From assembly GCA_039566865.1 (NCBI GenBank), contig CM076959.1, positions 1,657,501 through 1,721,500 of the forward strand: a stretch of 64,000 bases of DNA, read 5' to 3'. Under the pieces are notes generated by a model. It saw only the letters and a program-made list of their open reading frames with translations. It did no database searches and was not told the origin of the DNA. Below are positions 1 through 64,000 of the stretch, one piece after another (the first letter of the stretch is position 1; every line of letters begins with the position of its first letter). Position numbers and translations under genes: made by a program. Source of the stretch: Aurelia coerulea. Lineage: Eukaryota > Cnidaria > Scyphozoa > Semaeostomeae > Ulmaridae.

Positions 1-300
1 AGGAACTGGGGGGCACTGGGAGAACGTGCCCCCCAAAGATTTTGCAACAAACCAAAATGTGCCCTTTGTGTCTTAGGATGTGCCCCTTTTGAAGACCGAT
101 CCGGACAGAAAGTCGTTTAATTTTGTTATAATTTACTTCGTGATTTAGTTATGTTTACTTCTTACTATGTTTCATTGTGAAGGAAATCGGATATCTATCA
201 GCATTCACATTAGTTTCTTCTATAATATCAAAGTACCCTTTTTTACAAAAAAGTGCCATTGAAATGCCATGCTCCTCCAAGTTTAAGATGATTCCCAATG
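1..300. repeat. Degenerate copy of the G-rich interspersed repeat also seen at 30028-30192
   Basis: The first 85 bases and positions 231-297 match, in order, the two halves of the short hAT-like element at 30028-30192: a 'ggaactggggggcac' start, repeated 'tgccctttg' words, then 'aagtgccattgaaatgcc' and 'ctccaagttt'. The middle (about 111-230) has no counterpart and may be an insertion. The left end lies outside the window, so no target duplication can be shown. No coding potential seen. Confidence 0.55.
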
Positions 301-1223
301 CCCTGAGTGAAACTAAAGGATAACCGACAATATTGACAAATTGTTTACTTTATCCTGACAAGAGTTGCCACTATAACAGTGCCATACTTGATTCTTCATA
401 GTATTTTATGGGTTGGTACGTTCCCTTGCAAACAGTTATTGATATTGAGGATTTCAAACAGTAAGGGTAGTGTGCCAGGTCAAAGAGGTCAAATTTTGAA
501 AATTGCTTTGTAGTGAGTTGGCAGCTCCATTGATGTTAGGAGCAAGAAGTAATTAGGAAAATTTCAATTGGCAACTACACCAAATTTGAGTGTTATCCCA
601 AATGTCTCTGAATTGTATTGATTGTATACATTAACACTGCCTGTAAATATGTCAGATGCTTCGCTGATTAATTCGATTGTCTGGATAAATACTGCCTATT
701 GTTACAACATACAACATTCCTGATTACTATCTCTCTATATAGGTAGGTCTATTCCTTCCGGTTGGAGCAAAAGCCCCTCCATAATGTTTTCATTCTTCAA
801 ACATAAAAATTTTGCTTTGTATTGTTTCCCTTTTTCTCGAAACAATAAAAGGATTAAGACTGCGTTGTTCTTGCTGCCATGTTTTTGTGAAATATCAATC
901 AATCATTTAAACCTTTTCGATCCAAGGAAGTGTCCGTTTGTTTGTTCTTTTTCCAAACTTGAAACAGACAAGGGCTCATGCTGTTTGTAGGCCTAATAAC
1001 TCCCAATTTTCGTCTTCCTCGTTTGGCATGAGTGAAAAACTGTATCAAGAATTTCCCCGAATACTAAACCGCGACCAAACTGTCTTGGAGATTTCCCGTT
1101 CGACGCTTTGAATTTACGTACAAAGGTTATTTACTCAGAAAATGTGCTATTTACTCTTTGGCAACACCTAATTATTCCTGTTCAATGTCCTTTATACATA
1201 CTTGCGTCAACACATTCCAATAC
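301..1223. other. Non-coding stretch, nothing recognised
   Basis: I see no convincing gene, tandem repeat or paired inverted repeat here. The longest open frame (68 codons from 784) has low-complexity composition and no recognisable motif. Confidence 0.5.
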
Positions 1224-1226
1224 TAA

Positions 1227-1647
1227 GGGCCTGTTTACATGGGAGTTTTCAGCCCGGGCTGAAATTTAAGCCCGTTTACCCGAGGTGAAACTTCAGCCCT
1301 CCTCTACGGTCAAAAGCTTGCAAATATCAGTTTGCTATTACATGGAGAATGTTTCGCCCCGGGATGAAAATTGGCCCCGGGCTGAAATTTCATCTCACCT
1401 TGTGCTAGACGAGATGAAACGTTAATCCCTTAATCCCCATTGGTTTACGTGACGCGCTCCCATGTAATGGCCAATATTTTTCAGCCCGGGCTGAAAAATC
1501 AATGACGCATGCGCCTTTGTCTACTAATTGCACTAAACAGATTTTCAGCCGGGGCTGAAACTCTCCATGTAATGGCAAAATATTTTCACCTCGGGTAGCA
1601 GGGCTGAAGTTTCAGCCCGGGCTGAAAACTCCCATGTAAACAGGCCC
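1227..1647. mobile_element. PIF/Harbinger-like MITE with long inverted termini
   Basis: The element is 421 bp with inverted termini of about 70 bp starting GGGCCTGTTTACATGGG. It is flanked on both sides by the trinucleotide TAA (1224-1226 and 1648-1650). A TAA/TWA 3-bp target duplication together with a GGGCCTG terminus is what PIF/Harbinger elements show; the superfamily call is inferred from that. The self-complementary word CAGCCCGGGCTG recurs at least four times in the termini and interior. No coding capacity. Confidence 0.75.
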
Positions 1648-1717
1648 TAATAGACCAATACGCTACACAAAGGGAATACCCTTCTCAAATTTCCATCCTT
1701 GATCTTGATTTTAATGT

Positions 1718-1862
1718 ACGCATTGCATTGTGGTCGAAAATGGAACCAAGCAGCAACAAAGGCGCATTGCATTGTGGTCGAAAACGGAAGTTCAAGCAAT
1801 TAAGGGGCAATTAAGGAATAACAAAGCGTTAACAAAGGCGCACTGCATTGTGGTAGAAAGCG
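1718..1862. repeat. Three spaced copies of a short GC-poor motif
   Basis: A word close to 'gcattgcattgtggtcgaa' occurs at about 1719, 1764 and 1839, the last two followed by 'cggaagttcaagc'. The spacing (about 45 and 75 bp) is irregular, so this is a short degenerate tandem repeat. It keeps a 61-codon frame open, which I do not regard as a gene. Confidence 0.5.
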
Positions 1863-1933
1863 GAAGTTCAAGCGATGCCAAAGACTCACGTACGAGTAAA
1901 CTCAGAATAACATAGGATATTGACAAAAGAATA

Positions 1934-2551
1934 CTGGGGGACCCAGAAAAAGTGACCCAACGCAAACTGTTACAGAAAGTTAAGTAAGTGGACGATTGAA
2001 ATGCTTCAAACGTTGTTCTGTCGCTAAAAGCCTAGCCTATTCTATGAGTATTTTTCGCAATTTTTTTCGGCACGGTAAATTTCCAGAATTAAGGATTTCG
2101 AGGAAAAGAGCATGCCTGCAATCTTCAAAAATTCGTCAAAAACAGGGGATCGATTTACAGCCATTTCAAATCTTCAAAACAACGAGGAGCGTGTTTCATT
2201 TCAACCTGGGAATAGGTAACCCAGTCGGAAGTCTTCAGAGCAAGTTTATAGTCCCTAGGTACTTCAAAATATTCTCAGGCAGAATAAAAGACGCTCCTCG
2301 TTGTTTTGAAGATCTGAAATGTTTTCAAATCGATCCCCTGTTTTTGACGGCTTTTTGAGAATTTCAAGCCTCCTCTTTTCCTAAAAATCCTTTATTCGGG
2401 AACTTTCCCGTGCCAAATAAAATTGCAAAAAATACTCATAATGTAGACTGGTCTTTTAGCGACAGAACAACGTTTGAAATATTTCAATCTGCCACTTAGT
2501 TTTGTTATCTATAACAGATTGCGTTGGGTCACTTTTTTCTGGGTCACCCGG
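1934..2551. mobile_element. Mariner-like foldback MITE (TA target)
   Basis: The element is flanked by TA on both sides (1932-1933, 2552-2553), with ends reading roughly CTGGGGGACCCAGAAAAA and TTTTTTCTGGGTCACCCG. Beyond the termini the whole 618 bp folds on itself: 'gttctgtcgctaaaag', 'atgagtatttttcgcaatt' and 'cgctcctcgttgttttgaag' all recur in inverse orientation. TA duplication and C-x-GGGTG-x-CCCA ends are typical of Tc1/mariner. No transposase frame. Confidence 0.75.
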
Positions 2552-2553
2552 TA

Positions 2554-3357
2554 TATCAAAACTATTTGAAATTGGTCCAGGGTATGATTTATCCTGGTCT
2601 ATTGGAAGTGGGACGTTGTTTCCAACTAACCCGTATTTCGTTGATACTTTCACACACATTGTTTTTTGAAAGAAATTTAGTTTAAGGACACTTTCAATGT
2701 TTGTTGCTAGGTATATTTTTAGCGTGACATAGAATTTTAAAAAGCATGTTTCAAAGAGAAATTGTTGTGCTGATAATGATCAACAGATTCTGTTCACAAT
2801 AAACATATTTCGCTTGTAAGCTAGCAAGCAAGTGTAATTCCAACGCAATGATAAAAAGCTAAGAGTCTTTGTACTGATGAAAGTGATACTAATATCTTCA
2901 GCATATCGTGCAAGTAGTTTCCGTTGCCATGAAATCGAGCTACTTCAAGTGATATTGCTATTTATGTCACATATTTATCATTTAACTATATTCAGACTAG
3001 AATTGTTGAAACAGTTGGGAAACTAGGGGGCACAAAATGTGCCCTTCCATATTCTCAGAACCATAAGGGCTAGAGACTTGAAACTTGGCACACGAGTTAA
3101 CAAACAAGATAAGGCAATCAAGAAGGTTTAATTTGATTTCGTTTATGTCACGTGGTTAAGTGCTGTCGTCAAAAAATGTTGGTATTTTTGTTGTAACGGC
3201 CACACGGAATTAGTTGCGTTGTATCTCCAAATTGACAAAACATATTGATATGAGATTTGATACATAGAAGGATTTATACTTGTTATATTTAGGTTGAATG
3301 TTTGCTCTCTAACAGTAATATCTGATGTCAGCATGTATTCATTTTGCACGCAAAAAA
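2554..3357. other. Non-coding stretch, nothing recognised
   Basis: I see no gene or clear repeat. Around 3027-3050 there is a short 'agggggcacaaaatgtgccc' hairpin word, resembling the G-rich interspersed repeats elsewhere in the window, but without a partner. Confidence 0.4.
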
Positions 3358-3767
3358 TGCAGAGTCCAGAAAAAGGTGAAACCTTCCTCCGGCTGCCAAT
3401 TCTATAAGTTAAACCGTTCTCATGTTATAAAATCAAAATAACCAAATTTTTTTAATTCCTCATATTGTTCATGACCGTAACAATTAGAAACCAATTGCCT
3501 TCTCTGCGGTACTATAAACATTCTTTACACATTCTCTCATAGAATGAAAAAACCATTTACAAAAGTCACACATACTAACCAAACAGAAATTGTTTAAATG
3601 CTGCTGCACACTGTCTCTGATTTCACTTGAAGATGAAATAGAATTACTAAGTTCATTCTTACTGAATTTTTTACAAAATTCCTAAACCTTCCTCAAATAT
3701 GATATTAACAAGCAGGACCTTCCTCCGGCTGGCAGCCGTGGCGCCGTCAATTTTTCTGGACTCTGCA
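3358..3767. mobile_element. Small inverted-repeat element, superfamily unassigned
   Basis: The ends read TGCAGAGTCCAGAAAAA and, inverted, TTTTTCTGGACTCTGCA. A second shared word, 'ccttcctccggctg', lies just inside both ends in direct orientation. No unambiguous target duplication is visible because the flanks are A-runs. No open reading frame. This is probably a non-autonomous DNA element. Confidence 0.6.
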
Positions 3768-3833
3768 AAAATCAATGTTTGTCTAAAATTAATGATAAAT
3801 TGCTTTAAAAATTCGCGAAAATTGCTAAATATA

Positions 3834-4434
3834 CAGTGTGTCCTACAAAATTGTGGCCCGTTTGCCTAAAGATAGCAACAAATGGGCAAAGGATCCTCAC
3901 TAAACTTTTATTTGATGTTGCTCTTCAACTGTTCAAATGAAGTTTGCTGCATCCCCGTAAAAATTTGTTGAAAAATGATGGAGCTATGAGCTTCAGAATA
4001 TCAAATTTGCCTGATGACTGAAACCAGCGGTCGGCCATTTTGTCTTACTATTTGCAGTGAAAATTAGCTTCACGTGAGGTAAGAAATAAAAGATCTAAGG
4101 TCAAAAATAATGGATCTCGCTGAGGATTATCGCAATTTTAACGAGAGCTAAGACATTGGAGGCTGCAGTTTTATTTTTCCATCCATGAGGTTTTTTTGCG
4201 CTGCAAAATACTGAGACAAAATGGCCGACCGCTTGTTCCAGTCATCGGGCAAATTTGGTCTGCTGAAGGCCATAGCTCCGTCATTTTCAACATATTTTTA
4301 TTGGGATGATAGCAAACTTTGCTTGATTTAATTGATCGACTGAAGAGCAACATCATGTAACATCTGGCGAGAATCTTTTGCCGTTTTTTCGCAATGTTCA
4401 GGCAAACAAGGCACAATGTTTATTGGACACCCTG
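3834..4434. mobile_element. Mariner-like foldback MITE (TA target)
   Basis: The flanks are TA (3832-3833, 4435-4436). The ends CAGTGTGTCCTACAAAATTG and CAATGTTTATTGGACACCCTG are inverted copies. Both halves are complementary nearly to the centre: for example 'cggtcggccattttgtct' on the left and 'agacaaaatggccgaccg' on the right. It has the same structural class as 1934-2551 but a different sequence. Non-coding. Confidence 0.75.
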
Positions 4435-5929
4435 TACATAAAGATACCTGCTGCATCATATGATGGTGCTCATTTTTTGAAAAGTAAACCCAAACAGGGT
4501 TTTTATCAGTACGCATGTGCAACAACCAATCATTGGATAACGTCATAAAACTCAATTTCACTACAAATTCCAAAATTCTCATCAAGAAAATTGTTCTTTA
4601 TTTAAGATTCGTTTTCTTGTTTCAAGATATTTTTTCTCAACAAGAAAATAGAAAATTCTCTTGCAGAATAATTTTCTTGTTTTAAGATTTATTTTCTTCC
4701 TTTAAAGATATGTTTTCTTGCCAAGATAAGCATAAGCAGCTTTGTAAGATTCAGATCTTATTTTAAGAAAAAAATCTTATTTTGAGATTAAATATCTCAT
4801 CAAGAGAAAAGACATGGGATATTTTCTTGTTTCAAGAAAAGTTACTAAATCTTTGAAAAATTACATCTCATGGATATACCATACCTTATCAAACGAGGAC
4901 TTTAAGGATGGTATTTACATTTTGAAATACACTTTTTAAAGAAACGTTATTCCATTTGGTGTTCATGGCGAATATGGTATCGCAAGGAAGGGAATTCATT
5001 TTCTGACACTGCTGTGGGCAGTTGCTCACACCACAGACTATACTAAAATTTGGTGATTTCCATGCATGATAGAGATATGCCTTATCAGCCCTTCTTTTCA
5101 AAGTTCAAAGTTAAAGCCAAGAACACCACAATCGAGCCTCGCCAGTTGTTCGCCATCATTCGATTTCAGAAATGTTGGAGCGAAAAACTATTTGGAGTAG
5201 ATTCACCAGAAAAGCCCTCTGTCAAGTTTTATCTTACTGAGCATTTTGGGATTTCGCGTGCTTTATGCAAATAAGTTCCAGTCTTTTGTCCGAAAACGAT
5301 TCAATCGCTGCTTGAGGAATTCAACCGTCCACCGTCGCTGTGCCGCTTGCAACTGAAGCTAAAGGTGAAATTCGTCCAGTGGATGAGAGCTCGTGAAGGT
5401 AAATTTTATTCGCCTATGTGTATGTCGGCAAAGTTTGTTTTCTGTTGTTAGAATCAGTTGGAATGTTTTGCCATGCCATGTTAAGCTTGAAAATATGGTT
5501 GGCCATCGTGCTTGGCCTTGGCCTAAACAAGCGGCTGTTAGTGTTACAAGTGAAGCCCTGAGTGAAAATCATGTGGAAAACTCATCGAAGCTACATTTAC
5601 GTTGTAACATAAGTTTGCACGTTTCGCAAGTTGATAAATCTTGTAAATTTTAGATATATTTGAGTGTAAACTTATTTATTGTTTGCTTGTTGCTTTCCAG
5701 CAAAGTTTGCGCGCCAAAAAGTCCGAAGGATAAAAGTTTAAAGTTCATCATGCTCGTCGCAAAACAAATTTATTTAAATTTTTGATATCTGTTTACTTAC
5801 ATTACAAAAAAGACCTTGAATTCAGGGATTATTTGATCCTGAGCAAGGTGATATCTATTTATTTGGCTACTGACTGTTTTCTGAGTTACACTTGATGTAT
5901 CAAAGTGACCCATACAGATGATACAGCAT

Positions 5930-6005
5930 CGATACCCGGGGGGGGGGGGGTGGTACTTGAGCAGGTTTTGGTTGGGGACGTGCCATCAAAGCTTCAAAAA
6001 AATAC
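5930..6005 (+). repeat. Short copy of the 'ggtggtacttga' interspersed repeat
   Basis: A G-run is followed by 'ggtggtacttgagcaggttt' and 'tgccatcaaagcttcaaaa', matching the start of the longer copy at 28850-28935. It is truncated after about 70 bp. Confidence 0.55.
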
Positions 6006-6060
6006 GTGACTTTGTTGTAAAGAATGAAAGCTATGCGCCTCATTGCTGATAACAGATGTT

Positions 6061-6297
6061 GGTGCAATTTTATTGTTTGGAAAGAAGATTTTCGTAAGAT
6101 TTCCGTCCGATGAGATGATGGCAGCTGTCATCACATTGATGGCGTTCTTTTACCTGTTTGATATGGACTACCCAACAAGCTGGATGGTGCCATTGACAGT
6201 AATGCAAAGGATGATTTTCTGAGACAAAACTGTGTTCCCAAAATGCAAAGAAGATGTGGCGAAAGCAATTGCAGATTATGGGAAATTTTTAAATTAG
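6061..6297 (+). pseudogene. Remnant of an unidentified coding sequence
   Basis: One frame reads through about 79 codons with a protein-like composition, including the segments MMAAVITLMAFFYLFDMDYP and, after one in-frame TGA, KCKEDVAKAIADYGKFL. It ends in a TAG. The pattern (hydrophobic helix, then YP and a charged C-terminus) resembles the C-terminal part of a family of uncharacterised animal proteins I have seen, but I cannot name it. The internal stop and missing upstream region make it a pseudogene fragment, probably carried in the surrounding repeat. Confidence 0.35.
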
Positions 6298-6311
6298 ACG
6301 AGGAACATTAA

Positions 6312-6905
6312 ACCTATTTTGGTTGGGGGGGGGCAAATTTGCCCCCCCCCCTAGTAGACTTTTTGTCATAACTCTGTCAGGATAACAATTATGGCACAGA
6401 AACTTTCTGACTTTTTGCTAACATCTATTGTGCAATGACTCAAGAAGTTTTATAAAAATATCTTGACAAATGAAGGGGAGGGAGACAATTTTCCGGAACT
6501 GTCTCTGTCCAAATCACCAATTCTCAAATATAAATTTTCGCAAAAAAAGTAGCAAAATTGTAGAATTTTGCAAAGATATTTTGCAGGGTAGTGCTATTTG
6601 ATGTATTCTATCGTAATTTTAATGTTTGGATGTAAATTGTGCTCCAAAAAAGATTTTATCGCATTTTTCCTGATTTTGACCGATTTTGCCACTTTTCTTG
6701 AACACACGAAGAAAAATCCTGACGCAAGCAATAATGACGGCTAATTTTGGATTAATTTTCATATTTTCATAAATTACATGCTTGGAGCTATTAGTACACC
6801 AAATCTGGTTGCTCTATCTATTTCCAGTCAAGAGTTAGGTGGGGGGGGGGGTTTGCCCCCCCCCAACCAAAATAGGACGTGTCAGCTAGCCCAACCACTA
6901 TAGGG
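6312..6905. mobile_element. TTAA-flanked (piggyBac-like) MITE
   Basis: TTAA is present at 6308-6311 and 6906-6909. The ends read ACCTATTTTGGTTGGGG and, on the other strand, CCCTATAGTGGTTGGGC. Inside both ends lie G-run/C-run hairpins around 'tttgcccccccc'. TTAA duplication plus a CCCTAT start is the piggyBac pattern and matches the element at 7701-8253. Non-coding. Confidence 0.6.
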
Positions 6906-7700
6906 TTAAGTGATTATGTACAATCTTATTCGCCATCTTCAGTAACATTGGACCGTTGACAGTTGTTTTCATATAACTTATTTTATTTTCATCTAACCTT
7001 ATTCTAATTTCCATCGATTGTACTTTGACTTTGTTCCAAACTTGAAAATCTTATTGAAATCAGACTTCACAGGTGTAATGCACCAAAAAAGCCAATTTTC
7101 TGAATAGTCAACGTACCTCTTTACGTTTATACGATTTGATGAGAAACATAGATGAGCTCGTTGTAATTCAAGTTTGATTTTGAAAACAGTTTAGAGTTTA
7201 AACTTTCGTTATGATGAAAATTCTTTCATTCAAACTTTTCAGTTTGAGAAATGTATTCGGTCTGAGTCAAATTGTCTCGAAGCAAGAAACAAGATCCCTC
7301 AAAATCTATGTAACAATGAGAAATCTCAAGATAAGTGTTCTTATAATAGGAATGATAATCTCAAAACAAGAAAATGTTTATGACATGAACAATCGAGCAA
7401 AATCAAACTTAAAGAAATATCTAAGAAAATCTGAAATCAAGAAAAATTGTCTTGTAAGTTGAAGAAGTGTTTAGTCTTAAAACGAGAAAAATGTTTGAAT
7501 CGAGAACAATTAAAATAAAGGAACGTTTTCTAAAACAAGAAACAAAATCTGAATTTAAGAAATATTTTCTGATGAATTAAAGAAACTTTTTCTAAAATCA
7601 AGAGTGTTTAGTCTTAAAACAAGAAACACAATCTGAATTTAAGAAATATTTTCTGATGAATTGAAGAAACTCTTTCTAGAATCAAGAAAGTTTGTCTTAA

Positions 7701-8253
7701 CCCTATCTGACCTGGGTGTTTTGAAACACTCAATGCATGGGGGGGCGGATTCCGCCCCCTGTTTATCTCTGTTGTCATAAGAGATATGGCAGCCAAACTT
7801 GGTATAAAGGTAGTTCATTATATAAACAATGAACATTTGAAATCATAATCCAGTTAGCGATGTTGTTGTTGTTGCTAGAGCATGATGATCATTATGATGT
7901 CATATGACGTCATATAAATAAAAGCTTTCTAAAAGATCATGAAGCTTTATTTTTCATAAAGAAATGAAAGATATAGATCAAAATATGTATAAATTCTTAA
8001 TTTAGACTTAATTGGGCCAATTAAACACGATTAAGAGAGATACAAAGCATGTTTTTCACAGAGTGCAGCATGAAAAATTGGTAACCATGGAAACAAGGCT
8101 AAAAATAGAATGCCCAAATTTTTGCAATTTTATTGCTCTATGATACAATGTTAAACTTACGAAGTATCAGAGGCCTGCTGCATGTGTGGAAAACGGTGTA
8201 AACAAAAATGTACTAGGGGGGGGGGCGGAATCCGCCCCCCAGGTCAGATAGGG
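7701..8253. mobile_element. TTAA-flanked (piggyBac-like) MITE
   Basis: TTAA is present at 7697-7700 and 8254-8257. The inverted ends are CCCTATCTGACCTGGG, each followed by a 'gggcggattccgcccc' hairpin. It is 553 bp with no coding capacity. It is inserted in the CAAGAAA-rich tract (the flanks continue with 'caagaaag' and 'acaagaaaa'), so it is younger than that repeat. Confidence 0.75.
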
Positions 8254-8509
8254 TTAAAACAAGAAAATTTTCTTGTAAAGATACATATACAAGAAAACGT
8301 TCTTACAGGCGGGAGGAGATAATATTTTTTGAAACGAGAATTTGTTTTTCAAAATAAATTGTTTTTCTCAAAATAAAGCATTCAGAATTTTGCAGTGTGA
8401 ATACGAAGATGAAAGGAAGAGGGTACAACTAATTTTAGCTGATTTGTGTCAAAAAGAAGTAATCAGGTAAGATGACCACACTGCTATAGATCCTTTAAAA
8501 CACTTGAAT

Positions 8510-8830
8510 CACGGGGGGGGGGGGGGGTTCTTGCATAGTAAAGGTACCTGGGGATGTGTCGCGAGCAAGGGTATACTTTTTCAGACTTCTAGTCTAACCA
8601 ATGGCACCCTTTTTTGCAATTTTGGCCTAGCAACGGTCTAGCCAAGGGTATCATTTTTGACAGTATTGGTCTAGCGAACGGTCTTGATATCATATTTGGT
8701 ACAAATTTGACAAATTGGCCCAGGAAATGGTCAAATTGGTCTAGCCAAGGGTACCACTTTCGTAAAAATTAGTCTAGCCTACGGTACCAATTTGAATATG
8801 CTTGCGGCAGACCCCTGCCCAAAATTTGGC
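8510..8830 (+). repeat. Degenerate short tandem repeat beginning with a G-run
   Basis: After a run of G, words like 'ggtctagccaagggtaccac' recur about six times (near 8597, 8632, 8680, 8750, 8780) with variable spacers. It resembles the longer 'aattggtataaggt' repeat at 28850-29280 in layout, not in sequence. Non-coding. Confidence 0.5.
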
Positions 8831-9539
8831 CAAGACCTCCCCACCCTGTGACATGAATGGGAGTCATGTACACTTATATCGCAGTTGAGACATAATCTTT
8901 GAAGACAGTCGTTTCAACTGGGGTAAGAATTGACTGGGATGCCCGGCTGTTCTAGTCAACTCGGAAAGAATGACAGTAACGGAAAATAAGATAATATTTC
9001 ATTAGATATTTGGCACAAATGTGCACCACCCCTTCACGAACCGAGTCACACCAGCCAGATTAATGATTTTGATGATGATATTCTCTATGAAAGAACTGAT
9101 AACGACCAATCCAACGAACGTTATGATGAAACTGCATCCTTGAAAACTATTAGATTTAAGAATCGTCATGGCCTTGTCATTGCGTATCTCAACATGATCT
9201 CTATAAGAAACAAGATCGATTTTCATACAGGGTGTCTCAAAAAATTGTTCGACGTTCGATTAAATATAAACAAAATAACGAAATAATGAATGGAATCCCT
9301 TTTAACATAACCATATTGCTGCGATCTTAAATTAATTTTAGACACCAGAAACTAGCAAATTGGCTAAATATTCACGGAATTACGAGCGTTCAAAGTTCAA
9401 GTTTGTGCGAAAGCTGAAACCAGACGCCCCTAAATTGCATGTTTAGTGAAAGTAGAATCTCGTTTATTCAAAGCAAATCAAATGGAATTTGAAAATCACT
9501 TTCGATCAATTAGCTTTCTAAAACATTGAATAAAGGTTA

Positions 9540-10400
9540 TGGATGCTTGGAGGAATCATGTTTGGAGGAAACTTCTCAATATTTCAGAATGGTTGAGAAT
9601 CAATAAACTGACAGCTAATCCAAAGAAAACTGAATATATGTTGATTGGCCATCCCCGTAAAGTCAATAAAATGGATGTCTCTGAACGACTAATGCTAAAT
9701 AACTCAGAAATTAAACGCGCAAAGAAGACAAAGTCACTTGTAGTCATCGTAGATGAAGGATTAAACTGGGAACAACACTTCAAAGTAGCTAAAGGGAAGG
9801 TTCGTGGAGGTCTTTCATCTCTTAAGAAACTGAAAAACCTTGTGCCACAAAAACAACTAGATAGTGTATACCGGGCCCTCATAGAAAGTCATTTGCGGTA
9901 TGCAAATGTTATTTGGGAAGCATTCCTAGTTCTAAAATAAAAATCCTGCAAAATCTACAGGGCCGAGCCCGAACAATAATTGAGAGGGCTAGGATTAAAG
10001 ATAATTGGTCTTACAATTGGCTCGATGTAGAACAACTAATCAAATTCGATCGATCAGCCATGACCTATAAGATTATGAGTAGGATGTGTCCAGAGAGCCT
10101 TTGGGATAAATTCCCCCAGATATCCTTGCATTCAAACTATAGTACGAGAAACTGCAGGAATATCAAAATTCCAAGATACAACCTCGAATACACTCTTTTT
10201 TTTATAAGAATATTGTTTACAAGAATATTCAGGCTCAGAATCATCCAAATTTTAAGAATATTATAAGAATATTGCTCAAAAAAGGCTTTCATTATTCAGC
10301 TCTTACTGCATGGAACAGCATCCCTATTACCATCAGGGAGCTGCCAACCTTGCAAAATTTCAAAAGAAATCTAAAAACTCACCTTAAGAGCTGAAGCAAA
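9540..10400 (+). pseudogene. CR1/jockey-like LINE, 3' end of ORF2
   Basis: Two overlapping frames (9539-9940 and 9913-10266) encode the part of a LINE reverse transcriptase downstream of the catalytic YADD box. They carry the segments ISEWLRINKLTANPKKTEYM, LNWEQHF, IESHLRYANVIW and LQGRARTIIERARI. A frameshift at about 9925 and a short 'aagaatatt' expansion near 10200-10270 break it. The extreme C-terminus (NFKRNLKTHLKS-stop, about 10360-10394) follows. It is the same family as 11893-13102: the 3' UTRs share 'cacgactccctggaag'. It is 5'-truncated and non-functional. Confidence 0.85.
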
Positions 10401-10551
10401 CTTGAAACACGACTCCCTGGAAGAGCAGCAAATAGGCCTCTAGAACAGTTTTGAACTTTCTTTTCTTCTTGTAAATATTATACTGTAATTACTGTATCAT
10501 AACTTTGATTTGTATTTAATTCAGCTGAAGGGATTTTGTGTTTAAATAATT

Positions 10552-10690
10552 TGATATGATGATATGATATGATATGATATGATATGATATGATATGATAT
10601 GATATGATATGATATGATATGATATGATATGATATGATATGATATGATATGATATGATATGATATGATATGATATGATATGATATGATGA
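10552..10690 (+). repeat. (TGATA)n pentanucleotide microsatellite
   Basis: About 27 nearly perfect copies of TGATA form the 3' tail of the LINE fragment ending upstream. Microsatellite tails in place of poly-A are common in CR1/L2-type LINEs. The open frame through it is an artefact of the repeat. Confidence 0.95.
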
Positions 10691-11388
10691 TGTACAGCAC
10701 GATTTAGAATTACCCCATCTTTCAATGATAGAGTTTTCATTTCGTATTTTTAAATACTTGCAGTATTAAGTAAATTTTGGCAACTGTTACAAGAATGAAA
10801 TATCTTTGAAAGTCCTATTTGATTTGCTCTGATATCGACGAGAGGTAACACATTGCACAATCTCCTTTTACCTCGATTTTAGGACGTCTCTTTGGAAAAC
10901 AAGTCAGTTGGGGGCGTCTGGTTTCAGCTTTCGCACAAATTTGAACTTCAAAAGCTTGTAACTCCGTGAATTCTTAGCGGAATCACAAAATGTTGGCGTC
11001 TAAAATGAATTCAAAATCTTACGAACAGGGTTACTTAAGCAGGAGCCTGTACATTTTATTGTTATTTTTTAACGTTTAATCAAACGTTGAACGATTTTTC
11101 TGGGACACCCTGTAGACAACTAGTATCAGACTTTGTTGCTGTTCTCGTAATTGCAGAAACAAACCTTAACAATACTTTACAACCAATCAGTTCATGATTG
11201 AAGGTTTTCTGATACCATTTAGGTATGATAAAAATTGGTATTGGGTCGGTCTGTTGGTCTATGTGAGAGAGCGGCCACCAATAAAAGAACTGACAAAGTA
11301 CGAAGCAACAAATTATGTTGAATGTGGCTTAACTTGAATAACTGTTGAACTAACTAACTAACCAACTAACTAAATTTCAAAAGCAAAA

Positions 11389-11899
11389 ATGGATTCTCCG
11401 CTCAATTTATCGCACAACATATCAACCGCTTCTGTAAAATACGGGTCCGCAGGTCCGATAAAATGCGGCAAGGAGCTCTTCGTTCAGCACGAAGCGATAC
11501 AGCAATTCATCAAGTGAAACCAATATCGATGGGATTGAATGGTGACGCAGATCGTCGCAAAGGTCACAAAGAGAAGAATACATTGTGAAATCGAACCGGA
11601 TCAATGAAAAGATCCTGAGTCACAGCTTGCAAAAAGCCCCCACGCCGAAACCTTTGGAGCCTCGAAATTCTACTGGCCTAGCCAATACCCCTGCCTCATC
11701 GGCGAATTCAATCAATGGGATGCATGAAACTGGAAATCCCCCTGAACTTATCAGTGCATTCACTACTATGGCGAATTCTGTCAATATTCTTAATGATTTG
11801 ATTCAAATCGAACGTACGAAATCCGAAAAGTTATTGACTGAAAATTTTACGTTAAAAACGCGAATTATAGAACCTATTTCAAAGAGAAGCAGTTGCTAA
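11389..11899 (+). pseudogene. LINE ORF1-like 5' region
   Basis: A frame from 11389 begins MDSPLNLSHNISTASV and stops after 42 codons. A second frame (11585-11899) is rich in S, P and N and ends in a short coiled-coil-like segment (RTKSEKLLTENFTLKTRI) typical of LINE ORF1 proteins. It runs directly into the RT frame at 11893, so the endonuclease and N-terminal RT appear to have been deleted. The words around 11437-11475 recur inverted at 13686-13745. Assignment to ORF1 is inferred from position and composition. Confidence 0.5.
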
Positions 11900-13102
11900 A
11901 AAAGAATCAGCATGCGTTTCGTAAGCTACACTCAACAATCACATCTCTAGTAAAGAGTACTGATGAATGGCATAATAACATTGATTCTCAAAAGGTCAAT
12001 ATGGCGATGTTTTTGGATTTAAAAAAGGCCTTCGATACGGTGGATCACAAAATACTGCTCGAAAAACTTTCTAGGTATGGCGTGCAGGGTAAGGTGATTA
12101 GCTGGTTTCGATCCTACCTCACTGAACGAAAACAGTTTTGCAGAATCAATGGTAAATGTTCTATGTCTTTGGGGGTAACCTGTGGCATTCCCCAGGGTTC
12201 CTGTCTAGGCCCCCTTCTCTTCATCATATACCTTAACGACTTTGAAGAATGTTTAGTTTTCTTCGGCGAGCATGTATGCTGATGATACGCACACAACGAT
12301 AGCCTCTGAAGATATTAACGAACTTGCCGAGATGATGCAGGAAGAGCTACAGAACATTTCTGAGTGGATGAGGGTCAATAAATTAAGTGCCAATCCAAAA
12401 AAGACTGAGTTTATGCTTATCGGCCATCCACGTAGAATTAACAAAATTGAACCTCTGGCTCCATTGAAACTTAATGGCACAGAAATAAAACGAGTGACAA
12501 AAACTAAATCACTAGGGGTTATTGTCGACGAGAATCTAAGTTGGAAGGAACACTTCAAATCCTTGAAAGGTAAAGTAGCAAGTGGTTTGTCTGCACTGAA
12601 AAAACTTAAAAACGTTCTTCCGCAATCTAAGCTATGCGAGGTTTACCATGCGCTGGTTGAAAGTCACCTCCGATATGGGAATGTCATCTGGGGTAGCCTG
12701 CCCAACACGAAGCTGCAACCGCTTCAGCGTCTACAGAACAGGGCCTTCTCCATTATTCAAAATGCTAGAATAAAGGACCCCTGGATCAATAATGGGCTGA
12801 ACGTTGATCAAATCATCTATTTTGACAGATCTATCATGACACACAAAATAGTCAACAAGCAGTGCCCTGAGAGCCTCTGGAACAAGTATAGTCAGAGGAA
12901 TGAAATTTCTAGGTATAACACAAGAAACAATAGAAATCTCGACATCCCAAAGTTTAAACTTGAGTGTACAAAAAAAATTTTCCACCTTTCCGGGCTTAAA
13001 GCTTGGAATGAAATACCAATCGAAATAAGGGAAATCCCCTCGCTCTATCAGTTTAAAAGAAAATTGAAAACGCATTTAAAGAGCTCAGTAAACCCTAACT
13101 AA
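11893..13102 (+). pseudogene. CR1/jockey-like LINE reverse transcriptase, frameshifted
   Basis: The first frame (to 12282) carries RT motif A (LDLKKAFDTVDHKIL) and motif B (GIPQGSCLGPLLF). A one-base frameshift between about 12250 and 12270 moves the reading to a second frame starting MYADDTHTTI, where YADD is the catalytic motif C, and continues to the family C-terminus (LKAWNEIPIEIREIP, FKRKLKTHLKSS). All catalytic motifs survive but lie in two frames. The upstream part of ORF2 is missing. A 3' UTR of about 160 bp and a poly-A run follow. Confidence 0.85.
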
Positions 13103-13262
13103 AACACGACTCCCAGGAAGATCAGATCTCAGCCTGGATCCAATCCTAGCTAATACCAAATTTTAAAATTTTGTTTTTCATTTTTCATTTTTTAAACAAA
13201 CTTGTCACTTTTGTAGTTTAATTTTGTACTGATGGGATATCGTGTAAAAATATGAATTAAAT

Positions 13263-13284
13263 AAAAAAAAAAAAAAAAAAAAAA
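13263..13284 (+). repeat. Poly-A tail of the LINE at 11893-13102
   Basis: A run of 22 A follows 'gaattaaat', directly after the LINE 3' UTR, marking the 3' end of that insertion. The sister copy upstream ends in TGATA repeats instead. Confidence 0.8.
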
Positions 13285-13593
13285 TTTAAATTCCAATGCA
13301 AATATGGGTTCGATACTTTTTACACCGCTAACAATGAACGTGAAATAACGAAAAACTGGCCTTTAAGATTTTGACACAGAGAAGATCACAAAAATATCGT
13401 AATCCTGAGCATTGGAAAACTTGTTTATTTTTTCTAGGAATCTGATGGGTACTTCCGCCTTGATCGTTTTGCTTTGTAACTTGCTTAATTTGATTGGGAA
13501 TAAACGAAGACATAGTTTGATGAACATTTTTGGAGCATATTCATTAGGCTTTTTTATCGATTTTTTTCTGGAGTCTGGAACACTAGGTTGAAC

Positions 13594-13760
13594 GCAAGCA
13601 TTCGAGGATGAAAACAGGAACTTGGCGTAAGCCTCGCAAGACCCGTCGACCGCTGCAGCACGCCTTAAACAACGAGACCCGCCGCCAATTTTGGAGTGGG
13701 ACCGCATTTTATCGGACCTGCGGACCCACATTTTACAGAAGCCGACATCTCAACATGAAA
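13594..13760 (-). repeat. Inverted partial copy of the LINE 5' region
   Basis: On the minus strand this reads an ATG-initiated segment SASVKCGSAGPIKCG that matches SASVKYGSAGPIKCG in the LINE region at 11430-11475 (STASV... in the plus copy). Only the first part is alike; the rest diverges. It lies in opposite orientation to the plus-strand LINE and probably represents a separate truncated copy. Confidence 0.5.
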
Positions 13761-14700
13761 ATATTTCTTTCGTGAGATCGATAAAGCACTTTATCTTTTG
13801 TATAAAGTATCACAATATCATTGTCACAACTCAAAAAATGTTTTTAGATGTCCAGCCTGTTTCAAATAAGGTAACCCTGGAGGCATTGATTTAATCTTAA
13901 CGAGGAGAAAATAGAGTTGTCATAATGGAGTTGCCATAGAAAAGGGTTCGTCTGATGTTCATTGAATGATAGTTACTGGCCATAAACCTATTTTAACCTT
14001 AATTTCCTCCGCAAGTATATACAATGGAATAACAATGAAACTTGCTTGCGCTGTGTCCTAATTGAAAAAAGGGAAGCCAAAAATAGCATCAATTAATCTA
14101 TAGTCACATAATTGGTTGATAAGAAGCAAAACACAGTGCAAATTTCGAGAAAATCGAGCTATTTGCAAAAAAGGGCCTACCTCTACCAAATAACTGGAGA
14201 AAATCGGCAAAAAAATATCCTGCTCGATAGTATTGGATGTTTTTGAAAGTTATCAAAATTGTTTTTATCGTCGATTCAGGTGCTAAAACTATCGGGAAAT
14301 GCGATGCTACAGTTCTTTTTAGCGTGGATGGTCGTATTTCCGACATATTTCTATATGAAACTTCCCTGGTCGAACTAAAGTTCCTTAGCAACATCCATAG
14401 AAACAAATTCATGCCCCAACCAAAGAACTGATTTTGTCCATTTTGGAAGCCCTACTTTTGATAACGAGGCATTTACTGTTGAATTTAAATGCTATGCCTT
14501 TACATGAAGTGCTTAGTAGGTCAGCCATCGAGATGAAAAGACCTCGTTTGTTGGCGCACTCCTTCATCGGTAACTTTGGTATTGTTTATTCTCAAATAGG
14601 AAGTAATTCAAGCTAGAGAAAGAAGGCTACATGATAGCAGAAGTTTAAAGGGAAGACCAGGTAGCAAAGAAGCCAACAATTATCAAAAGAAGTCTTTTTT
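13761..14700. other. Non-coding stretch, nothing recognised
   Basis: Several overlapping frames of 60-100 codons exist on both strands (for example 14104-14412 minus), but none has a recognisable motif, and no repeat partner was found. Confidence 0.4.
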
Positions 14701-14719
14701 AAGTCCCAGGAATCCAAAT

Positions 14720-15010
14720 CATTCATATCAAAAGACGAGCAGAACAGCATAGGAATCATTCGTCGTACATAGCCGATTGCTCGTGGCCCATGGTCGAAAC
14801 CGCCAAAGCCTAATTTTCACGGACCAATCAGGCGGCTAAAAGCGAAGGAGACAAAAGAAACCCGTTAATATTTTTCTAAATTTTACCTACCAGAAATCCT
14901 CCAGATGTTTGGAAGTAAAAGTTTGGATGCTGGTTAAAATATCTCCAGGATTGGCGGAGTTAATGCCTCTCCAATAGACAAAATCGGCGAAGGCTTGTCG
15001 AGACCTGTTC
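14720..15010 (-). repeat. Interspersed repeat, inverted copy of 19045-19375
   Basis: Reading the minus strand, 'ctccgccaatcctggagata', 'catctggaggattt', 'gattggtccgtgaaaatt', 'cgaccatgggccac' and 'tcctatgctg' occur in the same order as at 19045-19375. A third, shorter copy (63235-63420) lies inside the element at 62940-63763, which suggests that all three derive from that element family. Confidence 0.75.
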
Positions 15011-15215
15011 CGGACCTGTTTACGCCACTTCAAGTCAGGTGATAAAGCCTTTTGATAAAACCTCTTTTGAATTTTAAAAGATTTCTTTTTTTTTTCTTTA
15101 TTCAATGAAAACAATTAAAAGAAACAAACAACAAGATTTATAAACTACGTGCCATCCATAGCGGGAAAGGACATATTGTCAGCGAGTTCCCACTATGGAT
15201 GACACTTACATTTTC

Positions 15216-15970
15216 CGACAACTTTATTTTGCAGGCCAGCAGGTCAAGTAATCTGCGGGTCAAACACGAAAGCAAACATGCGGGTCACCATCAGGGCCAA
15301 GGGCCCAATACAAAGATGTATGTGTTGTGTTTGGTATTTTAGGCCGTCAAATGGTCAAAGGCCAATCCCTTGGATCATTTTGATCTCTCCTTGGACCATC
15401 ACAATATTTTTCCAATGTTTTCACAAGCTTTTGTTTCAATGTCTTTCAACCATGGGATCCTTATTCGTTTGTGGCATTGAAATGCTTTGCGCCAAATAAT
15501 GTCCTGCATTTCAAATCGTGAACAAAGCCAATCTAGAAATGCAATGGGCGTATAGATTGATTACATGAGTCTCAGTTTTCCGCATTGAATTGGATGATTC
15601 ATAGTCATAGTCAACATAGTCATTCAACTCTCCAATTCGTCCGAAAGTTTGATCGTTTGAGAGTTTTCGATTTTAATGGGCCTAGTTCCTGTCTAAAGAC
15701 TCGGAGATAGAGACGAAATCATGACTGATGCAATCCTCATCACGAGCGCAGATGATACGATTTGGATTGACTATTTCTGTCAATCAGATAACGATAATTT
15801 GTTGTACTGTTACGGGATGTGCTTGACGTAATAAGCAATACATTTCCAGCTTTCTCATGCCATGTCTGGAGGCCACTGAGCCCTTGGCCCTGGTGGTGAC
15901 CCCGCATGTTTGCTTTTCGTGTTTGACCCGCAGATTACTTGACCTGCTGGCCTGCAGAATAAAGTCGTCG
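15216..15970. mobile_element. Non-autonomous DNA element with 85-bp termini and 9-bp duplication
   Basis: The ends are CGACAACTTTATTTTGCAGG and, inverted, CGACGACTTTATTCTGCAGG. The match continues for about 85 bp ('gtcaagtaatctgcgggtca', 'gcaaacatgcgggtcacc'). The 9-mer TACATTTTC occurs immediately outside both ends (15207-15215 and 15971-15979). A 9-bp duplication with long termini fits Mutator-like elements, but other superfamilies cannot be excluded. The interior has no intact gene. Confidence 0.75.
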
Positions 15971-16011
15971 TACATTTTCAAATATATAAGGTTAATTTGA
16001 CTAATACGAAC

Positions 16012-16105
16012 ACACACACACACACACACACACAGATACATTCACAGATACTAGTACACACAGATACATTCACACATAGTACTCATACAGATACAGTCAC
16101 TAACA
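16012..16105 (-). repeat. (CA)n-rich microsatellite tail of the minus-strand LINE
   Basis: Twelve or more CA units are followed by 'cagatacattcaca' repeats. It lies just downstream of the LINE stop codon (minus strand), as expected for a microsatellite-like LINE tail. Confidence 0.8.
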
Positions 16106-16138
16106 TGTAAAGTACGAATTCTTTGTTTCCAGAGGATG

Positions 16139-18720
16139 CTAAGTTTCGTAATCTACCAGATCAAAACGCTTGGACGATCTAATGTACTTTATTGTAGCTT
16201 CAAGAATCATTCTGTTGATGATATACGAAAATTCAACACTTCCATACAATAGGAGTGAACAAAAGGTATCATCCTCAAGGTTGGCAATATCTAGGTTCAG
16301 AAATTCTGAGAGTTCGCCATGGAGATTCATACGAGAGTTGTTAAACAAAGGGCAGTGCAGGAGGAAATGCTTGTTATCCTCATTTGCTGTACCGCAATTG
16401 CAAAGTGGACTTACGACGTTAAATCTGTGCCTAAACCTGTGCTCATTTAGTGCACTGAACTTCAAGCGCAGTTTTGTTAAGATTCTAATACCCTCAATAT
16501 CATATATGTTGTAAACACAGTTTTCAGTTGGACGTATCTTGGAGAGCAGTTTTCGCTTGAATTCGGCAATAGACTTGGAGCACCTGGTATCGCTATCCAG
16601 TAAATTCCATTCAAAAGGCGCATTACTAAAATATGTATTGGAAAAACGCACAGTCTTGTCAATAAAGGGAGAATACATCCTCTGATTTCTAAGATTATAG
16701 CTGGTTTGTCGCTCAGCAGGGATTTCATTGAAGAGATATTCTGGGACGTGTTTATTTTTCAGATTGAAAAAATGACATAAACGACGGTACCATCTTCTAC
16801 TATGAAGGGTTTCCCATCCCAACTCATTGTAAAGCCTTTGCCTATTTGTACCTCTCCACACACCAGAGGCAGCCTGGGCTGCAGAATACTGGGTTTGTTC
16901 CAATTTTTGTGTAAAACCTTGCCGCATTTCTGGGTCATATCTATGATACAATAAATCACCATAGTCAAGGTGAGGCCTCACATATAATTTATAAGATAGA
17001 TTAAGAGCATTTCTGGAGACATACTTCGAAAGATATCGTATCAGACCAATACTTCGTCTCGCCTTTAGGATGGCTGCTCTGATATGACTTTGAAAATTTA
17101 ACTTTGAGTCCAATATCATTCCTAAATGCTTGTGTTAATTTTCCCGTTTGATTTCGTCATTGCCTAATGTTAAAGGCGGGTGGACAATTCTAGCTCTTTT
17201 GGTGGAAAATATGACTTCCTCCGTTTTATCTGCATTAAATTGCATTTTCCACTGCTAAGCCCAGATACGTATTTTTTCTAGATCTCGATTCAATTCTTCA
17301 GCGCCAACGATTTCGTTTTCAATTACTGAAAACAAGGAAGTATCATCTGCAAAGAGTTTTGACCTCGGAATTCAAGTTATCACAGAGATCATTTATATAC
17401 ACCAGAAAAAATAAAGGACCCAGCACAGACCCTTGGGGTACACCTGCGAGAACATCCTGCCACTCTGAAGTCTTTCCATTCAAAACAACCCTTTGTTTCC
17501 GATCTTTTAAAAAGCTGCTAATAAGTGCGAGCATATTACCAGATACTCCGTTATATCTGAGCTTATGAATGAGTCCTTCATGCCACATCCTATCAAAAGC
17601 CTTAGATAAGTCAAGAAATACTGCACGTGTTTCTTTACTTGGCACATCATCAAAAGCACAATAGATCTTATGGGCTATGAATAGCAACTGATTTATGGTT
17701 GAGTCTCCAGGCCGAAAACCTGATTGGTTAGTCGTTAATAACTGATTTGCGCACAAATGATCGTAGATTACATCAAAAAGCTGTTTCTCAAACAATTTCG
17801 AAAAAATAGGAAGCAAAGAAATTGGACGATAGTTATTTTTGCATTGCCGACTCCCCTTTTTATGAATTGGAACAACATTTGCTTTCTTCCAAGAAGAAGG
17901 GTAGATTCCAGTCTCTATGCACCTCTCAAAGATCATACATAAAGGTTCAATGATTGCATTATCACATAATTTAATCATAGCAACAGAAACGTCATCACAC
18001 CCATGGGATTTGCTGGAATCCAAAGCTCGAATGGGGTTTAGCACCCTTTCCCTATTGACATTGAAATGCTGTAGAGTTGGGACAGAACTTGCTGCGAAAC
18101 TGGGTAGCCTACTCGATGTTCCTACTGAGCAACACTGTGCGACGAAGTAGTCATTCAACACATTCACTTTTGTTTCAAAGTTCACCACGAAAAGCCCATT
18201 TTCGAGTAACGAAGGAATATTGGGGTGTTTTTTGTTACCATTTAGCCTTTTTAGTGAGGACCAAAATGTTTTAGTACCTGTATTAGGGTCCGAGAGTTTT
18301 CTGCCTAATTTTCGATAGTAATTTTCTTTGGCATCAGCAACCAATTTTGACGTTGACTTACGAACTGCTTTTACGTTCTCCCAGTCCTCTTCCCTTCTAC
18401 CTTTTTGCACAAATTTCTTATAAACTTTTTCGCTTTATTGCACTTTTTACTTCATGGGATATCCAAGGCGGGTCTTTATCATTACACTGGATCACCTTAT
18501 TGGGTATGTTTTCTTTGAACGTGGACTTCAATATACTATAAAATCTTTCCACCATTTCGTTACATCCCAAATTATGGAAGCAATTTCGCCAATCAATACT
18601 TCGTAAAGTGTTTCTGATATTCGAAACATCAGCTTTGGGGTATTCCCAAACTGTCCTTCTATATGGGGGAGGAAGGGGGCTGGTTATTTCGCAAGATATT
18701 TCGCAACGAGAAAACTTGTG
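16139..18720 (-). pseudogene. Jockey/I-like LINE ORF2, minus strand, 5'-truncated
   Basis: Reading from 18720 down, the frame begins after the endonuclease (PPPYRRTVWEYPKADV). It shifts frame near 18415 in an A-run, then runs through the RT fingers (NYRPISLLPIFSKLFEK), motif A (VFLDLSKAFDRMWHEGL) and motif B (GVPQGSVLGPLFFLVY). A one-base shift near 17350 separates these from motif C (KLFADDTSLFS), and two in-frame stops follow (about 17256 and 17137). The remainder (16139-17119) ends with a C-terminal cysteine/histidine cluster (CNCGTANEDNKHFLLHC) of the type found in jockey/I/R1-clade LINEs. It is the same family as 58287-61557. Not functional. Confidence 0.9.
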
Positions 18721-19044
18721 CCATGATTGCGAAAAGTAGTACAATAAAGAAACTTCCCTAGAGTATTGCCACATGACTTGAAATGCACGAACATGACTTT
18801 GTAGACTTTTTCATTTCACATAGAAACCGTAGGGGCATTGAATCTTTAATAAAAGAAAATTTAGCGAAAGACTATAGCAAGAACAATTGAAAACGCAGAT
18901 TGTGGCGTTTTCGGGTCGTTCTTACAACAATCACTATTGTTATTACTATTCTATTGTAGCTACTAACATACTAATAAATGTAATGCCAATAACTTGGCTC
19001 TGTATAGTAAAGATAGATAGATATTGTCTCCAGGCCAGAATTTA

Positions 19045-19375
19045 TAATGTTCAAGGTTCAGTGCCTTATCGGTTTGTTTGTGGCCATAACTCCGCCAATC
19101 CTGGAGATATTTTAACCGGCATCCAAACTTGTGCTCCCAAACATCTGGAGAGTAAATTGCTTTAAAAAAATGCGGAAAATCTCGAGTAGTTTTTTGTCCT
19201 GATTGCGTTTTATGAAGGTAGGTAAAATTTAGAAAATCTTCAAGGGTTTCTTTGCCTCCTTCGCGTTTTAGCCGTCTGATTGGTCCGTGAAAATGAGGCT
19301 TTGGCGGTTTCGACCATGGGCCACGCGCAATCGGCTATGTACTACGAATGATTCCTATGCTGAGCAGAACTTGGC
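19045..19375 (+). repeat. Interspersed repeat, plus-strand copy
   Basis: It contains 'cataactccgccaatcctgg', 'gcgttttatgaaggtaggta', 'gtctgattggtccgtgaaaa' and 'cgaccatgggccac', and matches 14720-15010 inverted. The first 180 bp also match 63235-63420. The two copies at 14.7 and 19.0 kb face each other across the minus-strand LINE. Non-coding. Confidence 0.75.
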
Positions 19376-19689
19376 CCAGACAGAGAAGGCCTAGTCTATT
19401 CTGGCCTATGCGATTATGTAGCAGTTTTGACAACCAAAAGCAAACATCAGCAATAACTTGTGGTAAATGTAAAGATCTAAAAGGTAAAGATTTAAATTCA
19501 AGCCAAACTGCCTCCTTTCAAATAAGACGTGGAAACAACCACTAAGAACCCGAAGATCATCATCATCATCATCTTACTTCTTTATTAGGTACGATGTACC
19601 CTTACAGTGTCTTTACTAAAATATTTTACCAAGTAGAGACATAAACTCAGTGTTAGTTTGCATTTTCCCAGTTGAGGGTGTAGAAGGGG

Positions 19690-19800
19690 TTATGACTAGC
19701 TGACTAACAGGCTGTTTTGCCTATTGACTAATGACTAATTTGTTGTAAAACCTAAGACTAATGACTAACCATGTTTGTTCAGTTGACTGATGACTAAAGC
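19690..19800 (+). repeat. Left subterminal TGACTAA repeats of the transposon
   Basis: Within 110 bp the word TGACTAA or a one-base variant (TGACTAG, AGACTAA, TGACTGA) occurs about nine times, often as the double unit TGACTAATGACTAA. Such clusters next to the termini are usual as transposase-binding sites; that function is an inference. Confidence 0.8.
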
Positions 19801-20003
19801 GAATTATTCCGACTGCCTGAAGAAAGTTAAGTTTAATTTGTTGAAAATTCACACTGTGCTCTTCCATTTGTGGCGTGTTATGTTATTTTTCTTCTAACCC
19901 TACTACATGACCTCTGCGGGGTTGTTATTCAGCAAACAGCCTCAATCTGGGGACAGAGCTTGGACTCCAGTAGGAGGCTATGCGTGGAATGTTAAATCTG
20001 AAA

Positions 20004-21025
20004 ATGGCGGCAGTGACCGTAGAAGGGTTCTGTACCACAGCTCGGTTTGTGATAAAATATGGAGAAGTTTCAAGCCCAGTGAGCTTCCGAATCCAAATTG
20101 ACAAAGAGCATAACAATCTGAATTCTATGATCCGCCATGTGAGAGATGAGCTGCAAGATGAGCTGAAGCAGAAGAACCTCAAATTTTATAACTTATCACT
20201 GTACCTCCATAGACGAAAGTCTGAAGTGATGGGGAAGAAGATAAAAGAGGAGTTTTACAAAGTATTATCGGAACAAACATGGCAGACATACTTGGAAGAT
20301 CTGAAAAAGTCAACCATAAGGGAGGACGATTTGTATGAGCTGTATCTTGAAATTGAGCCAACTGACTTCTTCGTCTGCAAAAACAAGCTGTTTGGGGCAA
20401 CTGATTCTGGAGAAAAACAGGGTAGGCCTAGTGGAAGTGGGATTCATATGGCAAAGGGTTCTAAAGCAACAGATAAATCCAGAATTGTCCAGGCCATATT
20501 ACGACAAGACAACCCCAATGAAATCAACAATCTGAGAACAGAAGACCAAAAAAAGCAGCTAAAAGAAAAGCAGACGCAATTTGCTGAGATGTTTGATATA
20601 GCTGAACTAGTCAACAAAAAGAGGGAGGAATCTGGTGTTGCTCCGCTATCATTGGGAGAAAAGGAGAAGATCAAGTCTCCAACCTTACTCAATGAGCTTG
20701 AAGTTTTATGCATTTGTGGTGAGAAGAAGAAATTAAACAGCTGGCTGAACATATCCCATTTTGGTAGTGAGTTGTGCCATTACAGGAGATGCAAATTTTT
20801 GAAAAATTTGATTAACATGCACTGCCAGAAAGATGATGCAATTATACACTGTGGGAGACCTGAAGATCATGTAAATATTGAAGCTGTATCAGCAGGGAAG
20901 AAGCGCAAATCAAAGGCTTCTGCTGAAACAAATGTGATGCCTAAAGCAAAGAAGACTGAAACATTGCCAATGAAGAACATTAAGCTGTGGGCAAGGCCCA
21001 TTATAAAAGATACAGCACCTAAAAA
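20004..21025 (+). CDS. Transposon gene, exon 1: N-terminal zinc-binding region
   Basis: The exon encodes 340 residues. An in-frame ATG lies 24 bases upstream (19980), but 20004 has the better context (A at -3, G at +4), so I chose it. The protein starts MAAVTVEGFCTTARF. It is highly charged and helical in the middle (about 30-215), and residues about 236-285 hold a Cys/His cluster (LCICGEKKKLNSWL, SELCHYRRC, NMHCQKDD, IIHCG) that looks like a zinc-binding or DNA-binding module. A basic tail (KKRKSK, PKAKK) follows, probably a nuclear signal. A stop codon directly overlaps a splice donor (AAAAA|GTAAGC). If unspliced the product ends here as a 341-residue protein; if spliced it continues in frame into the exon at 22149. 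I do not recognise the family. Confidence 0.75.
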
Positions 21026-22148
21026 GTAAGCCTTACGGAAAGGAACCATGTACTAAATTTTGCTGTTTCATTTAGGGTATGCTGGGGGTAAAGCAGGTAG
21101 GCTGGTATGGTAGTTCTAGTGGTTGTAGCTAGAGGAAAACTATGAAAAAAGATGTTATCAAAAATTTCAAATTGTTTTCCTGCGGACCCATTTATCCCAA
21201 CATTATACCCATTTTACCCCAGTAGACCCATGCTTGTTCAGTTTATTCCACTTCTCTTTGTTGACAGCTACTCATAAGACATACATCCATGATAGGGTCA
21301 CAAGGTTTATTTTTGTTGTGGGCTGAGATAAAATCTCATTGACACCTGATGAAGATCAAAGCTCAAAATTTTGTTATTTATAACTTTCTGAGTACGTTGT
21401 CATTTTTTTAAGAATTACTGGAGATAAAATCAGTCAGAATGGAGGAACATGGCACTTTTTAGTATCGTTAGTTCCAACCATGGCATTTTTGCAAAAATCA
21501 TTTGTTTCCCTCCTGTTCTAAGATATTGATCATGCAATATTCCACCAAGCTGCAAGTTTCATCAGAATTTGTTCATATGTGCCCTCCAAAATATGGAGCT
21601 TTAGAAAGGAGGGTTTTGCTGAAGAGATGATGAACCGTCTCTGCAAAGGATTAATAAAAGTTTCATATTTCATTCTTATTACCTGTAAAGGACATGCATG
21701 TATGAATTTTTATATCTTGAAGTGACTGTGCAGATCTTATTGTATGTTTCGGGTATTTTTTGATAATGTTCAATAATCATAGTTGATTATTAATATCAAC
21801 TGGTGTTGCTTAGTTAGAACTAATCTGAATTACAGAGCTGTTGTTTTACATGAAAAAAGTAATCTGGAATTTGTAGAAAGTCTCATTTTGATTATGTCTA
21901 CCAATTCATGTGCATGTATTTATTTAGTAATATGAGAAATTTCCATATTCTAAAATTTTCCCAAAGACTGATGTTTTGATAGCTTGAAGATGAGAATGCT
22001 GCTGCAATATTATCACAATCATCACCTTGCTTTTGGCAAAATGTTTTTGGGGGAAAGTGCTTTGCCAGTTATCCTTAGAAATTTAAGAAAAAAACTATTT
22101 AGTTGTAAAAAAATGCAAAACTCTTTATTTTATTGGTCTTCCTTGTAG
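21026..22148 (+). other. Putative intron of the transposon gene
   Basis: It is 1,123 bp, starts GTAAGC, ends in a pyrimidine-rich tract and CCTTGTAG, and is AT-rich with no long open frame. Removal joins codon AA|A and then ATG, keeping the frame. It could instead be a spacer between two separate genes, because the second frame also begins with an ATG exactly at the junction. Confidence 0.65.
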
Positions 22149-25100
22149 AATGGATTCAGACAGTGAAAGTGAGTCAGTTAGTTCAACAGAGGAGAATATT
22201 ATTAGTGAGGCAAGTATAAGTGAGTCTGATCTGTCTGACTCTGATGATGACAATATTGAACGCGATGGTTTTTTCAAGTATGACCCTGAAGATGAGGTTG
22301 ATGATGAAATGTTGGTGCAAATGTACCCTTTTTTCCCAGAACCTATTTTCCAAATGAGGCAATTAGATGAACTTGCATTACTTGTTCAAGAGAATGTTGA
22401 AAATGGTTGGCCTAGAGATCATATCATGTATCAAACATTCAAATGGGGACTACAGTATGCCCTTTCTTATGCCAAAGGTACCATACCAGAAACTCCTCCG
22501 ATATTAAAGTCTTTCTTTGAAAGTATGTACTTTCATGCAAATCAGAAGACAATGAATTTAATCAGAGGACATGGTGACATAGGCACAAGGAAGCTAAACT
22601 GTAAAGCAACATTTGATTGGAAGAACTTTAACATAATCATTCCAAGCTTGAAAACCATCCAGAAGAACCTACCACCAACCTTGAAGGATCAGGGTGTACT
22701 GAAATTTCAATTAAATAATGCCCTTAACCTGGCTAAGGAACGTTCTGTACCTTTTTACAATGACTCTAGAGCTACTGTATTTCTCCAGTGCATCGTAAAT
22801 GATGATATGGCAATCAAACCATCGGGCCAGATAGACAAAGATGAAGTCTTTGGCACAACACAGAAAATCGATGTTGCATTTACGAGAGAGAACCCTGTTT
22901 TAAAGCCAGACGCAATAAAAAATATGATGTACACATCAGTTGGTGCTGTCTTCACAAGTTCAGCTGACGGCTCTATCACTCTGTTTACAGAGCACCGTTT
23001 CAATACGAATAGTAAGACAGCAAATGACGTATTGCAAGAAACGAAGGAGTTGCAGCAAAATCTTGATGTTTGCCAGCAATGCCTGTTGAACTGTTCCGGT
23101 GGGAAGGAGAATTCAACTGTAATCAATGAACGGCCAGTTTGTTGTGAAGTTGAGTTTTGCAAAGACTGCCATGTTCGGATGAAAGGGGATATCTACACTT
23201 CATGTGATATGTGTGAAGAGAAAGGGTATGATAATTCCTTGTTGTTAACCAGACCCTGCAACTGCTGCCTAAAGAAAGACGAGAAGTGTGTGAAATTTTC
23301 TCATCTGCTTTGGTCGTGTGATGGTTTGTCTATCCAAGCAACTGCCTTCACTGCATTAGACAGAGATAATGATAGCCCTGACACGACAAATATGCTCCTT
23401 CCAATCAGTGAAATGGTACATATGGGAAAAAAGCTGTTGAGGTCTGTCTCAAACTGGTGGCTTGTTTTGAACGGTTACAGAATAAATGCAATGATGATTC
23501 GTGCCATACGACATTCAACAGATAAGGCAGCATCAGCAAAGGTCCACTCCTTGATTTCTGACCTTGCTCTAAGAGGTAGGGATCGAATGGATTTCTCTCA
23601 CGTCTTGGAGTACTGCAGCCAACCTCTGTTAGGATTTCTAAACGAAGCTGGATTAACCACGACATCGATACATCCTGATCCATTCTGGCCCCTAAAAGAC
23701 GCCATTGATATCAAAGAAACATTGGATATGTGCACTGGTCCCTACGGCAGTCTCCTCGTACTTGGAGACGGAAAGTTAGTTAACATAAGGCTGCACCATC
23801 CTGTCGAGACCAAGGTCCTTTGTGAATTGCCAGCAGCAAATTCAATAACATATACCAATGGAGTTGTCTTTGCTTGTCAAAAAGGTGATATCATCTTTGT
23901 CGATGTTACTGGTAAAACAGCTGTCAATCTACACTCTATGAGAAAAGCAAAGCTTTGTGATTTAGCAAAGGAGGAAGATCTGATTCCAAAATCCACTGCA
24001 GAAAAGGAATACACATGCAAGCAATTAAGAGACATGCTCAACGCAAAACTTTTTCAAGGTAAAGAAACATCTTCCAGCAGACGAAGAAAACAAATTTTGA
24101 CACCAAATTTGGCTTCTGTACAAAAGGAGATCAATTTGAGAAAGCCAGTTTGTATAAATTCTTTCGAAAGTGGCATTCTTCTCTGTGACAAGGAGGCTAG
24201 CAAGCTTATGGTATTTGCTATCGAGATCAAGCCAAGACAAGTACAACTCAAGCTGACACAGTCGTTTGATTTTCCACATTGTAACCACAGCGTACTTCCA
24301 GTGTCGGTTTCTTGCATCACAGATGAGAACACAGCTCAGATCAGGAAAGTATTTGTGTCCGATGGACACCAAGACGGCGGAGTCTATGGATTCGATATTG
24401 AAAGCGGTACTTGGACCACTCTTATCAGAAACAGAGAGGACTGTGGGACAATTCATGGAATTTGCACACAGGAAAATCATTTGCTTATGGCAGACCGAAA
24501 AAGGAATCAAATCCTCAAATACGACTTCGCTGCCAAACAGCTGGAAAAATTTGGGGATGGCAAATGTTCCACCTCAGACGGCCCTTTGAGCAGCTGCTCC
24601 TTCGCGCAGCCGACAGCTGTATGTGCTGAAGGCAGCACGATATTTGTTGTGGATAGAGCTACTAACACTGTTCGACTCATATCATCAGTGAGTGCTCTAT
24701 CAAAATATCTGTCAGTTCTCCATGCTATCTGCCAATCCTTTGGAATTCATTGCAAACAATTGGGATTCGCAAAAGCACTTCCTCTTCCAGAAGTAATCAC
24801 CAGAATGGCTGACTCACTCAAAGTTCTGGATGAAATGATCGACTTGGCAAGGAAAGTTATGAGCAAGCCGATGCTAAGCCCCGAAGGACCAGAGGGAACA
24901 CCAGCAAAGGCCACAATAGATCAGCTGAGACTTTCAATTCGAAGCCTCAGAAAGCTGTCAGAGGTGATCAAAGCAATGAATCCAGATTTTGCAGTTTCAG
25001 TTGATATGCAAAGCATGCTTACGCTCGTAGTGGAGCATCACTTTTCAGTCGCAAGAAGTAGATATCCAATGCCCACGCCCCTGCAATACTGTCAAATGAT

Positions 25101-25968
25101 TCTTGCAGTCGTGAAGGAAAGCCTGAAAAAATTGACAGCTGTTGGTTTCTCTTATTTTCTCTCACAAAAGTCATTTTATCCAGTCCCAACCAGCAGTGTG
25201 AAATTTGAAAGCCTCACATTTCCAAGAAAGCAGAAAGAAAAAGGCTTTATCAAAATTTCTCCACAAGAAAAGAGAGAGCTGCGTAACTGGTGGCTGCATA
25301 ACCTAAAGGGAGTTGCCCAAAAAACGCCAAGGCAGCGTTCCGAGAAAGATAACCCTGGAACTTTACCAATTGCTGCTTATGCAAAGGAACCACCATCCAT
25401 TTCAATGCCTGTGCCAGAGGAGGTGCTTTTACCTAATTTCGATGAGAACGACAACAACACAGCTCATATGCAAGAGGACCAAGATCCAATATCTGCTACT
25501 ACTACTACCAGAAGAACTGCAAGATCAAAACAGGGAAGAAAAGAGCAACCAGGGCACAATTTGAATGGAAAATACGTTACAACTTCCAGGACGGGGCAGA
25601 TAGGGAAAGTTCTAAAAGTCTACTCTGATGATAGCACCGATAGTGCTCTTCTAAAGATCTTTGAAACTACGATTGATGACCCAAGGGTACTAACATACAT
25701 AGGAGATTTAATCAATCCAGTGACTGATATTGATGTCATAAACTTTCAAATTGATGAAGGAGATGAAGAGATTCGTTTGAGCGAAGAGAACTATTCCGAG
25801 TTTATCACTGCTTGTACTGGAGCCAAGAGAGATCTAGATGATGTAAATGCAGGAGAATTATCTTCAGATGGCGAAAAGAGTGACGATGAGCTGGTATTTT
25901 TCCCAACTACAACAAGGAGAGGGAGAAGAATCGTACATCCATTTGCTTCCCACTCTGAATGGTTGTAA
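22149..25968 (+). CDS. Transposon gene, exon 2: large Cys-cluster / NHL-like protein
   Basis: The frame is 1,272 codons from the ATG at 22150 with no interruption. By residue: 1-55 is an acidic Ser/Asp/Glu tract. About 160-190 contains the segment WKNFNIIIPSLKTIQKNLPP. Residues 308-390 form a cysteine-rich cluster of roughly 16 Cys (CQQCLLNC, CCEVEFCKDCH, SCDMCEEKG, CNCCLKKDEKC). Residues 530-845 look like beta-propeller blades, the clearest being an NHL-type repeat at 766-845 (HLLMADRKRNQILKY, GDGKCSTSDGPLSSCSFAQP, IFVVDRATNTVRLI). Residues 958-990 (LTLVVEHHFSVARSRYPMP) resemble the segment around the last catalytic Glu in some RNase H-like transposases (E962). The tail is acidic with a basic RRGRRIVHPF end. 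Being the only gene in the transposon, it is the candidate transposase, but I cannot identify a full DDE triad. Confidence 0.85.
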
Positions 25969-26212
25969 CTGGACAAAATGTTTGATGTGCTGGCTATTGG
26001 GTATGTTGTCTCTCTTGAATGATAGTGCTTGTTTCTTTGGCTACCGAATATCCTTTAATAGCGTAATCTGTTGTAGGCATGGTATAGAATAACACTTTTT
26101 GGAAGTTCTGTGACAAGCTGTTTATATTGCAGTTCTCCAAAGAAAATCATTAGCATACTGTTTGTTTACATGTGAAATGTTAAAACCAAGAATTGTGTAC
26201 TGAAAGGAAATT

Positions 26213-26282
26213 TTGACTAACTGAAGCCAGAAATCTTGACTAGTGACTAACTGGGCCCATTATTGCTTGACTAATGACTAAC
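26213..26282 (+). repeat. Right subterminal TGACTAA repeats of the transposon
   Basis: Five copies or variants (TTGACTAACTG, TTGACTAGTGACTAACTG, TTGACTAATGACTAAC) lie just inside the right end, in the same strand orientation as those at the left end rather than mirrored. Confidence 0.8.
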
Positions 26283-26362
26283 AATACCCCCCCTTCTACA
26301 CCCTCCCAGTTGTTGTTTGCAAGAAAACGAGATCAGCACCATCTCCAAATAGTGGGGAGATC

Positions 26363-26442
<80 letters not shown>

Positions 26443-26466
26443 TAATAAAAATAATAATAATAATAA
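26363..26466 (+). repeat. (AAT)n microsatellite
   Basis: About 33 AAT/ATA triplets with a few A substitutions at the right end. On the minus strand it follows a LINE 3' end (26745-27206) and may be that element's tail. The open frame of isoleucines through it is an artefact. Confidence 0.9.
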
Positions 26467-26571
26467 ATGATTTGTTCAAAGTTGGCGTAAACTCTAATAG
26501 CTGTGTAAAAGCTAATTAATGCCAACTATCTATTTAAGCTAATTAAAGTAAATACAAGCTAAATGAAACCT

Positions 26572-26722
26572 AGACTTGCTCCAAGTCCACTCCATGGCCC
26601 ACCAGCGCCGAGAAATATAACCACCCCACGCGGGGCGCATACCACAAAGTGGTAGATGCCCCTGCAGCGGCTATTACAGTCCCCAGCGCCGATAGGCCAC
26701 GGGACAGACCCAGAGCAAGTCT
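26572..26722. mobile_element. 151-bp GC-rich element with 10-bp inverted ends and 11-bp duplication
   Basis: The ends are AGACTTGCTC and GAGCAAGTCT, and the 11-mer AAATGAAACCT lies immediately outside both (26561-26571, 26723-26733). The interior is GC-rich in an AT-rich setting and has further inverted words ('cagcgccga', 'ccacaaagtggtag'). It is too small to code. It could be a tiny non-autonomous DNA element; I see no tRNA-like promoter boxes. Confidence 0.65.
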
Positions 26723-26744
26723 AAATGAAACCTAATCCAGAAAT

Positions 26745-27206
26745 AAATGTTTTGCACAATCTACAGTCACACTCTATTGTATAGTTCCTTAATTCTTTTT
26801 TGAAAGCTTTCAGTGATTGGGACTCTCTAATACTGTGAGGTAATGTTTGCCACAGCTTTTGACTGAAATATCTTACAATTTATATGCCATAAGAAGTTGT
26901 TCTGGCATTAGGAATGCCAAGATTATTTTTATTTCGCAAGTCATATTGTACATCTCTCGCCTCAAAAATCTCACTCATGAAACTAGGATTTAGGCCACTT
27001 TTGGTTTTGTATATTTCTATCATCAAGTACTGTAGATTGCGTTGGTGAATGGGTACTGCATTATCCAACCCTAGCAAAGTTTTGTAATCAGCGTGACTGT
27101 TTTTATACACAATTCTGAGTGCTCTTTCTTGGATTTTATTCACTTTTGCATTGAGAGCCCTGTCATGGAACATCCAAATTAAAGGGCAGTAAAATTCAAG
27201 AATCAA
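26745..27206 (-). pseudogene. CR1-like LINE C-terminal fragment, minus strand
   Basis: On the minus strand the frame encodes IWMFHDRALNAKVNKIQERA, LRIVYKNSHADYKTLL and ISYGI-type C-terminal text. After one in-frame stop near position 26878 it goes on to FSQKLWQTLPHSIRESQSLK and FKKELRNY. These are the segments that follow the RT domain in CR1/L2-like LINEs. The copy is 5'-truncated at about 27206 and defective. Confidence 0.8.
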
Positions 27207-27209
27207 GAT

Positions 27210-27680
27210 GCAGATAAAGGCACAAATGGAATTTTTGTATTGGAGATATAAATCAAATCTATACTATAAATATTTTTCTGAAGCCAAATTGGTTTGTTGT
27301 AAAACTCGAGCACCAGTGAACAGATCCATGCCAACTTTCCAAATATCTTCCCCTTCCTTGTAGCTAACGCAATATGGATTTCACAAAAATTCACCCGCAA
27401 AGTGGGGTAAGGAGCAAATTCGGTGAAATCCAAGGATCAGCGGAATTCCCTTTCCAGTTTGCTATGTACGAAGGAATGATCGTTAGACCTATCAAAATTG
27501 CTGGACCATTAGTACCTTGAAGCCTTGTCTTACCCTCACTTTCTTTTTCAAAAGGGGCTTGGAGGAGAGGACAACGTTACATAGACCGGCCTCTGTTTCC
27601 AACTAGAATATCGTTGGCGAGAGAGGGGAGAAACATGGGGTTTTCAAGGGGGCTTCGAATGAGAAAGTGATATCATCCTT
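27210..27680. other. Non-coding stretch, nothing recognised
   Basis: I see no gene or paired repeat beyond a short inverted word ('tggatttcac' at about 27373, 'ggtgaaatcca' at about 27421). Confidence 0.4.
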
Positions 27681-27683
27681 TCA

Positions 27684-27995
27684 TTCATTCATTCATTTTT
27701 ATTTATTTAGGCACGGTAGCCCTGTCAGTCCATAAGAACTGCTTTTCAGGGGGCCGTGGCAAAACATTTACTAATTAAAAGATCACTACATAATGATAAA
27801 CAAAATAAGAATTCTCGTCATGGCTAGTTTTTTTATTCTTCTCTTAAAGGTGGCAAGGGAGGGTGCCTGTTTAGCATCAGGTTCGAGTTGATTCCAAAGC
27901 TTAGGTCCACGAAAAGATATAGCCAAACATAAGATCACATCCACATCGACACATTCAAACATAAGATCAAAGAGAATTTTTTCCAAAACATACAA
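27684..27995 (-). pseudogene. LINE C-terminus and 3' tail, minus strand
   Basis: On the minus strand the frame contains AISFRGPKLWNQLEPDAKQA and SLATFKRRIKKL, the usual end of CR1-like ORF2. A short 3' UTR and a (TGAA)n-type tail (27684-27700) follow. Only about 60 codons of coding sequence remain. Confidence 0.75.
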
Positions 27996-28250
27996 AAAGA
28001 GGAAGATGACATATATGTCTTCTATTAAGACTTGTCATCATCTCTCCCGATCATGGTATGGTATTATAAACCATGTTTTATACCAAAAACAAACTACAGT
28101 TTAGTATATTTTTTTTCTTACGTTTTTCGTTGTACCAGCACCTCTAAGGGGACCATTATGGAATTAAGGTCATCTTGACCTTTTAATGCTATCCCTGCCA
28201 CTGTAATTAGGGGTGTTTTTCCTTTACGTTTTTAACATTATTTATTGTAT

Positions 28251-28336
28251 GATACATACATACATACATACATACATACATACATACATACATACATACA
28301 TACATACATACATACATACATACATACATACATACT
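28251..28336 (+). repeat. (CATA)n microsatellite
   Basis: About 21 perfect CATA units. The open frame of M-Y-V-C repeats on the minus strand is an artefact. Confidence 0.95.
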
Positions 28337-28373
28337 AACATGAGGCCAGTTGTGGGGACTATAGGTGTACACC

Positions 28374-28790
28374 AACGTTGTGGGAACCAAGTCATTTGCT
28401 TAATATCTTGTTGACAGTTGAATGTATCATGGATTTGACGAGCCAGAAGTGTTTATATGAACTGAACACAGCTGCTGCTGCTACGCTCAACTGATTTAAA
28501 TTTTGTTGGATTTATTTGTGGGGACATTTTAAATTTCAATAACGTTGTGGGAACCAACAAAGGAATTTTCTTAATAGCCTTCGGCAGTTGAGTGTATCAA
28601 ATATTGAATGGGACAGAAATGCTTAGATTGACTGAACACAACTGCCACTACTTTGCTTTAATTGATTTAAAAATTCTTGGATGATTTGTGGGGACACTGT
28701 AGATTTTACTAACGTTGTGGGAACCAACAATAAAATCCAGTTACACATTGTGAATTTCACCAACGTTGTGGGATCCAACAATATAACTCG
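28374..28790 (+). repeat. Degenerate 168-bp tandem repeat
   Basis: The word 'aacgttgtgggaaccaa' starts at about 28374, 28541 and 28711, with a shorter spaced copy at 28762. Other shared words ('ttgtggggaca', 'actgaacaca', 'gatttaaa') recur at the same offsets. The unit is about 168 bp, with two to three copies. The word TTGTGGGGACA also occurs in every unit of the satellite at 34520-45640. Confidence 0.65.
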
Positions 28791-28849
28791 GTCACTTTTT
28801 AAAAGCTTTTGACAAACATGTCACCGTGTTTTCCGTTTCAGCATCTTGC

Positions 28850-29275
28850 CCTCGGGGGGGGGGGGGGGGGGGGCGGGGGTGGTACTTGACTAGGTTTTGG
28901 TCGGGACATGCCATCAAAGCGTCAAAACATACCCGTTCCTTAAACCAATTTTTCGAAAATGTAAACCCGACCTTATACCAATTTTCCAAAAAAGTATACC
29001 CGACCTTATACCAATTTTCTGAAAAATCATACCAAAAATCGTCCCTTGTACCAAAATCGCGAAAATCGATACCGTTGGGGGGCACTACATATATTTTGGG
29101 TACCGGGACGTACCATCGGGAAGGGTATCAATTTTCAAGATTTTGGTGTAAGGTATAAGGTTTGGTATACTTTTTCAGAAAATTGGTATAAGGTCAGGTA
29201 TACATTTCCGGAAAATTGGTATAAGGAACAGGTATGGTTGGGTGCCATGCAGCAGTTTGGGTCCGGTTGGCCCTG
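28850..29275. repeat. Inverted-repeat element built of 'aattggtataaggt' units
   Basis: It starts with a run of G and 'ggtggtacttgactaggttt' and contains three copies of 'accttataccaattttc' on the left half and three of 'gaaaattggtataaggt' on the right half, so it folds into a hairpin. Truncated relatives are at 5930-6005. Overlapping frames on both strands are by-products of the repeat. Confidence 0.65.
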
Positions 29276-29332
29276 TCAGGGTTGATGCTTTTCACCCTGC
29301 CTCGTTTTCAATTTTTTGAAACTGAGGTTTCA

Positions 29333-29394
29333 TTTCCCGCGCTAACGTCCATGTGACATTCCTTGACCTTTCTTGATTCGTCGAGTTTGGCGCC
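29333..29394 (+). promoter_or_regulatory. Two E2F-like sites upstream of the SET-domain gene
   Basis: TTTCCCGC (29333-29340) and TTTGGCGC (29386-29393) each match the E2F consensus TTTSSCGC and lie 113 and 60 bases upstream of the proposed ATG. The vertebrate relative KMT5A is a cell-cycle protein, so the sites are plausible, but two 8-mer matches can occur by chance. Confidence 0.35.
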
Positions 29395-29445
29395 GTTCGC
29401 TCGAGAGAGAGAGGAAGAATTAGCTGAATTGGCAGAGTTGGCAGT

Positions 29446-32400
29446 ATGTCCAGTATGTCTAGACGAAGGGTAAGTAATTTTACTTGGATTTCACACCGTG
29501 AGCCTCTGTTACCCAGGGGCTAAAAGTAGTCTGCCTAAGAATGAATTGGATACATCAAAATAGTGACTAGGCCTCATAGAGAGGGTAGGCTAGAGAGGCC
29601 ACGCCCACGTAATAGTAGTAAAATTATGCTTGAAAAGTCATTTGGCACATACTTCTTCTCTGTGACACATCATATTTGAAAGAAATATAAATTGATCAAA
29701 TGATAATGCTGCAGAATAGAAGAATAAAAGTCATGGAAGCTCCACTTGTGTTTGCATTCGTTTTTTAAAAATGTATGAGGGGTCTTTTTACTTAAAGGGG
29801 CTCCGTCCGTTGTCAAATTTCGGTCGAAACGGTGGTTTTAAAGTTTTCTGATGGGCTATATCACACAGATATTTGCCTGTCTTTTTGAAAATGAAAGCAT
29901 CATTTTGAAGATAAATCTTTGTACTTTATTACTGAGGAAAAAACCAAACATTAATATCTTTTACAAGAGGATTTTTAACAAGCATTTTTTGGTGGCTTGG
30001 GTGAAGTCACAAAACAAGCTGCAGAAACAGAGACGTAGGAACCGGGGGGCATTGGGGGCATGCGCCCCTCCAAGAATTTGCAATAAACAAAGAAGTGCCC
30101 TCTTTAATTTCAGGAAGTGCCCTGGCTTAATCAAAAAAATGCCCTTGAAGTGTCGTGCCCCCCCCAAGTTTGAGCTGCTTTCTACGTCCCTGTGCAGAAA
30201 ACAATGGGCACATGTATTTTTTCAGATTTTTTTACAGTTTGAGGACAGAGCCCCTTTAAGGTATAGAGTTATGAAAGCTATAACTGTCTGATCTTCTCCC
30301 GCTGTTGGACAATTCCTGCCAGTACAATTGTACTTTATGATTCTTTATTTTCAATATAAAACTTTTGATTTGCAAATTTCCTGGTCAAAACCCTCCTTCA
30401 AAACATCAAATTTATGTTGTTGTGGTTACAATGAAATGTGTTTGTTGTGCATATTTCTCATACTTTACACATATCAAAGAAGTTTTGACTTTTACAGTAT
30501 GGTTGGCTATCAAATCAGCATTTTAATTGCGTCATTTAAGCATGACATCAATAATAAGGGACAAAAAGTTTTGTTTAATTCTCTCTTCCACAGAAGTTAA
30601 CTTTGATGTTTTTCTTTAAACAGAGGTTTCCAGAGAAATTTAAGGAGCCAGGTAGATTACACCAAGATTGGTTAAGTGAAGATCAACCTGGTTTTGAGTC
30701 CAGGTTCATAGATGATGAAATAGGTATGTTTTAAGCAATATGCAGCCATGGATGACTGACTTATCAAAGTGCCATCTATAGAAATATTTACAGAGATTCA
30801 AAAATACATCTTCTTGAGTTCATGCAAACAGTTTGACTTGCATCTTCATCCGTATAATCATTTATTGATGAAGATGCAAGTCAAAATGTTTACACAAAGT
30901 TGTCTTGTTGAGTCTAATGTCAATTTCAAAAATTATGACACTGGTTCAGGGGGTCAAAGCATAATTTTGAATTGAGTGCTCGGCAACAAATATATTTTAG
31001 TCATAGCTTTTGAATCACTGCCTCCATAACTATAAAAAAGCATTGCATACTTCTGAAAAACCATGGTGATGATGATATTGATTCATGAAAAACATATGTA
31101 TCATTACTAATATACATTCTCAATCCATACGCCTCAGAAGAAGCAAAGCTTATCGAGTCTGGGGCGCTTACAACAAATAGAACTTATGTTCATAAAGTCT
31201 GCACGCAGTCTAATGTAATGGCTGCACCAGATGACATAGAAAGGGACTTATCAAACTGAAATGATCTTCCACTGTCTTCTGGATGGTCACAAGAAAATAT
31301 TTAATTATCATGATGCTACATACAGTAGCTGAGCCTTATACCGGTATTGATTCTTCAATTCATAGGCTTTGGAGTTTTCACTGCAAGGAGGTTTGAAAGA
31401 GGAAACTTCCTCCTGCACTATGCAGGAGACTTATTAAGCCTTTCAGAAGCCAAGACAAGGGAGAAAAAGTACAACCGAGAAAGAAAAGGAAGCTATAGGT
31501 ACTACTTCTACCATGATGCCATACAGTATTGGTGAGTAAAATTATGGATGCAATTTTAATATCCACTTGTATGGGAAATAAGGTAGTAACTCAGTTATAA
31601 TCCTCATGTTATTCACATGATTATTTACCAATGAAACTATAAATGGTTCCAAACTCCTATTTACCTGGGTGGATAATTAGGAACTTTGATATGTAGGCAT
31701 GCTACATCTTAAAAGAACTGCAAAAGCTACAATGCTGTATATTGTTAAATCAGTTTTTCTAAAATTTCACAAGTAAAACTAGATGGATTTTTGTGTTGGA
31801 CACAACATCGGAATTGTTGATTATTGAATTGAATTGTTGAGTTGAATTGTTGAGTATCCATCCCCTTGATTATTCTTGACATTGGGGAGTTTATGAAACC
31901 TCAAGACCAACTGCAATGGCAACACCAACTGCAATGTGCTTTTGTTTCAGACCATCAGCTTTGTAGATATCTTGTTTTTCGTGCCAGTTTCAACTGGACA
32001 ATTTTGAAATCCCCCTTCTGTCATTCTATGCTTCAGATCTATGTTTCTAAAGTAGAAATCTTTTCACATGTTAGTTGTCAAGGAATGAATGAATGATGGT
32101 TGGCTGAAAAGGGAGGCTTTCTGTTGGCCTTTGAATATTTTGTAAAAGGTAGCATATAGAAAAGAATATTTTATTTGCAGAATACAAGATGATGTTGTGC
32201 CTGGTATTGTCATTCTTATTTGTAAACTTTCTATTGTTTATATGACAAACAAGGGTAGAGGACATGTTGTGATGAGGTATATTATGTTTGACACAATCAT
32301 AGTATTGTAGCCTCAATCATAAATGAATATAAGTTTGGTTGATATGAACATTTCATGCCCATTTGTTTTATAGCGTTGATGCCACAGCTGACAATGGCAG

Positions 32401-32563
32401 GCTTGGAAGGCTAGTTAATGACTCCACAAAGCCCAACTGTATCGTCAAAAGACTTACTGTTGACTCATTACCATGCCTTTGCATCTATGCACTGACAGAT
32501 ATTGCGGCAGGCACTGAGATCAGATATGATTATGGTGTGAAAGACCTGCCGTGGAGACTGAAG
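29446..32563 (+). CDS. KMT5A (SET8)-like SET-domain methyltransferase, four exons
   Basis: The predicted exons are 29446-29469, 30624-30723, 31366-31531 and 32374-32563. All have GT donors and AG acceptors, and the phases (0, 1, 2, 0) join exactly. The product starts MSSMSRRR. It carries the SET domain split over exons 3-4: GFGVFTARRFERGNFLLHYAG (cofactor-binding start), YYFYHDAIQYWcysteine boundary giving YCVDAT, then RLGRLVNDSTKPNC (the N-H-S/N-D-S box) and IRYDYGVKDLPW (catalytic YDYG). This is the layout of the histone H4 lysine-20 mono-methylase family. About 160 residues are supported. The gene may end at 34058 or continue into the exons at 46455-50570. Exon structure is inferred from sequence only. 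Confidence 0.8.
29796..30255. mobile_element. TTAA-flanked MITE in intron 1 of the SET gene
   Basis: TTAA lies at 29792-29795 and 30256-30259. The inverted ends are AGGGGCTCCGTCC and AGGGGCTCTGTCC. TTAA duplications mark piggyBac and Kolobok groups; the AGGGG start favours neither clearly. It contains a younger hAT-like element at 30028-30192. Confidence 0.7.
30028..30192. mobile_element. 165-bp hAT-like MITE with 8-bp duplication
   Basis: The 8-mer TGCAGAAA flanks both sides (30020-30027, 30193-30200). The ends CAGAGACGTAGGAA and, inverted, CAGGGACGTAGAAA begin with CAG as in hAT elements. The interior has the G-rich and 'agtgccct' words also present at 1-300. It is nested in the TTAA element around it. 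Confidence 0.8.
30825..30892 (+). ncRNA. Intronic hairpin with 26-bp arms
   Basis: The left arm 30825-30850 and right arm 30867-30892 pair at about 22 of 26 positions around a 16-nt loop; the core (GACTTGCATCTTCATC) is perfect. It sits in intron 2 of the SET gene. The size is compatible with a small-RNA precursor, but there is no other evidence that it is one. Confidence 0.3.
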
Positions 32564-32678
32564 GTTGGTTTCTTCATTTTTCAAATCTATATGTGTTTGG
32601 AATTCACCATGTTTTTGTTGTTGATATTTTTCGTCACTCAGTGGCGGAGCTTTTTCAAAGAATTTATACTATTGACAT

Positions 32679-33859
32679 CAGGGGCGGCGGGCAGTGGTAT
32701 TAGCGTTATTACTGTAATAACACTTTTTTTCAAGTAAAGTTTCTTAATCAGAATACTTTTTTTCAAGTAATGCTTCTAAATCAGGTCGCTTTGCCAAGGA
32801 AGTTTATGCAACGAGGGAGCTGCTTTCTTCTCTCAAACTCATAGAATGATGTAATAAATGATATGGTGTCTGCCTTCTATTCATTTCGAGACAGCGATAA
32901 ACGACTGAAATCCTTTATGTCTTTCAAACCATATTGTAAGCATTAGTCACGTTATTACTTTCTCGGTTCTAATAACGGATACAGCCAATTCTTTGTCTTG
33001 GCAGTCATCGATGACGTAAATTCCAATTGTTTTGGGCTCCTCAGACAGAGGAACCTAGCAGCCTCGTTATTAGTTTTGGATTCTAATAACGCGGCCAGTT
33101 ATCCATTGCTAGTGCTGTTTTATGCTCTTGCATGCTCTTGCTGATTTGTCAACTGTTTCAACATGAATCGTGTTTTGCAAGATCCAGTGACTAGTCAACG
33201 TTTGGGTGTTCAAAATGTATGTTCCATGATGTCAAAACAGGGGAAACTAACGCACGAGCAGCGTCTCGAGCTGAAAAAGGGTGCAAGGCCATGCCCAGAA
33301 TTGAATATTAAGATAAAGAAAAATACGAGAGCTACTCATGCACATGTGGAGATAAAGCGAAGAATACATTTTATTGTTGGCCTTGCCTGGTCATGGGAGA
33401 TTTGTCAAAAGTAAATAAAACAACTTATTTAAATATATATTTCTTATTGCCGTCCCAAGGCTCCTTGAATATACAGTGGGCCTTCGACCAGGGGTTTCCG
33501 TTATTAGAATCGCAATTCTAATAACGGGCCCGCATGGTGGCTAAGAAGTAGGAGCCGCAAAATATTTTACACAACTAGTCGGCCTCGGCCATCACTAGCC
33601 ACTGCTCGCAGGACGTTTGAACGGAAGATTAGCTGCAACCGCTGAACAGTCCTGTTTGTTGTCATTTAGAGACAATTTAAGGCTGTAATTCATCAATAAT
33701 GCTAACCCAAAGGAGGGCTCGCAGCACCCCCATGCCCCCAGCTGGAAGGGTTAACAATTCCTTCGCTTCGCAAAGAAATTATTAACAGTCTCCTTTTTTG
33801 AGCATCTTTCAAAATTTTAAAAAGTAATACCAAAGGAAATTTACTCCCAGCCGCCCCTG
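32679..33859. mobile_element. hAT-type element with 8-bp duplication in the SET-gene intron
   Basis: The ends CAGGGGCGGC and GCCGCCCCTG are inverted, and the 8-mer ATTGACAT flanks both (32671-32678, 33860-33867). It is 1,181 bp with no full transposase. The motif CTAATAACG or its inverse CGTTATTAG recurs at least six times between 32700 and 33530. It lies 115 bases after exon 4 of the SET gene. Confidence 0.85.
33163..33414 (+). CDS. Small unidentified frame inside the hAT element
   Basis: The 83-codon frame MNRVLQDPVTSQRLG... contains the charged segment KLTHEQRLELKKGARP. It looks protein-like (no low complexity) but I do not recognise it. It could be a fragment of the autonomous element's gene or a captured host exon. 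It is not long enough to be a transposase. Confidence 0.3.
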   Translation: MNRVLQDPVTSQRLGVQNVCSMMSKQGKLTHEQRLELKKGARPCPELNIKIKKNTRATHAHVEIKRRIHFIVGLAWSWEICQK

Positions 33860-34037
33860 ATTGACATTATCAATTGTCTGGCCATTCAAAAATAGTCTAC
33901 ATCTTTTTAACTTTGGCTTTTGCACTCTCAAGTACCGAATAATCGTCCCTTCCCGCTTAGTAATTTTTGAAAATGTTTCCAACCTCCCACTTTTATTCCA
34001 ACCTCCTTTTTATTAATTCTTGAAAAATTCTTCACAG

Positions 34038-34091
34038 GAGAAACGTGAAATGCAATAAAAAAGGAAGAATTCTACAAAACCAAACAAACAG
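34038..34091 (+). other. Possible terminal or alternative exon of the SET gene
   Basis: A clear acceptor (TTCTTCACAG) and donor (CAG|GTATGT) bracket 54 bases. Joined to exon 4 (phase 0) it adds EKREMQ and then a TAA that overlaps an AATAAA polyadenylation word (34055-34060), which would end the protein shortly after the SET domain, as in KMT5A. Alternatively it is a non-coding or frame-damaged exon of a longer gene. Confidence 0.4.
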
Positions 34092-34332
34092 GTATGTGTT
34101 TATGTTTTAGTTGCCTTAGTTCGAATTTTCACATTTTGAAGTAAAAAGGCCATTGTCATAAAGTAATGTCATTTAATTGTAATTCACATAATAAATTATG
34201 TGGAAGGCAAGAAAATTTTATTGTTACAAATCTAGAAATTGTTTGTTTTGATGGTAGACCAGCTTGTTATGCACTGAACTTTCAAATCACCAATATTTTA
34301 TGCAAAATATGTCAAAGTTAGTTTTAATATGT

Positions 34333-34515
34333 TTAACCCTATTCCACCTGAGCTCTTTTGATTCACTCCTCACCTGGAGGGGGGCCACCAATAGAGTTAT
34401 GAAGTTGTAACTTTGTACACAGTATCAACAATTTTTGTGATGCTAATTAAGTAGTGAACGTTCAATTAGTCACGTGAATTGTTGCTAGGCAACTAGATAT
34501 GTTGTGGCCAGTCAT
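34333..34515 (+). mobile_element. Single TTAA end of a piggyBac-like element next to the satellite
   Basis: TTAACCCTATTCCACCTGAG starts like the element at 7697 (TTAACCCTATCTGACCTG). No matching right end was found within the window. The sequence leads, through two short 'catatgttgtggcc' copies, directly into the satellite array, so the array may have grown from inside this element. Confidence 0.5.
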
Positions 34516-37500
34516 ATGTTGTGGCCATATGTTGTGGGGACATTATCTGATGAGGAAGGTTTTGCTTTCATTGGAAGTATGGTTGTAAGATATGGACAAA
34601 TTTGTGACCTTTGCTTCATTCGTTTGATGAAAAGCGGCTAATCCATTGATTAATTAAATTATTAATCAATATATCGTTATGAAATGATTGTAACAAAGAT
34701 GTATTAACAAGATCATTGTCTTACACACTGAGCTATTTTGATCATATGTTGTGGGGACATTATCTGATAAGGAAGGTTTTGCTTTCATTGGAAGTATGGT
34801 TGTAAGATATGGACGAATTTGTGACCTTTGCTTCATTCGTTTGATGAAAAGCGGCTAATCCATTGATTAATTAAATTATTAATCAATATATTGTTATGAG
34901 ATGATTGTAACAAAGATTTATTAACAAGATCATAGTCTTACACACTGAGCTATTTTGATCATATGTTGTGGGGACATTATCTGATGAGGAAGGTTTTGCT
35001 TTCATTGGAAGTATGGTTGTCAGATATGGACAAATTTGTGATCTTTGCTTCATTCGTTTGATGAAAAGCGGCTAAGCCATTGATTAATTAAATTATTAAT
35101 CAATATATCGTTATGAGATGATTGTAACAAAGATTTATTAACAAGATCATAGTCTTACACACTGAGCTATTTTGATCATATGTTGTGGGGACATTATCTG
35201 ATGAGGAAGGTTTTGCTTTCATTGGAAGTATGGTTGTAAGATATGGACGATTTTGTGACCTTTGCTTCATTCGTTTGATGAAAAGCAGCTAATCCATTGA
35301 TTAATCAAATTATTAATCAATCTATCGTTATGAGATGATTGTAACAAAGATTTATTAACAAGATCATAGTCTTACACACTGTGCTATTTTGATCATATGT
35401 TGTGGGGACATTATCTGATGAGGAAGGTTTTGCTTTCATTGGAAATATGGTTGTAAGATATGGACGAATTTGTGACCTTTGCTTCATTCGTTTGATGAAA
35501 AGTGGCTAATCCATTGATTAATTAAATTATTAATCAATATATCGTTATGAGATGATTGTAACAAAGATTTATTAACAAGATCATAGTCTGACACACTGAG
35601 CTATTTTGATCATATGTTGTGGGGACATTATCTGATGAGGAAGGTTTTGCTTTCATTGGAAGTATGGTTGTAAGATATGGACGAATTTGTGACATTTACT
35701 TCATTCGTTTGTTGAAAAGCGGCTAATCCATTGATTAATTAAATTATTAATCAATCTATCGTTATGAGATGATTGTAACAAAGATTTATTAACAAGATCA
35801 TTGTCTTACACACTGAGCAATTTTGATCATATGTTGTGGGGACATTATCTGATGAGGAAGGTTTTGCTTTCATTGGAAGTATGGTTGTAAGATATGGACG
35901 AATTTGTGACCTTTGCTTCATTGGTTTGATGAAAAGCGGCTAATCCATTGATTAATTAAATTATTAATCAATATATTGTTATGAGATGATTGTAACAAAG
36001 ATTTATTAACAAGATCATTGTCTTACACACTGAGCTATTTTGATCATATGTTGTGGGGACATTATCTGATAAGGAAGGTTTTGCTTTCATTGGAAGTATG
36101 GTTGTAAGATATGGACGAATTTGTGACCTTTGCTTCATTGGTTTGATGAAAAGCGGCTAATCCATTGATTAATTAAATTATTAATCAATATATTGTTATG
36201 AGATGATTGTAACAAAGATTTATTAAGAAGATCATAGTCTTACACACTGAGCTATTTTGATCATATGTTGTGGGGACATTATCTGATGAGGAAGGTTTTG
36301 CTTTCATTGGAAGTATGGTTGTAAGATATGGACGAATTTGTGACCTTTGCTTCATTGGTTTGATGAAAAGCGGCTAATCCATTGATTAATTAAATTATTA
36401 ATCAATATATTGTTATGAGATGATTGTAACAAAGATTTATTAACAAGATCATTGTCTTACACACTGAGCTATTTTGATCATATGTTGTGGGGACATTATC
36501 TGATGAGGAAGGTTTTGCTTTCATTGGAAGTATGGTTGTAAGATATGGACGAATTTGTGACCTTTGCTTCATTCGTTTGATGAAAAGCGGCTAAGCCATT
36601 GATTAATTAAATTATTAATCAATATATCGTTATGAGATGATTGTAACAAAGATTTATTAACAAGATCATAGTCTGACACACTGAGCTATTTTGATCATAT
36701 GTTGTGGGGACATTATCTGATGAGGAAGGTTTTGCTTTCATTGGAAGTATGGTTGTAAGATATGGACGAATTTGTGACCTTTGCTTCATTCGTTTGATGA
36801 AAAGTGGCTAATCCATTGATTAATTAAATTATTAATCAATATATCGTTATGAGATGATTGTAACAAAGATTTATTAACAAGATCATAGTCTGACACACTG
36901 AGCTATTTTGATCATATGTTGTGGGGACATTATCTGATGAGGAAGGTTTTGCTTTCATTGGAAGTATGGTTGTAAGATATGGACGAATTTGTGACCTTTG
37001 CTTCATTGGGTTGATGAAAAGCGGCTAATCCATTGATTAATTAAATTATTAATCAATATATTGTTATGAGATGATTGTAACAAAGATTTATTAACAAGAT
37101 CATAGTCTTACACACTGAGCTATTTTGATCATATGTTGTGGGGACATTATCTGATGAGGAAGGTTTTGCTTTCATTGGAAGTATGGTTGTAAGATATGGA
37201 CGAATTTGTGACCTTTGCTTCATTCGTTTGATGAAAAGCGGCTAATCCATTGATTAATTAAATTATTAATCAATATATTGTTATGAGATGATTGTAACAA
37301 AGATTTATTAACAAGATCATAGTCTTACACACTGAGCTATTTTGATCATATGTTGTGGGGACATTATCTGATGAGGAAGGTTTTGCTTTCATTGGAAGTA
37401 TGGTTGTAAGATATGGACGAATTTGTGACCTTTGCTTCATTCGTTTGATGAAAAGCGGCTAAGCCATTGATTAATTAAATTATTAATCAATATATCGTTA

Positions 37501-40500
37501 TGAGATGATTGTAACAGAGATTTATTAACAAGATCATAGTCTGACACACTGAGCTATTTTGATCATATGTTGTGGGGACATTATCTGATGAGGAAGGTTT
37601 TGCTTTCATTGGAAGTATGGTTGTAAGATATGGACGAATTTGTGACCTTTGCTTCATTCGTTTGATGAAAAGTGGCTAATCCATTGATTAATTAAATTAT
37701 TAATCAATATATCGTTATGAGATGATTGTAACAAAGATTTATTAACAAGATCATAGTCTTACACACTGAGCTATTTTGATCATATGTTGTGGGGACATTA
37801 TCTGATGAGGAAGGTTTTGCTTTCATTGGAAGTATGGTTGTAAGATATGGACTATTTTGTTACCTTTGCTTCATTCATTTGATGAAAAGCGGCTAATCCA
37901 TTGATTAATTAAATTATTAATCAATATATTGTTATGAGATGATTGTAACAAAGATTTATTAACAAGATCATAGTCTTACACACTGAGCTATTTTGATCAT
38001 ATGTTGTGGGGACATTATCTGATGAGGAAGGTTTTGCTTTCATTGGAAGTATGGTTGTAAGATATGGACGAATTTGTGACCTTTGCTTCATTCGTTTGAT
38101 GAAAAGCGGCTAATCCATTGATTAATTAAATTATTAATCAATATATCGTTATGAGATGATTGTAACAAAGTTGTATTAACAAGATCATAGTCTTACACAC
38201 TGAGCTATTTTGATCATATGTTGTGGGGACATTATCTGATGAGGAAGGTTTTGCTTTCATTGGAAGTATGGTTGTAAGATATGGACGAATTTGTGACCTT
38301 TGCTTCATTCGTTTGATGAAAAGCGGCTAATCCATTGATTAATTAAATTATTAATCAATATATTGTTATGAGATGATTGTAACAAAGATTTATTAACAAG
38401 ATCATAGTCTTACACACTGAGCTATTTTGATCATATGTTGTGGGGACATTATCTGATGAGGAAGGTTTTGCTTTCATTGGAAGTATGGTTGTAAGATATG
38501 GACGAATTTGTGACCTTTGCTTCATTCGTTTGATGAAAAGCGGCTAATCCATTGATTAATTAAATTATTAATCAATATATTGTTATGAGATGATTGTAAC
38601 AAAGATTTATTAACAAGATCATAGTCTTACACACTGAGCTATTTTGATCATATGTTGTGGGGACATTATCTGATGAGGAAGGTTTTGCTTTCATTGGAAG
38701 TATGGTTGTAAGATATGGACAAATTTGTGATCTTTGCTTCATTCATTTGATGAAAAGCGGCTAATCCATTGATTAATTAAATTATTAATCAATATATCGT
38801 TATGAGATGATTGTAACAAAGATTTATTAACAAGATCATAGTCTTACACACTGAGCTATTTTGATCATATGTTGTGGGGACATTATCTGATGAGGAAGGT
38901 TTTGCTTTCATTGGAAGTATGGTTGTAAGATATGGACGAATTTGTGACCTTTGCTTCATTCGTTTGATGAAAAGCGGCTAATCCATTGATTAATTAAATT
39001 ATTAATCAATATATCGTTATGAGATGATTGTAACAAAGATTTATTGACAAGATCATTGTCTTACACACTGAGCTATTTTGATCATATGTTGTGGGGACAT
39101 TATCTGATGAGGAAGGTTTTGCTTTCATTGGAAGTATGGTTGTAAGACATGGACGAATGTGTGACCTTTGCTTCATTGGTTTGATGAAAAGCGGCTAATC
39201 CATTGATTAATTAAATTATTAATCAATATATCGTTATAAGATGATTGTAACAAAGATTTATTAACAAGATCATAGTCTTACACACTGAGCTATTTTGATC
39301 ATATGTTGTGGGGACATTATCTGATGAGGAAGGTTTTGCTTTCATTGGAAGTATGGTTGTAAGATATGGACGAATTTGTGACATTTGCTTCATTCGTTTG
39401 ATGAAAAGTGGCTAATGCATTGATTAATTAAATTATTAATCAATATATCTTTATGAGATGATTGTAACAAAGATTTATTAACAAGATCATTGTCTTACAC
39501 GCTGAGCTAATTTGATCATTGTTGTGGGGACATTATCTGATGAGGATGGATTTGGTTCTCATTTGAAGTATGGTTGTAAGATGTGGACTATTTTGTTACC
39601 TTTGCTTTATTCATCTGATGAAAAGTGGAGAATCAATTGATTAAATAAATTATTAATCAATATATTGTTATGAGATGATTGTAACAAAGATTTATTAACA
39701 AGATCATAGTCTTACACACTGAGCTAATTTGATCATTGTTGTGGGGACATTATCTGATGAGGAAGGTTTTGGCTTTCATTTGAAGTATGGTTGTAAGATG
39801 TGGACTATTTTGTTACCTTTGCTTTATTCATTTGATGAAAAGTGGAGAATCAATTGATTAAATTAATTATTAATCAATATATTGTGATGAGATGATTGTA
39901 ACAAAGATTTATTAACAAGATCCTTGTCTTACACACTGAGCTATTTTGATCATATATTGTGGGGACATTATCTGATGAGGATGGATTTGGTTCTCATTTG
40001 AAGTATGGTTGTAAGATGTGGACTATTTTGTTACGTTTGCTTTATTCATTTGATGAAAAGTGGAGAATCAATTGATTAAATTAATTATTAATCAATATAT
40101 TGTGATGAGATGATTGTAACAAAGATTTATTAACAAGATCATAGTCTTACACACTGAGCTATTTTGATCATATGTTGTGGGGACATTATCTGATGAGGAT
40201 GGATTTGGTTCTCATTTGAAGTATGGTTGTAAGATGTGGACTATTTTGTTACCTTTGCTTTATTCATTTGATGAAAAGCGGCTAATCCATTGATTAATTA
40301 AATTATTAATCAATATATCGTTATGAGATGATTGTAACAAAGATTTATTAACAAGATCATAGTCTTACACACTGAGCTATTTTGATCATATGTTGTGGGG
40401 ACATTATCTGATGAGGAAGGTTTTGCTTTCATTGGAAGTATGGTTGTAAGATATGGACGAATTTGTGACCTTTGCTTCATTGGTTTGATGAAAAGCGGCT

Positions 40501-43500
40501 AATCCATTGATTAATTAAATTATTAATCAATATATCGTTATAAGATGATTGTAACAAAGATTTATTAACAAGATCATAGTCTTACACACTGAGCTATTTT
40601 GATCATATGTTGTGGGGACATTATCTGATGAGGAAGGTTTTGCTTTCATTGGAAGTATGGTTGTAAGATATGGACGAATTTGTGACATTTGCTTCATTCG
40701 TTTGATGAAAAGTGGCTAATGCATTGATTAATTAAATTATTAATCAATATATCGTTATGAGATGATTGTAACAAAGATTTATTAACAAGATCATTGTCTT
40801 ACACGCTGAGCTAATTTGATCATTGTTGTGGGGACATTATCTGATGAGGATGGATTTGGTTCTCATTTGAAGTATGGTTGTAAGATGTGGACTATTTTGT
40901 TACCTTTGCTTTATTCATCTGATGAAAAGTGGAGAATCAATTGATTAAATTAATTATTAATCAATATATTGTGATGAGATGATTGTAACAAAGATTTATT
41001 AACAAGATCATAGTCTTACACACTGAGCTAATTTGATCATTGTTGTGGGGACATTATCTGATGAGGATGGATTTGGTTCTCATTTGAAGTATGGTTGTAA
41101 GATGTGGACTATTTTGTTACCTTTGCTTTATTCATTTGATGAAAAGTGGAGAATCAATTGATTAAATTAATTATTAATCAATATATTGTGATGAGATGAT
41201 TGTAACAAAGATTTATTAACAAGATCCTTGTCTTACACACTGAGCTATTTTGATCATATATTGTGGGGACATTATCTGATGAGGATGGATTTGGTTCTCA
41301 TTTGAAGTATGGTTGTAAGATGTGGACTATTTTGTTACGTTTGCTTTATTCATTTGATGAAAAGTGGAGAATCAATTGATTAAATTAATTATTAATCAAT
41401 ATATTGTGATGAGATGATTGTAACAAAGATTTATTAACAAGATCATAGTCTTACACACTGAGCTATTTTGATCATATATTGTGGGGACATTATCTGATGA
41501 GGATGGATTTGGTTCTCATTTGAAGTATGGTTGTAAGATGTGGACTATTTTGTTACCTTTGCTTTATTCATTTGATGAAAAGTGGAGAATCAATTGATTA
41601 AATTAATTATTAATCAATATATTGTGATGAGATGATTGTAACAAAGATTTATTAACAAGATCATAGTCTTACACACTGAGCTATTTTGATCATATATTGT
41701 GGGGACATTATCTGATGAGGAAGGTTTTGCTTTCATTTGAAGTATGGTTGTAAGATATCGACGAATTTGTGACCTTTGCTTCATTCTTTTGATGAAAAGC
41801 GGCTAAGCCATTGATTAATTAAATTATTAATCAATATATCGTTATGAGATGATTGTAACAAAGATTTATTAACAAGATCATAGTCTTACACACTGAGCTA
41901 TTTTGATCATATGTTGTGGGGACATTATCTGATGAGGAAGGTTTTGCTTTCATTGGAAGTATGGTTGTAAGATATGGACGAATTTGTGACATTTACTTCA
42001 TTCGTTTGTTGAAAAGCGGCTAATCCATTGATTAATTAAATTATTAATCAGTATATTGTGATGAGATGATTGTAACAAAGATTTATTAACAAGATCATAG
42101 TCTTACACACTGAGCTATTTTGATCATATATTGTGGGGACATTATCTGATGAGGATGGATTTGGTTCTCATTTGAAGTATGGTTGTAAGATGTGGACTAT
42201 TTTGTTACCTTTGCTTTATTCATTTGATGAAAAGTGGAGAATCAATTGATTAAATTAATTATTAATCAATATATTGTGATGAGATGATTGTAACAAAGAT
42301 TTATTAACAAGATCCTTGTCTTACACACTGAGCTATTTTGATCATATATTGTGGGGACATTATCTGATGAGGATGGATTTGGTTCTCATTTGAAGTATGG
42401 TTGTAAGATGTGGACTATTTTGTTACGTTTGCTTTATTCATTTGATGAAAAGTGGAGAATCAATTGATTAAATTAATTATTAATCAATATATTGTGATGA
42501 GATGATTGTAACAAAGATTTATTAACAAGATCATAGTCTTACACACTGAGCTATTTTGATCATATATTGTGGGGACATTATCTGACGAGGATGGATTTGG
42601 TTCTCATTTGAAGTATGGTTGTAAGATGTGGACTATTTTGTTACCTTTGCTTTATTCATTTGATGAAAAGTGGAGAATCAATTGATTAAATTAATTATTA
42701 ATCAATATATTGTGATGAGATGATTGTAACAAAGATTTATCAACAAGATCATAGTCTTACACACTGAGCTATTTTGATCATATATTGTGGGGACATTATC
42801 TGATGAGGAAGGTTTTGCTTTCATTGGAAGTATGGTTGTAAGATATGGACGAATTTGTGACATTTGCTTCATTCCTTTGATGAAAAGCGGCTAATCCATT
42901 GATTAATTAAATTATTAATCAATATATCGTTATGAGATGATTGTAACAAAGATTTATTAACAAGATCATAGTCTTACACACTGAGCTATTTTGATCATAT
43001 GTTGTGGGGACATTATCTGATGAGGAAGGTTTTGCTTTCATTGGAAGTATGGTTGTAAGATATGGACGAATTTGTGACATTTACTTCATTCGTTTGTTGA
43101 AAAGCGGCTAATCCATTGATTAATTAAATTATTAATCAGTATATTGTGATGAGATGATTGTAACAAAGATTTATTAACAAGATCATAGTCTTACACACTG
43201 AGCTATTTTGATCATATATTGTGGGGACATTATCTGATGAGGATGGATTTGGTTCTCATTTGAAGTATGGTTGTAAGATGTGGACTATTTTGTTACCTTT
43301 GCTTTATTCATTTGATGAAAAGTGGAGAATCAATTGATTAAATTAATTATTAATCAATATATTGTGATGAGATGATTGTAACAAAGATTTATTAACAAGA
43401 TCATAGTCTTACACACTGAGCTATTTTGATCATATATTGTGGGGACATTATCTGATGAGGATGGATTTGGTTCTCATTTGAAGCATGGTTGTAAGATGTG

Positions 43501-45642
43501 GACTATTTTGTTACCTTTGCTTTATTCATTTGATGAAAAGTGGAGAATCAATTGATTAAATTAATTATTGATCAATATATTGTGATGAGATGATTGTAAC
43601 AAAGATTTATTAACAAGATCCTTGTCTTACACACTGAGCTATTTTGATCATATATTGTGGGGACATTATCTGATGAGGATGGATTTGGTTCTCATTTGAA
43701 GTATGGTTGTAAGATGTGGACTATTTTGTTACCTTTGCTTTATTCATTTGATGAAAAAGTGGAGAATCAATTGATTAAATTAATTATTAATCAATATATT
43801 GTGATGAGATGATTGCAACAAAGATTTATTAACAAGATCATAGTCTTACACACTGAGCTATTTTGATCATATATTGTGGGGACATTATCTGACGAGGATG
43901 GATTTGGTTCTCATTTGAAGTATGGTTGTAAGATGTGGACTATTTTGTTACCTTTGCTTTATTCATTTGATGAAAAGTGGAGAATCAATTGATTAAATTA
44001 ATTATTAATCAATATATTGAGATGAGATGATTGTAACAAAGATTTATTAACAAGATCATAGTCTTACACACTGAGCTATTTTGATCATATATTGTGGGGA
44101 CATTATCTGATGAGGATGGATTTGGTTCTCATTTGAAGTATGGTTGTAAGATGTGGACTATTTTGTTACCTTTGCTTTATTCATTTGATGAAAAGTGGAG
44201 AATCAATTGATTAAATTAATTATTAATCAATATATTGTGATGAGATGATTGTAACAAAGATTTATTAACAAGATCATAGTCTTACACACTGAGCTATTTT
44301 GATCATATATTGTGGGGACATTATCTGATGAGGATGGATTTGGTTCTCATTTGAAGTATGGTTGTAAGATGTGGACTATTTTGTTACCTTTGCTTTATTC
44401 ATTTGATGAAAAGTGGAGAATCAATTGATTAAATTAATTATTAATCAATATATTGTGATGAGATGATTGTAACAAAGATTTATTAACAAGATCATAGTCT
44501 TACACACTGAGCTATTTTGATCATATATTGTGGGGACATTATCTGATGAGGATGGATTTGGTTCTCATTTGAAGTATGGTTGTAAGATGTGGACTATTTT
44601 GTTACCTTTGCTTTATTCATTTGATGAAAAGTGGAGAATCAATTGATTAAATTAATTATTAATCAATATATTGTGATGAGATGATTGTAACAAAGATTTA
44701 TTAACAAGATCATTGTCTTACACACTGAGCTATTTTGATCATATATTGTGGGGACATTATCTGATGAGGATGGATTTTGTTCTCATTTGAAGTATGGTTG
44801 TAAGATGTGGACTATTTTGTTACCTTTGCTTTATTCATTTGATGAAAAGTGGAGAATCAATTGATTAAATTAATTATTAATCAATATATTGTGATGAGAT
44901 GATTGCAACAAAGATTTATTAACAAGATCATAGTCTTACACACTGAGCTATTTTGATCATATATTGTGGGGACATTATCTGACGAGGATGGATTTGGTTC
45001 TCATTTGAAGTATGGTTGTAAGATGTGGACTATTTTGTTACCTTTGCTTTATTCATTTGATGAAAAGTGGAGAATCAATTGATTAAATTAATTATTAATC
45101 AATATATTGTGATGAGATGATTGTAACAAAGATTTATTAACAAGATCATAGTCTTACACACTGAGCTATTTTGATCATATGTTGTGGGGACATTATCTGA
45201 TGAGGATGGATTTGGTTCTCATTTGAAGTATGGTTGTAAGATGTGGACTATTTTGTTACCTTTGCTTTATTCATTTGATGAAAAGTGGAGAATCAATTGA
45301 TTAAATTAATTATTAATCAATATATTGTGATGAGATGATTGTAACAAAGATTTATTAACAAGATCATAGTCTTACACACTGAGCTATTTTGATCATATAT
45401 TGTGGGGACATTATCTGACGAGGATGGATTTGGTTCTCATTTGAAGTATGGTTGTAAGATGTGGACTATTTTGTTACCTTTGCTTTATTCATTTGATGAA
45501 AAGTGGAGAATCAATTGATTAAATTAATTATTAATCAATATATTGTGATGAGATGATTGTAACAAAGATTTATTAACAAGATCATAGTCTTACACACTGA
45601 GCTATTTTGATCATATATTGTGGGGACATTATCTGACGATGA
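34516..45642 (+). repeat. 11.1-kb satellite array, about 51 units of 217/218 bp
   Basis: Each unit starts near 'gatcatatgttgtggggaca'. Two subtypes exist. Type A (217 bp) has 'gaaggttttgctttcattgg' and 'aaaagcggctaatccattga' and fills about 34.5-39.5 kb. Type B (218 bp) has 'gatggatttggttctcattt' and 'aagtggagaatcaattga' and fills about 43.2-45.6 kb. In between they alternate, with chimeric units (for example around 37.85, 39.75 and 40.2 kb). Every unit has an A/T dyad (ATTGATTAAT ... ATTAATCAAT in type A). Copies differ by only a few bases, so the array is young or homogenised. No open frame of 60 codons or more was seen. Confidence 0.97.
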
Positions 45643-46454
45643 ATGCTGATTGCAATCATTCATTTGATGCATGGTTGTTTTGATCTGGATTATTGTATCA
45701 CGTGAGTTATTAGATAAAAGTCAGATAATTGATAAGTTAATTTCTTGAGAAACCTATCGTTATAGGATAACAATATGTACATCAATGATATGACTAAGTG
45801 TTACTCACTGACCTATTTTTATCATATGCTTTGGGGATATTGTCTGAGGAGGAATGCTTTTTGCTTTATTTGTTTTTTAGATTGTTATTTATTAAGTCAT
45901 GAATCGCAGCTATTTTTGTGTCTCTTGCAACTACACTGGATGATTCCAAAAAATCCTTGGCTTTTATTTATTTTCTATATACATCTATTTTCAATTTATT
46001 AATCTAAGCAACGTAATTTCTTGTAAACATACTCATGCAGAAGTTTACAATAATCAATTTCCAAATCCCCAAATCATGCTGAAAACGTTTTCTCTTTGTC
46101 CATTCATCTTGAGTCTTTAGAAAATTTGATCAACGTTTCTTGATCGTTTTCAGTGTTTTCGAAAACGAAAATTTTAAAAAACTCGCTTGTAGCTCTAAAA
46201 ACTGAAAACGGAAAAAATTGTAAAAATTCCTAGAATCAAATTCAGGCTTTCTGCTAAAGATTAAGCCATAAATCTCCAAAAGCGGTTCAGTGTACGATTT
46301 ATCGTGGCCTGCCAAAAGTGCATAGTTTATTTTGGCGCACCCGGTATGTCATCACCTGTGAAGCGTTTTTTTTTTCTCCTACCCAGTATGGGATTCAAGC
46401 TATTAAGATTTCTTATTTCTTGATGAAGTAACCAAATCTTTGTTTCTTTTTCAG
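45643..46454. other. Satellite edge and orphan mariner-like end
   Basis: Positions 45690-45870 still resemble a satellite unit ('tatcgttataggataacaat', 'tatcatatgctttggggata') but are far more diverged, as expected at an array edge. At 46332-46344 'ttttggcgcacccgg' followed by TA looks like one mariner-type end; its partner is not apparent. No gene before the acceptor at 46454. Confidence 0.5.
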
Positions 46455-47679
46455 CGATCACAATCCCTGTTATGGTGAAAAACCAGCATGGTAACAGAAT
46501 TTACGACAAAGGGCATGTGTGTTATTACTGTAATACTCAGTGTTTGAAGATTTCTCGACATCTCCTAACTGTTCATAAATCGGAAACTGAAGTGATGAAA
46601 GTCTTGGCTATCGATACCAGCACTAACGACAACCGTAAAAGGCGTGCAAAAGAACTGGATCGTCTCAGGTACAGGGGGGACTTCTATCATAATCTAAAAG
46701 TATTGAAAACTGGAGGAGAATTGAAGGTGTTCAGAAGACCAGGTCCTGGAGAAAATGTTGATGCCTCTATGTTTACCCCTTGTACACACTGCTTAGCTTT
46801 TATAAGGAAGCATGATCTGTGGCGTCACGTAAAGCAGTGTACCTTCAATGAAGAAAGAACCGACGATGATGACAAGGAAAAACGATGGCACATGAAGCTG
46901 CAGTATGAAAGTGAATTGCTTCTGTTTTCTAACAGATTTCCAGAGGGATCCAGTGAAGCTCTTGGATCACAAGTTCTCAGCACAATGCGGTCAGATGAGA
47001 TCACTCAGACTGTAAAGTCGGACAAGCTCATTCTTATAGTCAGAAGCTCTTTGCTAGAAAGAGGGGGCTCCACAAAGATATCATATATTTCTCAGAGATT
47101 GCGTACGCTTGCTAGGCTCCTCCTAAAGGTTCGAGAAAATGAGGATAGCAATTCAACAGTTTAATTTCTGATGGACTGCATTGCCCCAAGCATGTTTGAT
47201 ATCGTAATTAAAGCAACAAAATCTCTTTGTGGGTATTCTCAGTGCACCACCGAGGCTGGCACTTTCTTTTCAAAACCAGGTCTTGCCTTGAATGTTGGTT
47301 ATGATCTGCGTAAAGCTGCCCTCTTGCTTCGAGGTCAAGCCATTAAGTTGCAAGATAAAGATTTGCTGGAAAGTGTCAATGGATTCACCCAACTGTACGA
47401 ACTTGAATGGAAAATATTAATCTCATCTGCAGCTGGAATTGCAACTGTGTCACAAATCGTTGATATGAACAGTTCAGAACTGGATTGGCTTGCTAGACAC
47501 CTTGGGCATGACATTGCAGTGCACAGAGACTATTATCGACTCCACGAGCACACAATCGAGCTTTCTAAAGTCAGCCGCCTTTTGCTTGCAATGGATGAAG
47601 GGAATGCAGCAAAATGGGCCGGCAAAAAGCTCGACGATAGAGCAATAGAGGGTATGTTAAACATTAATGCATCTTTATG

Positions 47680-48241
47680 CCGGGTGTCCCAAAACGTATA
47701 CAGGTTTGGTTGGTTCCAGCGATGTGACTTTAGCTTTAATCCATGACTAATCACTCTCAAAATGTTTCTCGATAGATACCTTGAACATAGATACCTCTGG
47801 TATTGCTGCTTTGAGAGCAGAAATATTAATCTTGAAAGCTCAAATTTGCGGCCGCCTGGAAACCAGAGCTGTTGGCCTTTTGGCCAAAGCAAATTCTTGA
47901 AGCACATCGAAATTAGGAATTGAAATTAATGAAAATTTAAGAAACTGCCCAATTGGGTGACTGGAGGATGATTTCTGAAAAACAAAATAACAAAAGATCT
48001 AATATTTTTCAAACTTATCAAGGCTATTGTTGGTTTATTCGCTGTGCCTCGAGAATTTGCTTAGGCGAAAAGGTCAATGCTCTGGTTTTCAGGAGGAGGC
48101 AAATTTGAGCTTTCAAGATTAATATGTCTGTTATCAAAGCAGCAATACTATCCAGGAACATTATGAGTGATTAGCCATTGATTCAAGCTAAATTCTCATC
48201 GCTGGAACCAACCAAATCCGTATACTTTTTAGTACACCCGG
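47680..48241. mobile_element. Mariner-like MITE in an intron of the recombinase-like gene
   Basis: The ends are CCGGGTGTCCCAAAACGTAT and, inverted, CCGGGTGTACTAAAAAGTAT, followed inward by the shared 'ttggttggttccagcgatg'. TA lies outside the right end (48242-48243) and near the left end. It sits 28 bases after the splice donor of the first exon, so it does not hit the coding sequence. Confidence 0.75.
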
Positions 48242-48349
48242 TATGTTTTACGAATTCAATGGTATTTTGCTGAACTGGAGTGTATTTTTTGGAAACTGTG
48301 AACTTAAAGCGAGTGTTTATTTCTTTCTTGCAATTCATACTCATTGTAA

Positions 48350-48657
48350 CTTATATGTGAAAATTTTGTGTGGTAAACACTCAGCTTTTAGATCCAAAAG
48401 TAGGAAAATGCTGGCGAGGACTTTGTATGGGAACGAGAATCCCACATTCCATTCTGGTACTTGATTTACTTGCCATTGAAATTTAAATTCTGTTGCGGAA
48501 ACTAACAATTGTATGTATTTAATTTAAATGGCAAGTTTATCATGGATCAGAATGGAACGTCATATTCTCATCCCGATACAAATTTCTTACCAGCAATTTC
48601 CTAATTTCTAGGTCTAAAAGATGATCGATTTTACCAAACAAAATGTTCTCATGTAAG
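48350..48657. repeat. 310-bp imperfect palindrome in the same intron
   Basis: Arms of about 140 bp pair around a centre near 48505: 'ttgtgtggtaaaca' with 'ttttaccaaacaaaa', 'aaaatgctgg' with 'ccagcaattt', 'attccattctgg' with 'cagaatggaa', 'gccattgaaatttaaatt' with 'aatttaaatggc'. No target duplication was identified. It may be a foldback element. Confidence 0.6.
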
Positions 48658-50570
48658 TTAGCTTTTGACGGATAGATTAGCATTTCAGTTTTGAGCATCG
48701 GCCGAGTATTTTTTTCCACAGCCCACCAAAAAAAATCAACTATTTTTTTACTTACCTAGTAGAACTGAAATTTTCTTCCTAAAAATGGAGATTCAAGAAC
48801 ATGTATCAGGGTTGATATCACGTCATTCCAACATCGGAATCTGACCACCTAACTGTAGCAATATCAGATTAAAGAAACTAAATATTTGTGTTATTCCCCT
48901 GAATCATTGCCAGCTCATCTACTCCTAGGGAGCATGTAACTAAGGCACTTACTACTCAATTCAAATTCTTGATAAACTGGGAACAATTACTTCTAAATTT
49001 TAGATCTTCCTCTTGGAGAAGACAGTGAGGATGATAATGATGATGACGTAGTGCTGAATGATGATGATGATGAAATGATAGCAGACTCTGCAAGTAAGTT
49101 TTTCGATTTTTTAGTTTCTTTATTAATGACGAAACTGAAACTGGAATTGAGATTTTGCTGCTTTGATTCAAAAACAACCTTTTTTGGAGCAAGCTTTTTT
49201 CTGATTTCTTAAATTATTGCATTTTCAAGGAAGCATTTCAGTTCGTACGGTAGTATCTAGTATAGACCAAATGCAAAGTCCCTGTAACACTTGCATACAA
49301 CTACTGAAATGCTGAAGAGAAAGGTTTTTTTTTCGTTTTTGAAGCTAAAAGGCAGTCTGCACATATAATAGCTATCATATCTGAACGGTTTTTTGTATGG
49401 AAACGAAAGCTTTATTTGCTGCAACCAAATCAAGATCAATTTGGGAATTTTAGTTTCGTCTCGACTCGAACTGAAAATTACTTTGTGTAAAAGCTCTAAA
49501 CATGGCATGGCAAATAATCAACAGTCTCAACAGCAAATAATCAACAGAATAGACAATTAAGGGCTTGCAGTTGATACTTAGACTTATCAATTTCTTTGCG
49601 GTAACATACTGTTTTTAAACCACTACTGTTATCAAGGAAGTTGCCATTGGTTTCAAGATCCTCCTTTTCTAGACCTACCTAACAAAATGATTGCACATCC
49701 TTATTCAAAATATCTACCATCGGTGTCCTTCTACCTAGTCAACTAAATTTACACAGCAATGAGACAGCTCAATTTGAGTCATCATGTTTCATCATGTGTC
49801 ATATTAGTTTTTGAAATTCACTACTTGACTGAAACGAGTAACATTTAGAGTTTTTCGGAAATATCAAACTTCACTTACAACGAAAGTTGGCGGTGAATGA
49901 TTAAATCGAAAAAACATTCTTTTTCATCCAACATAAGAGGATATCGAAATTTTTCTGTGGATACCTATTTTAGCAATGCTTTTTCTAAATTCTGCTACAC
50001 TATCGCTCTTATATTTTATTGATAGCAAATTTGTTAAACAGTTTCTTTCGTTTGCAGCAAATCATTTAATTTTATAAGCCAAGGCAATGGCATACTTCAA
50101 ATGAAATATATAAAGAGTTTTTTATGTTCTTTGAGTTATTACTCTATTTATGAAACTACTTGCAGACTGAGAATGAAGATCAACTCCCTTCTGAATAGGT
50201 TCTTTCTGTATTCAAATGAATGTTAACACCTTGTTACCTTAGATTCTTTGAAAGACACATTGTAAATTTATTGTATGATCATTGCTTTTATGTTTTAGCT
50301 GAAAGAGCAGATGCAAATGCAGGAGCAGCCAAATCAAAGACCAAAGTCTCCATGCAAAACCCAAAAGTGGCCAAGACTCCTTGGTCGAGAGAAGAATCTT
50401 CAGCAGCGCTAGATTTTTTCTCCACTTTCATTAAGAAGGGGAAGGTTCCAGGAAAAAGTGATGTGGAGGCTTGCATCAAGGCCCATCAAGTCCTGAAGAA
50501 TAGATCCTGGAAGGTGGTGAAGGACTTCGTGAGAAATCAAATTGTGAAGCTATCGAAAATGCTGAAATAG

Positions 50571-52331
50571 ACTTCACAAATTGGGGCATTTCAGATTATG
50601 GGAAATCTGAAAAATCAACCTTCTCATTTTAATTTCAAATCCCCCTAATTTGAAAGGGCAATATTTGCTGACCAAGAAAACATATGAATAAGCTACATAT
50701 CTTTACAGAAACATGTTTGGCAAATTTCTATTCGAGGCTCTCCAAAACTACTTGAGAGAAGACCAATTTTTATTCCACCCTTTAACCAATTTCGATGAAA
50801 TTTGAAATGAAGATTCCACCACCTTCCTTTCATCACTATTCAAGATTTCCATTTTTTACTCCATTTCGATCTCTGTCAAACTAGTTTTTGATATGGCGTA
50901 CTAAATTTTGACAAGAATGTTGAACTAAAGTATGATTTACTTTACAAATAATTGAATACACAGCTATAGGACAGCGTCAGACATTTGGTTTATAGCTTAA
51001 AGTGACCAGGAGATGCTAATAGTTAAGTGAGAGAAAGCTGTATTTGTGGGAATTGCGGAATTTTTTTTCATCCAAGTTTTTGTTTTGTGTATGTAATTTT
51101 GTTCATCTAATTCTCTGCCTTATTTTGGCAATTTTATCCATCGTACAAATCTTCAAAGGCTAGGATCGCTGAATTTTGCTAAACCAACAAGATATGAAAG
51201 GCAGTTGGAAATGCTTTTCTGCCAAGACAATAGATCACATTGGAAGATGAATCTGCAGGGTTATGCTTGGGGGTTGGGATGGGGTGTCAGCCAATGTATA
51301 AGGGTCAGGAGGGTCTTATTTCAACAGAAATAATAATTAACATCAGAAGAACTGAATAATGAAAGATCTTTCCTGTTTCTTTCATATCGAGTTAAAGATG
51401 TGATGTTTCACGTGTCGCATAAACAATCATTACACTAACAATTAGCATCTTCTTATTGCTTTTGTAGATTTTGCCAACACTTTCAGATGAAAATGCGCTG
51501 TCTTCCAAGACTCTTTTTTTCATTGCGGTAGTTTTTGTCATAAATTGACTTACTTCCTTACAACCAAACTTGAACAATATTTAAAGAAGGATTGCTTTGA
51601 TACTCGTGCGTAAGTTTATGTACACAATGCCATCAAAATTTGTTATGTCCTAAAACCCATGCCTTTAAGTCATTTTATTCGATTTCATGAATGTTTAGAA
51701 ATGCAGGGGACTGTAAACCACCATAAATTCCCTTCTTTGGGCAGAACATCCACTTTAGGTCCATATACAGAGAATGTCATAATCCCCCATTGAAATGTTC
51801 CACTGTGCTTCAGTGGCTCGGATCTTCAAAGAAGAAGAGAAGTATTTATTACATAATACCTGACTGGTTTTGAAACTTAAAAGAAAACAGTTCAAGTTGA
51901 TTAATTGTTTGTAGCCAATCTTTTTAAGACATGTAAATTGCATTTGCAATAGACCTTCAAGCTATTCTGCAAAGAGTGTGGACCGGGTGATCTTGTTATG
52001 AATTTTATACGAAAGGCTAGGGCTTCTATTAAACTTTTCACATTCGAAAATATTATTTTAGGATTTATCAAAATATTTAATTCAAACTCTTTTGCAGATT
52101 GGCTGAAAGGTGTATTTGATACTCGGTTATTTGAAATTTGAAAATCAGGTTTGGAATACAGTTATGCTGTTAATGGTTTTATAGCCGTACATTGGTTTTT
52201 AGAAAGATTTTGATCCATATCCTAAGGGGACAAGCATCTACAAGTAATTGATGTAAGGCATACATTTGATTTTGTTCCATTTTGAAAGGCCTTTCAATTG
52301 TAACAATTTGAAGTAATATTGCTCTTTAAAG
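50571..52331. other. Non-coding stretch, nothing recognised
   Basis: This is AT-rich sequence downstream of the last Myb-like exon. Short frames of 60-64 codons lack motifs. No paired repeats found. Confidence 0.45.
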
Positions 52332-52333
52332 TA

Positions 52334-52970
52334 CCGGGTGAGTCAGAAAAAAGGATCCCCGCTTGGAAGGCCACTGCTCCATGAATATCAAAGCAATAAT
52401 ATTGAAAAATGTCTCGTTTTATTGCAAATATGTTCAATTAGGTTCAGTAATTTACCCGGCCTTAATCGGCCATTCCTTCCCGTGGATAAGGGTGATTTTT
52501 TGCAGAAAGCTCCTTCAAAAAACCTGCAAAAACGAATGAAAACAATGAGCACATTTTCCTTCCTAAAATTGACGACACTCACATAATCACATAAATTCAT
52601 GTATTTTGTCCTCTTGGGAGAATGGAATCCCCCTGAATAGGTCATCGATACCAGGGGGAGGACTTGTTCATCCTCCCAAGAGGATGGCACGTGCTAAAGC
52701 GTTCACAAGTCATTGCTGTAAGGCATTGTAAGACAGAAATGTTAGGGAAATCTGTTCATGATTTTGGGCACGTTTTGAAGGTTTTTTGAAGAGGCTTTCT
52801 CGAGAAAATCCCTCATAATTTCAGAATGGACTAGCCGATTTCAGTCAGGTAAATTTTATAGTAGATTTGAACATTTCTACCATAAAACTATATATTTGCC
52901 GATATCATTGTCTTGATATCCAGGGAGCCGTGACCTTTCAAACGGGGATCCTTTTTTCTGACTCACCCGG
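52334..52970. mobile_element. Mariner-like MITE (TA target)
   Basis: TA flanks (52332-52333, 52971-52972) bound ends CCGGGTGAGTCAGAAAAAAG and its inverse, continuing as 'gatccccg' on both sides. It is 637 bp. The termini resemble those at 1934 and 47680 but are not identical. Frames inside overlap on both strands and are not convincing. Confidence 0.8.
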
Positions 52971-52972
52971 TA

Positions 52973-53670
52973 GTAATAAAAAATGAAGCATTCAAAAATG
53001 AAGCATTCATACTGATAAATACCAATGAAGACCCAGGCAACATTTTATCTATGCAAAATATTTAAAAGAAGCATTTAAAAGCAGAATGGATATTAGCTAA
53101 GGGAAGTTTTATCTCTCTGTCCATTCGCCCCAAACCTCGTTCATTTGTTTCTTGTTACTGTTCGCGTTTGCGTTTAATTAGTTATAACTTAAGTTCGTAT
53201 ATTTTGTATTTATCTTCTTTATTGTAGATTCGTAGATTTAGCGTGTAGAGACCATGTACCTCTGGTATGGTGTCGTTGATTGAAAAAAGTAGTTCTTGAA
53301 TTATATAGAGGGATTGATTTTGTTGTGTTTAATGAATATTTAGGTTGATTAACTAAAGGATTGTATCTCAAATTTTAATTTCCACAGCATCTGTCTCATG
53401 TGCATGAAATTTCCTGCCTACAGTAATGGCAATTGAGTGTGTTAGCCTTGCTACCCTGTAAAAAGGAGCACATCTCTTGGAGTAATTCAATTGCACTCAG
53501 AGGGATGACTTTTTATAACGCCATAGAGAACGCTCGCTAAATTTGATCACATTATTCTCATAAGAGAGAAACACTATGGAAAGTAGAGTGACTGCCTTCT
53601 TAAGGCCATTTTTAAGGTTTCCTGAAGAAACTTTTCACAAAATGTCACCTAATAAAAAAGAAACTGTCTC
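52973..53670. other. Non-coding stretch, nothing recognised
   Basis: No gene or paired repeat is seen. A short direct duplication ('aatgaagcattca', twice at about 52982-53009) is the only local structure. Confidence 0.4.
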
Positions 53671-53714
53671 ACATACATACATACATACATACATACATAC
53701 ATACATACACACAT
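53671..53714 (-). repeat. (CATA)n microsatellite, likely LINE tail
   Basis: About ten CATA units lie just beyond the 3' end of the minus-strand LINE fragment at 53774-54120, in the position of its tail. Confidence 0.8.
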
Positions 53715-53773
53715 AGCCCTCTGCCCATTGTTAGTTTTTCGTAATGGTAATGATAGATCAGTCTCGGTGTTTC

Positions 53774-54120
53774 TCAGTTTTCTGACATTTCAAGAAGAAT
53801 TTTTTCGAACAAATCTGAAAGGTACTCCGGGACCAGACCATTTAGTGAGTTGTACATTGTGGTAGTTGTTTCGCTTCTAATAATATCATTTACAGTAGGC
53901 CAATTTAAACTGCGAATTAATGCCGTAGCAGGCATATAAAATCGACTTTTAGTTACAATCCTAACTGCTCGATTTTGCAACTTCTGCAGGGTTTGCAGTT
54001 TAGTCACCCCACAGCACCCCCACACCGAACAACAGAACCGAAAATGGGGCTCGACGATACCCCTATACATTGCACTCAAGGAACTGACAATCAAAGGCTC
54101 CCATAGTTCCAATGCTACGG
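53774..54120 (-). pseudogene. CR1-like LINE fragment after the RT domain, minus strand
   Basis: One 112-codon frame encodes YRGIVEPHFRFCCSVWGCCG, LQTLQKLQNRAVRIVT and TTTMYNSLNGLVPEYLSDLF, typical of the segment downstream of RT motif C in CR1/L2-like LINEs. The copy is 5'-truncated at about 54120 and lacks the usual C-terminus. Confidence 0.8.
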
Positions 54121-54374
54121 ATTATACACCTTCAAATACAAGTAAGCAGCAGTGATATCCTGTTGTTTGTGTGATTTTCAAGACCACAGTTTTAATTTTT
54201 TTGCTTTTTTTTCTTTTTTTTAGCTTTTTTGAAGAACCGAGCGGTTTACTGAATCGCTGTTCTTGAAAATCGTTTGAACCTCAAAGAAAAGAAAGACATA
54301 TCTCGCGGCAGTTGGTTGACTGTAGCATGCCTTAAGCACCAATCAGTACATATAAACTGATCTGTAAGCGAAGT

Positions 54375-56689
54375 ATGGAAAGTGACGTTTCAAAACATGC
54401 AAGCACTTGTGAAGGCGTCGTCGAAGCCACGAATTTAGGCCCTTCTGGCCTATCTCATTTAGGGAACAAAGGTGACAGCCAAAGCAAATTTTACGATGTA
54501 ATTCACGCTGACAGTGTCGTTCACTTGTTAACATGGTTAGAAAAATGCATGCAAAACCCTTACAAGAGTGTAAAGTGGTCTGTAAAAGATAAATATATCT
54601 TTCAAAACAAAGGAATCCTGATCCTAGATGGCCAGGTCTATAACGCGGACCTCGCGGACCACGCGGACCTCGCGGACCAAGACCAAGGAGGTAAAATGGT
54701 CCGCAAAAAAAAGGTCCGCGTTTTAGGATTTTGCATAGGGGCAAATCCTAAAGCGCGGACCTCGCGGACCTTTTTTTGTTTTAGTTCCTGCTTCCAACGC
54801 TGATTTGCAAATTCATCACGATGTTGTTTCTTGCCGAGATGAAAAAGATCTGTACTAATCACATTTCACTCCCAGTATGTGCAAGTCTCTCGTCGCCAGT
54901 TAGGGTCTGAAAAAGCTTGGACGAAGCTAGTAAATGAAATATCAACACCAACGATATCCTGATTCATTTCTTTTTATCTGTATACGTGGCATATTCGTAG
55001 TGATGCAATCCGAATCATCTCCAAGTAAAACCCGTTTCTCGCAAAAGCCATGAGTTTGATATGACTTCCTCATTAGGCCTAAAAGCGGGCCTAAGCTTAT
55101 CACCCCTCGGAAATCAATAACACCATGTGCGAAATAAGATCGAAGTCCAATTTCACGACAGCTGAGAATTACGACTAGAGCACAATAATGTGAAAAGAAA
55201 TGACAAAAGACACGTTGGTTTTTCCTCTCCTGGAAGATTGGGGCCTGATAAACATACAACAAAAAAGTCCGCGAAGAAAAGGTCCGCGTTTTAGGATTTT
55301 GCATAGGGGCAAATCCTAAAGCGCGGACCTCGCGGACCTAAATAATTTTCTATCCTACATGCATGAGTAAATCCAATCATGAATGCGTGTTCAATTTTTA
55401 TTATCCCCAATGTCGTATTTCTTGACATAGCTTCGCATTTCAAACCTTTTTGAGTGTATATTTCTCGAACGAAATTTTTTTACTGCAAAGCGAATCGAAA
55501 AACTCCACACACTGCACATTTGAGACTACGACTACAGTGTGACTATTTTTCTCAATCAGTGAATTGTTATCAGAATTGAAAATTGAAAAGTGAATTGAAA
55601 AAAAACCCCACACTGTCGTAGTTTCAAATGTGCATTGTGTGGGGTTTTTCGATTCGCTTTGCAGTAAAAATTTTTCGTTCGAGAAATATACACTCAAAAA
55701 GGTTTGAAATGCGAAGCTATGTCAAGAAATACGACATTGGGGATAATAAAAATTGAACACGCATTCATGATTGGATTTACTCATGCATGTAGGATAGAAA
55801 ATTATTTAGGTCCGCGAGGTCCGCGCTTTAGGATTTGCCCCTATGCAAAATCCTAAAACGCGGACCTTTTTTTCGCGGACTTTTTTATTGTATGTTTATC
55901 AGGCCCCAATCTTTCAGGAGAGGAAAAACCAACGTGTCTTTTGCCATTTCTTTTCACATTATTGTGCTCTAGTCGTAATTCTCAGCTCTCGTGAAATTGG
56001 ACTTCGATCTCATTTCGCACATGGTGTTATTGATTTCCGAGGGGTGATAAGCTTAGGCCCGCTTTTAGGCCTAATGAGGAAGTCATATCAAACTCATGGC
56101 TATTGCGAGAAACGGGTTTTACTTGGAGATGATTCGGATTGCATCACTACGAATATGCCACGTATACAGGTAAAGAAATGAATCAGGATATCGTTGGTGT
56201 TGATATTTCATTTACTAGCTTCGTCCAAGATTTTTCAGACCCTAACTGGCGACGAGAGACTTGCACATACTGGGAGTGAAATGTGATTAGTACAGATCTT
56301 TTTCATCTCGGCAAGAAACAACATCGTGATGAATTTGCAAGTCAGCGTTGGAAGCAGGAACTAAAACAAAAAAAGGTCCGCGAGGTCCGCGCTTTAGGAT
56401 TTGCCCCTATGCAAAATCCTAAAACGCAGACCTTTTTCCGCGGACCATTTTACCTCCTTGGTCTTGGTCCGCGAGGTCCGCGTGGTCCGCGAGGTCCGCG
56501 TTATAGACCTGGCCGATCCTAGATGGAAAGTTAGCACCAACTGATGGTGTTGCTCAACCAAAAGAGTCATTCGTACCTTTTTTTCATTCAAATATTAACT
56601 TTTACAAGATACTTTACATTCTACTATACCTAATTCTAATTACTATACGACACTACAGGTACGATACCATGGAGAGCGAAATACTATGA
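54375..56689 (+). pseudogene. Unidentified open frame interrupted by a palindromic element
   Basis: From the ATG at 54375 the frame runs 85 codons (MESDVSKHASTCEGVVEATN..., then HLLTWLEKCMQNPYKSVKW) to the exact border of the element at 54630. If the element and one copy of its 10-bp duplication are removed, the same frame continues at 56525 for 54 more codons to a TGA at 56687. That continuity suggests a real coding sequence before the insertion, but the last 20 or so codons are AT-rich and may be intronic. I do not recognise the protein. Confidence 0.4.
54630..56514. mobile_element. 1.9-kb near-perfect palindromic (foldback) element, Mutator-like
   Basis: The two halves (54630 to about 55570, and about 55580 to 56514) are inverted copies almost base for base. 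The ends read GGCCAGGTCTATAACGCGG, and the 10-mer GATCCTAGAT flanks both (54620-54629, 56515-56524). Near the ends and inside, GGTCCGCG or its inverse recurs many times, with 'ttttaggattttgcatagg' between copies. Each arm contains the same frame (about 112-120 codons, MQNPKTRTF...), mirrored on the two strands. A 9-10-bp duplication and very long termini suggest a Mutator-like origin; this is inferred. Confidence 0.85.
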
Positions 56690-57083
56690 CTATCCCATGT
56701 TCGTTACAGGAGGCTTCCTCAATTAAATCTGCTTGTGAGAAAGTCAACCCAAGAAAGTCTTCAGGTCACGAAAATATTACAGCAAGAGAACTAAAGGAAA
56801 TGGCTGGGTCCTTCTGCTATGGGCTTCAAGGAGTGATCAATAAAGCAATTGCAGATAGAAAATACCCCACAAGATGGAAGATAGCCAAATTTAAGTCATC
56901 CTACAATAAAGGTGGCAAAAAATTAACAGAAAACTATCTCCACTGTCAATGTTAAGTGTTCCCAATGAGATATTTGAGGGTATCATAAGAAAGGAAATGG
57001 AAGGTCACATAAAGAAAAGTAACTTGGCAACAGAAAACCAATGGGGTTACAAGGAGGGTCTTGGTACAAAATCAATCCAATCT

Positions 57084-57445
57084 TGAAAAACAATCTGAAG
57101 CTGGACATCCCTGACATGTCGATAGACCGAGCTCACCGTATTGGCTCTGTGATAGAGGACTCTGACACCGGTAAAAGATACCGTCAAATAATTGTTCGTT
57201 TTGCAACGTGGCGTCACCGTACGCAAGTATATAAAGCAAGAAAAACCGCCAAAAAATTCAAAATACGACTTGACTTGACACATAAAAGGGTCAAGCTGCT
57301 GCAGAAAGCTAATGGCTTGTTGGAGACTATTGATGGATGTTTTGCCTTTGCTGATATTAACTGCAGGCTATGTTTGAAATTAAACGATGAGTATCGTTAC
57401 TTCTCTACCGAGACAGAGCTATTTGAATATATTAAATACATTTAA
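57084..57445 (+). pseudogene. LINE ORF1 C-terminal part
   Basis: The frame opens at 57041 in the flanking LINE, but the element-specific part starts at 57084. It encodes DIPDMSIDRAHRIGSV, RQIIVRFATWRHRTQVYKAR and LDLTHKRVKLLQKA, the RRM-like/C-terminal segment of L1-type ORF1 RNA-binding proteins (the R-x-H-R-I and I-V-R-F motifs). It ends in a TAA at 57445. The N-terminal coiled coil is missing because of 5' truncation, but the remaining frame is intact. Confidence 0.75.
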
Positions 57446-58286
57446 TTTCATAATTTAAGACCTTAACCCAAATTGTTTGCCCAAGTCACAAACCTATTTT
57501 GCTTGAGAGTTGTTTAAAAATAAAATTCTACCATATCAGAAAATCACTAGCGGAAGATATATTTTCCTTTTTTATGATTGGCAAGGTCTGTGGGAAGCTC
57601 TGGATTGCGAGTGGGACTTGTGTATCGTGCATCGGGTCTTCCTTGGTTCTTTCGTTTCTGGCGTGCCGGGATGTCGGGTGGCGGCTTCGGTCCTCATGTG
57701 TGGCAGATCTGCCATACTTGGGGCCTGGGGGTGGTGCTTGGGGTCTCGGTGTGTCGGAGGGGTTGGGTTGATAGCTCCCGAAATGATGACAATAATCATG
57801 GATCTGACGACGTCTACAGACAATTAACTTTAGGCTTTCAATTTTGGAAAAACGACACTGGAAATCTGCAAAAACTTTCTTTCTCTGTTGAAAATAGTTT
57901 TATTAGTCTCATAGGTTTTTACCGTAGAATTACATGCTTCATGAGCATTCCGACTTTTATTAGAATAATGCCACTTTGAAATCCCACCAGCAAACCCAAC
58001 ACAATGACCGAATATACCAAAGTTTCTTTTTGTGTATTGCTGTCTGTTTTTGTTTTTAATGTTGTAACGATATTATTTTTCATTTGGTCTGATACACAAG
58101 TACAGGGGTCTTTAATCAAGAATGGCACATTTCTATTCATCCTTTGTTTCAGCATTTCAATGACATAAGCGATAGGTTTCCCAAATCGTGATGTAGTTTG
58201 ATATAAACCAGTGGCGCGCGGCAATTGGTTGTTTCCGTATCCACCTACACAGACGGGAAAAATTTCCATGCACATTCAGCTTTATA
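57446..58286 (+). other. Spacer between ORF1 and ORF2 of the inserted LINE
   Basis: It is 840 bp, partly G-rich on the plus strand (57590-57770). Several overlapping short frames in three phases, and a 118-codon minus-strand frame (57919-58275), show no recognisable motif. It is probably the untranslated inter-ORF region. Confidence 0.45.
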
Positions 58287-61200
58287 TTGATGACTTGGCA
58301 AATTGCTAGGCTTTACTGGTTCTGTTTCTTCTCCATTTGTATTTTCATATTTATCTTACCTTTCATAGTAAGTATCCATTTCTTCGCTGTTCATTCCATC
58401 TGCCCTCAGCTCAATCTACTTTCGCTTTTCTCATTGGTATATTCTTATACTAGGATAGTCCTATATGCAATTTTCGAACTTTCTAAAAGAGTTTCTTTTG
58501 CTTTTTATCATTCGTTTCGTTTGCAATATCGATCGGTGAGTTACTTTTTCTTAATCTACACTCAATGGTATGCTGTTTGTGAGTCAGTTCATTTGATTTA
58601 TACTCTATGGGTGATGCAAAGGATCATTTTACTAAGTGGGGACATCGAATTAAATCCAGGCCCGGAGACTCTGGACTTTTGCTGCTGGAATTTGAATAGT
58701 ATAACAGCATACGATTTTCTTCGAGTGTCTCTCATTGAGGCATACAATTCTGTATATGATTATGATCTGATAGGTGTTGTGGAAACTCACCTTGATAGTA
58801 GCATTGCCGTGGATAGGCTGGCACTGAATGGATATTCTTTCATCAAGCAGAATCATCCGCTAGATATTAAAAGGGGCAGTGTTGGGCTCTATATCAAGGA
58901 GACTCTTCCGAAATAAAAGTGCGCTCTGACATTGTCACGCTTCCCGAATGTGTTGTTTGCGAAATCCAAATCAACAGGAGGAAATATTTGTTTGCTATTA
59001 TCTACAGGAGTCCTAGCCAGAATCAAGAAGAATTTGATTGTTTTATGAATAATTTTGAGCTTATGTTATCAAAAATGGCTGCCCAAGATCCTTATGCAGT
59101 AATCATTTCAGGGGACTTCAACTGTCGCTCCTCTCAGTGGTGGGCGGATGACAATGAAAACGAAGAAGGAAAATGCTTCGAGCCTTTAACGTCTGACCTT
59201 GGTATTCATCAGCTGATTAATGAGCCAACCCATATGATTGGTGAATCTAAGTCGTGCATAGATCTAATTTTCACAGACCAACCAAACATTTTCATCGAAT
59301 CAGGTGTTCATCCATCACTCCATAAACGATGCCATCATCAAATTGTATATGGCAGATTGCCGATTAATAATCTTGCTCCGCCCCCTTTTACTCGCAGACT
59401 CTGGCACTATGACAGTGCCAATATTGATGCTATCAGAAGAAGCATCGAAATGTATCATTGGCGCGAATCTCTTCAATCCATCGAGTGCCCCAACCAACAA
59501 GTGAAGTTACTGACGGAAGTCGTTCTCAACGTGTGCTCTAATTTCATACCTAATGAAATTAAAACGATTAGACCGCGTCAAGCTCCATGGGTGACTAAGT
59601 CGATCAAAGCATTTCTTCGGAAAAAGAATCGTGCCTACAAATCTTTCGTTAGAAATGGCCGACCTGCAGATAAGTATCAAGAAATCCAAAATATGATCTC
59701 TCACAGTTCTAAAATTGTGGAAGATGCTAAGCAGAAATATTTCTCCAAGATCGGAATGACTCTTGCAAATCCTGCTACTGGTAGTAAAACCTACTGGTCT
59801 TTAATAATAAGGTCCTAAACAAAGTCAAAATTCCTGAAATACCTCCCCTCCTAGAAAATGATATTTTCGTTCTTGACTTCTCATCTAAAGCACAGATATT
59901 TAATGATTACTTCATCCTGCAATGTTCGACTTTGCATACAGGAAGTGAAATTCCAGGAGATCCACCAGAATACGGCACTCAGCTCACCAACGTCTCTATA
60001 ACAGACGAAAAAATATTGAGAATAATTCGATCGCTGAATCCTAACAAAGCTCATGGATGGGATGATATTTCTGTGCGAATGATCAAAGTTTGTGATAGCG
60101 CACTAGTATTGCCGTTGAAATTAATATTCGAGAATTGCTTATCCAAGGGTATCTTTCCTGAAACCTGGAAGTGCGCAAATGTTGTTCCTGTGCACAAAAA
60201 AATGAAAAGAACTTGAAAGAAAATTATCGACCAATCTCCCTTCTTCCAATCTTTTGGAAAATTCTGGAGAAATTGGTATTCGACTATATATATCAATGAT
60301 TTGTCTGAGGACCTGAAATGTACCGTAAAATTATTTGCTGATGATACTTCTCTCTTCACCACGGTAAAGGATCCTGTACTAGCAGCTGATGATATGAACC
60401 ATGATCTGAATCGGATAAAATTATGGGCACATAGATGGAGAATGTCCTTCAACCCTGATCCTAGAAAGCAAGCTGTAGAGATAATTTTCTCAACAAAGAG
60501 AGTCAAAATTGATCATCCCGCGATATTTTTCAACAATATGCAAGTAATGAAAGTGGATGAGCATAAACATATTGGCCTTACACTAGACTCAAGGCTTTCT
60601 TTTTCAAGTCATATAAACTCGGCTATTGCCAAATCGAGAAAAGCAATCGGAATGCTGAAGTTTCTTTCAAAGTATCTTCCTAGGGAGACCTTGAATGTAC
60701 TTTACAAACTTTATGTTAGACCCCACTTAGACTATGGTGATGTGATTTACCACATTCCATGCAAGGAGATCAGTCTCATTGGCCGTGGTAATATCCTGAT
60801 GCAAAAACTCGAATCGGTGCAATATTCTGCAGCATTAGCAGTACCAGGTACACGGAGAGGGACCTCACGTGAAAAGCTGTATCAAGAGCTAGGATGGGAA
60901 TCCCTGTACTCTAGAAGATGGAGCAGACGACTTTTTATGATCTACAAAATCATTAACAACCTGATGCCAGATTATACAAGAGATCCTATTCCACAACTAA
61001 ATCAGCCTAATTATGCTTTTCGCAATGAACCTGTTGTTGGTCAAATTAGGGCAAGAACTGAAAAATATAAGTCAAGCTTTTTCCCCAGTTTGCATGAATG
61101 GAGTAAACTTGACCCTGAAATCAGAGAATCTTCCTCCATCAGTATATTCAAGAACAGATTGCTCTCGCTTATTAGACCACCTTCTAACCCGGTTTTCGGT

Positions 61201-61557
61201 ATTTATGATCCACGAGGGCTTTCTTTATTAACTCAGCTTAGGTTAGGGTTGAGCAAACTGAATTTTCGCAAATTCAGACATAATTTTAGTGACACAATCA
61301 ACCCGATGTGTCCAATCAACGACGGTCCTGAGGATACGGAACACTACCTGTTGTTGTGCGCTTCTTTTGAAGAACAAAGGCGTGACCTCCTCGCTGGTGT
61401 CCTTCCGGTGCTGCACTCATTTGAAATTATTGACGTTCCAAATCCTGTCCTTTTACAGATTCTTTTGTACGGCGATAAAAAGTTGCCATTTGAAGTAAAT
61501 AACTTCATCTTAAAATCAACCATCTTGTATATTTCAAGAACGGAACGCTTCGTATAA
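58287..61557 (+). pseudogene. LINE ORF2: 2A-like motif, endonuclease, internally deleted RT
   Basis: The first frame (58287-58916) has a hydrophobic leader, the 2A-like motif at residues 118-126 and the endonuclease start (LDFCCWNLNSI, VVETHLDSS). A one-base shift near 58918 leads to the rest of the endonuclease (IIYRSPSQNQEEF, IISGDFNCRSS, SCIDLIFTD). Another shift near 59805 leads to the RT fingers (LNPNKAHGWDDISVRMIK, KCANVVPVHKK). At about 60285 the text jumps from NYRPISLLPIF and LEKLVFDY directly to YINDLSEDLK and LFADDTSLF, so motifs A and B are deleted while motif C remains. The 418-codon end (60301-61557) is intact, with LYVRPHLDYGDVIYH and a C-terminal Cys/His cluster (MCPINDGPEDTEHYLLLC). 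Same family as 16139-18720. Confidence 0.9.
58638..58664 (+). other. 2A-like ribosome-skipping motif
   Basis: The nine codons read GDIELNPGP, matching the 2A consensus D-(V/I)-E-x-N-P-G-P exactly. Such motifs are known upstream of the endonuclease in some APE-type LINEs, where they separate a leader from the ORF2 enzyme during translation. Here the leader (residues 1-117) is hydrophobic. Confidence 0.85.
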
Positions 61558-62939
61558 TATCATGGTCCTCTTCATTGAATATCCCTAAATCTTGTGCCCA
61601 ACGGCCTAACCTACTTATTTGTAATTAGAAAGTGTTGTAAAATTTAATCTGTATTATATTTATGTCCCCTTTAAAGTAAATGTTTTTTTTCTTTTTTGTA
61701 GTTACGTGTAGTTTTAGCAATTATTTCTCTCTCTATTAGTTACGTGCAGTGACATGTTCTTATTTCCTGTTTTATGTTGCCATGAGGTAGTCGTAGTTTT
61801 CGCTCCAATTGGTATTGTATTAGTAGTAGGGTATGGTATTTTGTAAGTAATGTTGAAAGTAATATGTATTGTAAGTTATTAAATGATGTATAAAAAAAAA
61901 ATCCAATCTATCTCAAGGAGACTTGGAAAACATCTCTGGGAGAGGGATTTACTGTAGGGGTATTATTCGTAGACTTCAAAAAAGCCTTTGACACAGTGGA
62001 TTATAATATTCTGGAAATGAGATTGCAAGCAAGTGGCTTTATGGTGACTTTAATCATCTTTTAATGAGCTACTTGACAGATAGAACCCAGTATGTTGAGA
62101 TAAACGGCAAAGAATCTTCGTTACGATCCATGCAAATATGGGTTCCACAAGGGTCACTTTTGGGACCTAGGTTATTTGCTTTATACGTAAATGATTTGTC
62201 AAGTATCGCAACTATAGGGCAAATCCATATGTGTGCAGATGATACAACAGCATTTGTGGTGTGCAAATCTGTTGATGAAGCAAAAAGTTGCCTTAACATT
62301 CTTGCAAGTGATATTCAACAATGGTGCAGAGCAAATAAGCTTACTATTCATAGTGGAAAAACAGAATTTCTAATCATGACACCAAGGCCGTTTCACGGTC
62401 CCATCAATAGAGTCAGCATGAACAGGGTCAATGTAAGATCAGCGACTGAGTCGAGATGCCTTGGTATAACGATAGACGATAGTCTCAGTTGGATTAAGCA
62501 AATTAACTTGGTTCAGAAATCGTTCTGCAGTAAACTGTCATTGATCCGAAGGATATCGTTTTTACCAGCTGATGTTCTGGAGAAGATTTACTACAAGACC
62601 GTTATACCAGCAGTGACATATGGGATGTTGTTATGGGCAACATGTCCCGAAAACAGGATAAATTGTCTCGAGGAGATCCATGCTAGAGCAGCTAGAAATA
62701 TTCATCGTATTCCAAGAGGGACAAATACGCAAGATTCATTAACCAAAGCAAACTGGAAACCCCTCAAATATTTGTACAATCAAAGACTTGCATCATTAAT
62801 TTTTAATGTATACAAGTGAACAAGTAAACAACACTGACCCTAGGTTACTGAATTTATTCAAACCATGCACAAATAGAAGATCAGCAAATAATTTTGAAGT
62901 AATAAGACCTAAGAAAGAGATAGACAGGGCGTAATTTAT

Positions 62940-63763
62940 ATAAGTTAAACCCACCTGAATCCACCTGAACCCACCTGAATCCAGCTGAATCCATCTGAAC
63001 CCACCTGAACCCAGCTGAACCCATCTGAACCCAGCAGAGACCAACCTGACTCGATAGAAATTCCCAAGGGGTCTCCTGCCAGGTGTGATGGCTCCGTTTG
63101 GAAATATCAAGAACAATGTATCAAAAGAAGCGGGTGATAAGCATAGTTAGCGCTTTATGGTGTTAATGAAAACAGCTGAATAACAATCGTTCTGATCTCA
63201 TTGGCTCGGACGGTTTTTCATTTTGGCATTTTATGGGCTCAAAGTGTCTTATCGATTTGTGTGTGGCCATAACTCCGCCAATCCAGGAGATATTTTAGCA
63301 GGCATCCAAACATTAATACCCAAACATCTGGAGAGTAGATTTTTGCAAAAAAATTCGGGTAATTTCAAGCAATTTCTTTCCTGGTTGCGTTTTATGAAGG
63401 TAGGTAAACTGTCCAAAAATTGTCATGGACTTCTTTCGCAGTGATATCACTCTCCTACTAAATCATCAGGCCTAACTTTTTCACCTTCACGTGTACACAA
63501 TATTTTTTTCGTCATTTATTTGACTAAAACGTCCTTTGAGTTTCCGGCTATAATTCCAAACAGAGCCATTAGCATTATGAAGAAGTGTTAAATGCCAATT
63601 CCCTGCTTGTGTGCTTTATACAAATCACATGACCTCTTGGGATTTCTATTGCGTCAGGTTGGTCTCTGCTGGGTTCAGATGGATTCACCTGGGTTTAGAT
63701 GGATTCAGATGGATTCAGCTGGGTTCAGATGGATTCAGGTGGGTTTAACTTATATAAATTACC
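62940..63763. mobile_element. DNA element with minisatellite-built termini and 10-bp duplication
   Basis: The 10-mer ATAGACAGGG flanks both ends (62930-62939, 63764-63773). The inverted ends read (C/G)GTAATTTATATAAGTTAAA, then about ten copies of a 10-bp unit like CCACCTGAAT / CCAGCTGAAC (62952-63046), mirrored at 63656-63746. The interior carries the repeat also found at 14720 and 19045. The duplication length suggests a Mutator-like element. It splits the LINE at 56690-63954. Confidence 0.8.
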
Positions 63764-64000
63764 ATAGACAGGGACACTCTAGCATTTAGAGGGCCAGCAT
63801 TGTGGAACTCACTTCCTGATGGAATTAAGTTATCAGCAAGTAAGGGGATATTTAAGAACAATATAAAGAATGAAAAAACAATAAACAGTACATCATTTAA
63901 CAAGGGAACAGTTTTCAATAGGAATAAGAAGAAAGACTATACTTATTATTAGTAGGATCTTTTTTTTTACGAAAATGTTAAAAAGTTTTAGATTTTAACT

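What the first reader, a model, noticed from the sequence alone, without database searches (positions are those of the whole stretch)
19675..26304. Intact-looking 6.6-kb DNA transposon of unrecognised superfamily
Seen: perfect 15-bp inverted ends, an identical 8-bp flank on both sides, and two long uninterrupted plus-strand frames (341 and 1,272 codons). An 8-bp duplication is known from hAT, P, Merlin and Zisupton/KDZ elements, but the protein shows no THAP, BED or typical hAT dimerisation motif that I can see. Matching ends and open frames suggest recent activity, unlike every other element in the window. This is my best candidate for an undescribed system.
Basis: partly seen in the sequence, partly recalled or inferred. 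Interest (0 to 1): 0.9.

Follow-up and report, generated by a model that had tools for sequence, protein, structure and literature searches.

The report
Jumping gene with propeller-split transposase
This 6.6-kb stretch of an unnamed 574-million-base genome is a mobile DNA element with matching ends whose predicted cut-and-paste enzyme is likely a very distant cousin of the fruit-fly P element, but with a propeller-shaped (NHL) domain likely inserted into its cutting core, and relatives with the same ends carry 6-letter, not 8-letter, insertion footprints.

Summary
The element is real: window 19674-26305 (6,632 bp), 16-bp perfect inverted ends (GAGGGTGTAGAAGGGG), two long open frames. The 8-bp duplication is wrong: 28 of 33 complete copies in the same genome have an exact 6-bp duplication (CCAGTT here); the extra C and G come from the TIR ends plus a target preference. 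The two frames join in frame across a GT..AG intron, predicting one 1,613-residue protein. Divergent relatives (mostly 24-29% identity) share D218, D391, (D/E)xxH and E962, a Cys cluster, and an NHL beta-propeller-like stretch before the Glu (profile vs PDB, E 4.7e-9). The E962 segment aligns to Drosophila P transposase E531 (0 of 200 shuffles as good; Hermes no match); the second-Asp segment fits only in register. Best reading: autonomous DDE transposon, likely sister to P, in a lineage for which I found no description. It fails P tests (THAP, GTP domain, 8-bp duplication) and does not fit IS3EU, Dada, Zisupton or hAT by the features tested. AlphaFold failed (pLDDT 29 and 41), so the RNase H fold is inferred. 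Left ends and duplications of the divergent relatives, and splicing, are untested.

The parts
19668..19673 (.). left copy of 6-bp target duplication CCAGTT
19674..19689 (+). left 16-bp terminal inverted repeat GAGGGTGTAGAAGGGG
   Evidence: same terminus (up to 3 mismatches allowed) in 33 complete copies
19724..19797 (+). left subterminal direct repeats TTGACTAATGACTAA (3 copies); possible transposase binding sites (inferred)
   Evidence: family D1
20004..21025 (+). predicted exon 1 (341-codon frame), N-terminal part of transposase
   Evidence: donor AAAAA|GTAAGC
20709..20792 (+). CxCG...HYxxC zinc-finger-like motif (residues 236-263), likely DNA-binding
   Evidence: by eye; similar CxCG..LN...GHWxxC upstream of the ORF2-like frame in L053 and L055, there apparently split by an intron
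21026..22148 (+). predicted 1,123-bp intron GTAAGC...CTTCCTTGTAG joining the two frames in phase
   Evidence: no transcript data
22149..25968 (+). predicted exon 2 with stop (1,272-codon frame): catalytic part
   Evidence: relatives
22801..22803 (+). D218, proposed first catalytic Asp (NDDMAIKP)
23071..23289 (+). Cys cluster (residues 308-380) between first and second Asp
   Evidence: 9 Cys invariant in the 5 rows, 8 in the 5 rows
23320..23322 (+). D391, proposed second catalytic Asp; aligned with P transposase D303
23410..23421 (+). E421-x-x-H424, counterpart of the DxxH motif (D in the other lineages aligned, E here and in P0002)
23647..24699 (+). approximate insertion region, NHL beta-propeller-like (about residues 500-850)
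25033..25035 (+). E962, proposed catalytic Glu; aligned with P transposase E531
26236..26281 (+). right subterminal repeats TTGACTA(A/G)TGACTAA (2 copies)
26290..26305 (-). right 16-bp terminal inverted repeat
26306..26311 (.). right copy of 6-bp target duplication CCAGTT

Best explanation
Window 19674-26305 is a 6,632-bp DNA transposon with 16-bp inverted ends and a 6-bp target duplication whose two frames are predicted to be spliced into one 1,613-residue transposase that likely moves the element by cut-and-paste, using what is likely a P-element-like DDE active site split by an NHL beta-propeller. Proposed steps, all inferred except where a call is given: the CxCG..HYxxC finger binds the subterminal TTGACTAATGACTAA repeats; D218, D391 and E962 hold the metal ions that cut at the GAGGG ends; the propeller, sitting where P has its GTP-binding domain, contacts target or terminal DNA; the two strand joins lie 6 bp apart, at sites that prefer C-N6-G (seen in 28 copies). 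Non-autonomous copies sharing only about the last 124 and 103 bp (shown) are moved in trans by this enzyme or a close sibling.
For: Ends and duplication. Ends recur around unrelated interiors. In-frame GT..AG junction; a similar finger motif lies upstream of the ORF2-like frame in 2 relatives, L053 and L055, apparently split by an intron. Genome search with ORF2: 37 matches, the longest at 28-29% identity over residues 69-1108 and 119-1102; D391, H424, E962 and the Cys cluster kept in the aligned rows, D218 in the rows that cover it. NHL: profile of 5 sequences vs PDB, SUPPRESSOR OF QUENCHING 1 4.7e-9, Thin 3e-5, NHLRC2 3.6e-5; Pfam NHL in 3 of 5 members at E<=1, best 6.8e-4. P link: 10-row profile around E962 vs DmTNP score 37.3, 200 shuffles mean 14.3, max 22.8, reversed DmTNP 22.9, Hermes 13.0; without the window row 26.8 vs 100 shuffles max 23.6. 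Five of nine relatives have C-run..CCCTC downstream; for L053 that end is fixed from both sides, element copies stopping where copies of the host repeat start.
Against: Two AlphaFold runs gave no usable model (pLDDT 29.1; 40.8). The D218-to-DxxH profile scores no better against DmTNP than chance (21.1; 3 of 200 shuffles as good; reversed DmTNP 21.4); only its register fits. PDB search with that profile gives nothing, and with the E962 profile does not list P transposase. In this copy and P0002 the conserved D of DxxH is E. No transcript supports the intron. The non-autonomous ends are only about 85% identical to this copy's. The two longest relatives, L052 and L053, each hold a stop. Left ends and duplications of the divergent relatives were not read. 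L052 and L060 lack the CCCTC-type end; the end pattern was chosen after seeing the window, L053 and other ends, and its background is uneven: 2 hits in 115 kb of window strands, 53 in 386 kb of other fetched loci, so 0.1 to 1.0 expected in the 7.2 kb searched.
Confidence: 0.8

Rival explanations
1. It is simply a divergent member of the P superfamily in which the GTP-binding insertion was replaced by a propeller and the duplication shortened.
For: E-segment alignment to DmTNP; register of D391 and ExxH with D303 and D339; insertion at the same place, before the Glu.
Against: No THAP match; no TNP-like or GTP-domain Pfam match; 6-bp not 8-bp duplication (P has 8, PMC7776569 passages).
Confidence: 0.3
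2. It belongs to a described 6-bp or DxxH superfamily such as IS3EU/GingerRoot, Dada, hAT6, Kolobok or MuDR.
For: 6-bp duplications are reported for IS3EU and GingerRoot (PMC10045372), 6-7 bp for Dada (PMC3706591), 6 bp for hAT6 (title in a reference list, PMC12730594); DxxH occurs in hAT, Kolobok, P, MuDR and Dada.
Against: IS3EU ends TA..TA, here GAGGG..CCCTC; Dada has no TIR and sits in small-RNA genes; Hermes shows no similarity and no hAT or MuDR-type Pfam match was listed. Kolobok, MuDR and Dada proteins were not compared directly.
Confidence: 0.08
3. The two frames are passenger or host genes caught between transposon ends, the true transposase being elsewhere.
For: Non-autonomous copies share only ends; NHL domains are common in host proteins; no second close copy of the frames was found beyond fragments.
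Against: Five of nine divergent relatives of the same protein have a terminus-like sequence of the same form downstream, one of them (L053) a confirmed multicopy end; the three acids are kept across about 25% identity.
Confidence: 0.12

Closest known systems
P element transposase (Drosophila; PDB 6p5a)
   Same: Segment around E531 aligns to E962 with 36-38% identity over 42-44 columns; D303 and D339xxH in register with D391 and E421xxH424; an insertion before the Glu; short TIR with subterminal repeats
   Different: NHL-like propeller instead of helical GTP-binding insertion; CxCG..HYxxC finger instead of THAP; 6-bp instead of 8-bp duplication; Cys cluster between the two Asp
Dada superfamily
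   Same: DxxH class; 6-7-bp duplications; long protein with Cys motifs
   Different: Dada lacks TIRs and targets small-RNA genes
IS3EU / GingerRoot
   Same: 6-bp duplications
   Different: TA..TA (GingerRoot occasionally TG..CA) termini
Zisupton / KDZ
   Same: Large protein with Cys-rich parts (recalled)
   Different: 8-bp duplication; no KDZ Pfam match
NHL-repeat proteins (SOQ1, Thin, NHLRC2)
   Same: Propeller blades, profile E 4.7e-9 to 3.6e-5
   Different: Not transposases; here the blades interrupt the proposed DDE core

Membership tests
P superfamily | DDE core with DxxH and C-terminal Glu helix | tested here: inconclusive
   E segment above all shuffles; D391/ExxH segment in register only; fold not obtained
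P superfamily | N-terminal THAP domain | tested here: not met
   no THAP in Pfam scan of ORF1; single sequence, HMMER filters on
P superfamily | GTP-binding insertion domain | tested here: not met
   insertion matches NHL propellers instead; no TNP-like Pfam match
P superfamily | 8-bp target duplication | tested here: not met
   6 bp in 28 of 33 copies, 8 bp in none beyond the C/G extension
IS3EU/GingerRoot | TA..TA or TG..CA termini | tested here: not met
   GAGGG..CCCTC
Dada | no TIR, insertion in multicopy small-RNA genes | tested here: not met
   16-bp TIR; varied hexamer targets; flanks were not searched with Rfam
hAT (incl. hAT6) | hAT DDE core and C-terminal dimerisation region | tested here: not met
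   no hAT Pfam match; Hermes scores below its reversed control with both profiles
Zisupton/KDZ | 8-bp duplication and KDZ domain | tested here: not met
   6 bp; no KDZ match
Kolobok, MuDR | their DDE cores | not tested
   no direct protein comparison made; only Pfam scans
DDE cut-and-paste transposon (general) | TIR, fixed-length target duplication, three conserved acids | tested here: met
   10 rows; 5 rows; P0002 does not cover D218
DDE cut-and-paste transposon (general) | catalytic activity | not testable with these tools
   needs an excision assay

The most novel reading that the evidence does not exclude
A superfamily-level lineage of eukaryotic DDE transposons, sister to P, whose RNase H core is split by an NHL beta-propeller (with a SAP-like DNA-binding motif inside in at least one lineage) in place of the GTP-binding domain, marked by GAGGG..CCCTC ends, lineage-specific subterminal repeats and 6-bp duplications, and radiated into many lineages within one genome.
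Probability: 0.55. Interest if true: 0.75.

Novelty: new variant of a known kind. Interest (0 to 1): 0.66.

Why it matters
The insertion domain between the second acid and the Glu of DDE transposases differs between groups (GTP-binding in P, others in Hermes, Tn5 and RAG1; PMC7776569 passages). A propeller there would be a new solution, testable by one structure, and would help annotate NHL-containing 'uncharacterized' genes of such genomes as transposon-derived. The corrected 6-bp duplication with GAGGG ends gives a working signature for finding more.

Tried and rejected
AlphaFold2 on residues 60-1120 with one homologue (pLDDT 29.1) and on residues 505-860 alone (pLDDT 40.8, mostly strands): both too poor, so no fold search was run. 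Protein database: each gave P0001 (identical to the window protein, 3 member sequences, from read assemblies) and P0002 (85% identical, 956 aa); with the family profile a third, P0003 (only 7,995 candidates scored), 27% over 9% of the query and carrying NHL-type Pfam domains, taken as a propeller-only match. Genome contigs and viral contigs: no relative. PDB profile of the E segment: 25 matches up to E 10, best designed coiled coils (6.9e-4), judged compositional; D218-to-DxxH profile: none. The 8-bp duplication: rejected. L034's long minus-strand frames are a nested non-LTR element (by eye). A TIR-plus-duplication search inside seven relatives' loci found none, possibly because left ends lie outside the fetched stretches. 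Papers: listings of searches; passages of PMC10045372, PMC12730594, PMC8230255, PMC3706591, PMC7776569, and of the two that held my key words, PMC7351741 (propeller twist of DNA) and PMC4053983 (unrelated table entries). 'No description found' rests in this open-licence library only; Repbase was not available.
Full report
The observation. Window 19674-26305 carries a perfect 16-bp inverted repeat at its ends and plus-strand frames of 341 and 1,272 codons. The window lies in an unnamed 574-Mb assembly of 294 contigs.

The duplication. A DNA search with the left 3 kb gave 40 matches (40 of 296 candidates scored). I fetched the 39 that are not the window itself; 33 had both ends within the fetched stretch, and 28 of 33 show an exact 6-bp repeat directly outside the same 16-bp terminus; none of the 33 has an exact repeat of 4, 5 or 7-10 bp there, and 5 have no exact 6-bp repeat. 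In 8 of 28 the base before is C and the base after is G, so they too would look like 8 bp if the terminus were called 15 bp long; C (13/28) and G (14/28) there are a target preference. L020 and L021 share flanks and are one insertion counted twice.

Coding and non-coding copies. The complete copies fetched (0.6-4.2 kb) share with the window element only about 124 bp of the left and 103 bp of the right end, at roughly 82-88% identity. Among themselves, 108 pairs (18 copies) align over at least 90% of the longer one at 82.2-99.8% identity, 13 pairs at 97% or more. The only other long piece of the window element found is its first 982 bp at 93% (L012). With ORF2 as query no second close full-length copy appeared among the 36 of 69 candidates scored.

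One gene. ORF1 ends at CCTAAAAA|GTAAGC and ORF2 is preceded by TCTTCCTTGTAG|AATGG. Splicing 21025 to 22149 joins codon 341 (AA+A) in frame to the ATG at 22150, giving 1,613 residues. This is a prediction from sequence. In relatives L053 and L055 a similar finger (CxCG..LN....GHWxxC) lies upstream of the ORF2-like frame and appears interrupted by an intron (by eye).

Relatives. ORF2 gave 37 matches in the genome: the two longest at 28-29% identity (L052, L053, each with one stop), others at 24-29% (L057 with an open 1,156-codon frame; L058 in two open frames), plus short pieces up to 72%. The alignments (5 rows, 10 rows, 5 rows) keep D218 in [KN]Dx[MT]x[IL]KP in the rows that cover it, a Cys cluster (9 Cys invariant, 8), D391, H424 with D three residues before it in the other lineages (E in this copy and P0002), NW and DRxD motifs, and E962. 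This points to selection on the protein.

NHL insertion. The 5-row profile finds NHL propellers of known structure (7djl 4.7e-9; 6d69 3e-5; 6g7w 3.6e-5) at about window residues 758-836, and a designed propeller weakly (0.084) at about 518-582. Pfam NHL is listed for 3 of 5 members, best 6.8e-4; in the scan that shows bit scores the best is 19.7 against a cut-off of 20. L058 shows a SAP-like motif in the same region (6.9e-4, below its cut-off). So the stretch between ExxH and E962 is most likely a propeller.

Link to P. The 10-row profile around E962 aligns to Drosophila P transposase at its catalytic E531 (VVEHHFSVARSRY-PMPTPLQY / IVEHFFGSMRSRGGQFDHPTPLQF): score 37.3, no shuffle of 200 above 22.8, reversed sequence 22.9, Hermes 13.0. 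Without the window row it is 26.8, still above 100 shuffles (max 23.6). The D218-to-DxxH profile scores 21.1, which 3 of 200 shuffles and the reversed sequence (21.4) reach, but its best alignment puts D391 on D303 and E421xxH on D339xxH, residues named in PMC8230255 (passages). HMMER profiles of either segment against the PDB do not list P transposase. I read this as distant homology to P with one strong and one weak segment. The fold itself was not shown: both structure runs failed.

Termini of the wider family. Downstream of the frame, 5 of 9 relatives (5 of 7 with more than 600 bp available) have a C-run followed within 12 bases by CCCTC. The pattern was set after seeing these ends. Background is 2 hits in 115 kb of window strands and 53 in 386 kb of the other fetched loci, the latter possibly raised by unmasked variants of the element's own ends; 0.1 to 1.0 would be expected in the 7.2 kb searched. 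For L053 the end is independently fixed: 20 of 65 genome matches stop at query base 386-393 and ten matches of the flanking host repeat run from 387 to the end (40 of 116 candidates scored). Repeats of different sequence lie next to several of these ends (by eye). Left ends and duplications of these lineages could not be read.

What it is. A DDE-type transposon of a lineage likely related to P but failing three P features (THAP, GTP domain, 8-bp duplication), and not IS3EU, Dada, hAT or Zisupton by the features tested; Kolobok and MuDR proteins were not compared. In the open-licence papers searched (the two papers holding the key words looked at) I found no description of a propeller in a DNA transposase.

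Noticed in passing
window 46427-47164: 245-codon plus-strand frame with two CxxC..H zinc-finger-like motifs; not identified.
   Followed up: no
window 28924-29235: Two arrays of 33-bp tandem repeats in opposite orientation about 120 bp apart, next to a G-run; may be the repeats of another small element. It has no GAGGG..GGGG or CCCC..CCCTC end.
   Followed up: partly
window 12257-13102, 16139-18434, 58197-62819: Frames resembling non-LTR retrotransposon endonuclease/reverse transcriptase, in several pieces (by eye).
   Followed up: no
window 26363-26466: AAT microsatellite (about 35 copies) about 50 bp right of the insertion.
   Followed up: no
L049 (C23), L050 (C236), L035 (C1): Same flank TTCGACAGTG on three contigs; on C23 and C236 the two ends lie about 11.4 kb apart, on C1 2,045 bp: probably one locus also assembled as extra contigs with a further insertion.
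   Followed up: partly
L020 (C22), L021 (C5): 99.8% identical elements with identical flanks: likely a segmental duplication rather than two insertions.
   Followed up: partly
L053 right flank: The host sequence is a repeated unit spaced about 390 bp (matches at regular steps on C5, C9, C17 and C21).
   Followed up: no
P0001: A protein identical to ORF2 over all 1,272 residues is present in public read assemblies (3 member sequences), so the frame is not an assembly artefact of this genome.
   Followed up: no
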